From contig NZ_JAGHRE010000019.1 in NCBI RefSeq assembly GCF_017743935.1, forward strand, positions 1-51,813: a stretch of DNA of 51,813 nt, given 5' to 3'. Made by a program: the position numbers and the translations under genes. Below, in pieces: positions 1 to 51,813 of the stretch (within the stretch, counting starts at the first letter, position 1; each line of letters begins with the position of its first letter). Under the pieces are notes generated by a model. It saw only the letters and a program-made list of their open reading frames with translations. It was not told the DNA's origin and did not search any database. The stretch comes from Tropicibacter sp. R16_0. GTDB lineage: Bacteria > Pseudomonadota > Alphaproteobacteria > Rhodobacterales > Rhodobacteraceae.

Positions 1-317
1 CCCATCGCCCGCCCTTCGGTCATGATCGTCAGACCGCCGTGGTTGAAGATCAGCGGCACGATGTCGTTGCGATCGACGATGGCGGGCGGGCCGATATCGG
101 AAAACCGGATCGGGCGTCCGGGGTACAGTGCGACACGCGCCTCTTGCCCGATGACCTCGTCGGGGTGGGATACGGCACCCGGCACATCGGCCGATTTCGA
201 CACCAGATCCCGCGCGCCGATGATCTCCTTGGCGCGGATCGTACGTGCGGGCACCAGGATCTCCGCCAGGGTGGGTGTACCGAACACCACCAGCGCAATG
301 ACAGCCAGAACCCGCAT
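1..317 (-). CDS. flgA: FlgA, P-ring assembly chaperone (3' part outside window)
   Basis: This is the N-terminal part (about 105 codons) of a periplasmic protein whose gene continues past the left edge. It begins MRVLAVIALVVFGTPTLAE, a short signal peptide, and continues with a region rich in the 'ARTIRAKEIIGARDL' type of sequence typical of the FlgA/SAF fold. FlgA helps assemble the flagellar P ring in the periplasm. Its ATG shares one base with the flgG stop codon (TGATG), so it is the last visible gene of the flgB-to-flgA operon and is probably translationally coupled to flgG. The call rests on position and N-terminal pattern; the C-terminal half cannot be seen. Confidence 0.85.
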   Translation of the reverse strand, partial: MRVLAVIALVVFGTPTLAEILVPARTIRAKEIIGARDLVSKSADVPGAVSHPDEVIGQEARVALYPGRPIRFSDIGPPAIVDRNDIVPLIFNHGGLTIMTEGRAM

Positions 318-1102
318 CAGCGCACCTGCGTGGTCGCGCTCATCATCTGGTCGACAGCCGAGATGACCTTGGCATTCATTTCATATCCACGCTGCGCCTC
401 GATCAGCTCGGTCACTTCGCGCACGGCATCGACCGAGCTGTCCTCGATGTATCCCTGCCGCAGCGTACCCAGCCCGTCGACACCCGGTTCGGCCACCACG
501 GGCGCGCCAGAGGCCTCGGTTTCCTTGAACATGTTGCTGCCAATTGCCTCCAGCCCCTTGGCGTTGGCGAAACTGGCCAGTGTGAATTGCCCCAGCAGCT
601 GACCCTCGGCCGCGTTGTCGAAATAGGCGAAAACCTCGCCCGCCGCATTGATCGAGATGCTGCGCGCGTCCGTGGGAATGGTGATCTCGGGCGTCACCGT
701 ATAGCCGTCTGACGTGACGATCAGCCCTTCGGCCGAGCGTTTCAGGCTACCATCGCGCGTATAGGCGGATTGACCGGACGGCAGGTTGACCTCCAGATAT
801 CCGCGACCCTCGATTGCGACGTCCAGATCATTGCCGGTTTCCGACAGCGCACCCTGCGCCAGATGGATCGACACCGCCGCTGGCCGCACGCCCAACCCCA
901 ACTGTACGCCGGTCGGCAGCACCGTTCCGTCCGCTGCATTGACTGTGCCCGCCCGGGACACCTGCTGATAATGCAGATCCGCAAACTCGGCCCGTCGGGC
1001 GTTGTAGCCGGTGGTGTTCATATTGGCGAGGTTGTTGGAAATCGTCTCGACCCGCAGTTGCTGAGCCGTCATTCCCGTCGCCGCAATCTTCAAGGCACGC
1101 AT
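317..1102 (-). CDS. flgG: FlgG, distal flagellar rod protein
   Basis: A 261-residue protein, the usual FlgG length. The N-terminus MRALKIAATGMTAQQLRVET followed by ISNNLANMNTTGYNARRAEF is the signature of rod/hook axial proteins, and the C-terminal coiled segment ends 'ELIEAQRGYEMNAKVISAVD', again typical of the family. FlgG forms the distal rod that crosses the periplasm and outer membrane. The gene lies between flgF and flgA on the same strand and overlaps flgA by one base. Nothing is unusual in its length or motifs. Confidence 0.97.
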   Translation of the reverse strand: MRALKIAATGMTAQQLRVETISNNLANMNTTGYNARRAEFADLHYQQVSRAGTVNAADGTVLPTGVQLGLGVRPAAVSIHLAQGALSETGNDLDVAIEGRGYLEVNLPSGQSAYTRDGSLKRSAEGLIVTSDGYTVTPEITIPTDARSISINAAGEVFAYFDNAAEGQLLGQFTLASFANAKGLEAIGSNMFKETEASGAPVVAEPGVDGLGTLRQGYIEDSSVDAVREVTELIEAQRGYEMNAKVISAVDQMMSATTQVR

Positions 1103-1123
1103 GAGTTTCTCCTGTCTGAAAAG

Positions 1124-1837
1124 TTACCGCGACAACGCTTTGACGGCGCTGCGAATGCGTTGATCTTCGGTTTCCAAAAAGCTTTGGCCCAGTTCATACC
1201 CACGCTGGATCTCCACCAGTCGGGCCACCTGGCCAATGGCGTTGACGTTTGATCCCTCTAGGAACCCTTGCATCACCTTGGCTTCTTGCGTGGGCTCCGA
1301 GCCTTCGTCAGCACGGAACACCACGCCGCCTTCACGGATCAGGCCCGAGGGGTTCACCGGCGTGAAGACACCCACCTGCCCGAGCAGTCGACCATCGCCA
1401 CTGATGGTGCCGTCAGACGCGATCTTGATGGTCTGCACATCCGGAGGAATGAAGATCGGGGTGCCACTGACATCCATCACCAAATGTCCGTCCATGTTGA
1501 CCAAATCGCCCTGGGCGTTGGGGGTGAAACTGCCTGCACGGGTCAGACGCTCTCCTGCGCCCGTCTCGACTTTGAAAAACCCATCCCCCTCGATGGCGAC
1601 ATCAAACTTGCCGTTGGTCTGCGTCAGGGTGCCTTGGGCAAACGACGTGTTCCGCACCTGCGCCCGTGCCATCGACAGCGACGGCTGGTTGGGGCCGTCC
1701 TTGATGAATTCAGAAAACACCAGCCCCTCTTGCCGGTATCCGGTGGTGGCCGCATTGGCGATGTTATTCGCGATGACCCGGATCTCGTTCATCAGACCGG
1801 ATTGACGCGATAGCGTGGCGTAACCTGCTGTTTCCAT
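1124..1837 (-). CDS. flgF: FlgF, proximal flagellar rod protein
   Basis: I place the start at the ATG giving METAGYATLSRQSGLMNEIR (237 residues). The longer reading frame upstream is only the shadow of fliQ. That ATG shares a base with the fliQ stop (TAATG), which implies coupled translation. The N-terminus carries 'VIANNIANAATTGYRQEG' and the C-terminus 'LVEIQRGYELGQSFLETED', the two ends that pair in the axial rod proteins. FlgF is one of the proximal rod subunits. It sits between fliQ and flgG in the flagellar operon, a common alphaproteobacterial order. Confidence 0.95.
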   Translation of the reverse strand: METAGYATLSRQSGLMNEIRVIANNIANAATTGYRQEGLVFSEFIKDGPNQPSLSMARAQVRNTSFAQGTLTQTNGKFDVAIEGDGFFKVETGAGERLTRAGSFTPNAQGDLVNMDGHLVMDVSGTPIFIPPDVQTIKIASDGTISGDGRLLGQVGVFTPVNPSGLIREGGVVFRADEGSEPTQEAKVMQGFLEGSNVNAIGQVARLVEIQRGYELGQSFLETEDQRIRSAVKALSR

Positions 1838-2109
1838 TATAAACCTCCGGCAATCAGGGGAATGATCGTTGCAGTAAAGAAAGACACCAGCGTCTTGGTC
1901 ATGAACCCCATCGAGATCCAGAACACGACAACAATGGCGGCCAGTTTGGGGACAAACGTCAGGGTCATTTCCTGGATCGACGTCAGCGCCTGAAACAGGC
2001 CAACCGCCAGACCGGTGATCAGCGCCACTGTCAGGATCGGCACCGAGACGATGACCGAAATCCACAGCGCCTGCCGCACCGTGTCAAAAAACAGACCCTC
2101 ACTCAGCAT
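1837..2109 (-). CDS. fliQ: FliQ, flagellar export gate membrane protein
   Basis: A 90-residue membrane protein with two long hydrophobic helices (roughly residues 17-40 and 53-75) and the conserved stretch 'QALTSIQEMTLTFVPKLAA', which is typical of FliQ. FliQ is a component of the FliPQR core of the flagellar type III export gate in the inner membrane. It is embedded among rod genes rather than beside fliP, an arrangement I recognise from Rhodobacterales. Its stop overlaps the flgF start, and fliE ends 1 base upstream of its start codon, so the gene is tightly packed. Confidence 0.95.
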   Translation of the reverse strand: MLSEGLFFDTVRQALWISVIVSVPILTVALITGLAVGLFQALTSIQEMTLTFVPKLAAIVVVFWISMGFMTKTLVSFFTATIIPLIAGGL

Positions 2110-2110
2110 G

Positions 2111-2401
2111 TCAGACAGGCATCCTCAGGATTTCCTGATAGGCTTCGACAACCTTGTTGCGCACGGTCACGGCCGTCTCAACGGCCAGTTCGGTTTGCGC
2201 CAGCGCCTGCACCAGCGCATGAGGATCGGCCTGCCCGATCATCGCCGCCTGGGCGGTCTGTTCGCTGTGCTGCAACGTCGCCGCAAAGTCGGAAAATGTC
2301 TGGCGCAGGCCCTGCGCGGCCCCCTGGTGATTGGGGTCTGCCTGCGTCGCAGGGCGGGCCGAAGCATAGCTGCTGGCGGCCGAAAGTGAGCGGATATCCA
2401 T
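2111..2401 (-). CDS. fliE: FliE, MS ring-rod junction protein
   Basis: A 96-residue protein beginning MDIRSLSAASSYASARPAT. The C-terminal half 'VQALAQTELAVETAVTVRNK' followed by 'VVEAYQEILRMPV' is the FliE hallmark. FliE connects the MS ring to the proximal rod and is itself an export substrate needed early in assembly. The start is supported by an AAGGAC ribosome binding site about 9 bases upstream. It lies 27 bases downstream of flgC and immediately upstream of fliQ. Confidence 0.95.
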   Translation of the reverse strand: MDIRSLSAASSYASARPATQADPNHQGAAQGLRQTFSDFAATLQHSEQTAQAAMIGQADPHALVQALAQTELAVETAVTVRNKVVEAYQEILRMPV

Positions 2402-2428
2402 TCTGGCTGTCCTTGTTTTGGGAAAAAG

Positions 2429-2821
2429 TTACTTGCGAAGAAGGTCCATCAGGGACGACGACATTTGCCGCACCTGCTCGAACATCTTGAGGTTGGCCTC
2501 ATAGCTGCGCTGCGCTTCGCGCGCGTCAGCGATCTCGATCATCAGATCGACGTTCGACCCTTTGAAATTGCCGGCGTCATTGGCCAGCGGATGCGACGGG
2601 TCATAGATCTCGTTCAACTCCGAACGGTCCAGATTGACCCGTCCGACCTTGACCATGTCGATGCCTGCGTTCTCGGCGCGATTGACCTCGAAGGGGACAA
2701 TCTTGCGACGATATCCGGGCGTATCGGCGTTCGAGATGTTTTCGGACACATGGCGCAGGCGGGTTGCCTGGGCGCGCAGGGCGCTCGCAGTTACCGAAAG
2801 GGATTTGGAAAACTCACTCAT
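2429..2821 (-). CDS. flgC: FlgC, proximal flagellar rod protein
   Basis: A 130-residue rod protein. The N-terminal half contains 'HVSENISNADTPGYRRK', the flagellar rod signature, and the C-terminus contains 'DAREAQRSYEANLKMFEQVR', the matching terminal coil. FlgC assembles with FlgB and FlgF into the proximal rod. A clear AAGGAG site lies about 7 bases before the ATG. The gene is 11 bases downstream of flgB and begins the run flgC-fliE-fliQ-flgF-flgG-flgA. Confidence 0.97.
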   Translation of the reverse strand: MSEFSKSLSVTASALRAQATRLRHVSENISNADTPGYRRKIVPFEVNRAENAGIDMVKVGRVNLDRSELNEIYDPSHPLANDAGNFKGSNVDLMIEIADAREAQRSYEANLKMFEQVRQMSSSLMDLLRK

Positions 2822-2832
2822 GACAACACTCC

Positions 2833-3222
2833 TTAAGACCGGCCAAGCGTGCCGCGCAGCACTGCCATCGAGGATTTGTAGATCGCGATCGCGCGGTCAT
2901 GCTGGCGCTTGACCTCAACGGCTTTCAGCATCTCTTCTTCGATGGCGACATTGTTCTGGTTGGGATCGTTGGGCAGGTCAGGATGGAACACCGCCCAATC
3001 GGGCGCGCCCCGTTCCACACCATTCAAATGCCCACCACGACTGGCTTGCATTTCAATGCGCGCACCGTTTTTCACATAGGCATTGGAAAAGGATTCGATG
3101 TCGCGGGCCTGGTATCCGGGCGTATCGGCATTGGCCATGTTCTGCGACACGATGGCCTGTCGTTTACCCGCATGTGTTGCCATGGCGTACGCCATCTTAA
3201 AGACGTTCAAGTCAGAGAACAT
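2833..3222 (-). CDS. flgB: FlgB, proximal flagellar rod protein
   Basis: The chosen start gives MFSDLNVFKMAYAMATHAGK (129 residues), because a GAGGGAGA ribosome binding site lies about 8 bases upstream; a longer in-frame start nine codons earlier would swallow that site. The motif 'VSQNMANADTPGYQARD' is the rod protein signature and the C-terminus 'KAVEVKRQHDRAIAIYKSSM' is typical of FlgB. It is the first gene of the operon. The 86-base gap to the divergent fliI should hold the promoters for both directions, but I could not identify a convincing sigma or CtrA site there. Confidence 0.95.
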   Translation of the reverse strand: MFSDLNVFKMAYAMATHAGKRQAIVSQNMANADTPGYQARDIESFSNAYVKNGARIEMQASRGGHLNGVERGAPDWAVFHPDLPNDPNQNNVAIEEEMLKAVEVKRQHDRAIAIYKSSMAVLRGTLGRS

Positions 3223-3308
3223 CGGGGCTTCTCCCTCGATCAATTTCAATCAAGGCTTAACCCCGATTCCTTTAGAAACCGTTTTCAGGAACAAAACGGA
3301 GAATCCTT

Positions 3309-4649
3309 ATGTCCGCCCCAAACCCGGCCCACCTGAAAGCACAATTCCAAGCCCTCAGCCTGTCGCGACACGTCGGGCGCGTGATGGGGGTACAGGGGGG
3401 CGTGATCCGGATTCAGGGGCTGGCAAACGTGGCCCGGATCGGCGACCGGTTGGAGCTCAAGCGCAACACCGGCACATCCCTGCATGGCGAGGTTTTGCAG
3501 GTCGACGCCGATGCCATCAACATGCTGCCCGACGCCGCGCCTGACGGGGTTGCCCTGGGCAATCGGGTGATCTTGCAGCAGATGCCCGAATTCGCGCCCA
3601 GCGCGTCCTGGATCGGGCGTGTCGTGGATCCCTTTGGCCGCCCGCTGGATGGTCGCCCCCTGCTGAGAGGAGAGGGCAAGCGTAACCTAATGGCCTCGCC
3701 ACCGCCTGCTGTCGAACGCAAACCTTTGGGGGCGCGCATGTCGACCGGGATGTCGGTGCTGAACACTGTTCTTCCAATTGTTCAGGGACAGCGGATCGGG
3801 CTTTTTGCCGGGTCCGGTGTGGGTAAATCCAGCCTGCTGGCGCAGCTGGCCAAGTCGATGCAAGCCGACGCCGTGGTGGTTGCGCTCATCGGTGAGCGGG
3901 GGCGCGAAGTGAATGAATTTGTTGAGAAAACACTAGGCCCCGAAGGGATGGATCGCGCCGTGGTCGTGGCCGCAACCTCGGACCAATCCGCATTGGTCCG
4001 TCGCCGCTGCGCCTGGGCCGCGATGAGCGTGGCCGAAACTCTGCGAGACGAGGGGATGAATGTGCTGTTCCTGGCCGATTCGATCACCCGCTTCGCCGAA
4101 GCTCACCGCGAAATCTCGGTCTCGCAGGGCGAGGCCCCTGCCCTGCGTGGCTATCCCCCCTCCGTGACACCGCTGATCACCGGCCTGTGCGAACGCGCGG
4201 GTCCGGGCACCCACGCACAGGGCGACATCACGGCCGTGTTCAGCGTTCTGGTGGCGGGCTCGGACATGGATGAACCGGTCGCCGACATCCTACGCGGGGT
4301 CCTTGATGGCCATATCGTCCTGAACCGCGAGATTGCCGAACGGGGCCGCTATCCCGCCATCGACGTCAGCCGCTCGGTCTCGCGCAGCTTGCCTGACGCC
4401 GCCACTGCAGAGGAAAACGACGCCATTCACGACGTCCGCCGTCTGATCGGCGCTTATGAGCAGTCCGAGGTGATGATCAAGGCAGGCCTATATGCCGAAG
4501 GGGCCGACCCTGTGCTGGATCAAGCGGTCCGTGTGTTTGATGAGCTCGACGGTTTCTTTGCCCGCCCTGAACCGGACTCGGTACAGGCCAGTTTCAATCG
4601 CCTGAACCTGATCTTGCGGCGCGCAAATACCCCGCCGCCGATGCGCTGA
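3309..4649 (+). CDS. fliI: FliI, flagellar export ATPase
   Basis: A 446-residue F1-beta-like ATPase. The Walker A loop 'GLFAGSGVGKSSLL' lies near residue 165, Walker B 'MNVLFLADSITRFAEAHREI' near 250, and a RecA-like core covers most of the protein. FliI energises docking and unfolding of substrates at the flagellar type III export gate in the cytoplasm. It is divergent from the flgB operon, with a GGAG site before the ATG. It faces the Hint-domain gene downstream (convergent, 63-base gap). Confidence 0.95.
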   Translation: MSAPNPAHLKAQFQALSLSRHVGRVMGVQGGVIRIQGLANVARIGDRLELKRNTGTSLHGEVLQVDADAINMLPDAAPDGVALGNRVILQQMPEFAPSASWIGRVVDPFGRPLDGRPLLRGEGKRNLMASPPPAVERKPLGARMSTGMSVLNTVLPIVQGQRIGLFAGSGVGKSSLLAQLAKSMQADAVVVALIGERGREVNEFVEKTLGPEGMDRAVVVAATSDQSALVRRRCAWAAMSVAETLRDEGMNVLFLADSITRFAEAHREISVSQGEAPALRGYPPSVTPLITGLCERAGPGTHAQGDITAVFSVLVAGSDMDEPVADILRGVLDGHIVLNREIAERGRYPAIDVSRSVSRSLPDAATAEENDAIHDVRRLIGAYEQSEVMIKAGLYAEGADPVLDQAVRVFDELDGFFARPEPDSVQASFNRLNLILRRANTPPPMR

Positions 4650-4712
4650 TAGAATATGCTCCCCCCATCTGGGCACCGGTCTGGGGTTCCCAACGCCCAA
4701 AGACTCACATGA

Positions 4713-5627
4713 TCAAAGTGCCATCATCCGCGCATCGCGAGCGCGCACCACTGGCAATGCGGTCTTCTTCTGCAAGGCCGTCACGTGGTTCAACTCGGGG
4801 AACAGCCTTAGAATTTCGGCCTGCGCCTCGCGGTCCGAACGTTCCAGCGCGTGACCAGGGAAATAGCTTTCAGACGGCACCCCATTGGCAAACACCACCT
4901 CATGCGAGGCGAACAACAGGTGGATGTATTCAATTTCGTCACGCTTGACCTGCTTGACCGTGTCGCCATTCACTAGCGCCTTGGCCGCAACCAGGATCTC
5001 TTTGTGACCAAAGAAATAGAGCGCGCGCCAATCGTCGATCACCATGCGGTGCTGTGGGGACACCAGCAGCGGGCGCTTGGCCCCCAACACACCCGCCTTG
5101 AACCGGATCGGTCCCATCTCGCCACGCCCATCCACGGTGGTCCGACCGATCCACAAAACCGGCTGATCCCCGTGTTCGCGCGTCGTCACCAAATCGCCGG
5201 GCTCCAGCTCTTCAATCCGGCGCTCGCCAAAGGGTGTGAGGATCTTGGTGCCCGCAGTGAAACACACCGGCGGCAGGTCATTCACATCCAGCGACCCTTG
5301 GGTGTTCACAAAGGTCGAGCCCTGAAATGTCCCGTTCTGCAAGACCTGACCATCGGTTGGCGTGAACATCCGCCCGCCGCCCGAGAGGTAGAAGGTGATT
5401 CCCGTATAGGTCACCGGCCCCACGTTCGGCACATCAATTGTCACCGTGTCACCAGGCCAGGAACTGACGATATCGACGCCATTGATGTTGTCCCCCGCAA
5501 AGCGGTTGATCAATCCGTTGTCGTTTTGGTCAGTCAGGGTAACCTGCTGAAAATTAATCTGAGTTCCCACCGCTGGTGGGTTGGCAGGATCAAGCAGAAA
5601 CACCTGATCGATATAGTCAGTAGGCAT
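4713..5627 (-). CDS. Hint-domain (Hedgehog/intein fold) protein
   Basis: A 304-residue protein in two parts. Residues 1-120 are an unrecognised, Asn/Gly/Asp-rich, probably beta-rich segment beginning MPTDYIDQVFLLDPANPPAV. Residues 121-260 form a Hint domain: VCFTAGTKILTPFGERRIEE gives the candidate nucleophile Cys122, then 'LEPGDLVTT', and 'VSPQHRM' with His193. Families with this fold can cleave the peptide bond before the block-A Cys. Such proteins are frequent in Roseobacter genomes, where they are often secreted without a classical signal peptide; none is visible here. The gene is isolated between fliI and gltB. The domain is clear, the biological role unknown. Confidence 0.85.
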   Translation of the reverse strand: MPTDYIDQVFLLDPANPPAVGTQINFQQVTLTDQNDNGLINRFAGDNINGVDIVSSWPGDTVTIDVPNVGPVTYTGITFYLSGGGRMFTPTDGQVLQNGTFQGSTFVNTQGSLDVNDLPPVCFTAGTKILTPFGERRIEELEPGDLVTTREHGDQPVLWIGRTTVDGRGEMGPIRFKAGVLGAKRPLLVSPQHRMVIDDWRALYFFGHKEILVAAKALVNGDTVKQVKRDEIEYIHLLFASHEVVFANGVPSESYFPGHALERSDREAQAEILRLFPELNHVTALQKKTALPVVRARDARMMAL

Positions 5628-5755
5628 ATATCCCCCCTACCGTGAACACGAACAAACTGTGGGCCGTGGCAGCGGCCGTATCGAAAACTAACCTAAAAAT
5701 GGGCCGATTTTGTGTTCGAAAAAAGGGGACAAGGCCATGTTACCTCCCCCAAAAC

Positions 5756-5796
5756 GTAAAAAGCCCGCGACCAGATCCTGATCGCGGGCTTTTCAT
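5756..5796 (-). terminator. Intrinsic terminator downstream of gltB
   Basis: An AAAAGCCCGCGA arm and a TCGCGGGCTTTT arm flank a loop of about 12 bases, starting some 20 bases past the gltB stop on the minus strand. It ends in a run of T on either strand, so it could work in both directions. Confidence 0.85.
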
Positions 5797-5812
5797 GCTC
5801 GTTGTGTAAGGC

Positions 5813-10341
<4,529 letters not shown>

Positions 10342-10345
<4 letters not shown>

Positions 10346-10779
10346 TGGTTGTCTCCTTCTTCCGACGGGGCATACATGGCCATCATCTCGGCCTCGGTGA
10401 TCTGCTTGCGATCGCCTGCAAATGCATAACCCTCGGGTTTCTTGTCGATAAACAGTTCCAGGCTCAGCTTGCTGCCGCCTGCATTCTCAAAAAGTCCGGC
10501 CGCCATCTGGGTCTGGCCCTGCATCGGACCCGGCGCGGTCATCCGGTACCACAGCGCCGATCCGCACACTTCGCAGAACGCGCGCTCGGCCCAATCGGAC
10601 GAGGTATAGGTCTTGACCGGGCCCAGCGCGGCATAGCCCGGCTCGGCCTGAAAGGTCATGAGGGCCGAGCTGGTCCAGCGGCGACACATGTCGCAGTGAC
10701 AGGCCCCGATGGCATTCTTTGCCGGGGTCGCCGTGACACTCACGGCGCCACACATGCATTGTCCGTTCAGTTCGGTCAT
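10342..10779 (-). CDS. GFA/CENP-V family zinc protein
   Basis: A 145-residue protein starting MTELNGQCMCGAVSVTATPA, supported by a GAGGGGGG site just upstream; the longer frame upstream is a shadow of the neighbouring gene. It has the zinc ligands of the GFA fold: 'CMCG' near residue 8, 'GACHCDMCRRW' near 30, and 'FCEVCGSALWY' near 80. The family is named after a glutathione-dependent formaldehyde-activating enzyme, but most members have no proven activity. It sits between an exported protein and gltB, overlapping the gltB start by four bases, so expression is tied to glutamate synthase. Function in this setting is unknown. Confidence 0.85.
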
Positions 10780-10789
10780 CTCGCCCCCC

Positions 10790-11464
10790 TCACCCGTCGC
10801 AGCCAAAATCGGACCGCGTCGCCAGGAACCCCGGCTCGCCCTCGAACCGGATGGCGCGGGGGGTGTGATCCACGGTGAACGACTCGCGCCCACGCGCGTG
10901 GTTGACCAGGTCACCCTCGATGAACAGCCCCAACTCCTCGGACACATAGATGTCGATGTCGAACCCCAGCCAGCTGCTGTCGATGCCCTCGCGCTGCATC
11001 TCGCGGTGCAGGGTGCCTTTGCGGAACGTGTGCCCGCTCAGATCGACCTCTTCATCCGTCAGCGTATAGGACCCTTCGATCAGGAACTCGCGGTTCTTCA
11101 CCACACGGGTCGAAAACAGCAGGATGTCGTTCTCTATGTCCTGGCCATCCGCAATCAGATCAGCCAGCTTCATCATCTCGCCCGCACCCGGCTTGCGATC
11201 AAACCGGGTCTGAGCATTGGCTTGATACAAAAATCCCGCCAGTCCCCAATCGCCGTCATAGAAATGCACAATGTCAGGCCGCCCATCGGCATATGTCAGC
11301 ACCTGACGGCCCGCGCCACACATCAACAGAACCGAGGTCCGGCAGCCGTTCTTGTGAACCGTCACCTGCGGCGTGCAGCCTTGGGGCACCTCGGCCAGAT
11401 CCTGCGCCGTGGCCACAGAGCCAAAGGTGCTCAAGAGCAGAGCAGCAATCCATCGTGCAATCAT
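10790..11464 (-). CDS. Exported protein of unknown function in the glt locus
   Basis: A 224-residue protein with a signal peptide: MIARWIAALLLSTFGSVATA, likely cleaved after ATA. I recognise no domain in the mature part. It has cysteines near residues 30, 41, 49 and 222, which could form disulfides in the periplasm, and ends 'TRSDFGCDG'. An AAAGGACAG site precedes the ATG. It stands 130 bases downstream of gltD and 10 bases upstream of the GFA gene, so it is probably transcribed with gltB. A dyad and three phased repeats lie in its upstream region. Confidence 0.7.
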   Translation of the reverse strand: MIARWIAALLLSTFGSVATAQDLAEVPQGCTPQVTVHKNGCRTSVLLMCGAGRQVLTYADGRPDIVHFYDGDWGLAGFLYQANAQTRFDRKPGAGEMMKLADLIADGQDIENDILLFSTRVVKNREFLIEGSYTLTDEEVDLSGHTFRKGTLHREMQREGIDSSWLGFDIDIYVSEELGLFIEGDLVNHARGRESFTVDHTPRAIRFEGEPGFLATRSDFGCDG

Positions 11465-11486
11465 CTTACTGTCCTTTGGCTTGATG

Positions 11487-11505
11487 GGTCACTTTCGCTG
11501 ACCCT
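11487..11505 (-). promoter_or_regulatory. Dyad GGGTCA-N7-TGACCC upstream of the exported-GFA-gltB genes
   Basis: A perfect 6-bp inverted repeat with a 7-base spacer ends 22 bases before the start codon of the exported protein gene. Read in the gene direction it is AAAGGGTCAGCGAAAGTGAC with CC following. A closely similar dyad lies upstream of gltD (13091-13105). It could be a protein operator or an mRNA hairpin. Confidence 0.5.
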
Positions 11506-11541
11506 TTGGCTGCAGTGCCGCATCAGATGTATGCAGCGGCG

Positions 11542-11570
11542 GTGTACGGGTAGTGCACGCTTGGTGCACG
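11542..11570. repeat. Three GTGYACG repeats with 11-bp period
   Basis: GTGTACG (11542), GTGCACG (11553) and GTGCACG (11564) are spaced exactly 11 bases apart, one helical turn, in the gap between gltD and the exported protein gene. Such phasing is typical of repeated protein binding sites. The core GTGCAC is self-complementary, so strand cannot be assigned. Confidence 0.45.
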
Positions 11571-11594
11571 CATGTCACAGGCGGATTTCAACCC

Positions 11595-13028
11595 TCATTC
11601 AGCGGCGATTGCAGATGCAGCATCCAGCTTTTTCAGGATCGCCTCGGCGCAATCACGGCCGTCACGAATGGCCCAGACCACCAGGCTCGCACCGCGCACG
11701 ATGTCACCCACGGCATAAACGCCGTCCATCTCGGTCTCGCCGGTCTGAAACGCCGCCTTGACGGTGCCCCAACGGGTCACGGGCAGCTCTGGCTGACCAA
11801 ACAGCGTCGGCAGATCTTCGGGTTCGAACCCAAGCGCCTTGATCACCAGATCGGCCTCTTCGACGTAATCCGCGCCTTCGATCACTTCCGGAGCCTGACG
11901 ACCGGATGCATCCGGCTGACCCAGGCGCATTTTCTGCACCATCACGCCGGTCACGTTGTCGTCTCCAGTGAAGCCCTTGGGCGCACTCAACCACTCAAAG
12001 ATCACGCCTTCTTCTTCGGCGTTCTGCGTCTCGCGCTGCGAGCCGGGCATGTTGGCGCGGTCACGACGGTAGAGACACTTAACGGATGTCGCGCCCTGAC
12101 GGATCGAGGTGCGCACACAGTCCATCGCGGTGTCACCGCCACCTATCACGACAACCTTTTTGCCTTCGGCATTCAGGCGGCCATTGTCAAAATCTTCGAC
12201 CGCGTCGCCAAAGCTCTTGCGGTTCGATGCGGTCAAAAAGTCGATCGCCTTCTCGATGCCCGCCAAACCGCTGCCGGGCATGGTCAGATCGCGCGATTTA
12301 TAGACGCCTGTGGCGATGATCACCGCGTTGTGCTTCTCGCGGATTTCGGCAAATTTAGCTGCATCCACGTCGCAGTTCAGCTCAAACGTCACGCCGCCAT
12401 CTGCCAGCAGATCGTTGCGGCGCTGGACCACGTCTTTCTCCAGCTTGAAGCCCGGGATGCCGTACATCAACAAGCCACCCGCGCGGTCATAGCGATCGTA
12501 AACCGTGACCTGCACACCGGCCTTGCGCAGCATGTCTGCGGCGGCCAGACCACCGGGGCCCGCGCCGATGATACCAACGCTCTCGCTGCGTTCCTGGGTC
12601 GGAGCATTGGGCAGAACCCAGCCTTTTTCCCAGGCGGTATCGGTGATGTATTTCTCGACCGAGCCGATGGTGACGGTGCCGTGACCCGACTGTTCGATGA
12701 CGCAGTTGCCCTCACACAGACGGTCCTGCGGGCAGATGCGGCCACAGATCTCGGGGAAGGTGTTTGTGGCCTGGCTGGTGGCATAGGCCTCTTCCAGACG
12801 GCCCGTCGCGGTTAGGCGCAGCCAGTCGGGGATGTTGTTGTGCAGCGGGCAGTGCGACTGACAATAGGGTACACCACATTGGCTGCACCGGCTTGCCTGC
12901 TCTTCGGCTTTTGCCGCGGCGTACTCGGCATAAATTTCGTCGAAATCTTCCCTGCGTACAGTAGCGTCACGCTTTGCAGGCATGTCGCGGTCGATCTGGA
13001 CAAATTTTAGCATCGGTTGCTTGGCCAC
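11595..13028 (-). CDS. gltD: Glutamate synthase (NADPH), small subunit
   Basis: A 477-residue flavoprotein that passes electrons from NADPH to GltB. The N-terminal ferredoxin-like part has 'CSQCGVPYCQSHCPLHNNIP' and 'CGRICPQDRLCEGNC' for 4Fe-4S clusters. The FAD site is 'VGIIGAGPGGLAAADMLRKA' and the NADPH site 'KVVVIGGGDTAMDCVRTSIR'. The start is a GTG (MAKQPMLKF) with GGAG 9 bases upstream. The gene leads the glt locus, with a dyad about 63 bases before the start and a divergent uppP beyond. Confidence 0.97.
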   Translation of the reverse strand: MAKQPMLKFVQIDRDMPAKRDATVRREDFDEIYAEYAAAKAEEQASRCSQCGVPYCQSHCPLHNNIPDWLRLTATGRLEEAYATSQATNTFPEICGRICPQDRLCEGNCVIEQSGHGTVTIGSVEKYITDTAWEKGWVLPNAPTQERSESVGIIGAGPGGLAAADMLRKAGVQVTVYDRYDRAGGLLMYGIPGFKLEKDVVQRRNDLLADGGVTFELNCDVDAAKFAEIREKHNAVIIATGVYKSRDLTMPGSGLAGIEKAIDFLTASNRKSFGDAVEDFDNGRLNAEGKKVVVIGGGDTAMDCVRTSIRQGATSVKCLYRRDRANMPGSQRETQNAEEEGVIFEWLSAPKGFTGDDNVTGVMVQKMRLGQPDASGRQAPEVIEGADYVEEADLVIKALGFEPEDLPTLFGQPELPVTRWGTVKAAFQTGETEMDGVYAVGDIVRGASLVVWAIRDGRDCAEAILKKLDAASAIAAE

Positions 13029-13090
13029 GGGTCAAACTCCATGAATTGGCTACGTCGCGATTGTCTACAAGACGCCCGGCGACATTAAAA

Positions 13091-13105
13091 GTCAACTATG
13101 CTGAC
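13091..13105 (-). promoter_or_regulatory. Dyad GTCA-N7-TGAC upstream of gltD
   Basis: In the gltD direction the sequence reads AAAAGGTCAGCATAGTTGAC. It shares 15 of 20 aligned positions with the dyad at 11487-11505. The right half contains TTGAC, so it could overlap a promoter -35 element. The suggested role as a common glt operator is inference. Confidence 0.45.
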
Positions 13106-13163
13106 CTTTTTTCTAGATTTCTGGCATCGGTTTAGAATTTCAGAATAAAAAAGACAAGACTTT

Positions 13164-13180
13164 AGGTCCGACTCGGACCT
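13164..13180. promoter_or_regulatory. 17-bp perfect palindrome between gltD and uppP
   Basis: AGGTCCGA-C-TCGGACCT is an 8-bp inverted repeat with a single central base, too tight a loop for an RNA hairpin and therefore more like a dimeric protein site. It lies in an AT-rich divergent intergenic region, about 78 bases before uppP and 136 before gltD. Confidence 0.45.
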
Positions 13181-13257
13181 TATTATCGACTTTCTTTTTG
13201 AACCAAAGAACTTATACCCACTCTCAAGCCAACGTCGCCTGAAACGAGTTTCAAAAA

Positions 13258-14061
13258 ATGCCTCTGTTTCAACTACTTCTCATCGCACTGATTCAGGGAA
13301 TCACCGAATTCCTGCCCGTATCCTCATCGGGCCACCTGATTCTCCTGCCGGGGCTGACCGGGCTGACGGACCAAGGTCAGGTGATCGACGTGGCTGTCCA
13401 TATCGGCACTTTGGGCGCAGTTGTTCTCTACTTCTGGTCGGACGTAAAACTGGGCCTCCTGGGCCTTCCCCGCGCCTTGACCGGACGCATCGACACCGAT
13501 GGATCGCGCTTGGCCGCCGGGCTGATCATCGCAACAATCCCCACTGTCTTGTTCGGCCTTTTCCTGCATATCACCGGCCTCAGCGCCTCGCTGCGCTCGG
13601 TCGCCGTGATCGGCTGGACCATGCTGATCTTCGGTCTCATCCTGTATTGGGCTGACCAAACCGGGGCAGAGACCAAGACAACCCAGGACTGGGGCATAAA
13701 GGATGCGATTCTAATGGGGTTGTGGCAGGCGATCGCCCTGATCCCGGGCACCTCACGCTCGGGCATCACCATCACCGGAGCACGGCGCCTGGGGTACAAC
13801 CGCGAAGATGGTGCTCGCATCGCGATGCTGATGTCCATCCCCACCATCATTGCCTCAGGCACCCTGCTGGGCGCCGAGGTCGCGCTTCAAGCCGACGCTG
13901 CCACAGCGCGGGACGGAGCGATTGCAGCTGCCATGGCTTTTATATCGGCCCTGCTGGCGCTCAGCCTGATGATGCGCCTGCTGCGCAGCATCAGTTTCAC
14001 CCCATATGTCATCTACAGGGTGATCCTTGGAATTGTATTGCTAGTCTACGCCTACGCCTGA
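13258..14061 (+). CDS. uppP: Undecaprenyl-diphosphatase (BacA/UppP type)
   Basis: A 267-residue integral membrane protein that dephosphorylates undecaprenyl diphosphate so the lipid carrier can be reused for peptidoglycan synthesis. The two signature regions are present: 'GITEFLPVSSSGHLILLPG' near residue 15 and 'ALIPGTSRSGITITGARRLG' near 160. About seven or eight hydrophobic segments follow the family pattern. The ribosome binding site is weak. The gene is divergent from gltD and ends exactly against the converging NDUFA9-like gene (stops abut in TGATCA). Confidence 0.97.
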   Translation: MPLFQLLLIALIQGITEFLPVSSSGHLILLPGLTGLTDQGQVIDVAVHIGTLGAVVLYFWSDVKLGLLGLPRALTGRIDTDGSRLAAGLIIATIPTVLFGLFLHITGLSASLRSVAVIGWTMLIFGLILYWADQTGAETKTTQDWGIKDAILMGLWQAIALIPGTSRSGITITGARRLGYNREDGARIAMLMSIPTIIASGTLLGAEVALQADAATARDGAIAAAMAFISALLALSLMMRLLRSISFTPYVIYRVILGIVLLVYAYA

Positions 14062-15045
14062 TCAGGCCCGCAGATTCTTGGCCGAATCCTTGATGGCGTC
14101 GTACTGCCCCGATGGGCGGAATTTCCACAGATAATCGGGCAACACCGATTCCATGGTCGCAGGCTCGATCCCCAGATCTTCAAAGCCCCTGGCCCCCTCG
14201 GCAACAACATTGTCGCGCCCCAGATTGCGCACCTGATCACGGGTCAGGATGTTGTTGGGGAACAGCTGGAAAGAGACGAATTTCACGATGTCCAGCACAC
14301 CGGCCATGATCCGCGCCGCAAACATAGGCATGCCCAGGATCACACGGCGCCGGTGGATCACGTCCAGCATCACCTTCATCAACTCGCGGAAGCTGGCAAC
14401 CTCGGGGCCACCCAGCTCATAAACACCGCCTTCAGCTTCGCCCAACACACCTTTGACTGCGGCCTTGGCCACATCATCCACAAAGACGGGCTGAAACTTG
14501 GTTTCAGCGCCGACCAACGGCAGAAACGGGCTCAGACGCGTCATGCCGGCAAAGCGGTTAAAAAACTGATCTTCGGTCCCGAAAATCACTGACGGACGCA
14601 GGATCATCGCACCAGGCATATGCTCCAGAACAGCTGCCTCACCAGCGGCTTTGGTCTGCGCATATTCGCTGTTCGATTCCGCATCGGCCCCAATGGCCGA
14701 AACATGAACCATCCGCTCGATCCCCTCGGCTGCTGCCAAACGGGCCACACGTCCGGCCCCGTCGGACTGAACCGCGTCGAATGTGTTCTTGCTCAACTCG
14801 TTCAAGACACCCACGCAATTGACGACCGCATCCGCGCCTTTCATGGCCAACGCGACCGAGGCGTCATCACGGATGTTACACAGAATGGGCTCGACCTGGC
14901 CGACGACGCCATAGGTTTTGACATACATCGCTTCGTTCGGGCGACGAACTGCGACGCGAACACGCCACCCCTCATTGGCCATGCGCCGCGCAATATAACG
15001 ACCGACGAATCCAGACCCGCCATAAATGGTGACCATTTTCGACAT
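14062..15045 (-). CDS. NDUFA9-like NAD(P)-binding protein (atypical SDR)
   Basis: A 327-residue protein starting MSKMVTIYGGSGFVGRYIAR, with an AGGAG site 6 bases upstream. The TIYGGSGFVGRYIA loop is the glycine-rich dinucleotide-binding motif of extended/atypical short-chain dehydrogenases, and 'MVHVSAIGADAESNSEYAQT' contains the Ser-Tyr region. In alphaproteobacteria these proteins resemble the NDUFA9 39-kDa accessory subunit of respiratory complex I, which binds NADPH; a quinone or sterol-type reductase remains possible. It stands alone, tail to tail with uppP. Confidence 0.8.
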   Translation of the reverse strand: MSKMVTIYGGSGFVGRYIARRMANEGWRVRVAVRRPNEAMYVKTYGVVGQVEPILCNIRDDASVALAMKGADAVVNCVGVLNELSKNTFDAVQSDGAGRVARLAAAEGIERMVHVSAIGADAESNSEYAQTKAAGEAAVLEHMPGAMILRPSVIFGTEDQFFNRFAGMTRLSPFLPLVGAETKFQPVFVDDVAKAAVKGVLGEAEGGVYELGGPEVASFRELMKVMLDVIHRRRVILGMPMFAARIMAGVLDIVKFVSFQLFPNNILTRDQVRNLGRDNVVAEGARGFEDLGIEPATMESVLPDYLWKFRPSGQYDAIKDSAKNLRA

Positions 15046-15220
15046 GAGAGGCTCCTGTTGACTGAGACACAGTTCGATGTACCGCTCCAAGCCTTCGCAA
15101 ACAAGGTTCTAATATGCCGCAAAGGGACGCGTTGCCGTCAATTCCAGCGACGGCGTCTGCGGCATCCGGATGCTCTTTGGCAGGGGCATCAAAAAAGTTT
15201 CACAAAGTTCAAAAATCCGG

Positions 15221-15249
15221 TTGACGCCCCCCGCAGCTAAGCGTAAATC
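15221..15249 (+). promoter_or_regulatory. Sigma70-type promoter of tRNA-Leu
   Basis: TTGACG (15221-15226) and TAAATC (15244-15249) are separated by exactly 17 bases, placing initiation about 10 bases before the tRNA. The spacer is C-rich, as is the one at the tRNA-Lys promoter. Confidence 0.7.
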
Positions 15250-15265
15250 CCGCCCCACGACACCG

Positions 15266-15352
15266 GCCCAGGTGGCGGAATTGGTAGACGCGCTAGCTTC
15301 AGGTGCTAGTGTCCGTATGGACGTGGAGGTTCGAGTCCTCTCCTGGGCACCA
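15266..15352 (+). tRNA. tRNA-Leu (anticodon CAG)
   Basis: An 87-base tRNA with encoded CCA. The acceptor arms GCCCAGG (15266-15272) and CCTGGGC (15342-15348) pair fully. The anticodon stem is CTAGC/GCTAG around the loop TTCAGGT, giving anticodon CAG. A long variable arm (class II) and the T-loop sequence GGTTCGAGTCC confirm leucine. It reads CUG, a frequent codon in this GC-rich genome. Confidence 0.95.
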
Positions 15353-15661
15353 TTTCTCAAAATCATCATCGGAGAAAACCGCACACAAGCGGATGCTGAT
15401 CGGAGTCCTCTACCAAAGCCCATAGACCACTGCGATCTGTAAACGGGCAGACACCCAGACAGCCCCCTCTCAATGCCCTCAACTCACCACGAATGCGGGG
15501 ATGTCCGTTCGGGAATCAGCCCCTACGCAGAAATCCGATGAGCGAACACGCAAACGCCGCCAGAAACTGATTGGTGTTTTGAAAAAGGAAACCGCACACG
15601 AACACCGTGGCGCTAGATCAACGGCTCAGTGCAGTGTGATGATGTTCGGTTGATAAAGAAG
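15353..15661. other. 309-base gap between two tRNA genes, no gene seen
   Basis: I find no convincing reading frame, terminator or RNA structure. Two short similar stretches, AAACCGCACACAAGC near 15378 and AAACCGCACACGAAC near 15589, are the only repeats I notice, and no integrase or tRNA fragment accompanies them. Confidence 0.6.
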
Positions 15662-15737
15662 TGGTGAGCCGTGCAGGATTCGAACCTGCGACCCACTGAT
15701 TAAAAGTCAGTTGCTCTACCAACTGAGCTAACGGCCC
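15662..15737 (-). tRNA. tRNA-Lys (anticodon TTT)
   Basis: A 76-base tRNA on the minus strand including CCA. The acceptor stem GGGCCGT/ACGGCTC has one G-T wobble. The D arm GCTCAGTTGGTAGAGC, anticodon loop CTTTTAA (anticodon TTT) and T arm GCAGGTTCGAATCCTGC are all standard. Confidence 0.96.
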
Positions 15738-15864
15738 ACTCTTTTCTTCTGGATCTCTTCGATCCGTGGCGCTCTCTAAGACATTTTACCGGGAAGGTTC
15801 AAGGCCTTATTTTGCGCATCGTGTCGCTTTGTTTCCGGTGTTTCCGGCGACCCGATAGGCGGCC

Positions 15865-15893
15865 TAATTAGGGAGAGGGCGCGGGGGGGTCAA
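15865..15893 (-). promoter_or_regulatory. Sigma70-type promoter, probably of tRNA-Lys
   Basis: On the minus strand TTGACC and TAATTA are 17 bases apart with a C-rich spacer, like the tRNA-Leu promoter. It points toward tRNA-Lys but lies about 127 bases upstream, implying a long 5' leader on the precursor. I see no closer good match. Confidence 0.55.
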
Positions 15894-15949
15894 CCCCTTT
15901 TTTCCAGAATCTTTCCTCAACTCTGGATTCATCCCGAAACGACAGTTAT

Positions 15950-16792
15950 ATGCCCGCCATGCAACAGAACACCGACAGCAATTTGCCCTTTATGAAGATG
16001 CACGGGCTTGGAAACGACTTTGTCGTCGTGGATGCGCGCGTAGGCGACATCGCCATTACGCCCGCCATGGCAAAGGGAATCGCGCACCGTCAGTTCGGTG
16101 TCGGGTTCGACCAGTTGGCCGTGATCGAGAAGGGCGCAGGCGACGCCCATCTGGTGTTCTACAACGCGGATGGATCGACCTCGGCTGCCTGCGGCAATGC
16201 AACACGCTGCATTGCTCGGCACCTGATGGACGAGAGCGGCAAGACCGAGCTGCATCTGACCACCGACCGCGGCGATCTGTGGGCGCGTGAGGCCGGTGAT
16301 GGGCTGACGTCGGTGAACATGGGGCATCCACAGCTGGAATGGCATGAGGTGCCGCTTGCGCATGAGATGGACACTCTGCGCCTGCCCATCGACGGCGAAC
16401 CGACGGCGACCGGCATGGGCAATCCGCATTGCACGTTTTTTGTCAATGATGCCGAGGCCGTCGATCTTGCCGCCTTTGGTTCCTCGCATGAGCACCATCC
16501 GCTGTATCCCGAACGCACAAATGTACAGGTGGCCCAGATCGTGGGCCCTGATCACATCCGCATGCGCGTGTGGGAGCGGGGCGTGGGCATCACATTGGCC
16601 TCTGGCTCGTCTTCCTGCGCCACGGCTGTGGCCGCTGCCCGACGCGGGCTGACAGGGCGCTCTGTGCGCATTGATCTGGATGGTGGCACGCTGCATGTCG
16701 ACTGGCGCGACGATGGGGTCTGGATGACCGGGCCGACGATGCATGTCTTTACCGGCGCTTTCACCCGCGAATTCCTGGAGAGCCTCGCATGA
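15950..16792 (+). CDS. dapF: Diaminopimelate epimerase
   Basis: A 280-residue enzyme that converts LL- to meso-diaminopimelate for lysine and peptidoglycan synthesis. The motif 'FMKMHGLGNDFVVVDAR' opens the fold. The first catalytic cysteine is in 'NADGSTSAACGNATR' and the second in '[15 protein letters not shown]'. Two in-frame ATGs (15950 and 15959) are possible starts, and neither has a strong ribosome binding site. Its stop overlaps the mtaB start (ATGA), so the two genes form an operon. Confidence 0.96.
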   Translation: MPAMQQNTDSNLPFMKMHGLGNDFVVVDARVGDIAITPAMAKGIAHRQFGVGFDQLAVIEKGAGDAHLVFYNADGSTSAACGNATRCIARHLMDESGKTELHLTTDRGDLWAREAGDGLTSVNMGHPQLEWHEVPLAHEMDTLRLPIDGEPTATGMGNPHCTFFVNDAEAVDLAAFGSSHEHHPLYPERTNVQVAQIVGPDHIRMRVWERGVGITLASGSSSCATAVAAARRGLTGRSVRIDLDGGTLHVDWRDDGVWMTGPTMHVFTGAFTREFLESLA

Positions 16793-18045
16793 GCGCGCCC
16801 AAATTCACCACACTCGGCTGTCGCCTGAACGCCTATGAAACCGAAGCGATGAAAGAGCTGTCGCAGCAGGCGGGCCTGAAGGACGCGGTGATCGTCAACA
16901 CCTGCGCCGTCACCGCCGAGGCCGTGCGAAAAGCGCGCCAAGAGATTCGCAAACTGCGGCGTGAAAACCCCAACGCGCGCTTGATCGTCACCGGCTGCGC
17001 CGCCCAGACCGAGCCGCAGACGTTTTCCGCAATGGAAGAAGTCGACGCCGTCATCGGCAATACCGAAAAGATGCAGCCCGACACCTGGAAGGGCATGACC
17101 GCTGATTTCATCGGCGAGACCGAAACCGTGCAGGTCGACGACATCATGTCGGTCACTGAAACCGCCGGCCACCTGATCGACGGCTTTGGCACACGCTCGC
17201 GGGCTTACGTGCAGGTCCAGAACGGCTGTGATCACCGCTGCACCTTCTGCATCATCCCCTACGGCCGCGGTAACTCGCGCAGCGTCCCTGCGGGCGTTGT
17301 GGTGGATCAGATCAAGCGACTGGTTGATCGCGGCTATAACGAGGTCGTGCTGACCGGCGTTGACCTGACGTCCTGGGGCGCGGATCTGCCTGCCCAGCCA
17401 AAGCTTGGCGATCTGGTGATGCGGATCCTGAAACTGGTGCCGGATCTTCCGCGTTTGCGGATCAGCTCAATCGATTCGATTGAGGTGGATGAAAACCTGA
17501 TGCAGGCCATCGCCACCGAGCCGCGCCTGATGCCACATCTGCATCTGTCTTTGCAGCACGGCGACGACTTGATTCTGAAACGAATGAAACGCCGCCATTT
17601 GCGCGACGACGCCATCCGCTTCACCGAAGAGGCGCGCAAACTGCGCCCCGAGATGACCTTTGGGGCCGACATCATCGCCGGATTCCCAACAGAGACCGAG
17701 GCGCATTTCGAAAACTCTCTGAAACTTGTGACCGACTGCGACCTGACCTGGCTGCATGTGTTTCCCTATTCCAAACGCGAGGGCACCCCGGCCGCCAAGA
17801 TCCCCAACCAGGTCAACGGCAAGATCATCAAGGAGCGTGCTGCCCGCCTGCGCGAAGCAGGGGACAGACAAGTCGCGCAGCATCTCAAGGCGCAATTGGG
17901 CAAGACACATCATATCCTGATGGAAAACCCCAACATGGGGCGAACCGAGCAATTCACCGAAGTGCGTTTTGATGCGCCGCAGGTCGAGGGGCAGATCGTG
18001 CGCGCAAGCGTCGTTGGGATAGACGGCACTCAGTTGGTGGCCTGA
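16789..18045 (+). CDS. mtaB: tRNA t6A37 methylthiotransferase MtaB
   Basis: A 418-residue radical SAM enzyme that adds a methylthio group to N6-threonylcarbamoyladenosine-37 in tRNA. Its N-terminal domain supplies three cluster cysteines ('TTLGCRLNAYE', 'VNTCAVTAEA', 'VTGCAAQTEP'), and the radical SAM motif is 'CDHRCTFC' near residue 145. The 'GCRLN' N-terminus favours MtaB over MiaB. A C-terminal TRAM-like region follows. It overlaps dapF by four bases and ends 3 bases from a converging gene. Confidence 0.93.
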   Translation: MSAPKFTTLGCRLNAYETEAMKELSQQAGLKDAVIVNTCAVTAEAVRKARQEIRKLRRENPNARLIVTGCAAQTEPQTFSAMEEVDAVIGNTEKMQPDTWKGMTADFIGETETVQVDDIMSVTETAGHLIDGFGTRSRAYVQVQNGCDHRCTFCIIPYGRGNSRSVPAGVVVDQIKRLVDRGYNEVVLTGVDLTSWGADLPAQPKLGDLVMRILKLVPDLPRLRISSIDSIEVDENLMQAIATEPRLMPHLHLSLQHGDDLILKRMKRRHLRDDAIRFTEEARKLRPEMTFGADIIAGFPTETEAHFENSLKLVTDCDLTWLHVFPYSKREGTPAAKIPNQVNGKIIKERAARLREAGDRQVAQHLKAQLGKTHHILMENPNMGRTEQFTEVRFDAPQVEGQIVRASVVGIDGTQLVA

Positions 18046-18048
18046 CCG

Positions 18049-18747
18049 CTACCAGATCAGCGGCAAGATGCGATAGCGTCTGATTTGGCAATAGCTCTCA
18101 TACCCCGGCAAGGTGTCAAGCAGCATGCGTTCTTCAACGATGACGCGGACCGACAAGGCCAGGAATACCGGCACCAGCATCACCAGGCTGGCCGGCGATC
18201 CCAGCCAGAGACCAGCACCCGCCTGCATGATCAGCGCTGACAGGTACATTGGATGCCTGACAAGTGCGTATGGTCCCGAAACAACCACTCGCTGCCCGAC
18301 GCCGGATTGGTCTTCGACATTCAGGATCGCGAACTGATTCACGAAGATCACCCAAACGATCAAGGCAAAGCCTGCGAAGGCAATCCAACCGCCGATTGAC
18401 GCAACCCACGGCGCGGGCGGGGGCAGCAACTGCCAGACGAAAACATCCATCGGTACAAAAACAACCGACGCCAGCAGTGCAATCAGGATAACCACCGTCG
18501 CCCAGAAGTCCTCGGTCGGTTGCGCGGCGCTGAACGGGGGCGTCAAGCGCGCCTCTAGGCTTTTGGGGGCCAACCATGCCAGCATCACCGTCGCAGCGCT
18601 CACAAGTGCGCCATAGGTCAAGATCAGCTCGACCCCTCGTGCCCACATCCATGACCCGCTGACCAATCTCACCGGGCCGATTAGCGCGGCGTAGAGGACC
18701 ACAAGTTGCACGGCAACATTCAACAATCCACGGATCACAAGAGGCAT
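18049..18747 (-). CDS. ICMT/PEMT-like membrane methyltransferase family protein
   Basis: A 232-residue membrane protein with about six hydrophobic segments. The C-terminal part 'VSGPYALVRHPMYLSALIMQ' and 'EERMLLDTLPGYESYCQIRR' is the signature of the isoprenylcysteine carboxyl methyltransferase / phospholipid methyltransferase superfamily, where these residues bind SAM. In bacteria such proteins rarely have a known substrate. It lies just beyond the bc1 operon terminator, on the same strand, and converges on mtaB with a 3-base gap. Confidence 0.8.
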   Translation of the reverse strand: MPLVIRGLLNVAVQLVVLYAALIGPVRLVSGSWMWARGVELILTYGALVSAATVMLAWLAPKSLEARLTPPFSAAQPTEDFWATVVILIALLASVVFVPMDVFVWQLLPPPAPWVASIGGWIAFAGFALIVWVIFVNQFAILNVEDQSGVGQRVVVSGPYALVRHPMYLSALIMQAGAGLWLGSPASLVMLVPVFLALSVRVIVEERMLLDTLPGYESYCQIRRYRILPLIW

Positions 18748-18769
18748 TACCGACCCTACAAAGCAACAA

Positions 18770-18803
18770 AAAAACCCCCGGCACCTTGCGGGCCGGGGGT
18801 TTC
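18770..18803 (-). terminator. Intrinsic terminator of the bc1 operon
   Basis: AACCCCCGG and CCGGGGGTT arms enclose a short loop, with T tracts on both sides. It lies about 25 bases past the cytochrome c1 stop and separates that operon from the ICMT-like gene. Confidence 0.85.
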
Positions 18804-18826
18804 GATTACCAGAGCTTTGATCCGGA

Positions 18827-19615
18827 TCAGGCTTTCTTTTTGCCCTTGATCGGAGCCCAGAGGCGCTTGTTGGTCAGGTACAGCAGAACCGACAGCAAGG
18901 TCAGGAACAGCACACCGACAAAACCTGCCTGCTTGCGAGCCATCATCTTGGGCTCAGCCGTCCACATCAGGAAGGCCGAGACATCTTCGGACAAGTGGTG
19001 CAAATCGTTGGCGTGGCCGTCGATGAATTCAACCTGCTCGTCCGACAGCGGCGGCGCCATCGAGATCCAGCCACCCGGGAAGGCGGTGTTCTCATACAGG
19101 ATGGTGCCTGCTTCTTCTTTTTCCTTGCCGGTATAGCCGGTCAGCAACGAGGCGATGTATTCCGCGCCGCCCATACCTTTGACCAGCTGGTTGATACCCA
19201 GGCCGTAGGGGCCGTGGAAACCGGCACGTGCCTTGGCCATCAGGCTCAGGTCAGGAGCACCCAGAGCTGTGACGGCCGGGAAGTGGTCCGACGGGATCGC
19301 GGGGCGATCATCTTCCAGCTCTTCATCGTAGACCGAGAAGTTGTCAGCCGCGTAGGCACGCACCTGGTCCTCGGGGATGCCGGGGCCGTCTTCGTCCGAC
19401 AGGGTCCGCAGAGGGACGTACTGCAGGCCGTGGCAGGCTGCGCAAACCTCGGTATAGATCTGCAGACCGCGCTGCAGCTGGTTCTGGTCGAATGTGCCAA
19501 AGGGACCTTCGAACGAGAACGCGAAGTCCTCGATGTGCTGGTCGCCACCACCTGCCGCAATTGCTGCGACAGGGGCAAAGGCCAGAGCGGCACCTAGTAC
19601 AAGTTTCTTGAACAT
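18827..19615 (-). CDS. petC: Cytochrome c1 of the bc1 complex
   Basis: A 262-residue protein with a signal peptide ([20 protein letters not shown]). The haem c site is 'VCAACH' (Cys58, Cys61, His62), and the sixth ligand is probably the Met in '[14 protein letters not shown]'. One C-terminal membrane anchor ends '[18 protein letters not shown]'. It accepts electrons from the Rieske protein and passes them to soluble or membrane cytochrome c. It is the last gene of petABC, 15 bases after petB, followed by a strong terminator. Confidence 0.97.
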
Positions 19616-19630
19616 GGGTTTCGGTCCCTC

Positions 19631-20962
19631 TTATTCAGCTGGCGTGGCGTCGGCGTCAGCCTTGCCATAATGCGCGTTGAAGTCTTCTTCGATGGTTTCC
19701 GGCTGCGGCAGCGGCTTCTCGATCACGCCCAACAGGGGCAGGATGACCAGGAAGTAAGCGAACCAGTAAGCCGAACCGATCAGCGAGAAGGACGCATAGG
19801 GTTCTTCGGCGGGCATGGCACCCAGCCACATCAGGACAAAGAAGTCCACGATCAGCAGGTAGAACCACCACTTGAACATCGGGCGATACTGACCCGAACG
19901 CACGTTCGAGGTGTCCAGCCAAGGCGCCAGAGCCATTACGGCAATCGCACCAAACATCGCGATCACACCAAAGAACTTGGCGTCGATGATGCCACCGGTC
20001 ACAAAGCTGACAAGCTGCACCAGCCAAACGTCGGCGGTAAAGGCGCGCAGGATCGCGTAGAAAGGCAGGAAGTACCATTCCGGAACGATGTGTGCGGGCG
20101 TCACCAGAGCGTTTGCTTCGATGTAGTTGTCGGGGTGACCCAGGTAGTTCGGCATAAAGCCGACGATGGCCCAGAAGATCACCAGAACAACGGCCAGACC
20201 CAGGAAATCCTTGATCACGAAGTACGGCCAGAACGGCAGGGTGTCTTTCTTTACGTCTTCTTTCGAGGTGCGGCGCACTTCAACACCGGTCGGGTTGTTG
20301 TTGCCCGTGGTGTGGAAGGCCCAGATGTGCACGATCACCAACGCCGCAATCACGAACGGCAGCAGATAGTGCAACGAGAAGAAGCGGTTCAGGGTTGCGT
20401 TGTCCACGGCCGGACCACCCAGAAGCAGGGTCTGGATCGGCTCGCCGATGAACGGGATCGCGCCAAACAGGCCGGTGATCACGGTTGCGCCCCAGAACGA
20501 CATCTGACCCCAGGGCAGAACATAGCCCATGAAACCGGTGCCCATCATCAGGACAAAGATCAGCATGCCGATGATCCACGTGATTTCACGCGGAGCCTTG
20601 TACGAACCGTAGAACAGGCCACGGAACATGTGGATGTAGACCGCAACAAAGAACAGCGAAGCGCCGTTCATGTGCAGGTAACGGATCATGTAACCGCCGT
20701 TCACGTTGCGCATGATGTGCTCGACGCTGGCGAACGCCAGGTCAACGTGCGGGGTGTAGTGCATCACCAGAACGATACCGGTGACAATCTGCAGCGCCAG
20801 GCAGAACGCCAGGACGATGCCCCAGATCCACCACCAGTTCAGGTTCTTGGGGGTGGGGATCATGATGGTGTCGTAAATCAGGCCGACGATGGGCAGGCGG
20901 CTGTGCAGCCACTTTTCGCCATTGCTCTTCGGCTCGTAATGATCGTGCGGAATTCCGGACAT
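19631..20962 (-). CDS. petB: Cytochrome b of the bc1 complex
   Basis: A 443-residue membrane protein, the bacterial full-length form. It carries the quinol-site motif '[16 protein letters not shown]' (PEWY), haem-ligand histidines in '[18 protein letters not shown]', and '[20 protein letters not shown]'. It oxidises quinol and holds both b haems. It lies between the Rieske and cytochrome c1 genes with gaps of 12 and 15 bases, consistent with one transcript. Confidence 0.98.
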
Positions 20963-20974
20963 GAAAGAGCCTCC

Positions 20975-21535
20975 TTAACCGAGCTTGATGGTGGTTGCGT
21001 CGACGAATTCGGCGATCGGAACCGGCAGGTTTTCGGGCGCGGGCCCCTTACGGATACGACCCGAGGTGTCATAGTGCGAGCCGTGGCAGGGGCAGAACCA
21101 GCCGTGGAACTCGCCTGCGCCATCACCCAGAGGCACACAGCCCAGGTGGGTACAAACACCCATCATCACCAGCCATTCGCCGGCTTCGTCCATCGCACGG
21201 TTTTCGTCCGATGCGTCCAGGCCGGGCTTGTTGGCGTTGCGGTCGTCCTTGTCGATCAGGTCGTCCAGGTTGACGGCACGCGCCTCGTCGATCTCTTCCT
21301 GCGTACGGCGGCGAATGAACACCGGCTTGCCCAGGAACTTAACACTGATCTGAGTGCCAACCTCGACACCGCTCACGTCCACGCGAATCGAGGACAGCGC
21401 CTGAACGTCCGCCGACGGGTTCATTTGGTTGACCAGAGGCCAAATGGCAGCCCCTGCGGTTACAGCACCTGCGCCAGCGGTGGCGTAGTAGAGGAAATCT
21501 CTGCGGGTGCCTTCGTGGTCTTCTGCGTGGGACAC
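20975..21535 (-). CDS. petA: Rieske iron-sulfur subunit of the bc1 complex
   Basis: I start it at a GTG ([20 protein letters not shown], 186 residues), because a GGAG site sits 8 bases upstream and the twin-arginine 'TRRDFLYY' then falls near the N-terminus, as expected for this Tat-inserted anchor. An ATG 14 codons earlier is less likely. The 2Fe-2S cluster ligands are in '[10 protein letters not shown]' and '[13 protein letters not shown]'. It is the first gene of petABC; its regulator genes petP-petR lie elsewhere (36597-37807). Confidence 0.97.
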
Positions 21536-21747
21536 GAGGTTTTCTCCGATTCCAGCGCCCGGCGAACGGGCAAACATGCATCAGCACCACACGAATGCGG
21601 TGACTTATCGCGGGTGTCTAGCGGCAGGAAATTGGTTCGTCCAGCGGTCATAGGCGCGCAGGAGTGAGTTATTCGCATTTCATGTCGCGGTGCGGACACA
21701 TAATTTCAAGCAGCAGCACCTGCGAAACTCCAATTTCCGTCCGATTC

Positions 21748-22359
21748 TCACCCTTCGGGCGGGCGAGTCGCTTCCAAACTGGGCCGCGATTCGAATTCAG
21801 CATACCATGCGGCCAAAGCATCATTTCCTTTGCGCCATCCGCGCGCGTCGTGGCGGAAATCCACATATCCCAGGGCACAAGCCACCGCGATTTGACCCAT
21901 GTCCAAAGGCCCCGCCAGATGCGCCATCCAGCGTTGGTTCAACGCCGCACAGGCCCGTTCGATCTTGGACCATTGCGCATCCGCCCAGCTGTCCCATTGC
22001 ATTCCTTCAGGACGAAGCCGACCTTCGTAGGTAATTAGCAGGGCTGCATCCAATATCCCGTCCGCCAGGGCCTCCAGCGTCAACGTGTCCCACCGGGCAT
22101 TGCCGTCAGGATAGAGGCCACACTGCGCCCGTGCGTCCAAAAATGCGCAGATCACACGGCTGTCGAACAAGGTGGGGCCATCCGGGCGCTCGAGCGCGGG
22201 CACTTTGGTCAGGGGATTCTTGCCCATCAGGGGATCAGCCGGGTCCAGGGGCGTACCGCTGGCGCCGATCAGCTCGACATCATCCAGCTGGTCGGTTTCA
22301 TGCAAAAGAACCATGACCTTGCGCACATAGGGCGACGTTGGGCTGTAGTAGAGTTTCAT
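21748..22359 (-). CDS. Glutathione S-transferase family protein
   Basis: A 203-residue protein starting MKLYYSPTSPYVRKVMVLLH, with a GGAG site 8 bases upstream; eight extra codons upstream are unlikely. The N-terminal thioredoxin-like domain has the SPTSPYVRK loop and 'NPLTKVPALERPDG' with the cis-proline and 'LFDSRVICAFLDA' that bind glutathione. The all-helical C-terminal domain follows. The substrate is unknown. It stands alone between petA and a divergent hydrolase gene. Confidence 0.88.
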   Translation of the reverse strand: MKLYYSPTSPYVRKVMVLLHETDQLDDVELIGASGTPLDPADPLMGKNPLTKVPALERPDGPTLFDSRVICAFLDARAQCGLYPDGNARWDTLTLEALADGILDAALLITYEGRLRPEGMQWDSWADAQWSKIERACAALNQRWMAHLAGPLDMGQIAVACALGYVDFRHDARGWRKGNDALAAWYAEFESRPSLEATRPPEG

Positions 22360-22531
22360 GGCAACTGCTCCGTGTTCGACCAAAATGACTTGGGCAAATG
22401 TGTAGCAATCAAAGTCGCCGTTTCAAATTCTTTTGGGCGAACTCCTCTGTAGAAAGGCATTCGCGTCAAAGAGTGCGCTCAGTTTCGGGTTTTGCCCCAA
22501 CGTTGTGTTTGTGCAGCTAGCAATCCGCCAC

Positions 22532-22545
22532 TTAGGCTCGCCTAA
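22532..22545. promoter_or_regulatory. Dyad TTAGGC-TC-GCCTAA upstream of the hydrolase gene
   Basis: A 6-bp perfect inverted repeat with a two-base centre lies 31 bases before the hydrolase start, next to a TAAATA that could be a -10 element. It could be a small operator. Confidence 0.3.
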
Positions 22546-22575
22546 ATAGTCCCAGTCGATCATGAAGGTGCTCTC

Positions 22576-23475
22576 TTGCAACAGACGTCCGCTCTAGAAC
22601 GAAGTACCTGCGAGGTCAGCAGTGTTACCCTAAGCTTTGTCGAGCGACACGCAGAACTGCGAGAGCAGGGACCAACGTTGCTACTTGCACATGCCACCGG
22701 ATTTCATGCACGGATATGGGATCAGGTCATCAGACATCTGCCCGCGGTGCATTCCATCTGCATTGATCTGCATGGTCACGGGCAATCCACCGGGGGGCCG
22801 TTTTCCAGCTGGTCAGAACTGGGCAATGAGATTTCAGATTTCATTCAAACTCTCGGTCTCACCAACCTGATTTGCATAGGGCATTCTCTGGGCGGTCACG
22901 CTTTGACTCAGGCAACAATCAAAAACCCAAAAGCCGTGCGCGCGCTGCTTCTTGTGGATCCAGTCATCATGAGCCCTGAGATCTATGCCCTGGCCGATAC
23001 CCTGTCACCCAAGGGCGCACAGCATCCCGCAGCACAACGGAAACGCAATTTCACCTCGGTCCAAGAGATGGTCGACCGTTTCCGCGATCGATCGCCGTAT
23101 TCCTTGTTCACACCTCAGGCCTTGCAGGACTATTGCGAACATGGGCTGCTGCCGACAGAGGGCGGGCTGACCCTCGCCTGTCCGCCCGAAGTCGAGGCCA
23201 GTTCATACATGTTGCCGATGACCGGCGCGTTCATCCTGGATCATCTGGATCAGATCACGTGTCCGGTGACCGTGCTGCGCGGCCATACGATGGATATGAA
23301 ATCATTCGGCGACTTCACTCGCTCCCCCACTTGGCCAGGCTTGGCTGACGCTTTGCCGAACGGAACGGATGTTCACCGCCCGGACCTGTCTCATTTCATG
23401 CCCATGCAGGACCCTGCCTTTGTGGCTGACCATGTCGCACGCGTCGCTCAGTTGACACAGGTTCAACCTGCCTAA
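22576..23475 (+). CDS. Alpha/beta hydrolase
   Basis: A 299-residue enzyme with the alpha/beta hydrolase fold. The oxyanion region is 'LLLAHATGFHARIWDQV', the nucleophile Ser lies in 'CIGHSLGGHALTQ', and the histidine is probably in 'PDLSHFMPMQDP'. The substrate cannot be predicted. The first codon in this frame is TTG with no clear ribosome binding site, so the true start is uncertain and may lie further in. It converges on the paiB gene with stop codons overlapping (CTAA). Confidence 0.85.
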   Translation: MQQTSALERSTCEVSSVTLSFVERHAELREQGPTLLLAHATGFHARIWDQVIRHLPAVHSICIDLHGHGQSTGGPFSSWSELGNEISDFIQTLGLTNLICIGHSLGGHALTQATIKNPKAVRALLLVDPVIMSPEIYALADTLSPKGAQHPAAQRKRNFTSVQEMVDRFRDRSPYSLFTPQALQDYCEHGLLPTEGGLTLACPPEVEASSYMLPMTGAFILDHLDQITCPVTVLRGHTMDMKSFGDFTRSPTWPGLADALPNGTDVHRPDLSHFMPMQDPAFVADHVARVAQLTQVQPA

Positions 23476-24089
23476 TCCACGTTCCGCATCCACTGCGCCA
23501 GAACCTCGGCCTCTGATCCCACGCGAGACGCCTCAATGCCGTCGGCCGCACCCAACCGTGCGTCGGCAGTCTTGTTCTGGTTCAGCTTCCACGTGCCTTG
23601 AACATCCTCGATCATCAAACGACACGGCACGATCTGGCGCATCATGCGACCTAAAGCCTCCGGGTCCATCTTGTCGGAAGTCCAAGCTGGTTTTGGCGCA
23701 AGGCGCCCCTCGAACACCGCCGACTGACGATCCAGCAAGTCCCGCAGCTCTTCCTGAGGTCGCAGTTCAAGCCGTCCGATCAGGTGCACCGCAACGTAAT
23801 TCCAAGTCGGCACCTGATCCGGCACCCCGTACCAATCTGGCGAGACGTAGGCATCTGGCCCGCTGACCGCGAGGCGGGTTTGCAGCGGCTGCTTGAGCGC
23901 CCTGACAATTGGATTCGACCGCACAAGGTGCAGATCGGCCCAAGCCCCGTCATCCGACAGAACAAACGGCACATGCGACAGCAATGGCGCGCCATCTACC
24001 GAAACCGCAAGAACGCCGAATCCCCGCTCGCGTGCGAATTGCAGGTTGATGTCATGGCTCTCGGTTCGAAAAACAGGATTTGGATGCAT
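23472..24089 (-). CDS. PaiB-like FMN-binding protein
   Basis: A 205-residue protein starting MHPNPVFRTESHDINLQFAR, with an AAGGGA site upstream; the longer frame would read through the divergent riboswitch. It fits the PaiB family ('FMN-binding negative transcriptional regulator'), which has the pyridoxamine-phosphate-oxidase split-barrel fold: 'RERGFGVLAVSVDGAPLLSH' and 'TWNYVAVHLIGRLELRP' are typical. The regulatory name comes from Bacillus and is not proven here. It is divergent from an FMN-riboswitch-controlled ribH2, with 66 bases between its start and the riboswitch. Confidence 0.85.
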   Translation of the reverse strand: MHPNPVFRTESHDINLQFARERGFGVLAVSVDGAPLLSHVPFVLSDDGAWADLHLVRSNPIVRALKQPLQTRLAVSGPDAYVSPDWYGVPDQVPTWNYVAVHLIGRLELRPQEELRDLLDRQSAVFEGRLAPKPAWTSDKMDPEALGRMMRQIVPCRLMIEDVQGTWKLNQNKTADARLGAADGIEASRVGSEAEVLAQWMRNVD

Positions 24090-24155
24090 CACTTTTCCCT
24101 TCGCCTTGCAGAATCGGTCTTGCAGATTGCGTCCCTCGTTGGCAAGGTCGGCGTC

Positions 24156-24296
24156 GTTCTCAGGGCGGGGCGAAATTCCCCACCGGCGGTATGCGGGCAT
24201 CATGACCCGTAAGCCCGCGAGCGGCCCTTCTCCAAGGGTGTCAGCAGATCTGGTGAGATGCCAGAGCCGACGGTCATAGTCCGGATGAAAGAGAAC
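24156..24296 (+). promoter_or_regulatory. FMN riboswitch (RFN element) controlling ribH2
   Basis: The closing helix GTTCTC (24156) / GAGAAC (24291) brackets the conserved core: CAGGGCGGGGCGAAATTCCC, CACCGGCGGTA, AGCCCGCGAGCGG, GTCAGCAGATCTGGTGAGAT and 'AGAGCCGACGGTCATAGTCC'. It is 73 bases upstream of the ribH2 start. A further hairpin (24302-24327) lies between aptamer and gene but has no U tract, so control of translation is more likely than intrinsic termination. Confidence 0.95.
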
Positions 24297-24369
24297 GTGC
24301 AGGACGGGGATAGGCCCGGCCCTGTCCGTGATCGCCTTGGGTGACGTGTCAGAACCAAAGGAGATTACG

Positions 24370-24810
24370 ATGACACACACCCGCTATGCCTTTATCAAGG
24401 CGCAATGGCATGCCGATATCGTCGACCGCGCGCTCGACGGATTTCAGGAATTGATCCCAGCCGACCAGATCGACGTCTTCGACGTCCCCGGCGCGTTTGA
24501 AATGCCCCTGCTGGCGCAAGAACTGGCCAAGACCGGACAATACGCCGCCGTCGCCTGCGCGGCCTTTGTGGTCGATGGTGGCATCTATCGCCACGACTTT
24601 GTCGCCCAGGCCGTGGTCGACGGGCTGATGCGCGCAGGTATGGACACCGGTGTTCCGGTGCTGTCCGTTTCGCTGACGCCGCACCAGTATCAGGAAACCG
24701 ATCACCACAACGCGATCTACCGCGCGCATTTCGTGGAAAAGGGCCGCGAGGCTGCAAAAGCCGCGCTGATGATCGGCCAGACCCGCGCAAAACTGGCAAA
24801 CGCGGCCTGA
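24370..24810 (+). CDS. ribH: Lumazine synthase, type II (RibH2-like)
   Basis: A 146-residue enzyme that makes 6,7-dimethyl-8-ribityllumazine, the penultimate step of riboflavin synthesis. The start MTHTRYAFIKAQWHADIVDR has an AAAGGAGA site upstream. 'DVFDVPGAFEMPLLAQELA' carries the substrate-binding 'PGAFE' loop, and 'HDFVAQAVVDGLMRAG' follows. The 'FIKAQWHADIV' N-terminus resembles the type II enzymes known from Brucella rather than the icosahedral type I. It is a single-gene unit downstream of an FMN riboswitch. Confidence 0.92.
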   Translation: MTHTRYAFIKAQWHADIVDRALDGFQELIPADQIDVFDVPGAFEMPLLAQELAKTGQYAAVACAAFVVDGGIYRHDFVAQAVVDGLMRAGMDTGVPVLSVSLTPHQYQETDHHNAIYRAHFVEKGREAAKAALMIGQTRAKLANAA

Positions 24811-24818
24811 CCCTTCAC

Positions 24819-24877
24819 CCTTTTGAAAATACTCCGGGGGAGTCGCGCAAGCGACGGGGGCAGCGCCCCCTCCCCCG
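24819..24877. repeat. REP-like element folding as a three-way junction
   Basis: CGGGGGA (24835-24841) pairs with TCCCCCG (24871-24877). Inside, GTCGC-GCAA-GCGAC (24842-24855) and GGGGGC-AGC-GCCCCC (24856-24870) form two perfect hairpins with no unpaired junction bases. It is preceded by CCCTTTTGAAAATACTC. From memory similar sequences recur between genes in Rhodobacteraceae, suggesting a dispersed repeat; there is one copy here. It may also terminate ribH2. Confidence 0.65.
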
Positions 24878-24950
24878 ATCCGGACAAAGCAAATCCTCTT
24901 GAGGCCTAAAGCCCAGCCCGCTAAGCACGGGTCGCAAAGGAGCACGCCCC

Positions 24951-26051
24951 ATGTCGATGAACAGCTTTGGACACCTCTTCCGCGTCACCACTTGGGGTGA
25001 AAGCCACGGACCCGCCCTGGGCGCCACGGTCGACGGCTGCCCTCCGGGCGTGCAAATTGACGAGGCGATGATCCAGCACTGGCTGGACAAGCGCAAACCG
25101 GGCCAGAACAAGTTCACAACACAGCGCCGCGAACCCGATCAGGTAAAAATCCTGTCCGGCGTGTTCGAAGGGCAAACCACCGGCACGCCCGTCCAGCTGA
25201 TGATCGAAAACACCGATCAGCGCAGCAAGGACTACGGCGACATCATGGACAAGTTTCGCCCCGGTCACGCCGACATCACCTATTGGCAGAAATACGGCAT
25301 CCGCGACTATCGCGGTGGCGGGCGCAGCTCGGCGCGTGAAACCGCGTCGCGTGTGGCCGCTGGCGGCTTGGCGCGCGAGGCGATCAAACAGATCGCGCCG
25401 AACGTGCAGATCACGGGCTACATGACCCAGATCGGTCCGCACAAGATTGACCGTGCAAACTTTGACTGGTCGCAGATTGAGCAGAACCCGTTCTGGACCC
25501 CTGACGCGACAGCCGCCGATGACTGGGCCGAATACCTTGACGGCTTGCGCAAATCCGGCAACTCGGTTGGCGCCGTGATCGAGGTGGTCGCCCGCGGCGT
25601 CCCCGCAGGCCTTGGCGCGCCCATTTATGGTAAGCTGGACACCGACCTAGCCGCTGCGATGATGTCGATCAACGCGGTCAAAGGCGTCGAGATCGGCGAA
25701 GGCATGGCCGCTGCCGAACTGACGGGCGAGGCCAACGCAGACGAGATCTTCATGGGTCAGAACGGCCCGCAATACAGCTCAAACCACGCGGGCGGCATTC
25801 TGGGCGGCATATCGACCGGGCAGGACATTGTGGTCCGCTTTGCGGTGAAGCCCACAAGCTCGATCCTGACCACCCGCAAGACCATCACCAAATCCGGTGA
25901 AGAGACCGAGATCATCACCAAGGGCCGCCACGACCCCTGCGTCGGCATTCGCGCCGTACCGGTGGGCGAGGCGATGATGGCCTGTGTGATCCTGGATCAC
26001 CTATTGCTGCACCGCGGCCAGATCGGAGAGAACCGTGGCCCCATCGGCTGA
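24951..26051 (+). CDS. aroC: Chorismate synthase
   Basis: A 366-residue enzyme, the last step of the shikimate pathway, which needs reduced FMN. '[20 protein letters not shown]', '[19 protein letters not shown]' and '[20 protein letters not shown]' are the classic signatures. Its position next to FMN-controlled ribH2 may be incidental. The HD gene begins inside its last codons (17-base overlap), so aroC, the HD gene and the AEC gene appear to be one operon. Confidence 0.98.
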
Positions 26052-26694
26052 GCTGCGCGAACAGCTGCGCGCCATTGTCGCCGAGCGGATGAGCCGTGAC
26101 AGCGCCCATGATCTGGCCCACCTCGACCGGGTGTGGCTGAACGTGCAAAAGATCGCGCCAGCCGAGGCTGACCAGACCGTTCTTCTTGGCGCGGCCTACC
26201 TACATGACCTAGTGAACCTCCCTAAGGATTCCCCCGACCGTTCCAAAGCCTCTCGCATGGCGGCTGCCGAGGCCGGACCGATCCTGAGCCACCTTGGGCT
26301 TTCCGAGAGCGAAGTCAAAGCAGCCCAACACGCTATCGAAGCGCATAGCTTCTCGGCGGGCATCCCGCCTGAAACCATCGAGGCACAGGTTCTGCGCGAT
26401 GCCGACAGGCTGGACGCGCTTGGCGCAATTGGTGTGGCCCGCACCTTTGCTGTGGCGGGGGCGTTGGGGCAGGAATTGTATCACCCCACCGATCCCTTTG
26501 CCGTGGCACGCGATCTGAACGACATCCGCTTTTCTGTCGATCATTGGCGGGTCAAGCTATTGTCCCTGCCCAAGGGCATGATCACCGACAACGGGCGCGA
26601 GCTGGCACAATCCCGCGCGGCGCTGATGATCCGGTTCCTCGATGACTTTGCCGAAGAGATTGGCACGACAGTGCCCGAGGCCTGGACAACGTGA
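26035..26694 (+). CDS. HD-domain phosphohydrolase family protein
   Basis: A 219-residue protein with a GTG start (GGAGAGAACC just upstream). The metal-binding signature is present: His29 in '[11 protein letters not shown]', the HD pair in '[10 protein letters not shown]' (His57-Asp58), and '[19 protein letters not shown]', which resembles the YedJ-like HD branch. Such proteins hydrolyse phosphate esters or nucleotides; the substrate is unknown. It overlaps aroC by 17 bases and the AEC transporter by four. Confidence 0.85.
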
Positions 26695-27635
26695 GCACCG
26701 ACATCCTTGCCATCACCTTTCCGATCTACGCCGCCATCGCAATTGGCTATGTGGTCGTGAAACTGGGATGGTTCGGACAATCGGACATGCGCACCCTTGG
26801 CAAATATGTCATGGACATTGCCCTGCCTGCGCTTTTGTTCAACGCCATGGCCAGCCGCGACTTTGCCGAGGTGTTTCACCCCGGCTATATGTTGGTGTTT
26901 GCCTTGGGCGGCCTGGCGACAATCACCGTGAGTTATCTTTGGTTTACCGCCACAAGTACCGAGCCATCACGCCGTGCCGTGGCCGTCATGGGGACCACCT
27001 GTCCAAATTCAGGCTTCATCGGCTACCCAGTCATGCTGCTGACTTTTCCCGATCTGGCAGGCGTCATCCTGGCGCTGAACATGCTGGTCGAGAACATCCT
27101 GCTGATCCCGATCTGCCTGATCCTGATGGATCTGGCCCGAGGCGGTGAACAGGTCTCCATCTCGAAACGCGTGGCTGGCATCCTGTGGGGTGTCCTCAAG
27201 CGCCCGATGGTGATTGGCCTTTTGCTGGGGCTGGCCGTGTCGGTGGTGCGCGTCCCAATCCCCGGACCGGTCGCGCAGCTGTTCCAGATGCTCGCGGCGT
27301 CTGCCTCGGCGCTGTCGCTGGTTGTCATCGGCGGATCGCTGGCGGGGTTGTCTTTGCGTGGCAATCACTGGAAAGCGGCCCAGGTGGCACTCGGCAAGCT
27401 GATCCTGCATCCCGGCTTGGTGGCGTTGGCAACCGTCGCCGTCACTGCGATGGGGCTGTCACTATCAACCGAGCTGACCGCAGCCGTGATCTTGTCCGCT
27501 GCGATGCCCATGTTTGGAATCTACTCGGTCTTGGCGCAGGAAAGCGGGCACGAAGGCATGGCCTCGATCGCCATGCTGATTGCAACCGCCTTTGGGTTTG
27601 TCACGTTGTCGGTTTTGCTGGGTGCCCTGACTTAA
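26691..27635 (+). CDS. AEC family transporter
   Basis: A 314-residue membrane protein with about ten helices, starting at GTG ([20 protein letters not shown]). The 'LGKYVMDIALPALLFNAMAS' region and 'TCPNSGFIGYPVMLLTFPDL' are typical of auxin-efflux-carrier-type permeases, a family that includes the malonate carrier MdcF. It is coupled to the HD gene and converges on the CaiB-like/matB pair, sharing a TTAA stop region. A malonate role is suggested only by that neighbourhood. Confidence 0.85.
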   Translation: MSTDILAITFPIYAAIAIGYVVVKLGWFGQSDMRTLGKYVMDIALPALLFNAMASRDFAEVFHPGYMLVFALGGLATITVSYLWFTATSTEPSRRAVAVMGTTCPNSGFIGYPVMLLTFPDLAGVILALNMLVENILLIPICLILMDLARGGEQVSISKRVAGILWGVLKRPMVIGLLLGLAVSVVRVPIPGPVAQLFQMLAASASALSLVVIGGSLAGLSLRGNHWKAAQVALGKLILHPGLVALATVAVTAMGLSLSTELTAAVILSAAMPMFGIYSVLAQESGHEGMASIAMLIATAFGFVTLSVLLGALT

Positions 27636-28948
27636 TCCCAAGACGCGGGCGACGACCCCAACTCAGCCGATGGACGATCCCACCGCATCGGCGCACCGGC
27701 GACTTCGATCCCCGGCTTCAATCGCTTGGCCGGTCCCCAAGGTGAATTTTCGATCCAGTCATCCAAATCTGCAGGCGAAGATCCCGTTACTTCAGGCCCG
27801 GAAACAGGCTCTAAGTTGACCAAAACCTTTGCCGTGCGTGCCAAAGACAACCTCGCGCGGTGTATGCCATCGCCCCGCACCGCACTTGTCAGAGCCGATA
27901 TCACAGCCGCCGCCATGAAGTAGCCGGTGGCGTGATCCAGCGCCTGAACTGGCAGGGGATGCGGTTTGTCTGAACCCGACCAGCTCCTACCCGCATCGGC
28001 AATGCCGCAACTCATCTGCACCAGCGAGTCGAACCCGCGGCGCCCGGACCACGGCCCGGTCCAGCCATAGGCATCAAGGCAAACCTCGATCAGATTTTTC
28101 GGGCGATCCGGACCGATCATTGCGTCAAGCGCACCAGGTCTGTAGCCATGCACCAGCACATCCGCCTGTGCCAACAATTCCTGAAAAACTGCCTTATCAG
28201 AGCCTGTTTTCAAATCCAGATGGCAGCACCGCTTGCCAAGCGTCACATCTGGCACAACACCGGGTTCACCCCAACTCGCCGGGTCCACGCGCAGGACATC
28301 GGCCCCAAAGCCCGCCAGCGTCCGCGTGGCAACCGGGCCTGCCAACACACGCGTTAGATCAAGCACGCGCAACCCCTCCAAAGGACGATCCGCCGTTGCC
28401 TGCCACTCGCGAACCTGCCCATGATGGTGTTCCCAATTCACCAGCGGCTCGGACGCTACGGCCAAACCTTGCGGGTGCACCTGCCACGCCGCGCGGCTGC
28501 GCATGGCAGCGGCGGCACCACCAGCTTCGACAATTGCGTCCTCTAACGCGTTTGCGTCCCATCCAGACACCGCCTGCGCAACCACATCCCGATCGGCCAT
28601 GCACTCCAGCACGGACAAGGCCGCCGCGCGATGATGCGGTGCGTTGGTGTGCAGTTTGATCCAACCATCGCGGGTCTGGTAATCGCCGGCGATCGCGTCC
28701 CAGGACGGCGGCACCTCCCACCCTTGCGGATGGATCGACCAAGTGAACCAAAGCGAGGCCAACCGACGGTCGACCTGCACGTCAGGTTTTGGGCCAAGGT
28801 TCAAAGCCTCGACCAAATCCGCAACAGCGCCACCAACAGCACCCATCGACTGACAGGCCAGTTCGGTCACGGCAAAGCGGGATTTCCAGGCGCCCTCTCC
28901 GACCACTCGGGCTGGCGACGTTCCAAAGGCCTTGGCAATCTCATCCAT
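27632..28948 (-). CDS. CaiB/BaiF-type CoA-transferase homologue with permuted domain order
   Basis: A 438-residue protein starting MDEIAKAFGTSPARVVGEGA. The motif that normally opens a CaiB protein, 'LEGLRVLDLTRVLAGPVATR', appears only at residue 190, followed by 'LAGFGADVLRVDP', 'GYRPGALDAM' and 'RRGFDSLVQMSCG' with a candidate catalytic Asp307. Residues 85-165 ('IAGDYQTRDGWIKLH' ... 'RAAWQVHPQG') instead resemble the small domain that normally comes later. A helix-strand segment seems to occur twice (about 27-66 and 336-373). It overlaps matB by eight bases. Family membership is fairly sure, activity not. Confidence 0.8.
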   Translation of the reverse strand: MDEIAKAFGTSPARVVGEGAWKSRFAVTELACQSMGAVGGAVADLVEALNLGPKPDVQVDRRLASLWFTWSIHPQGWEVPPSWDAIAGDYQTRDGWIKLHTNAPHHRAAALSVLECMADRDVVAQAVSGWDANALEDAIVEAGGAAAAMRSRAAWQVHPQGLAVASEPLVNWEHHHGQVREWQATADRPLEGLRVLDLTRVLAGPVATRTLAGFGADVLRVDPASWGEPGVVPDVTLGKRCCHLDLKTGSDKAVFQELLAQADVLVHGYRPGALDAMIGPDRPKNLIEVCLDAYGWTGPWSGRRGFDSLVQMSCGIADAGRSWSGSDKPHPLPVQALDHATGYFMAAAVISALTSAVRGDGIHRARLSLARTAKVLVNLEPVSGPEVTGSSPADLDDWIENSPWGPAKRLKPGIEVAGAPMRWDRPSAELGSSPASWD

Positions 28949-30449
28949 CAGCAAAAATCCCGGAATAGGTTTCGCGTAGAGCTTTCTTTTGCACCTTACC
29001 CATGGTGTTGCGCGGCAATGCATCCAGCAAGATCACGCGCTTGGGCTGTTTGAACTTGGCCAACTGTCCCTGCAACGCTTCACTTACAGCCCGGGCCGAG
29101 GTTCCGCCGCCTTCGGGCACGACAACGGCGACGACCCCCTCGCCAAAGTCGGGATGCGGCGCGCCAATGACAGCACTTTCCAGCACGCCAGGCAGATCGT
29201 CGATCAGGCTTTCAACCTCTTTTGGGTAGACGTTGAAGCCACCAGTAATGATCAGGTCTTTCTCGCGGCCCACGATAGTTACGTATCCGTCGGCATCGAT
29301 CTTGGCCATGTCACCGGTGATGAACCAGCCATCGGGCTTCAACTCCTCGGCTGTCTTCTCTGGCATCTGCCAATAGCCTTGGAACACATTGGTACCGCGC
29401 ACTTCCAGTACTCCGATCTCGCCTGTGGGCACCTCGGCCCCTTCATCCATCACACGCGCTTCGACCCCCGGCAATGGAAACCCGACCGTTCCCGCGCGGC
29501 GTTCCCCGTCATAGGGGTTCGATGTGCTCATGTTGGTTTCGGTCATGCCATAGCGTTCCAGAATGCGATGGCCCGTGCGGGCCTCCCACCGCTCATGCGT
29601 GTCGACCAGCAATGGCGCCGAACCTGAAATGAAGAGCCTCATATTGCTCGCCCGTTCCCGAGTCAGGCGATCATCTGTCAATAGCCGCGTGTAGAAGGTG
29701 GGCACACCCATCAACGCGGTCGCAGTCGGCATCGCCTCTAGAATTGTATCCGGATCAAAACCGGGTAAGAACACCACCTTTGCACCGGCCAACAGTGCCA
29801 CGTTGGTCGCCACAAACAGCCCATGAGTGTGAAAGATTGGAAGCGCATGGATCAGCACATCGTCCGCCGTGAACCGCCAATAATCACGCAGCACGGTGGA
29901 GTTCGAGGCAAGGTTGTCATGGCTCAACATTGCGCCTTTAGACCGCCCCGTGGTGCCAGAGGTATAGAGGATCGCCGCCAGATCGCCGGGTTCCCGCGCA
30001 ACCACGTCGAACCCATCTTGCGCATCGGCCAGGTCCTTCAAGCTACCTTGCCCGGATGCGTCCAGCGTCAGGACCTTTGCCGTACCGGAAATGGCTGAAA
30101 TCTCTTCCAAGCGATTAGGATCGCAGACGACGACGCACGGGCTAGCGTCGCCAACAAAATACGCGACCTCGGGGCCGGTATAGGCCGTATTGAGAGGCAG
30201 AAAGATACCGCCTGCCATGACCGTGCCCAGGTAGAGCTCGATCGCCTGAATGGTCTTGGCCACTTGAACGGCCACCCGGTCCCCCGGCTCAACACCGCAG
30301 GATACCAAAGCTGCAGCCATCCGCTCGGCCCCAGCAAACAAGGCACCAAAACTCACCGTTTCACCGGCCTGCAAATACGCGAAAACATCATCCTCGCGTC
30401 CTGCCGAAGCCTCTTTGAGTTTTGAAATCAGGTGGTTCCGGTCGTACAT
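28941..30449 (-). CDS. matB: Malonyl-CoA synthetase (MatB-like AMP-forming ligase)
   Basis: A 502-residue AMP-forming acyl-CoA synthetase. The phosphate loop is 'AAILYTSGTTGRSKGAMLSH', the adenine motif 'ILERYGMTETNM', and the hinge/catalytic end 'GREKDLIITGGFNVYPKEVE' with the terminal Lys in 'LPRNTMGKVQKKALRE'. Length and 'SHDNLASNSTVLRDYWRFTA' point to malonyl-CoA synthetases rather than long-chain ligases; related substrates such as methylmalonate are possible. It is first in a two-gene unit with the CaiB-like gene, and divergent from a DMT transporter. Confidence 0.82.
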   Translation of the reverse strand: MYDRNHLISKLKEASAGREDDVFAYLQAGETVSFGALFAGAERMAAALVSCGVEPGDRVAVQVAKTIQAIELYLGTVMAGGIFLPLNTAYTGPEVAYFVGDASPCVVVCDPNRLEEISAISGTAKVLTLDASGQGSLKDLADAQDGFDVVAREPGDLAAILYTSGTTGRSKGAMLSHDNLASNSTVLRDYWRFTADDVLIHALPIFHTHGLFVATNVALLAGAKVVFLPGFDPDTILEAMPTATALMGVPTFYTRLLTDDRLTRERASNMRLFISGSAPLLVDTHERWEARTGHRILERYGMTETNMSTSNPYDGERRAGTVGFPLPGVEARVMDEGAEVPTGEIGVLEVRGTNVFQGYWQMPEKTAEELKPDGWFITGDMAKIDADGYVTIVGREKDLIITGGFNVYPKEVESLIDDLPGVLESAVIGAPHPDFGEGVVAVVVPEGGGTSARAVSEALQGQLAKFKQPKRVILLDALPRNTMGKVQKKALRETYSGIFADG

Positions 30450-30477
30450 GGCCTATTCCTCTTTCTGCGGGTGCACA

Positions 30478-31482
30478 ATGAGTGAACCAACACGCGAAAA
30501 TCAAGCAATTGATCTTTCCCAAACAAAGGCGCAGGTTCGCGCCATGGCAAAAAACTTAACATCGCATCGGCCTTTGCTCGCCATCGGCCTCAAGACCACC
30601 GCGATCTTTCTGTTCACGGCAATGGCCGCACTGGTCAAATACCTGTCCGAGGATATCCCGGCTGGTGAGGCCGTGTTCTTTCGCTCGTTCTTTGCCATCC
30701 CGGTCATCGTCATCTGGTTGATTTCACGCGGAGAGTTGCGCAACGGGCTAATTGCCAAAAAGCCGATGAACCATTTCTGGCGCGGCGTGCTGGGGACATC
30801 AGCCATGGGGCTGACCTTTACCGGTCTGGGCCTTTTGCCCCTGCCCGAGGTGACCGCAATCGGCTTTGCCACACCGATTTTCACCCTGGTTCTGGCCGCC
30901 ATCTTTCTGGGCGAACGCATCCGCATGATTCGCATCGGCGCGGTTCTGGTTGGCTTGCTGGGGGTTGTCATCATGCTCTGGCCCCGACTGGGTGGAGATG
31001 CCAAAGCCGAAGATCTCGCCCTGCTTGGGGCGCTCTGTGTGCTAGCGGCGACTTTTGCGCGGGCCTTTGTGCAGATCCACATCCGTCAGATGGTTCAGAC
31101 CGAACACACCGCCGCCATCGTGTTCTATTTCTCGGCTACAGCGTCCGCGCTTTCGCTGCTGACACTCCCCTTTGGCTGGGTCATGCCGACGACCGAGCAG
31201 ATGGCCTTGCTGGTGCTGGCCGGAGTTGTCGGGGGATGCGCTCAGATTCTGGTGACATCATCGTATCGGTTTGGACCGGCCTCGATGCTCGCACCGTATG
31301 ACTACACATCAATGCTCTTTGCCGTGTTGATCGGCTATTTCTGGTTCAGCGAGTTGCCGACCGGGATGATGATCGCCGGTGCCACGCTGGTCATTGCCGC
31401 AAACGCTTTGGTCGTGTGGCGGGAACACAAGCTGGGCTTGGAACGGGGCAAGGCGCGGTCGGTGACAGACCCCAAAAGTTGA
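30478..31482 (+). CDS. DMT (EamA) family transporter
   Basis: A 334-residue membrane protein with about ten helices in two EamA repeats. 'VKYLSEDIPAGEAVFFRSFF' opens the first repeat and 'FGPASMLAPYDYTSMLFAVL' lies in the second. Such proteins export small metabolites such as amino acids; the substrate is unknown. The start at MSEPTRENQAI is chosen because the frame upstream overlaps matB. MAKNLTSHRP at 30544 is an alternative. Confidence 0.82.
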   Translation: MSEPTRENQAIDLSQTKAQVRAMAKNLTSHRPLLAIGLKTTAIFLFTAMAALVKYLSEDIPAGEAVFFRSFFAIPVIVIWLISRGELRNGLIAKKPMNHFWRGVLGTSAMGLTFTGLGLLPLPEVTAIGFATPIFTLVLAAIFLGERIRMIRIGAVLVGLLGVVIMLWPRLGGDAKAEDLALLGALCVLAATFARAFVQIHIRQMVQTEHTAAIVFYFSATASALSLLTLPFGWVMPTTEQMALLVLAGVVGGCAQILVTSSYRFGPASMLAPYDYTSMLFAVLIGYFWFSELPTGMMIAGATLVIAANALVVWREHKLGLERGKARSVTDPKS

Positions 31483-31538
31483 CTTTACCTTTGCGCCATA
31501 GCCCCTAGGGTATGCGGCGCAATACAAAAGGGTTTCCC

Positions 31539-32138
31539 ATGAGCGACGCAGAGAACCACAAAGAGAAGATGAAAGAGGTGCAGGCCAAGCACCGTGAGCG
31601 GGTCTCGCAGCTGCAGGACCCTGAACAAGGCCTGGTTCTGATCCACACCGGCAAGGGCAAGGGTAAATCATCGTCCGCGTTTGGCGTCGTCGTTCGCGCC
31701 CTGGGCTGGGGCCAGAAGGTGGCTGTTGTGCAGTTCATTAAGGGCAAGTGGAAAACTGGCGAGCGTCGGTTCTTTGAAGAGCACGGCAAAGTGACATGGC
31801 ACACCATGGGCGAAGGTTTCACCTGGGACACCCAGGACAAGGACCGCGATATCGCCGCCGCGCAAGCCGCGTTTGGCAAAGCCGCAGATCTGATCGCCAG
31901 CGGCGACTATGATCTGGTGGTGCTGGATGAGGTCAACATCGCCCTGCGGTACGAATACCTGAGCGTGGAACAGGTGATCGAGGCACTGGACAAGCGCGGC
32001 CAGAACACTGGCGTAATCCTGACCGGTCGCGATGCGCCAGAAGCTTTGTGTGAGTATGCCGATCTGGTCACCGAAATGACCGAGGTGAAGCACCCCTTCA
32101 AAGCCGGAATCAAGGCTCAGCGCGGCGTCGATTTCTGA
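31539..32138 (+). CDS. cobO: Cob(I)yrinic acid a,c-diamide adenosyltransferase
   Basis: A 199-residue enzyme of the CobA/CobO family that adds the 5'-deoxyadenosyl group to the corrin cobalt during B12 synthesis. The phosphate-binding loop is 'LIHTGKGKGKSSSAFGVVVR' near residue 35, and 'DLVVLDEVNIALRYEYLSVE' and 'VILTGRDAPEALCEYADLVT' are conserved family blocks. The start MSDAENHKEKM is preferred over a longer frame. No other cobalamin gene is nearby, so it is not in a cob operon here. Confidence 0.95.
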   Translation: MSDAENHKEKMKEVQAKHRERVSQLQDPEQGLVLIHTGKGKGKSSSAFGVVVRALGWGQKVAVVQFIKGKWKTGERRFFEEHGKVTWHTMGEGFTWDTQDKDRDIAAAQAAFGKAADLIASGDYDLVVLDEVNIALRYEYLSVEQVIEALDKRGQNTGVILTGRDAPEALCEYADLVTEMTEVKHPFKAGIKAQRGVDF

Positions 32139-32214
32139 TCTGATTCGCGTCACTTGATGCGGTTTAGAGACTGTTATCCGACCAAAACGATCCGAAATAC
32201 CACTTGTGGTTGTG

Positions 32215-32242
32215 GGTGAAGGCGGTTTAGCATCGCCTCACC
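32215..32242. terminator. Possible hairpin between cobO and the next gene
   Basis: GGTGAAGGCG and CGCCTCACC pair with one bulged A around a 9-base loop. No U tract follows, and it lies 19 bases before the next start codon, so it could be a weak terminator or an element affecting translation. Confidence 0.3.
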
Positions 32243-32260
32243 TATCTGTTTGAGCACGAC

Positions 32261-33280
32261 ATGAAACAGATCATTGCCTCTCTTGCCCTGCTTTTTGGTG
32301 TGGGTTTTGCCGCTGCCGGTTCGGATTTGCAGGAAGCGGTGGACTTATGGCTAAGCGGCAACGACGCCGAAAGTCTGCCAATCCTGTCGAAACTTGCCAA
32401 ATCCGGTGACACAGACGCACGCCTGCTGTTGGCCCAGATCGAAGTGACGGACAAAGGCCCCTCGCCGTATCGCTTGTCATTGAGCAAACAACAGGCGCGT
32501 GATTTGTTCCGGCAGGTGGACGAAACTTCGCCCTTTGCGACCAGTTGGCTGACGGTCGAGGCTCAGAGTGGTGATCCATTGGCGGCGGCGCTTTTGCGCG
32601 CGCGAAGTGCCGACCCCGATCCCGAAGTGATCTTGCAACTTGCCGCATTGGGTGAGCATCAGGCCACAGACCACCCCAGCCGGATTGTTTCGCTTTATGG
32701 TACGCCAGAAGACAGGCAAACGCTGGCAAACAGCCCACATCTGCTGTCCGAACTGGCCCCTTACGTTGCCTATTTGTCGGATACGCCAGAACCGCGTGGA
32801 GACGGGTTGGCAGCTCTGCGACATATCATTGGACGTACTGAAGGCATTGACGCGAATGATGCCGAAACTCTGGGAATCGCCGGGCTCTTGGCCTTGGGGT
32901 TTGGCTTTGGCGATGCATCTCCAGCGAACCGCTGGTACAAACCGGTGCAAGAATGGGTCATGACCGCGCCTGAAACACGCCCGATTGCCAATCTGTGTAA
33001 CGCGCAATGTGGGTCGCAAGCCCCGGCGTGCGGGATGGCAATGATGGCCTTGGCCGGTGGGTATTTCGAGGTGATCCGCATTGACAGCCCGCTGGAAAAG
33101 CTGATCCCTCAAAAGGTGTTTCTGGACAGCAAGCGCGCACAGCTGATGACACTACGCCGCGCAGCGCTGGCCCGGTCCGAAACGAACAACCCACCTGGCC
33201 TGAATGAAATCGCGGCCTTTTCCCAATGTGCTGCAGATCTGGTCCAGCAAGAACGGCAGGCTTACCGAAAATTGAAGTAG
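32261..33280 (+). CDS. Exported helical-repeat protein of unknown function
   Basis: A 339-residue protein with a signal peptide (MKQIIASLALLFGVGFAAAG). The mature part is mostly alpha helical, with short Ala/Leu-rich helix pairs such as 'DLQEAVDLWLSGNDAESLPI', 'LSKLAKSGDTDARLLLAQIE' and 'TVEAQSGDPLAAALLRARSA', like Sel1/TPR solenoids. Cysteines near residues 248, 252 and 258 may form disulfides. It ends at a bidirectional terminator facing phoD. Partners are unknown; Sel1-like proteins often act as scaffolds. Confidence 0.65.
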   Translation: MKQIIASLALLFGVGFAAAGSDLQEAVDLWLSGNDAESLPILSKLAKSGDTDARLLLAQIEVTDKGPSPYRLSLSKQQARDLFRQVDETSPFATSWLTVEAQSGDPLAAALLRARSADPDPEVILQLAALGEHQATDHPSRIVSLYGTPEDRQTLANSPHLLSELAPYVAYLSDTPEPRGDGLAALRHIIGRTEGIDANDAETLGIAGLLALGFGFGDASPANRWYKPVQEWVMTAPETRPIANLCNAQCGSQAPACGMAMMALAGGYFEVIRIDSPLEKLIPQKVFLDSKRAQLMTLRRAALARSETNNPPGLNEIAAFSQCAADLVQQERQAYRKLK

Positions 33281-33312
33281 GCGCCCCGGGCCATTTGAAC
33301 CAGGGCGCCCAT
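33278..33312. terminator. Bidirectional terminator between convergent genes
   Basis: GGCGCCC (33280-33286) pairs with GGGCGCC (33303-33309), extended inward by GG/CC. The left arm begins at the last base of the upstream stop codon, and the phoD stop is 13 bases beyond the right arm. Confidence 0.7.
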
Positions 33313-33322
33313 TTCATGACAA

Positions 33323-34891
33323 TCAGATCGCGCCGGTTTTCGGGTCCAGCGTCACCGACCACAGCTCGGTGTCGGCGCGATCCATCAAGCGCACGGTCAT
33401 CTGCTCAGTGGCACCGTCGATGTCCACCAAACCAAAGAACTGCAGCCCTTCGGATGGCGGCAGGTTCACACCCTGACCTTCGGCCGGGGCTTTGACGAAT
33501 TTGACCTCGGGTCCGAATGTGCCGTCCAACTTGTTGGGTCCAAAAGTTCCGGCGTGCAGGGGGCCCGAGACGAACTCCCAAAACGGTTCGAAATCCTGGA
33601 ATTGCGCTTTGTTGGGGTCGTAGTAGTGCGCAGCGGTGTAGTGTACGTCAGCCGTGAACCAGACGGTGTTCTTGATCCCGCCGGTCTTGATGAACCGCAG
33701 CAGATCGGCAATTTCCAACTCGCGCCCTTTGGCCGGGCCGCTGTCCCCGTTCGCGATTGCCTCGGCACCGGCCTGTTCGCGCCAGTTGTCCCAGACAATC
33801 AGGCCGATTGGCATATCTGACGCGATCACCTTCCACGTTGCTTGCGACGCCGCCAATTCGCGCTTGAGCCATGCCAGCTGTTCTGCCCCCAGGATGCGCG
33901 ACTGATCGGTGATCTCATCCTCCATCGAGGCACCATTCGGGCCGCGATAGCTGCGCAGGTCTAGGAAGAAAACATCCAGCATCGGCCCGTATGAGATCTT
34001 GCGATAGACACGGCCCGGTTCTGCTGGTGTGATCCGCAGCGGGGTCATCTCGTGAAACGCACGGCCCGCGCGCGATTGCAGCACGTGAACGGACTTCTCG
34101 GTGTAACGATCGTCAGATATCAGATCCTTGGCATCCGACCAGTTGTTTACAACCTCATGGTCGTCCCATTGGAAGAAGGTCGGGCAGACGGCGTTCATCG
34201 CCTTCACATGCTCGTCCATCAGGTTGTATTTCCATTGGGCGCGGAATTCATCCAGCGTCTCGGCCACCTTGCGCTTCTCGTCGATCAATGTGGTGTTCTT
34301 CCAGATCAGCTTGCCGTCTTTTTCCACCTCGTCCTGCATTGGACCATCGGCATAGACCGTGTCGCCTGAGTGGATAAAGAAATCAGGCTTGTGCTGCGCC
34401 ATGGTGGCATAGGTGCGCATGCCATCATCATCGATGCCCCACCCCTGACCGGCGGTGTCGCCCGACCAGGCAAAACGCACATCGCGGCGTGAGGTCGGCG
34501 CAGTGCGGAACTGGCCCACGATCGGTTCGGACGTGATATTGATGTCGTTCAGATCAGCGGCGACAAAACGGTAAAAGATGTCCTGATCCGACGGCAGACC
34601 ATCAACCAGACGTTTGACCGCAAAGTCGCTGTTGGGAATCGCATCCATCGGCGCCAATTTGCGGGCATTCGCAAAGCTTTCGGTGGTCGATACCTCCATC
34701 ATAACGCGCGAGGGACGGTCCGTGCGGGTCCAGATCATACCCGAAGACGTGTCGACATCCCCGGATTGAACACCGTGCGTGAAAACCGGGCGCGAGGCTG
34801 CGCGGCTGATGGCCGGCATCGCCAGCGAGGCGGCAAAAGCAGTACTGCCCGCCAAAAAGGCACGACGATGGGGGCGAAGGATCTTGGTCAT
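33323..34891 (-). CDS. phoD: PhoD-like alkaline phosphatase (Tat-exported)
   Basis: A 522-residue enzyme with a twin-arginine signal peptide: 'RPHRRAFLAGSTAFAASLAM'. The start is chosen for its AGGAGAGC site. The N-terminal beta domain begins 'FTHGVQSGDVDTSSGMIWTR'. The metallophosphatase core shows 'FFIHSGDTVYADGPMQDEVE', 'FQWDDHEVVNNWSDAK', 'RSYRGPNG' and 'WFTADVHYTAAHYYDPNK', as in PhoD phosphodiesterase/phosphatases that use calcium and iron. It releases phosphate from organic phosphorus in the periplasm. No Pho box was identified upstream. Confidence 0.92.
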   Translation of the reverse strand: MTKILRPHRRAFLAGSTAFAASLAMPAISRAASRPVFTHGVQSGDVDTSSGMIWTRTDRPSRVMMEVSTTESFANARKLAPMDAIPNSDFAVKRLVDGLPSDQDIFYRFVAADLNDINITSEPIVGQFRTAPTSRRDVRFAWSGDTAGQGWGIDDDGMRTYATMAQHKPDFFIHSGDTVYADGPMQDEVEKDGKLIWKNTTLIDEKRKVAETLDEFRAQWKYNLMDEHVKAMNAVCPTFFQWDDHEVVNNWSDAKDLISDDRYTEKSVHVLQSRAGRAFHEMTPLRITPAEPGRVYRKISYGPMLDVFFLDLRSYRGPNGASMEDEITDQSRILGAEQLAWLKRELAASQATWKVIASDMPIGLIVWDNWREQAGAEAIANGDSGPAKGRELEIADLLRFIKTGGIKNTVWFTADVHYTAAHYYDPNKAQFQDFEPFWEFVSGPLHAGTFGPNKLDGTFGPEVKFVKAPAEGQGVNLPPSEGLQFFGLVDIDGATEQMTVRLMDRADTELWSVTLDPKTGAI

Positions 34892-34940
34892 AATGCTCTC
34901 CTGTCTTGCGATCTTAGTACGACCGCGGGATTGGTGAGCT

Positions 34941-34976
34941 GATAAAAGCCGCGCCATTGTAAAAGGCGCGGCTCAG
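34941..34976 (-). terminator. Intrinsic terminator of the small membrane protein gene
   Basis: AGCCGCGCC (34947-34955) and GGCGCGGCT (34965-34973) form a 9-bp stem; on the minus strand it is followed by TTTTATC. It lies 50 bases past the stop at 35024. Confidence 0.8.
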
Positions 34977-35023
34977 TTTTCTAACAGTATCACGATGATA
35001 CTGTGACATCCATCGGAGTTATC

Positions 35024-35389
35024 TCAGGCGGTAACGCCCTGCTCGGGCGCGCTCAGCGAGATAACGGCCACCACCGCCGCTCCATTCACCCAATAAAACA
35101 GGGCATCCAGACCGGTGAAGCCGAACAGGCCGGGTGCAAACAGAAATGCCAAACCGACAAGCAGGTCGACGGCCAGGTGAAATTTGTAAGGCAGCAACCG
35201 CCAGACGCCCAAATGATGATCCGTCAAAACCGTCAGGACCAAAGCGGCCAGGCCAGTCACAACCGACAACCACAAAGCCAGCGGGCTGGATTGCCCCACC
35301 CCCAGCAGAAACGGCAAACCCATCAGTGCCAGCGCGACAGGATAATCCAGGTAGGCGTGAATCGAGCGAGTAACAAAGCGAAGAGACAT
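35024..35389 (-). CDS. Small membrane protein, possibly SPW-repeat-like
   Basis: A 121-residue protein starting MSLRFVTRSIHAYLDYPVAL, with AAGGAA upstream. It has four hydrophobic helices. 'LPYKFHLAVDLLVGLAFLFA' and 'GLDALFYWVNGAAVVAVISL' resemble two repeats of the SPW type, but this is only a pattern match. It is a single-gene unit with its own terminator. A pair of 17-base direct repeats with 21-base period lies 64-101 bases upstream, suggesting activator control. Confidence 0.55.
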   Translation of the reverse strand: MSLRFVTRSIHAYLDYPVALALMGLPFLLGVGQSSPLALWLSVVTGLAALVLTVLTDHHLGVWRLLPYKFHLAVDLLVGLAFLFAPGLFGFTGLDALFYWVNGAAVVAVISLSAPEQGVTA

Positions 35390-35452
35390 CCGAATTCCTT
35401 TCCAAACTTGGTGTGACCCCAAGCTAGGAAGAAGCGCTCGAATGTATGAAAC

Positions 35453-35490
35453 CAGATCGTCCCCAAGTTATTGCAGATCGTCCAGAAGTT
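35453..35490 (-). promoter_or_regulatory. Direct repeats with 21-bp period upstream of the membrane protein gene
   Basis: CAGATCGTCCCCAAGTT (35453-35469) and CAGATCGTCCAGAAGTT (35474-35490) match at 15 of 17 positions, with starts 21 bases apart, two helical turns. This spacing is common for response-regulator and other activator sites. The repeats sit upstream of the gene starting at 35389, and beyond the end of ilvE. Confidence 0.55.
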
Positions 35491-35525
35491 TGGGTGATTT
35501 CCGTTTTGATCGGTATGCCGACGAA

Positions 35526-35553
35526 AAAAGCCCCCGCAAATGCAGGGGCTTGA
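35526..35553 (-). terminator. Intrinsic terminator of ilvE
   Basis: On the minus strand AAGCCCCTGC and GCGGGGGCTT flank a short loop, followed by TTTTTTCG. It begins about 20 bases after the ilvE stop. Confidence 0.85.
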
Positions 35554-35572
35554 TCGGTTTGCTTTGTCAGAT

Positions 35573-36439
35573 TTAGGCGCGAACGAGCTTTTCGTAGTCT
35601 TCTGCGATTTCACGGGTCAGGGCTCCGACCTCGAATTTGTAATCGCCGATCTGACCAACCGGAGTGACCTCTGCCGCGGTGCCGGTCAGCCAGCACTGTT
35701 CGAAATCAGCCATCTCTTCGGGCTTGATGCGACGTTCGTGCACGGTGATGCCTTTGTCCTTGAGCATCTGGATCACGGTTTGACGAGTGATGCCGTTCAG
35801 GAAGCAGTCGGCCAGCGGGGTATGAACCTCGCCATCTTTCACAAAGAACACGTTCGCGCCGGTGGCTTCGGCCACATAGCCGCGCCAATCCATGAACAGA
35901 GCATCCGAGCAGCCCTTGGCCTCGGCCTTGTGCTTGGAGATGGTGCAGATCATGTAAAGACCGGCGGCCTTGGCGTGAACCGGGATGGTCTCGGGCGAGG
36001 GGCGTTTCCACTCGGCAATGTCCAGCTTGGCGCCCTGCATCTTGGCGTCACCGTAATAGGCACCCCAACCCCAGACAGCGATGGCCATACGCACCGGGTT
36101 CTTGGCGGATGCGACACCCATGTCTTCGCCCGAACCGCGCCAGACAACGGCACGCACATAAGCGTCGGTCAGGCCGGATGCCTTCAGGGTTTCTTCCTTG
36201 GCGGCTTCGATCTCGTCCACCGAATACGGCATCGGCATGTCCAGCGCCTCGGCCGAGGCGATCAGACGCTCGGAGTGCTCGCGGCTTTTGAAAATCTTGC
36301 CGTTATATGCCCGCTCACCTTCAAAAACCGAGCTGGCATAGTGCATTGCGTGGGTCAAAACATGGACCTTGGCCTCGCGCCAATCCACCAGTTCCCCATC
36401 CATCCAGATCACTCCATCGCGATCATCATAACCCGACAT
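35573..36439 (-). CDS. ilvE: Branched-chain amino acid aminotransferase
   Basis: A 288-residue class IV PLP aminotransferase starting MSGYDDRDGVIWMDGELVDW, with AGGAGG upstream. 'HAMHYASSVFEGERAYNG' opens the fold. The Schiff-base lysine is probably in 'TIPVHAKAAGLYMICTISKH', and 'DALFMDWRGYVAEATGANVF' and 'LNGITRQTVIQML' bind the cofactor phosphate. It interconverts branched-chain amino acids and 2-oxo acids with glutamate. It is divergent from petP, with its own terminator. Confidence 0.94.
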   Translation of the reverse strand: MSGYDDRDGVIWMDGELVDWREAKVHVLTHAMHYASSVFEGERAYNGKIFKSREHSERLIASAEALDMPMPYSVDEIEAAKEETLKASGLTDAYVRAVVWRGSGEDMGVASAKNPVRMAIAVWGWGAYYGDAKMQGAKLDIAEWKRPSPETIPVHAKAAGLYMICTISKHKAEAKGCSDALFMDWRGYVAEATGANVFFVKDGEVHTPLADCFLNGITRQTVIQMLKDKGITVHERRIKPEEMADFEQCWLTGTAAEVTPVGQIGDYKFEVGALTREIAEDYEKLVRA

Positions 36440-36473
36440 GCTGCATCCTCCTGAGCGAGCCGTTTTTGCACTT

Positions 36474-36555
36474 GTTGCGCAACTTACGACCGAAACGGTC
36501 ACAATATTGCGCCAAAACTGCGACTCGATAGCTGTTCACTATTGGAATGTCAATA
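36474..36555. promoter_or_regulatory. Candidate operators in the ilvE-petP intergenic region
   Basis: Two small dyads are seen: GTTGCGCAAC (36474-36483) and TATTG-N6-CAATA (36540-36555), the second 41 bases before the petP start. MarR-type regulators typically bind short dyads near their own promoters, so PetP autoregulation is possible but unproven. Confidence 0.35.
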
Positions 36556-36596
36556 AGACTGACTTAAAGTGAGCCAAAGCAAGAATGAGGCTCAGA

Positions 36597-37109
36597 ATGT
36601 CCGACGGACGCTCGACCCCGGTCTATGGCAGCGAAAGCTTGCTGTTTCTGACCGATGAACAGCTCAGACAAGGGATTGAGGCGATGTTCTTTGCCTATCG
36701 CGGCTTTACCGCCGATCCCGACCGCATTCTGGCCGAAATGGCTTATGGCCGTGCGCATCACCGCGCGATCCACTTTATTAACCGTGCGCCCGGCACAACA
36801 GTGAACAATCTGTTGGCCATTCTGGGCGTCACGAAACAGTCTCTTAACCGGGTTCTGCGCACGTTGATCACGGACGGGCTGGTTGAAAGCCGCGTGGGCA
36901 AGATCGACAAGCGCGAACGTCACCTGTACCTGACCGAAGATGGCCGTTCGCTTGAGGCAACGTTGTCGGACGCCCAGCGCAAGCGGATGCGTGCAGCGTA
37001 CAAGGATGCGGGCCCCGAGGCGGTGGCCGGGTTCAAACTGGTGCTCGAGGCGATGATGGATGCAGATATGCGCCGAGCGTATTCAAAGTTGCGGGATGGT
37101 ACCTCATGA
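36597..37109 (+). CDS. petP: PetP-like MarR family regulator
   Basis: A 170-residue winged-helix protein starting MSDGRSTPVYGSESLLFLTD, with GAGG 8 bases upstream. The helix-turn-helix is 'VNNLLAILGVTKQSLNRVLR' and the wing 'DGLVESRVGKIDKRERHLYL'. In Rhodobacter capsulatus petP encodes a MarR-like protein directly upstream of petR, and the same pairing is seen here with a four-base overlap (ATGA). The name rests on that synteny. Confidence 0.82.
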   Translation: MSDGRSTPVYGSESLLFLTDEQLRQGIEAMFFAYRGFTADPDRILAEMAYGRAHHRAIHFINRAPGTTVNNLLAILGVTKQSLNRVLRTLITDGLVESRVGKIDKRERHLYLTEDGRSLEATLSDAQRKRMRAAYKDAGPEAVAGFKLVLEAMMDADMRRAYSKLRDGTS

Positions 37110-37807
37110 GTGAACTTGATGCTCACCTTTTGATCGTCGACGACGACGAGCGGATCCGCGATCTGCTCAAGAAGTTCCTGATGCGCAATGGGTTTCTGGT
37201 GACCGCAGCCCGCGACGCAGCGCATGCGCGGCGGGTGCTGTCGGGCCTGGATTTCGATCTGATCGTGCTGGATGTGATGATGCCGGGCGAGGACGGGGTG
37301 AGTCTGACCAAATCCCTGCGTCAAACTCACAGCACCCCCATCATGCTGTTGACGGCGCGGGGTGAAACCGAAAACCGGATCGCAGGGCTCGAAGCGGGCG
37401 CAGACGACTATCTGGCCAAGCCGTTCGAACCCAAGGAATTACTCCTCAGGATCAACGCAATCCTGCGGCGTATGCCGGAAACCACGGCGCAGGACGCCGC
37501 ACCAAAGGTGCTGCACCTGGGTCCGATCCGCTATGACATCGAGCGCGGCGAGATGTGGCAGGGCGAGGAGTTGGTACGTTTGACCGCCACCGAAAGCCAG
37601 TTGATGAAGATCTTTTCGGCGCAACCAGGCGAGCCGGTCAGCCGTACAAAGCTGGTTGAGGATTTGGGTCGCGATCGTGGGCAGGCGCAGGAGCGCGCAG
37701 TCGATGTCCAGATCACACGCCTGCGCCGCAAGATCGAGCCGAACCCCAAACAACCCCGTTATCTGCAAACGGTTCGGGGTGCGGGGTACATGCTGGCCAC
37801 CGATTGA
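37106..37807 (+). CDS. petR: PetR-like OmpR family response regulator
   Basis: A 233-residue protein. The receiver domain has acidic residues 'IVDDDERIRD', phospho-acceptor Asp56 in 'LIVLDVMMPGEDG', and Lys105 in 'DYLAKPFEP'. The C-terminal OmpR/PhoB winged helix has 'ERAVDVQITRLRRKIEPNPK' and 'YLQTVRGAGYML'. R. capsulatus PetR lies upstream of the bc1 genes and is needed for photosynthetic and respiratory growth. No histidine kinase gene is adjacent. The petABC operon is about 15 kb away here. Confidence 0.88.
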   Translation: MSELDAHLLIVDDDERIRDLLKKFLMRNGFLVTAARDAAHARRVLSGLDFDLIVLDVMMPGEDGVSLTKSLRQTHSTPIMLLTARGETENRIAGLEAGADDYLAKPFEPKELLLRINAILRRMPETTAQDAAPKVLHLGPIRYDIERGEMWQGEELVRLTATESQLMKIFSAQPGEPVSRTKLVEDLGRDRGQAQERAVDVQITRLRRKIEPNPKQPRYLQTVRGAGYMLATD

Positions 37808-37900
37808 TCGAACCAACGATCCAATGAATGCAGCCAAGATGAAAGCGATCCGCAAACTGTGGTAGAGTGATTCCAATTCATTTCATTTGGAGTCGCCGAT

Positions 37901-38674
37901 ATGCGCAAGATTGCTTTTCTAGCCGCCTTTCTTATCCCAGCTGCCGCGCAGGCGCAGATGTGCCAGGGGTTTGGCCCCCAGACCCCACGCGACATTGCGC
38001 TTGCGGCTGGTGCGAACAGTGTCACCTTCCCGCGCGCACCCGAAGCGAACCAGATGAATTTGTGTGACATTCACACGCACACCAATGCCGAACATAAGGG
38101 CCCTGGGTTCTCGGTTTCGGGCGGCCCTGGGGAACACGGCGGTTGGAAATGCAATCAAACTGACACTCTGACCGAAGCCGAATTGTCTATGCCAGAAGGA
38201 ACAGAGGCTTTTCATGGAGTAAAGCCCGGCGACACGATTGAAGTGCATTGGGTCTATACCACCTGCGATGTCATCCCCGGCCCCACTTTGAATTCGTGCT
38301 TCTCTGACGCCTGCGCAAACCCGGCTTTGCGGGTTGAGAGTCAGGTTTTTCTGGTCGTGAATGACGAAGGAGCACCCGACTTTGGCGATTTCGCATACGA
38401 CGGCAATATCTCCAACGGGTTGCACCAACCCAAATCTCTGCCATCTGGCACCGGGGACCCTGTTGTGTTCGCCGGATCGACCACCGGACCAAGCTATACC
38501 CAAGCCATCTGTTCGCCCATGCAGGTGACATGGAGTGTTCGTCCTGAATGCATGAAAGTCTCATACCAATCCGTCCAGCAATGGGGCGCAAAGGGAAATG
38601 TGTTTGGTGAGGATCACAGCCACGGCGTACGCCAATTGGTCACCGCGCCAGAGCTGCTCGCGCCGATCAACTGA
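37901..38674 (+). CDS. Putative delta-class carbonic anhydrase, exported
   Basis: A 257-residue protein with a signal peptide (MRKIAFLAAFLIPAAAQAQ). 'NLCDIHTHTNAEHKGPGFSV' with His58, His60 and His65, followed by 'GDTIEVHWVYTTCDVIPGP' (His116), matches the pattern I associate with delta carbonic anhydrases, first known from diatoms and also annotated in marine bacteria. Paired cysteines (21, 55, 84, 122, 133, 138) suggest disulfides. It would interconvert CO2 and bicarbonate in the periplasm with zinc. It stands alone, 93 bases after petR. Confidence 0.72.
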   Translation: MRKIAFLAAFLIPAAAQAQMCQGFGPQTPRDIALAAGANSVTFPRAPEANQMNLCDIHTHTNAEHKGPGFSVSGGPGEHGGWKCNQTDTLTEAELSMPEGTEAFHGVKPGDTIEVHWVYTTCDVIPGPTLNSCFSDACANPALRVESQVFLVVNDEGAPDFGDFAYDGNISNGLHQPKSLPSGTGDPVVFAGSTTGPSYTQAICSPMQVTWSVRPECMKVSYQSVQQWGAKGNVFGEDHSHGVRQLVTAPELLAPIN

Positions 38675-38724
38675 CATGTAACGAGCGTTTGCCTGTCGGC
38701 GTGCGGATTGATAGCGTGCCCGCC

Positions 38725-39651
38725 ATGAAAACCGCTTTGATCACACATGCCGATTGCCTTGGCCATGTCACCCCCGAGGGGCACCCTGAACGGGTTGCCC
38801 GTTTGCAGCACATCCTGCATGCACTGGAACCTTTGGACCTCAACCGGGTCACGGCCCCCATGGCTGCTGAAGATGACATTCTGCGCATCCATCCCGCCGA
38901 CTATGTGCACGACATTCGCGCAACCCGCCCGACGGATGGCTTTAGACAGATCGACGGGGACACTTTCATGTCGCCCGGTTCGGTCGATGCAGCCTTTCGC
39001 GCGGCGGGTGCCGTTGTACGCGCGGTCGACATGGTGATGGGTGGTGAGGCGCCCAATGCATTCTGTGCGATCCGCCCGCCCGGGCACCATGCCGAAACCA
39101 GCACCGCCATGGGCTTCTGTCTGTTCGGCAACGCCGCTTTGGCCGCGAAACACGCTCTGGATCACCACGGGCTGAGCCGTGTGGCCGTTGTAGATTTCGA
39201 CGTGCACCACGGCAACGGCACGCAGGACCTGCTGTGGGACGAGGCGCGCGCGCTGGTCATCACAAGCCAGCAAATGCCGCTTTGGCCCGGTTCGGGTCGC
39301 CCGGACGAGGATGGCGTACACGGCCAGATCCTGAACATCCCGCTTGCTCCGGGTTCCGGCAGCGCCGAGATGCGCGCCGCGTACGAGGGGCAGGCCTTTC
39401 CGCGTTTGCGCGCTTTCAAACCGGAACTGATCATCATCTCGGCCGGGTTTGACGCCCATCAGGACGATCCGCTAGCCAATCTGAACTGGACCACCGGCGA
39501 TTTCGCCTGGGTCACGGAACAGTTGTGCTCACTTGCAGGTGAGCTATGTGAGGGCCGTATCGTCTCGACTCTTGAAGGCGGGTATGATCTGAACGCGCTG
39601 AGTGCCGCAACCAAGGCGCATGTTGAAGAATTGATGAAGGCAGCGACATGA
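38725..39651 (+). CDS. Histone-deacetylase-family amidohydrolase
   Basis: A 308-residue zinc hydrolase. The start MKTALITHADCLGHVTPEGH is chosen because the family begins there. Active-site blocks are 'IRPPGHHAETSTAMGFCLFG', 'VAVVDFDVHHGNGTQDLLWD' (zinc Asp and His), 'IIISAGFDAHQDDPLANLNW' and 'VSTLEGGYDLNAL'. Bacterial members deacetylate acetyl-lysine, acetylpolyamines or similar small amides; the substrate is not predictable. It overlaps xseB by four bases and so begins the xseB-ispA-dxs run. Confidence 0.9.
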   Translation: MKTALITHADCLGHVTPEGHPERVARLQHILHALEPLDLNRVTAPMAAEDDILRIHPADYVHDIRATRPTDGFRQIDGDTFMSPGSVDAAFRAAGAVVRAVDMVMGGEAPNAFCAIRPPGHHAETSTAMGFCLFGNAALAAKHALDHHGLSRVAVVDFDVHHGNGTQDLLWDEARALVITSQQMPLWPGSGRPDEDGVHGQILNIPLAPGSGSAEMRAAYEGQAFPRLRAFKPELIIISAGFDAHQDDPLANLNWTTGDFAWVTEQLCSLAGELCEGRIVSTLEGGYDLNALSAATKAHVEELMKAAT

Positions 39652-39890
39652 GTGACACCCCCGTCGACCAGATGACATTCGAACAGGCGATGAAAGAGCT
39701 TGAGACCGTCGTCGGCAAGCTGGAACGCGGCGATGTCGCGCTGGACGAGTCGATCTCGCTGTATGAACGCGGCGCGGCGCTGAAAAAGCGGTGCGAGGAT
39801 GAGCTGAAGCGGGCCGAAGAAAAAGTCGCCGCAATCACCTTGGATGCTAGCGGTCAACCGACCGGGACAAAGCCTGTCGAAGGTCTGTAA
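39648..39890 (+). CDS. xseB: Exodeoxyribonuclease VII small subunit
   Basis: An 80-residue protein with the classic 'MTFEQAMKELETVVGKLERG' and 'DVALDESISLYERGAALKKR' sequence. XseB forms a multimer with XseA and degrades single-stranded DNA. xseA is not in this window. It overlaps the HDAC-like gene (ATGA) and touches ispA without a gap, an arrangement often seen with ispA in proteobacteria. Confidence 0.95.
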   Translation: MSDTPVDQMTFEQAMKELETVVGKLERGDVALDESISLYERGAALKKRCEDELKRAEEKVAAITLDASGQPTGTKPVEGL

Positions 39891-40757
39891 ATGTTTCGCG
39901 AACAGTTGGCGCGGGATGCCGCGCGCATTCAGAACCAGTTTGACCTGGTTCTGGGCGGTCTTGATGACCTCGATGTCACACAGGCGATGGCCTACACCAC
40001 CCAAGGCGGCAAGCGGTTGCGTGGGTTTCTGGTGCTGGAAAGCGCGCGCTTGCATGACGTGGCCGAGGAGCAGGCAATCTGGCCTGCCGCCGGGATCGAA
40101 GCGCTGCATGCCTATTCATTGGTACATGACGATCTGCCCTGCATGGATGACGACGACCTGCGACGCGGCAAGCCCACCATTCACGTGAAATGGGATCAGG
40201 CCACCGCCGTTCTGGCGGGTGACGCGTTACAAACACTGGCATTTGAGCTGTGCACCCGACCCGAAGTTGGTGCGGCAGACGTTCGCGCCGAGCTTGCACT
40301 GACACTGGCGCAGGCGAGCGGTGCGCAAGGCATGGTTCTGGGTCAGGCGCTCGATATTTCCGCCGAAACCGCGGCCGAGCCGTTGAATCTGGACGAAATC
40401 ACACGTCTACAGGCAGGCAAAACAGGCGCTTTGATCGAATGGTCCGCCTGCGCGGGTGCACGTCTTGCTCAGGCCGACACGACCCCCTTGCGCCAATATG
40501 CCCAAGCCTTGGGTCTTGCTTTCCAGATCGCAGACGACATCTTGGATGTTGAAGGTGACGCCCAGAAGGCCGGGAAACGGCTGCAGAAAGACGCGGATGC
40601 GGGAAAGGCGACATTTGTGTCCTTGTTGGGACTGGACGCTGCCAAACTGCGTGCTGCGGACCTGATCGAACAGGGCTGTGCCGCGCTTGATACATACGGG
40701 TCGCGGGCCGATACCTTGAAGGAGGCCGCCCGCTTCGTTATTGCCCGCGACAGCTAG
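39891..40757 (+). CDS. ispA: Geranyl/farnesyl diphosphate synthase
   Basis: A 288-residue prenyl transferase. The first aspartate-rich motif is 'LVHDDLPCMDDDDLRRGKPT' and the second 'LAFQIADDILDVEGDAQKAG', which bind magnesium and diphosphate. It condenses IPP with DMAPP and GPP to give C15 diphosphate, precursor of undecaprenyl, ubiquinone side chain and haem a/carotenoids. It starts at the base after the xseB stop and is followed 15 bases later by dxs, which supplies its substrates. Confidence 0.95.
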   Translation: MFREQLARDAARIQNQFDLVLGGLDDLDVTQAMAYTTQGGKRLRGFLVLESARLHDVAEEQAIWPAAGIEALHAYSLVHDDLPCMDDDDLRRGKPTIHVKWDQATAVLAGDALQTLAFELCTRPEVGAADVRAELALTLAQASGAQGMVLGQALDISAETAAEPLNLDEITRLQAGKTGALIEWSACAGARLAQADTTPLRQYAQALGLAFQIADDILDVEGDAQKAGKRLQKDADAGKATFVSLLGLDAAKLRAADLIEQGCAALDTYGSRADTLKEAARFVIARDS

Positions 40758-40772
40758 CCGTTAGAGGACGCC

Positions 40773-42701
40773 ATGTCTGATCGCCCGAACACACCGCTTC
40801 TGGACCTTGTGACCCGCCCTGCGGATCTCAAGCAGTTTTCTGACGCACAACTGACCCAATTGGCCGGTGAACTGAGGTCCGAAACTGTCTCCGCCGTGTC
40901 CGAAACTGGCGGCCATCTGGGTGCGGGTCTGGGTGTGGTGGAATTGACCGTGGCGCTGCATGCGGTGTTCGACACGCCGCGCGACAAAGTGATCTGGGAT
41001 GTGGGCCATCAGTGCTATCCGCACAAGATCCTGACCGAGCGCCGCGATCGCATACGCACCTTGCGGCAAGAGGGCGGGTTGAGCGGCTTCACCAAACGCT
41101 CTGAATCGCCTTATGACCCCTTTGGTGCCGCGCATAGCTCGACCTCGATCAGCGCCGCGCTTGGCTTTGCCGTGGCCCGTGATCTGGGCGGTGTCACGCC
41201 CGAGGGGTTGGGCGATGCGATCGCTGTCATCGGTGACGGGTCGATGTCGGCTGGTATGGCGTTTGAGGCGATGAACAACGCAGGCCACCTGAAAAAGCGC
41301 CTGATCGTGATCCTGAACGACAACGAGATGAGCATTGCCCCGCCCGTTGGCGCGCTGTCGTCCTATCTGTCACGCCTTTACGCCGAAGAGCCGTTCCAGG
41401 AATTCAAAGCCGCCGCCAAGGGCGCGGTCTCGCTGCTACCCGAACCTTTCCGCGAAGGGGCCAAACGCGCCAAAGAAATGCTCAAGGGCATGGCTGTCGG
41501 TGGCACCCTGTTCGAAGAACTTGGGTTTTCCTACCTCGGCCCGATCGACGGGCACGACATGGACCAGCTGATGCCGGTACTGCGCACCGTCAAAGCACGC
41601 GCAACCGGTCCGATCCTGATCCACGTGCTGACCAAAAAGGGCAAGGGCTATGCCCCCGCCGAAGCTGCCAGAGACAAGGGTCATGCAACGGCCAAATTCG
41701 ACGTCCTGACCGGCAAGCAGAAAAAGGCGCCGTCAAACGCGCCCTCGTATACCTCGGTCTTTGGCAACGCGTTGGTGAGCCAGGCAGCCAAGGACGACAA
41801 GGTTGTGGCCGTAACCGCAGCTATGCCAGACGGCACCGGGTTGAACCTGTTTGCCGAACGCTACCCCTCGCGGTGTTTCGACGTGGGCATTGCCGAACAG
41901 CATGGTGTGACCTTTGCCGCGGCCCTGGCTGCGGGCGGAATGAAGCCGTTCTGCACGATGTACTCGACCTTCCTGCAACGCGGGTATGACCAGGTGGTGC
42001 ATGACGTGGCCATCCAACGCCTGCCCGTGCGCTTTGCCATCGACCGTGCGGGTCTGGTTGGGGCTGACGGCGCAACCCACGCCGGGTCTTTTGACATCGC
42101 CTATATGGCCAACTTGCCCGGCATGGTCGTGATGGCTGCTGCGGATGAGGCCGAACTGGTGCACATGGTGGCTACGGCCGTGGCGCATGACGATGGCCCC
42201 ATCGCCTTTCGCTATCCGCGGGGCGAAGGGGTTGGCGTCGACCTGCCCGAGCAAGGTGAAGTGCTGGAGATCGGTAAGGGTCGCATGATTCAGACAGGTG
42301 CGCGCGTGGCGCTCTTGTCATTCGGCACCCGCCTGGCCGAAGCACAAAAAGCAGCCGAAGCTCTGACGGCCAAGGGTATCACCCCAACAATCGCCGACGC
42401 CCGCTTTGCCAAGCCGCTGGACCGCGACATGATACTTGGGCTTGCTGCCAACCACGAGGCACTGATCACCATCGAAGAGGGTGCCGTGGGTGGCTTTGGC
42501 AGCCACGTGGCCCAGCTGTTGGCTGATGAAGGCGTGTTCGACAACGGGCTGAAGTACCGATCGATGGTCCTGCCCGATACCTTCATTGACCAGGCCAGCC
42601 CTGAGGCGATGTACAAGGTTGCCGGTATGAATGCCGAACAGATCGAAGCCAAGGTTCTGGACGTTTTGGGCGTCGCCTCAATCGGCGAAAAGCGCGCCTA
42701 G
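40773..42701 (+). CDS. dxs: 1-deoxy-D-xylulose-5-phosphate synthase
   Basis: A 642-residue thiamine-diphosphate enzyme, the first step of the MEP pathway for isoprenoids. The TPP motif is '[20 protein letters not shown]' with '[20 protein letters not shown]'. The N-terminus has '[20 protein letters not shown]', and the pyrimidine domain '[20 protein letters not shown]' with the catalytic Glu. An AGAGGA site precedes the ATG. It is the last gene of the HDAC-xseB-ispA-dxs run. Confidence 0.98.
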
Positions 42702-42713
42702 CGCGCGAGCCGC

Positions 42714-42763
42714 ATGTCCGAGAAGTTAAAAACCGGTTCCCGCTTTTGAGCGGCATGCTTTAG
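42714..42763. repeat. Short REP-like element between dxs and a convergent gene
   Basis: The stretch contains AAAAACCGGTTCCCGCTTTT followed by GAGCGGCATGCTTTAG. It includes the perfect hairpin CCGCT-TTTG-AGCGG (42740-42753). It resembles, from memory, a dispersed intergenic motif of alphaproteobacteria (ACCGGTTCCCACTTTTCGG with ATCATGCT). Its right end overlaps the stop codon of the epimerase-like gene. Confidence 0.45.
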
Positions 42764-43632
42764 AACCAGGCGTCTGATTTCCGTTCCAAGGCTTCGGTTT
42801 CTACCTTGAGCAAGGCGCGCAATCCTTCGCGGTATGAGGGGTAGAGCAACTCTACCCCAAGTTCCGACTTGATCAGGTCATTGCGCACCCGCTTGTTCTC
42901 GCCATAGAAACTGCGCGCCATGGCACTCATCCCCGCCTCGTCAAAGGGCACTTCGGCAGGTAGGGGCAATCCAAGCAGCTCTGCTGCCAGACCGATCACG
43001 TCCTGTGGCGGCGCGGGATCATCATCACACAAGTTGTAGATCGCTCCCGGCCTTGGTTGCGCGATCGAGGCACGCAACACCTGCGCAATATCTTCGACAT
43101 GGATGCGCGAGAACACCTGCCCCGGCTTCACGATGCGCCGCGCCGTGCCCGCGCGCACTTTGGAAAATGGCCCCCGCCCCGGGCCATAGATCCCGGCAAG
43201 CCGAAAGATGTGCAGCGGCAGGCCTGGAATGGACTGCCAGTCGCGTTCCGCCGCAACCCGCAAATCCCCCCTCACAGACGAAGGTGCGATCCCAGTGGTT
43301 TCGTCCACCCATCCGCCGTTTCGATCCCCATAGACCGCCGTTGTGGACAGATACCCGACCCAGTCGAACTGATCCGCCCGCGCCGCTATCTCGTCGCGGA
43401 ACTCGGCCAAAACCGGATCACCAACCTCACTGGGACCTGCCGAGATCAGCAGGTGAGTCACGCCCTCCAAACTGGGGCGAGTGCCGGGCCATTGATGCAT
43501 CTCGACCCCGGGTAGGGCCTTGGCACCGTCCTCACCACGACTGGTGCCGATAAAGCGCCAGCCGTCATCCAGGCTGCGCACCAAAGCGCGAGCAGTGTAT
43601 CCAAGGCCAAAGGAGAAGAGCGTCTTAGTCAT
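42760..43632 (-). CDS. Extended SDR / NAD-dependent epimerase-like protein
   Basis: A 290-residue protein starting MTKTLFSFGLGYTARALVRS. The nucleotide loop 'FSFGLGYTARAL' replaces the usual GxxGxxG, as in YeeZ-like members. 'YLSTTAVYGDRNGGWVDETT' contains the serine and tyrosine of the SDR active site, and 'IFRLAGIYGPGRGPFSKVRA' is typical of epimerases. The substrate is unknown. It is divergent from the methyltransferase gene and converges on dxs. Confidence 0.82.
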   Translation of the reverse strand: MTKTLFSFGLGYTARALVRSLDDGWRFIGTSRGEDGAKALPGVEMHQWPGTRPSLEGVTHLLISAGPSEVGDPVLAEFRDEIAARADQFDWVGYLSTTAVYGDRNGGWVDETTGIAPSSVRGDLRVAAERDWQSIPGLPLHIFRLAGIYGPGRGPFSKVRAGTARRIVKPGQVFSRIHVEDIAQVLRASIAQPRPGAIYNLCDDDPAPPQDVIGLAAELLGLPLPAEVPFDEAGMSAMARSFYGENKRVRNDLIKSELGVELLYPSYREGLRALLKVETEALERKSDAWF

Positions 43633-43721
43633 ATCCCCTAGATGGTCCGAGCAGGGTCGGGATGCAAGCATTCCGGACGTCTCACTTGATTCGAATCCCT
43701 ACATCGGCGTTTCATTGAGAT

Positions 43722-44354
43722 ATGAGTAAAAAAGAACCCGATCTGCACAGTGCATATGCACTTGAAACACCGGACGACCACAAACGGCTCTATGCCGAAT
43801 GGGCTGGTGATTATGATGACAGCTTTGCCGCGCGCGAAGACTATCAGCTGCATATCCACACCGCGCGGGCGTTTGTGAGCGCAGGTGGTCAAGGGCCAGT
43901 ATTGGACGTGGGCGCAGGCACGGGCCTGTGCGGTGGTGTACTAGCGGGGCTTGGAGTCGGGCCGATTGATGCCACCGACATCAGTGCCGAAATGTTGGAT
44001 CAGGCGATGCGCAAAGACATCTATCGCGACGCGATCGAGGCCGACCTGAACGACGGCATCCCCGTGCCGCGTGAAAGCTATTCCGGCATCGTGTCATCAG
44101 GCACCTTCACGCACGGGCACGTCGGCCCCGAAGTGATCCCCGCTCTGTTGCGCGTGGCCCGTCACGGCGCCCAGTTTGCATTGTCGATCAACGCCAAGCA
44201 TTTCGAGGCGCAGGGATTCTCTGACGCACTAAAAGTTCTTGATGGGGACAAGATTCACAATCTGTCCCTGCCTCAGGTGCGTATTTACGGTGACTTGGCT
44301 GCGGGAGAGAACAAGGACGACACAGCCTTTGTCGCCCTGTTCGAAAAGACCTGA
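43722..44354 (+). CDS. Class I SAM-dependent methyltransferase
   Basis: A 210-residue protein. The SAM loop is 'PVLDVGAGTGLCGGVLAGLG', followed by 'IDATDISAEMLDQAM' and 'YSGIVSSGTFTHGHVGPEVI'. The N-terminal 'LHSAYALETPDDHKRLYAEW' resembles METTL27/WBSCR27-type enzymes. The substrate is unknown. It ends 3 bases from the converging hydratase gene. Confidence 0.85.
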   Translation: MSKKEPDLHSAYALETPDDHKRLYAEWAGDYDDSFAAREDYQLHIHTARAFVSAGGQGPVLDVGAGTGLCGGVLAGLGVGPIDATDISAEMLDQAMRKDIYRDAIEADLNDGIPVPRESYSGIVSSGTFTHGHVGPEVIPALLRVARHGAQFALSINAKHFEAQGFSDALKVLDGDKIHNLSLPQVRIYGDLAAGENKDDTAFVALFEKT

Positions 44355-44357
44355 GGT

Positions 44358-45137
44358 CTATTTACCCTTCCACACCGGATCGCGTTTTTCGGCAAAGGCG
44401 CGCGCGCCTTCCAGATTGTCCTCGGACCCATAAAGCGTATCAATGGTTGCCAACTGTCGGCGCTGTATCTGGTTCATGATATCGCGGAATTTGGCGTCTT
44501 CAGACTCGCGCACGACCTCTTTGATCGCCGCATAGACCAGCGGCGGGCCGCTCGCCAACAGACGCGCCATTTCCCATGCGCGGTCCATCAGTTGGTCGCC
44601 TGGCACGATCTCGTTCACCAGACCCCAATGCTTGGCTTCTTCGGCATCGAACCACCGACCCGTAAGCAGCAACTCCATCGCCACGTGATAGGGGATGCGC
44701 TTGGGCAGTTTGACGCTAGCCGCATCCGCAATTGTCCCTGAACGGATTTCGGGCAGGGCAAAGCTGGCGTGGTCGGCGGAAATGATGATGTCGGCCGAGA
44801 TCATCAGCTCCAGCCCGCCACCACAGGCGATGCCGTTCACAGCGGCAATCACCGGTTTGTTCATGTCCCGCAGCTCTTGCAGGCCCCCAAAACCGCCAAC
44901 GCCATAGTCGCCATCGACCGCATCACCGTCAGCGGCAGCCTTCAGATCCCAGCCAGGGCAAAAAAACTTTTCACCACCACCTGTCAGGATCGCGACGCGC
45001 AGTTCGGGATCATCGCGAAAGTCGCGAAAAACCTCGCCCATCACACGGCTGGTCGCCAGATCGATGGCATTGGCCTTGGGCCGGTCCAGCGTCACCTCAA
45101 GGATTGCACCGTCGCGTTTTGTCTTTACCGGGTTCAT
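44358..45137 (-). CDS. Enoyl-CoA hydratase family (carnitinyl-CoA dehydratase-like)
   Basis: A 259-residue crotonase-fold enzyme. 'PVIAAVNGIACGGGLELMIS' forms the oxyanion hole and 'FALPEIRSGTIADAASVKLP' the second loop, with catalytic Glu in 'LPEIRSG'. The sequence resembles CaiD (carnitinyl-CoA dehydratase) as often annotated in roseobacters. It is last in the minus-strand unit acyl-CoA dehydrogenase, SelW-like, ADP-forming synthetase, hydratase, and overlaps the synthetase gene by four bases (ATGA). Confidence 0.82.
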   Translation of the reverse strand: MNPVKTKRDGAILEVTLDRPKANAIDLATSRVMGEVFRDFRDDPELRVAILTGGGEKFFCPGWDLKAAADGDAVDGDYGVGGFGGLQELRDMNKPVIAAVNGIACGGGLELMISADIIISADHASFALPEIRSGTIADAASVKLPKRIPYHVAMELLLTGRWFDAEEAKHWGLVNEIVPGDQLMDRAWEMARLLASGPPLVYAAIKEVVRESEDAKFRDIMNQIQRRQLATIDTLYGSEDNLEGARAFAEKRDPVWKGK

Positions 45138-47221
45138 GAGCTTGCCTTTCGGATCAGAGCATCGACCGCCACCGCGCCTGTCGCAGTGCAGATCAAGGGA
45201 TTGATTTCAACTTCGGCCAGGGTGTCGGCATTGGCAAGCACATAGGCCTGCACCGCGTCCACGGCTGCGACGATGGCGTCAACATCAGCCGCCGGTTTGC
45301 CGCGATAGCCATGCAGCAATGGGGCGCATTTGAGCTTGTTTAGAGCCTGTTTTACCTGACTTTGGGTGGATGGAACCAGTAAGGATACCGTGTCCCTCAG
45401 CACCTCGGTCAACACGCCACCTGCCCCCATGGTCAAGACGAAACCATGTGCCGGGTCGCGCGTCACGCCAATCAGCAATTCAACCACCCCACCATCAGCC
45501 ATTTCCTCAACGAGGACAGTTTCTGTGCCTACAGCACGGGCGGCGTCATCCAGGTCGGAGGCCTGCACACCCAAGCGAACGGCTCCATGTTCGGACTTAT
45601 GCGCAAGTCCAATGCCTTTGACTGCAAAGGGAGGTGTCAACCCAGAGCACGCCTGAGCCGCATCCAATGCAGGCACCACCATGTTCCGCGGGATTGGCAG
45701 GCCATGTGAAGCCAACGCGTCTTTGGCTTCTGCCTCTGTCAAAACCAGATCTGGTTCGGCTGTACCCGGCAGACATACAGGCTCTAATATTGGGGTTTTT
45801 GTATGGCTCGCGGCCTCGGCTGCCGCAAGCGCCTCTTCCAGCCCCATGATTGGAACAACCCCACCGGCCATCAATTCGTCAGCCACGTGTTCAGGCATCA
45901 ACTCGGGCAGTGTTGCGACGACAGCAAAAGGCGCGCCTGTTTCTGCCCGGACAGCCAAGGCCGCTTGCGTGGCGCAGGTCCAATCAGTGTGGTCAGTGTG
46001 CGGGTAGTCGACGATGGAAAAGGTCATGCCGATCCCCTCGCCTGTCATCCCTTTCCACGCGCGTGTCATCGCCTGCGTGTCGCGCCAGATATAAGTGTGG
46101 TAGTCCAGCGGGTTTGCCAAGGCCACCATCGGGCCAAGCGCGGCCTTCAGATCCTGTTTTTGTGGCTCTGACAAAGGGGGAAACACCAGATCGCGAGCGG
46201 TGGACAAGTCCGCAATCAAGCTCGCCTCGCCCCCCGAGCAGCTGATCGACGCGATCTTGTTCGAGGTCAGCGGACCATTTGCATGGAGCAGCTTCAACGT
46301 CTCAAGGAACGCGGGCAGCCCGTGCAAACGGGCGATGCCCAAACGATCCAACAAAGCTTGCGCGCCCGCATCGCTGCCGGCAAGCGAGGCGGTATGTGAC
46401 ACCGCTGCCGCCTGTGCTTGCTCGGACGCACCGACCTTAAGCGCCACCAGCGGCACGCCCCGGTCATGGGCTTTGGCAGCCAAAGCCTCCCACTCGCGCA
46501 GGTTTCCAAAACCTTCAATATGAAGGCCGATGGCCGTGACACGGTCATCGTCGAGCAACTGCATGGCAATCGCCGCCTGCGATGTCTGCGCCATGTTCCC
46601 ACAGGTCACCATATAGGCAATCGGCAAACCCCGGCGTTGCATGGTCAGGTTGATGGCGATGTTCGAGCTTTGGGTCAGGATCGCAACCCCCCGCTCAACC
46701 GGCTGCATCCCATGCTGATCCGGCCAGATCGCGGCCCGATCCAAGGCATTGACGAACCCATAGCAGTTCGGACCAAGGATCGGCATCCCACCCGCAGCAG
46801 CCACCAGCTGGGCTTGCAAGTCAGCGCCGCTGGCATCCTCGGCCAAGGCCTCGGTAAAGCCGGAGGCAAAGCACACCGCACCGCCCGCGCCCAATTCTCG
46901 CAAGGTCGATACGACCTCGAGCGTGGCAAAACGGTTCACACCGATGAAGGCGGCGTCGATTGGGCCATCCCAATCCTCAAGCCGTTCAATCGCCTTGATA
47001 CCGGCGATCTCTTTGCCCGAAGGGTGCACCGGAAAGATCTGCCCCTGATAACCGATGCGCTGTGCGGCCTCGATGATCGAGGCACACCAGGCCCCGCCGC
47101 CAATCACGGCGATCGAAGCGGGGTTGAGAACCCGTTTCAAATCGCGGGTGACAGTGTTGCTTTCAACAGAGGGTTTTTTCGCGCCCGGCGGTGACGCTGC
47201 TGTAATCGTGGATGTGTTCAT
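45134..47221 (-). CDS. ADP-forming acyl-CoA synthetase (acetate-CoA ligase family)
   Basis: A 695-residue fused alpha-beta protein. The N-terminal CoA-binding Rossmann domain is around 'LNPASIAVIGGGAWCASIIE'. The phospho-histidine loop is probably 'AAAVSHTASLAGSDAGAQAL', with 'SISCSGGEASLIADLS' after it. The C-terminal ATP-grasp part has 'FAVKGIGLAHKSEHGAVRLG' and 'VLTMGAGGVLTEVLRDTVSL'. It activates an organic acid to its CoA thioester at the cost of ATP, giving ADP and phosphate. It overlaps the hydratase gene and touches the SelW-like gene. Confidence 0.88.
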   Translation of the reverse strand: MNTSTITAASPPGAKKPSVESNTVTRDLKRVLNPASIAVIGGGAWCASIIEAAQRIGYQGQIFPVHPSGKEIAGIKAIERLEDWDGPIDAAFIGVNRFATLEVVSTLRELGAGGAVCFASGFTEALAEDASGADLQAQLVAAAGGMPILGPNCYGFVNALDRAAIWPDQHGMQPVERGVAILTQSSNIAINLTMQRRGLPIAYMVTCGNMAQTSQAAIAMQLLDDDRVTAIGLHIEGFGNLREWEALAAKAHDRGVPLVALKVGASEQAQAAAVSHTASLAGSDAGAQALLDRLGIARLHGLPAFLETLKLLHANGPLTSNKIASISCSGGEASLIADLSTARDLVFPPLSEPQKQDLKAALGPMVALANPLDYHTYIWRDTQAMTRAWKGMTGEGIGMTFSIVDYPHTDHTDWTCATQAALAVRAETGAPFAVVATLPELMPEHVADELMAGGVVPIMGLEEALAAAEAASHTKTPILEPVCLPGTAEPDLVLTEAEAKDALASHGLPIPRNMVVPALDAAQACSGLTPPFAVKGIGLAHKSEHGAVRLGVQASDLDDAARAVGTETVLVEEMADGGVVELLIGVTRDPAHGFVLTMGAGGVLTEVLRDTVSLLVPSTQSQVKQALNKLKCAPLLHGYRGKPAADVDAIVAAVDAVQAYVLANADTLAEVEINPLICTATGAVAVDALIRKASS

Positions 47222-47521
47222 CTAGTCCTGTGAAGTGTCTGCCGCCCTGTCCAAATGGCCCAGGTCGCGTTCCGGATCGATCCGGTCCCGCACGCGCGAT
47301 TTCAGCTCTTTCACATCCGGAAAGCCGCCGTCCCGCTTGCGTTCCCAGATCACCTCTCCATTCAAAGTGATCTCAAACACGCCACCCGTCTCACCCGGCA
47401 CCAGCGTCACCGAACCCAGATCCTCCTGAAAGGTCGAGAGCAGCTCTTGCGCCATCCAAGCAGCGCGGAGCATCCAGTTGCAGCCAATGCAGTATGTGAT
47501 TGAAATGGCGGGTTTTGTCAT
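47222..47521 (-). CDS. SelT/SelW/SelH (Rdx family) thioredoxin-like protein
   Basis: A 99-residue protein with the Rdx signature near the N-terminus: 'ISITYCIGCNWMLRAAWMAQ', giving Cys11-x-x-Cys14 in place of a CxxU. 'GGVFEITLNGEVIWERKRDG' and 'GFPDVKELKSRVRDRI' complete the thioredoxin-like fold. Family members are redox proteins of unclear role. It lies exactly between the acyl-CoA dehydrogenase and synthetase genes with 4 and 0 bases spacing, so it appears to be part of the same pathway unit. Confidence 0.88.
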   Translation of the reverse strand: MTKPAISITYCIGCNWMLRAAWMAQELLSTFQEDLGSVTLVPGETGGVFEITLNGEVIWERKRDGGFPDVKELKSRVRDRIDPERDLGHLDRAADTSQD

Positions 47522-47525
47522 GAGG

Positions 47526-48689
47526 TCAGCCTCCTAGCGGTCTCAGCAGTTCTCGGCTGATGATATGCCGCTGAATCTCGCTTGTCCCCTCCCAGATGCG
47601 CTCGACCCGCGCGTCACGCCAGATGCGTTCCAACGGCAGCTCGTCCATCAGGCCCATGCCGCCGTGGATCTGGATCGCCTCGTCGGCGACCATAGCCAGC
47701 ATCTCAGTCGCCTTGAGTTTGGCCATCGACATGTCGGATTCCGTCACCGTCCCCTGATCGAACTTCCAGCCCGCTTCCCATGTCAGCAGGTTTGCGGCCT
47801 TCAGCTCGGTCGCCATATCGGCCAGCTTGAACGAAATGCCCTGGAACTTACCGATCTGCTGGCCGAACTGCTTGCGCTCGGCCGAATACTCCACAGCGTG
47901 CTGCATCGCCCGTTCGGCACGGCCCAGACAGGTGGCCGCAACCTGCAGACGGGTGGCACCTAGCCAGGTGTTCGCCACATCGAACCCTTTGTGCAGCTCG
48001 CCCAGCATGGCCGATTTCGGGATGCGACAGTCGTCGAATTCTAGCACGGCGTTGGTGTAACCACGGTGGCTGACATTTCGGTATCCGTCCCGCACGGTGA
48101 AACCCGGTGTGTCCTTGTCGACGAAGAAAGCCGTGATCAACTTCTTCGGCCCGCGCGGCGTGTCCTCTTCCCCGGTCGCCATGAAAACGATTGAAAAGTC
48201 GGCGATGTCCGCATGGCTGATGAAATGCTTGGTGCCGTTCAGGATGAAATCATCGCCATCCGCCCGCGCGGTCGCTGTCATGCCGCGCAGGTCCGACCCG
48301 GCGCCCGGCTCGGTCATGGCCAGGCAATCCCATTTCTCACCCTTCATGCAGGGGTAGAGGTATTTCTCTTTCTGCTCGTCGGTGCCCGCCATCAGGATGT
48401 TCGATGGCCGCGCGACGCAGGTCCAATGCAGCGCATAATTGGCGCGCCCCAGCTCTTTTTCGTACATCAGCCAGGTCAACGTATCGAGGCCCGCGCCGCC
48501 CACCTCTTCGGGCATGTTGGCGGCATACAGGCCTGCCTCCATTGCCTTGACCTGCACCTCTTTGATGATCTCCATCGGCAGATGGCCGGTGCGCTCGACC
48601 TCAGCCTCGTGCGGGTAAAGCTCGTTTTCGACAAAGGCGCGGGTGGTGTCGATGATCATCGACTGTTCTTCGGTCAAGCCAAACTGCAT
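47526..48689 (-). CDS. Acyl-CoA dehydrogenase
   Basis: A 387-residue FAD enzyme starting MQFGLTEEQSMIIDTTRAFV, with GGAG 8 bases upstream. The FAD/substrate loop is 'AMTEPGAGSDLRGM', and the C-terminal 'ARVERIWEGTSEIQRHIISR' holds the catalytic Glu. It oxidises an acyl-CoA to the enoyl-CoA, which the downstream hydratase could take further. CaiA-like or crotonobetainyl/gamma-butyrobetainyl substrates are possible but not shown. It is divergent from the AraC/GlxA-type regulator with 82 bases between starts. Confidence 0.9.
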   Translation of the reverse strand: MQFGLTEEQSMIIDTTRAFVENELYPHEAEVERTGHLPMEIIKEVQVKAMEAGLYAANMPEEVGGAGLDTLTWLMYEKELGRANYALHWTCVARPSNILMAGTDEQKEKYLYPCMKGEKWDCLAMTEPGAGSDLRGMTATARADGDDFILNGTKHFISHADIADFSIVFMATGEEDTPRGPKKLITAFFVDKDTPGFTVRDGYRNVSHRGYTNAVLEFDDCRIPKSAMLGELHKGFDVANTWLGATRLQVAATCLGRAERAMQHAVEYSAERKQFGQQIGKFQGISFKLADMATELKAANLLTWEAGWKFDQGTVTESDMSMAKLKATEMLAMVADEAIQIHGGMGLMDELPLERIWRDARVERIWEGTSEIQRHIISRELLRPLGG

Positions 48690-48727
48690 CTCTTGCGCTC
48701 CGGACAGAGGGAATTTCCCGCGTATCC

Positions 48728-48748
48728 TGATCGAGCTTGCGAAGATCA
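48728..48748. promoter_or_regulatory. Dyad TGATC-N11-GATCA in the dehydrogenase-regulator gap
   Basis: TGATC and GATCA half sites face each other in the 82-base divergent promoter region; a third TGATC lies at the regulator start. ATGCAG is also repeated nearby. This is a candidate binding site for the divergent regulator. Confidence 0.35.
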
Positions 48749-48771
48749 CTATGCAGAATTAGAAACTGATC

Positions 48772-49710
48772 ATGCAGGATTGGTCAAAAACTTCCGCCGC
48801 GACGCAGCAAGTCGGCGTGCTTCTGTTCGATGGATTTTCGAACCATTGTCTGGCCAACACGGTCGAACCGTTGCGTGCTGCCAACATGCTGTCAGGTCGA
48901 CCGTTATACGACTGGCAATTCCTCGCCTTGGGTTCCGGCGTCGTGACTTCGTCTTCGGGGTTGCAGGTCGCACCGCATCAGGCTCTCAGTCAGGCGCAGG
49001 GAGACATGTTGGTTGTCATGCCGTCTTATGGGTTTCTGGAGCATAGCGGCTGGAAGACGCAATCCGCGTTGCGCGCTGCCAAAGCGCGTTTCGAGTCCCT
49101 GATCGGTATGGATACAGGAAGTTGGTTGCTGGCTGAGGCCGGGCTGTTGGATCACCACCGTGCAACCATCCATTGGGAGGAACTCACAGGTTTCTCCGAG
49201 CGGTTTCCCGAGGTTGACGTGGTGCGCGAACGTTATGTCATTGACTGCAATAGGATCACATGTTCGGGCGCCATGGCGGCGTTTGATCTGGTAACGCACA
49301 TGATCGGGCGCGATCAGGGCCAAGCTTTGGCGTTGGAGGTTGCGCAGCTGTTCATGACCCGGGAATCTGCTCGTTCTCACTCAGGCGGAGCAGGGTCAGC
49401 CAGCACGTTTGTGAACAAGGCCTTGGCCATCATGCAAGAGAATCTGGAGCAACCACTCTCGGTTCCCGAAGTGGCAAGGCGAGCAGGTCGCACACAAAAG
49501 GTGCTTGAAGCGCGGATGCGGGCCGATCTGGGGGCCACACCTGCAACGGTTTATCGCCGGTTGCGTCTGAACTTGGCTCGCAAGCTGGTAATGGAGACCG
49601 ACTTGCCCGTGGCCGAGATTGCGTTGCGCTCGGGCTATGATGATCCAAGTGCCATGACTCGCGCCTTTCGCACCGAATTCGGACGATCCCCAAGGGCTTT
49701 GCGTCGCTAG
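48772..49710 (+). CDS. AraC/GlxA-type transcriptional regulator
   Basis: A 312-residue regulator. Residues 10-190 have the DJ-1/PfpI-like fold ('VGVLLFDGFSNHCLANTVEP', 'MDTGSWLLAEAGLLDHHRAT', 'CNRITCSGAMAAFDLVTHMI'). The C-terminal AraC domain has two helix-turn-helix units, 'LSVPEVARRAGRTQKVLEAR' and 'LPVAEIALRSGYDDPSAMTR'. Regulators of this design (for example CdhR and GbdR) often respond to carnitine or betaine compounds. It is divergent from the acyl-CoA dehydrogenase gene and probably controls it. Its stop shares CTAG with the converging gene. Confidence 0.9.
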   Translation: MQDWSKTSAATQQVGVLLFDGFSNHCLANTVEPLRAANMLSGRPLYDWQFLALGSGVVTSSSGLQVAPHQALSQAQGDMLVVMPSYGFLEHSGWKTQSALRAAKARFESLIGMDTGSWLLAEAGLLDHHRATIHWEELTGFSERFPEVDVVRERYVIDCNRITCSGAMAAFDLVTHMIGRDQGQALALEVAQLFMTRESARSHSGGAGSASTFVNKALAIMQENLEQPLSVPEVARRAGRTQKVLEARMRADLGATPATVYRRLRLNLARKLVMETDLPVAEIALRSGYDDPSAMTRAFRTEFGRSPRALRR

Positions 49711-50897
49711 CTGGGCTTTACCCTCATCCGCTGGTTCAAACGCCACACGCCCCATGCCAATGGGATTGCAGCCAATCCACCCAGAAGATAGGCCAGCGGC
49801 TGGTCTGAAAAGCTCTCGAACATCTGCGTGTAACCGTGTATCGCGGCAAAGGTCAGCCCAGCATTGAACAGCCCTCGCTGACTGTGACGCGCGGCCCAAA
49901 CGATGACACCCGCCAAGACCACAGCCCAAAGGACCGCATAAGCTCCATCGGGGATGGTCAGCGCCTGATCACGAAAGGCGTCGCGGGCCGCGCGGTAGCT
50001 TTCCCAATCCGAGTATCCATCACTGTACCGTCCGGGTCCCCAGATTGTTTCCCCAACAACATCGCCCCACAGAGACCCCACCAAAGCGCAAAGATTTGCG
50101 ACAATGAACCCGAGCACCGCCAAGATGCGCAGGTGACGCGCATCCCGGTCAGCCAGTGTTCTGGCCCCCCAAATACATGCAGTGATCAGCGCCACCATCT
50201 GGACGATGGTCAGAGTTGGTTCCGGAGAGTAAAACACATACGCAGCATGAAAGTAGGCTGTTCCCGTCTCAAGAACCTGGGCAAAGGGAACAATCGCCAG
50301 CGCCGTAACCAAGCGCACATCAATCATCCAGCCGATCGTTCCAACTGCGATTGCATAGTATAGCAAGATCAGGTTTCTGAGCGGTGACCCAACCTGGTGC
50401 TGCATCACCAACAGCTCAATCCCGACCAGATGCACGGCCAATCCCATCAGGATAACCGCGCCCAGAACAAAGGCAGCGGACAAGGCGCCCGATCGCCACC
50501 GCCAGACCCCCAAAATGGTCACGAAGGCACCTGCCGGGGCCATGATCCATCCCGCGATCTGTTCATATTTGTCCACAAGCTCGATCGAAGCGCCGCCCAT
50601 CAACATCCCGGCGCCAATCAAAATCGCGGAATTGCCAAACATTCGAAACGCTTCTGCGCCCTTTGCCAGGATGAACAGCCCCAAGATCAGCATCAGAACC
50701 CCGGTGATCGCGACCGCCACGGCATTGGCCAGCCAGAAAATGAACCCCGCGGTGGCCGCAATGATCCCGAAACAAAGGATAGCGTTGACCGCAAGCTTGA
50801 TCATCACGTCACGCGAACGCGTTTCGATCTCCAAGGCTTGCTCTGAGGTCAGAACTCCATCTTCGACAAGAGCAGTTGTATCCGCGACGACATGCAT
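49707..50897 (-). CDS. Multi-spanning membrane protein, DUF2157-like
   Basis: A 396-residue protein starting MHVVADTTALVEDGVLTSEQ, with AAAGG upstream. A short soluble N-terminus ('GVLTSEQALEIETRSRDVMI') is followed by about eleven or twelve hydrophobic segments. The N-terminal 'LTSEQ' helix plus membrane part resembles the DUF2157 family, but this is not certain. There is no known function. It converges on the regulator gene with overlapping stop codons. Confidence 0.6.
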   Translation of the reverse strand: MHVVADTTALVEDGVLTSEQALEIETRSRDVMIKLAVNAILCFGIIAATAGFIFWLANAVAVAITGVLMLILGLFILAKGAEAFRMFGNSAILIGAGMLMGGASIELVDKYEQIAGWIMAPAGAFVTILGVWRWRSGALSAAFVLGAVILMGLAVHLVGIELLVMQHQVGSPLRNLILLYYAIAVGTIGWMIDVRLVTALAIVPFAQVLETGTAYFHAAYVFYSPEPTLTIVQMVALITACIWGARTLADRDARHLRILAVLGFIVANLCALVGSLWGDVVGETIWGPGRYSDGYSDWESYRAARDAFRDQALTIPDGAYAVLWAVVLAGVIVWAARHSQRGLFNAGLTFAAIHGYTQMFESFSDQPLAYLLGGLAAIPLAWGVWRLNQRMRVKPS

Positions 50898-51040
50898 GTG
50901 TAGACCTTTGAAACAGTAAGCTGTCTGAAACCATACATCATTCCGGCCGAGGCTGACCATTGCCCCCTAGATGCGACATTCCCTGGGTAAGGTCGGCATT
51001 GAGAATGCTAAATGAGTGTCAATTTGCGTTGACCAGCTGT

Positions 51041-51781
51041 TCACGGCAAAAGCGAGGTTCGAATTTCACTGGCAAGTGCGTGCAATTTCTGGATCTCCGC
51101 ATCTTCCAGCCCCAAGTCATCAAGATGGCGTACAAGCGAGTCGAGATAGGCGAAGTTTGGGCCCAGATTGCCTTCGGCGCGTGCGATCATCTGGGCCGAT
51201 GTTTCCAGTGATACGTCGGGCATATACCGATTGTTGGAGGTGTCCATAAGGAAAACCAAAGCCTCCACAACACCTTGCGGAGTGTCCACATCCAGAAACA
51301 CTGGTTGGTATGACCCAGAAAACATCTCGCGCCGCCACATGAACTGGGTTTCCTGGTCGGCAAGCGTCGAGGGAATTCGAAAGACGACGCCGTCGCAATG
51401 CCCTCCCTCGTCCAGAGCGGCCATTAAACCCGGTTGGTCGTGCGACCCGCGTCCTCCATCCAAACGCATACAAAATCTTCGATGCCATCCTGGCAGAGAC
51501 CCGTACCGATATTCGTCAACCTGTACCGCCGGGTCCCAAATCAGGGACCCATAGGCAAAGACCCAAAGGTCCTGATCTAAACGACCAGCAAGAACCTCCT
51601 GCCGGTTGGCTTCCCGCTGATCGTGATCCATGCGCCAGCCTGTAGGCCAGCCTTCCTTGATTGCTTGCAGGTCAAGCTCATCGAAGCGATCCAGTCCAAA
51701 TCGCATTTCAGATTGGTCTGGTGGAGTGATCTTGCCGCGCAAGGCAGGCGTGTGTCGGAAGGTATGGTCAGGGAACGGCAT
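51041..51781 (-). CDS. ChaC-like gamma-glutamylcyclotransferase
   Basis: A 246-residue protein. 'DQDLWVFAYGSLIWDPAVQV' near residue 75 carries the YGSL substrate-binding loop of the gamma-glutamylcyclotransferase fold, and 'FMWRREMFSGSYQPVFLDVD' near 150 contains the likely catalytic Glu, as in ChaC. The family cleaves glutathione to 5-oxoproline and Cys-Gly in the cytoplasm. It is upstream of the DUF2157-like gene on the same strand with a 143-base gap, and begins 32 bases from the right edge. Confidence 0.88.
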   Translation of the reverse strand: MPFPDHTFRHTPALRGKITPPDQSEMRFGLDRFDELDLQAIKEGWPTGWRMDHDQREANRQEVLAGRLDQDLWVFAYGSLIWDPAVQVDEYRYGSLPGWHRRFCMRLDGGRGSHDQPGLMAALDEGGHCDGVVFRIPSTLADQETQFMWRREMFSGSYQPVFLDVDTPQGVVEALVFLMDTSNNRYMPDVSLETSAQMIARAEGNLGPNFAYLDSLVRHLDDLGLEDAEIQKLHALASEIRTSLLP

Positions 51782-51813
51782 AGTGCAATTAAGCCAACAA
51801 TCTTCGTTGGTAC

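Follow-up and report, generated by a model that had tools for sequence, protein, structure and literature searches.

Introduction

Class III (Frc/CaiB) CoA-transferases, among them formyl-CoA transferase, YfdE, Rv3272 and mesaconyl-CoA transferase, share a Rossmann large domain, a catalytic Asp, a small domain, linkers and C-terminal strands. For the R. castenholzii mesaconyl-CoA transferase, passages of PMC9196870 assign residues 1–216 and 340–407 to the large domain and residues 231–319 to the small domain, describe helices α5, α7 and α8 of both subunits as interacting symmetrically at the center of the interlocked dimer, and build the pocket from one large domain and the other subunit's small domain. 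The same arrangement appears for YfdE in passages of PMC3720670, where Asp173 and His233 come from different subunits, and the portion of PMC9813914 concerned with the Frc-family reaction names as its intermediates an acyl-aspartyl anhydride followed by an aspartyl-CoA thioester.

The canonical chain, running large–small–large, can be pictured as a ring threaded through its partner. Tandem-fused class III enzymes (open frames of 803–841 aa, loci L166–L169) carry two copies in one chain, each in canonical order. The benzylsuccinate CoA-transferase BbsEF (9fn0) likewise has the class III fold, on two different, separate chains whose domain order we take to be canonical. Here, we describe P0001, a protein that differs from the canonical enzymes in that the small domain precedes the large domain and canonical columns about 160–207 occur twice, so that the ring would open. 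In contrast to the two complete copies of the tandem-fused enzymes, P0001 and its family have just a single large domain and a single small domain.

Gene and position in the window

The sequence analyzed, hereafter the window, is a stretch of 51,813 nucleotides from Tropicibacter sp. R16_0. The gene for P0001 occupies 27632..28948 on the minus strand, with an ATG at 28948, a stop that ends at 27632 and 438 aa between them; the earlier note had located the gene correctly and left its strand unstated. Its annotation as a permuted class III CoA-transferase gene draws on the open frame and its translation, a PF02515 match and homologues of the same domain order. The start codon is supported by relative L005, the open frame of which begins 9 bases ahead of the equivalent ATG and contains no earlier start codon. 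Directly upstream on the same strand lies matB, identified as a malonyl-CoA synthetase gene by NF005702 (791 bits; cut-off 558) and by its position; the overlap of 8 bases noticed earlier is exact (30449..28941 for matB, 28948..27632 for the P0001 gene).

Comparison with four relatives, in which synonymous change approached saturation in the more distant pairs, returned dN/dS values of 0.10–0.13 for residues 1–180, 0.07–0.12 for residues 186–380 and 0.11–0.21 for residues 20–67. By this measure both halves of P0001 look to be under constraint, and the C-terminal tail under a looser one (0.05–0.31). All seven NCBIfam equivalog families listed for P0001 scored far below their cut-offs, the best at 65.5 bits against 750; formyl-CoA transferase, succinate-glutarate CoA-transferase, CoA:oxalate CoA-transferase and mesaconate transferases are among them.

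Domain order

Relatives were collected as aligned rows. Sixty homologous loci yielded 53 usable frames and seven unusable ones, with 44 sequences entering the AlphaFold2 alignment and 34 the N-half alignment. The largest alignment, of 64 rows, comprises P0001, 22 rows from 28 picked loci (six broken or odd frames omitted), 31 of 32 further loci (L087 falls off the search pattern) and ten diverged members; two pairs of rows stem from the same record, leaving 62 distinct. Because the search patterns required HTN-type and F/YD-xx-Q motifs, part of the conservation seen in these motifs reflects the choice of rows.

The Pfam family PF02515 (CoA_transf_3) matches P0001 with 132.6 bits, well above the curated cut-off of 23.3. 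Profile positions 1–202 of 366 fall on residues 190–376, and the Rossmann opening GLRVLDLTRVLAGP occupies residues 192–205; its mid-chain location, previously placed at residue 190, is thereby borne out, residue 190 being where profile position 1 lies. A profile of the C-half aligns with canonical columns 3–211 (E 3.2e-46). Together with PDB fold matches, these alignments define the large (Rossmann) domain as residues 188–380 (27809..28387, minus strand).

The N-half, residues 1–185, aligns with the distal part of the canonical chain. A 23-row profile matched columns 148–329 of eight full-length CaiB proteins from the same genome (E 8.7e-7) and columns 150–331 of 34 canonical proteins from five genomes (E 5.9e-9), the latter with a score of 66.0 where 60 column-shuffled controls reached at most 26.5; with 64 rows, the match covered columns 149–331 (E 2e-11). 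Residues 85–180 of the 64-row profile correspond to columns 236–331 (E 3.1e-9), in agreement with the earlier reading of residues 85–165 as the small domain. We place that domain at 28454..28696 (minus strand), ahead of the large domain, on the evidence of the profile, the Pfam matches of relatives and motif counts; it bears a conserved HTNxxHHR motif. A linker of residues 166–187 (28388..28453, minus strand) joins the two domains, and the spacing from L169 to L190 inclusive is 22–31 residues across the 64 rows, with a median of 23.

Single-sequence searches with residues 1–180 of P0001 returned no match in Pfam or among PDB sequences, and the origin of the N-half becomes visible only with profiles and relatives. 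When the N-halves of ten relatives were searched against Pfam, seven matched PF02515 in stretches between positions 142 and 327 (four with E <0.001, two above the curated cut-off); of the other three, one weakly matched an unrelated family only and two matched nothing. A single reading frame, found by a Pfam-model search of four genomes, carries PF02515 positions 148–286 (E 7.7e-4) followed by positions 1–204. In each of the ten diverged relatives, the C-half spans columns from 2–3 to 204–223 of the 34-protein canonical model and is preceded by pieces of columns 147–338, mostly weak (E 3.2e-5 to 7.3).

The chain ends with residues 385–438 (27635..27796, minus strand), which we assign to the C-terminal strands with which the canonical chain comes back to its large domain. 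In hhalign, this tail aligns with columns 338–373 (E 1.5e-4, probability 52%) at a score of 28.7, where the highest of 200 column shuffles scored 16.1; with smaller alignments the match was weaker or not significant. Read along the profile alignments, P0001 therefore runs through canonical columns 149–331 (end of the large domain, linker and small domain), then 3–211 (large domain), then 338–373 (C-terminal strands), an order that is permuted relative to the canonical large–small–large.

The earlier note had proposed cutting the chain and swapping its halves. For P0001 alone, scored against a model of eight proteins, swapping brought no improvement: the best domain scored 104.1 after swapping and 103.0 in native order, with 105.0 for the C-half on its own. 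With the 64-row profile, the score rose from 349.4 over 197 columns in native order to 414.8 over columns 3–374 in swapped order, and 100 shuffles of the small-domain block in the swapped order reached 372.2 at best; since the shuffled blocks also extend to column 374, the score is informative here and the span is not. Scored singly against the 34-protein model, 62 of the 64 rows did better swapped than native, the remaining two not rising above native; the swapped order beat all ten of a row's own shuffles in 54 cases and failed to do so in ten.

Duplicated segment and catalytic aspartate

The segment that occurs twice corresponds to canonical helices α7–α8. Its first copy, residues 14–70 (28739..28909, minus strand), aligns in hhalign with columns 160–207 when taken alone (E 5.6e-4, probability 30%), at a score of 26.5 that exceeds 200 column shuffles (at most 20.9) by a modest margin. 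The second copy, residues 325–380 (27809..27976, minus strand), aligns with columns 159–209 (E 1.9e-8) and includes the catalytic Asp. The secondary structure of the AlphaFold2 model follows the same plan in both: a 22-residue helix (27–48; 336–357), a strand (57–60; 362–368) and a shorter helix (61–66; 369–377). Compared directly, the two copies display no recognizable similarity (hhalign E 0.35 and 0.29), so the duplication rests on their shared canonical position. On that basis, the similar patterns seen earlier near both ends of the chain, and the duplication read from them, are supported. Among the 64 rows, which were chosen for having the N-half, the first-copy segment is at least 87% filled in each.

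Asp338 (codon 27935..27937, minus strand) occupies the canonical catalytic-Asp position at the start of helix α7 and is the predicted nucleophile. By hand count along the alignment, it pairs with Asp175 of Rv3272, the residue named in the title of PDB entry 5yiy (D175A mutant). All 64 aligned rows (62 distinct) carry Asp338, which lies outside the search patterns. Its first-copy counterpart in the hhalign pairing is Glu29 (codon 28862..28864, minus strand), in a column of E (18 rows), A (16), D (15), V (5), T (4), R (2) and one each of G, Q, P and I. The nucleophile thus survives in one copy but not in the other, with Asp still found at position 29 in some members.

Predicted structure and assembly of the active site

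AlphaFold2 modeled the whole of P0001 as a single chain with high confidence (44 sequences; pLDDT 92.1, pTM 0.94). Modeled alone, the N-half reached only pLDDT 74.2 and pTM 0.53 (34 sequences); to judge from these predictions, its order seems to depend on packing against the C-half. Foldseek aligned 202–264 columns of class III enzymes with the whole model at TMq 0.35–0.40 and 22–33% identity, and no chain covered the whole of P0001 (best 50 of 1719 matches, E up to 10). Such a partial match is expected for a permuted chain and is by itself no proof of permutation. For the N-half, the best 50 of 99 matches (E up to 10) were all class III CoA-transferases or related racemases; their best E was 5.5e-4, two had E <0.001, and rmsd was mostly near 13 Å.

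We consider it rather probable that P0001 is a class III CoA-transferase in which the small domain and an extra α7–α8 stand ahead of the large domain, giving an intramolecular active site without interlocking. By analogy with the canonical dimers, a single permuted chain could probably build its active site without linked rings. The chain would contribute both the large domain with Asp338 and the α7–α8–linker–small-domain piece that a partner otherwise supplies, and, going by the topology, that piece would pack where the partner's does. The open ring would then amount to half of a canonical dimer and have its active site complete. The small domain that would ordinarily follow the large one appears to be replaced by a short connection, at about residues 378–394, leading to the C-terminal strands. 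Internalization of the partner piece would explain why the interface helices α7–α8 have been kept twice. Following the family reaction, Asp338 would attack an acyl-CoA to give first an acyl anhydride and next an aspartyl-CoA thioester, from which CoA would pass to an acceptor acid. The earlier suggestion that a permuted chain must thread differently is better worded as that it probably need not thread at all.

P0001 may still dimerize; the AlphaFold2 model is of one chain. An obligate dimer that exchanges small domains, with each active site made by two subunits and only the order of the chain altered, is the arrangement suggested by the canonical enzymes, which the passages of PMC3720670, PMC9813914 and PMC9196870 present as dimers with shared active sites, and the L169–L190 linker might be long enough to reach a partner. 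In such a dimer, however, the extra α7–α8 would seem superfluous, yet it looks to be under constraint and is filled throughout the 64 rows, and the single-chain model packs with high pTM. We regard exchange between subunits as unlikely.

Neighbouring genes and substrate

The neighbours of 75 chosen loci (74 distinct, L005 being the same as L210) were surveyed in flanks of up to about 6 kb. The matB gene adjoins the permuted gene in seven of the 74 distinct loci, all of them from Rhodobacteraceae by title or by the entry "same family". Its overlap in the window had earlier been taken to hint at malonyl-CoA or a related CoA as substrate; with matB linkage confined to Rhodobacteraceae, this hint is not general and tells us little about what the family acts on. 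For P0001 itself, a role as malonyl-CoA:acid CoA-transferase working with MatB is suggested by the overlap, by the recurrence of the pair and, in one genome, by an amidase gene ahead of it. Against this, loci beyond the seven have different neighbours, and the genome of the window encodes malonyl-CoA decarboxylase on another contig, so that MatB needs no partner here. This substrate assignment strikes us as decidedly unlikely.

The broadest neighbour is a citrate-synthase-like gene, divergently upstream in nine of the 74 distinct loci, including those of Ewingella (Gammaproteobacteria) and Azospirillum (Alphaproteobacteria). The copy from locus L139, the one of the nine that was scanned, has a PF00285 domain and an N-terminal HTH_17; the other eight are 39–60% identical to it by BLAST. 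A search of the genome of the window found a single ordinary citrate synthase and nothing closely related to the HTH-citrate synthase. We do not claim a citryl-CoA function from this neighbour, as its HTH and divergent position fit a regulator equally. Elsewhere, the permuted gene neighbours genes for a PrpF protein and aconitase (Shinella sp. WSC3-e) or an ABC transporter operon (Ruegeria sp. TM1040, homologue WP_011537292.1). Across loci, the neighbouring genes make a function in carboxylate-CoA metabolism likely.

Probable retention of catalysis

A further possibility is that catalysis has been lost and that P0001 retains the fold in a structural or regulatory role. In our reading of the profile alignment, the GNxH loop of YfdE is PPxWDxIAG in the permuted family, and no paper on an activity was found in the literature searched. 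Two relatives bear what look by eye like twin-arginine signal sequences; CoA is not expected where such sequences send proteins. Set against these points, Asp338, Gly204, Gly238 and Gly342 are each present in 64 of 64 rows and dN/dS is about 0.1 in both halves, which leaves a loss of catalysis very improbable. A simple fusion, in which residues 1–185 would be an N-terminal domain of unrelated origin attached to a truncated CaiB large domain, as the earlier note had allowed for, accords with the empty single-sequence searches of residues 1–180 and can nevertheless be set aside as highly improbable, the N-half being recognizable as the later portion of a CaiB chain by its collinearity with canonical columns 149–331 (in profile scores far above shuffled controls), by the seven relatives' N-halves that match PF02515 and no other family, and by fold matches that, among the best 50 of 99, all belong to the class III family.

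Origin and distribution

Two large-domain trees were computed, the first with 28 permuted rows and the second with 24 after thinning out L012, L022, L099 and L155. In the first, a long branch places one tandem second copy next to the permuted family. In the second, which is unrooted, the 24 permuted rows form one side of a branch with support of 100/99; a further branch, supported at 96/85, has on the permuted side the second copies from five tandem-fused CoA-transferases, and on the other side the 34 canonical proteins and four first copies. This grouping of second copies with the permuted rows leads us to favour a tandem-fused ancestor for the permuted family, a kinship that long branches make uncertain.

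The earlier note had pictured a tandem duplicate that lost its outer halves. The duplication stands; the picture of lost outer halves is oversimplified. On a tandem reading, the first copy would lack columns 1–148 and the C-terminal strands, and the second would lack the small domain (about 212–337) and retain the C-terminal strands (338–373). Extending this, we tentatively envisage an unlinked enzyme, about as apt to be wrong as right or slightly more so, that arose by tandem fusion of interlocked subunits and deletion of one large and one small domain, and that works as a monomer with α7–α8 as its internalized interface.

The expectation that such proteins recur in related bacteria is confirmed. 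Matches spanning the small and large domains were found in 45 of 398 genomes sampled from the window's phylum, Pseudomonadota to judge by named relatives (E 3.5e-40 or better, three of the matches beginning only at residues 89–93), a lower bound since scoring was limited to four candidates per genome; eight more of the 398 have a large-domain match only. Of 61 genomes chosen as relatives, the window's own included, 11 carry the permuted enzyme. Matches were also found in 26 plasmid records, from Streptomyces, Tolypothrix, Ewingella and others, and in 24 of these a single place covers 80% or more of the query. Occurrence outside the window's phylum comprises the Streptomyces and Tolypothrix plasmid records and a contig titled as an Actinomycetes MAG (L010).

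Implications

We found no description of a permuted class III CoA-transferase in the open-access literature searched, a body outside which most subscription journals lie. Among the 25 plasmid records listed, the enzyme is named "CoA transferase" in 17, "hypothetical protein" in one and left unnamed in seven. Database names thus give no hint of the altered domain order, which matters for annotation. Threaded dimers pose an old question, that of how they fold and by what evolutionary way such a topology is entered or left. The recurring permuted family, a single group in the tree, looks like a way out of it in which the doubled interface helices can still be seen, and comparing permuted and canonical enzymes that share a fold makes the question of topology testable.

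Relatives and neighbours of the permuted CoA-transferase

Besides the permuted form, the genome of the window's organism carries a tandem-fused class III CoA-transferase, with two copies in one chain (G000:C1:12242-14476; loci L165 and L069). Its first copy lacks the first ~90 columns of the canonical alignment, which the tandem-fused relatives L166–L169 possess; this copy may be truncated or have a different start.

By eye, twin-arginine-like signal sequences precede the N-terminal half of two diverged permuted homologues, the 784-residue frame of L155 and the 565-residue frame of L157. Such a signal is odd for a CoA-dependent enzyme, and both proteins retain the catalytic Asp.

One genome from the window's own family has an amidase gene ahead of the matB/permuted CoA-transferase pair (L135:1861-4959). 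A citrate-synthase-like gene adjoins the permuted CoA-transferase gene, divergently transcribed, in 9 of 74 distinct loci (L139, L141, L173, L175, L198, L199, L204, L205 and L207). The L139 neighbour (L139:6508-7698), the one subjected to a domain scan, bears an HTH_17 helix-turn-helix N-terminal to the citrate synthase domain; this HTH-citrate synthase may be a metabolite-sensing regulator or an enzyme handling citryl-CoA.
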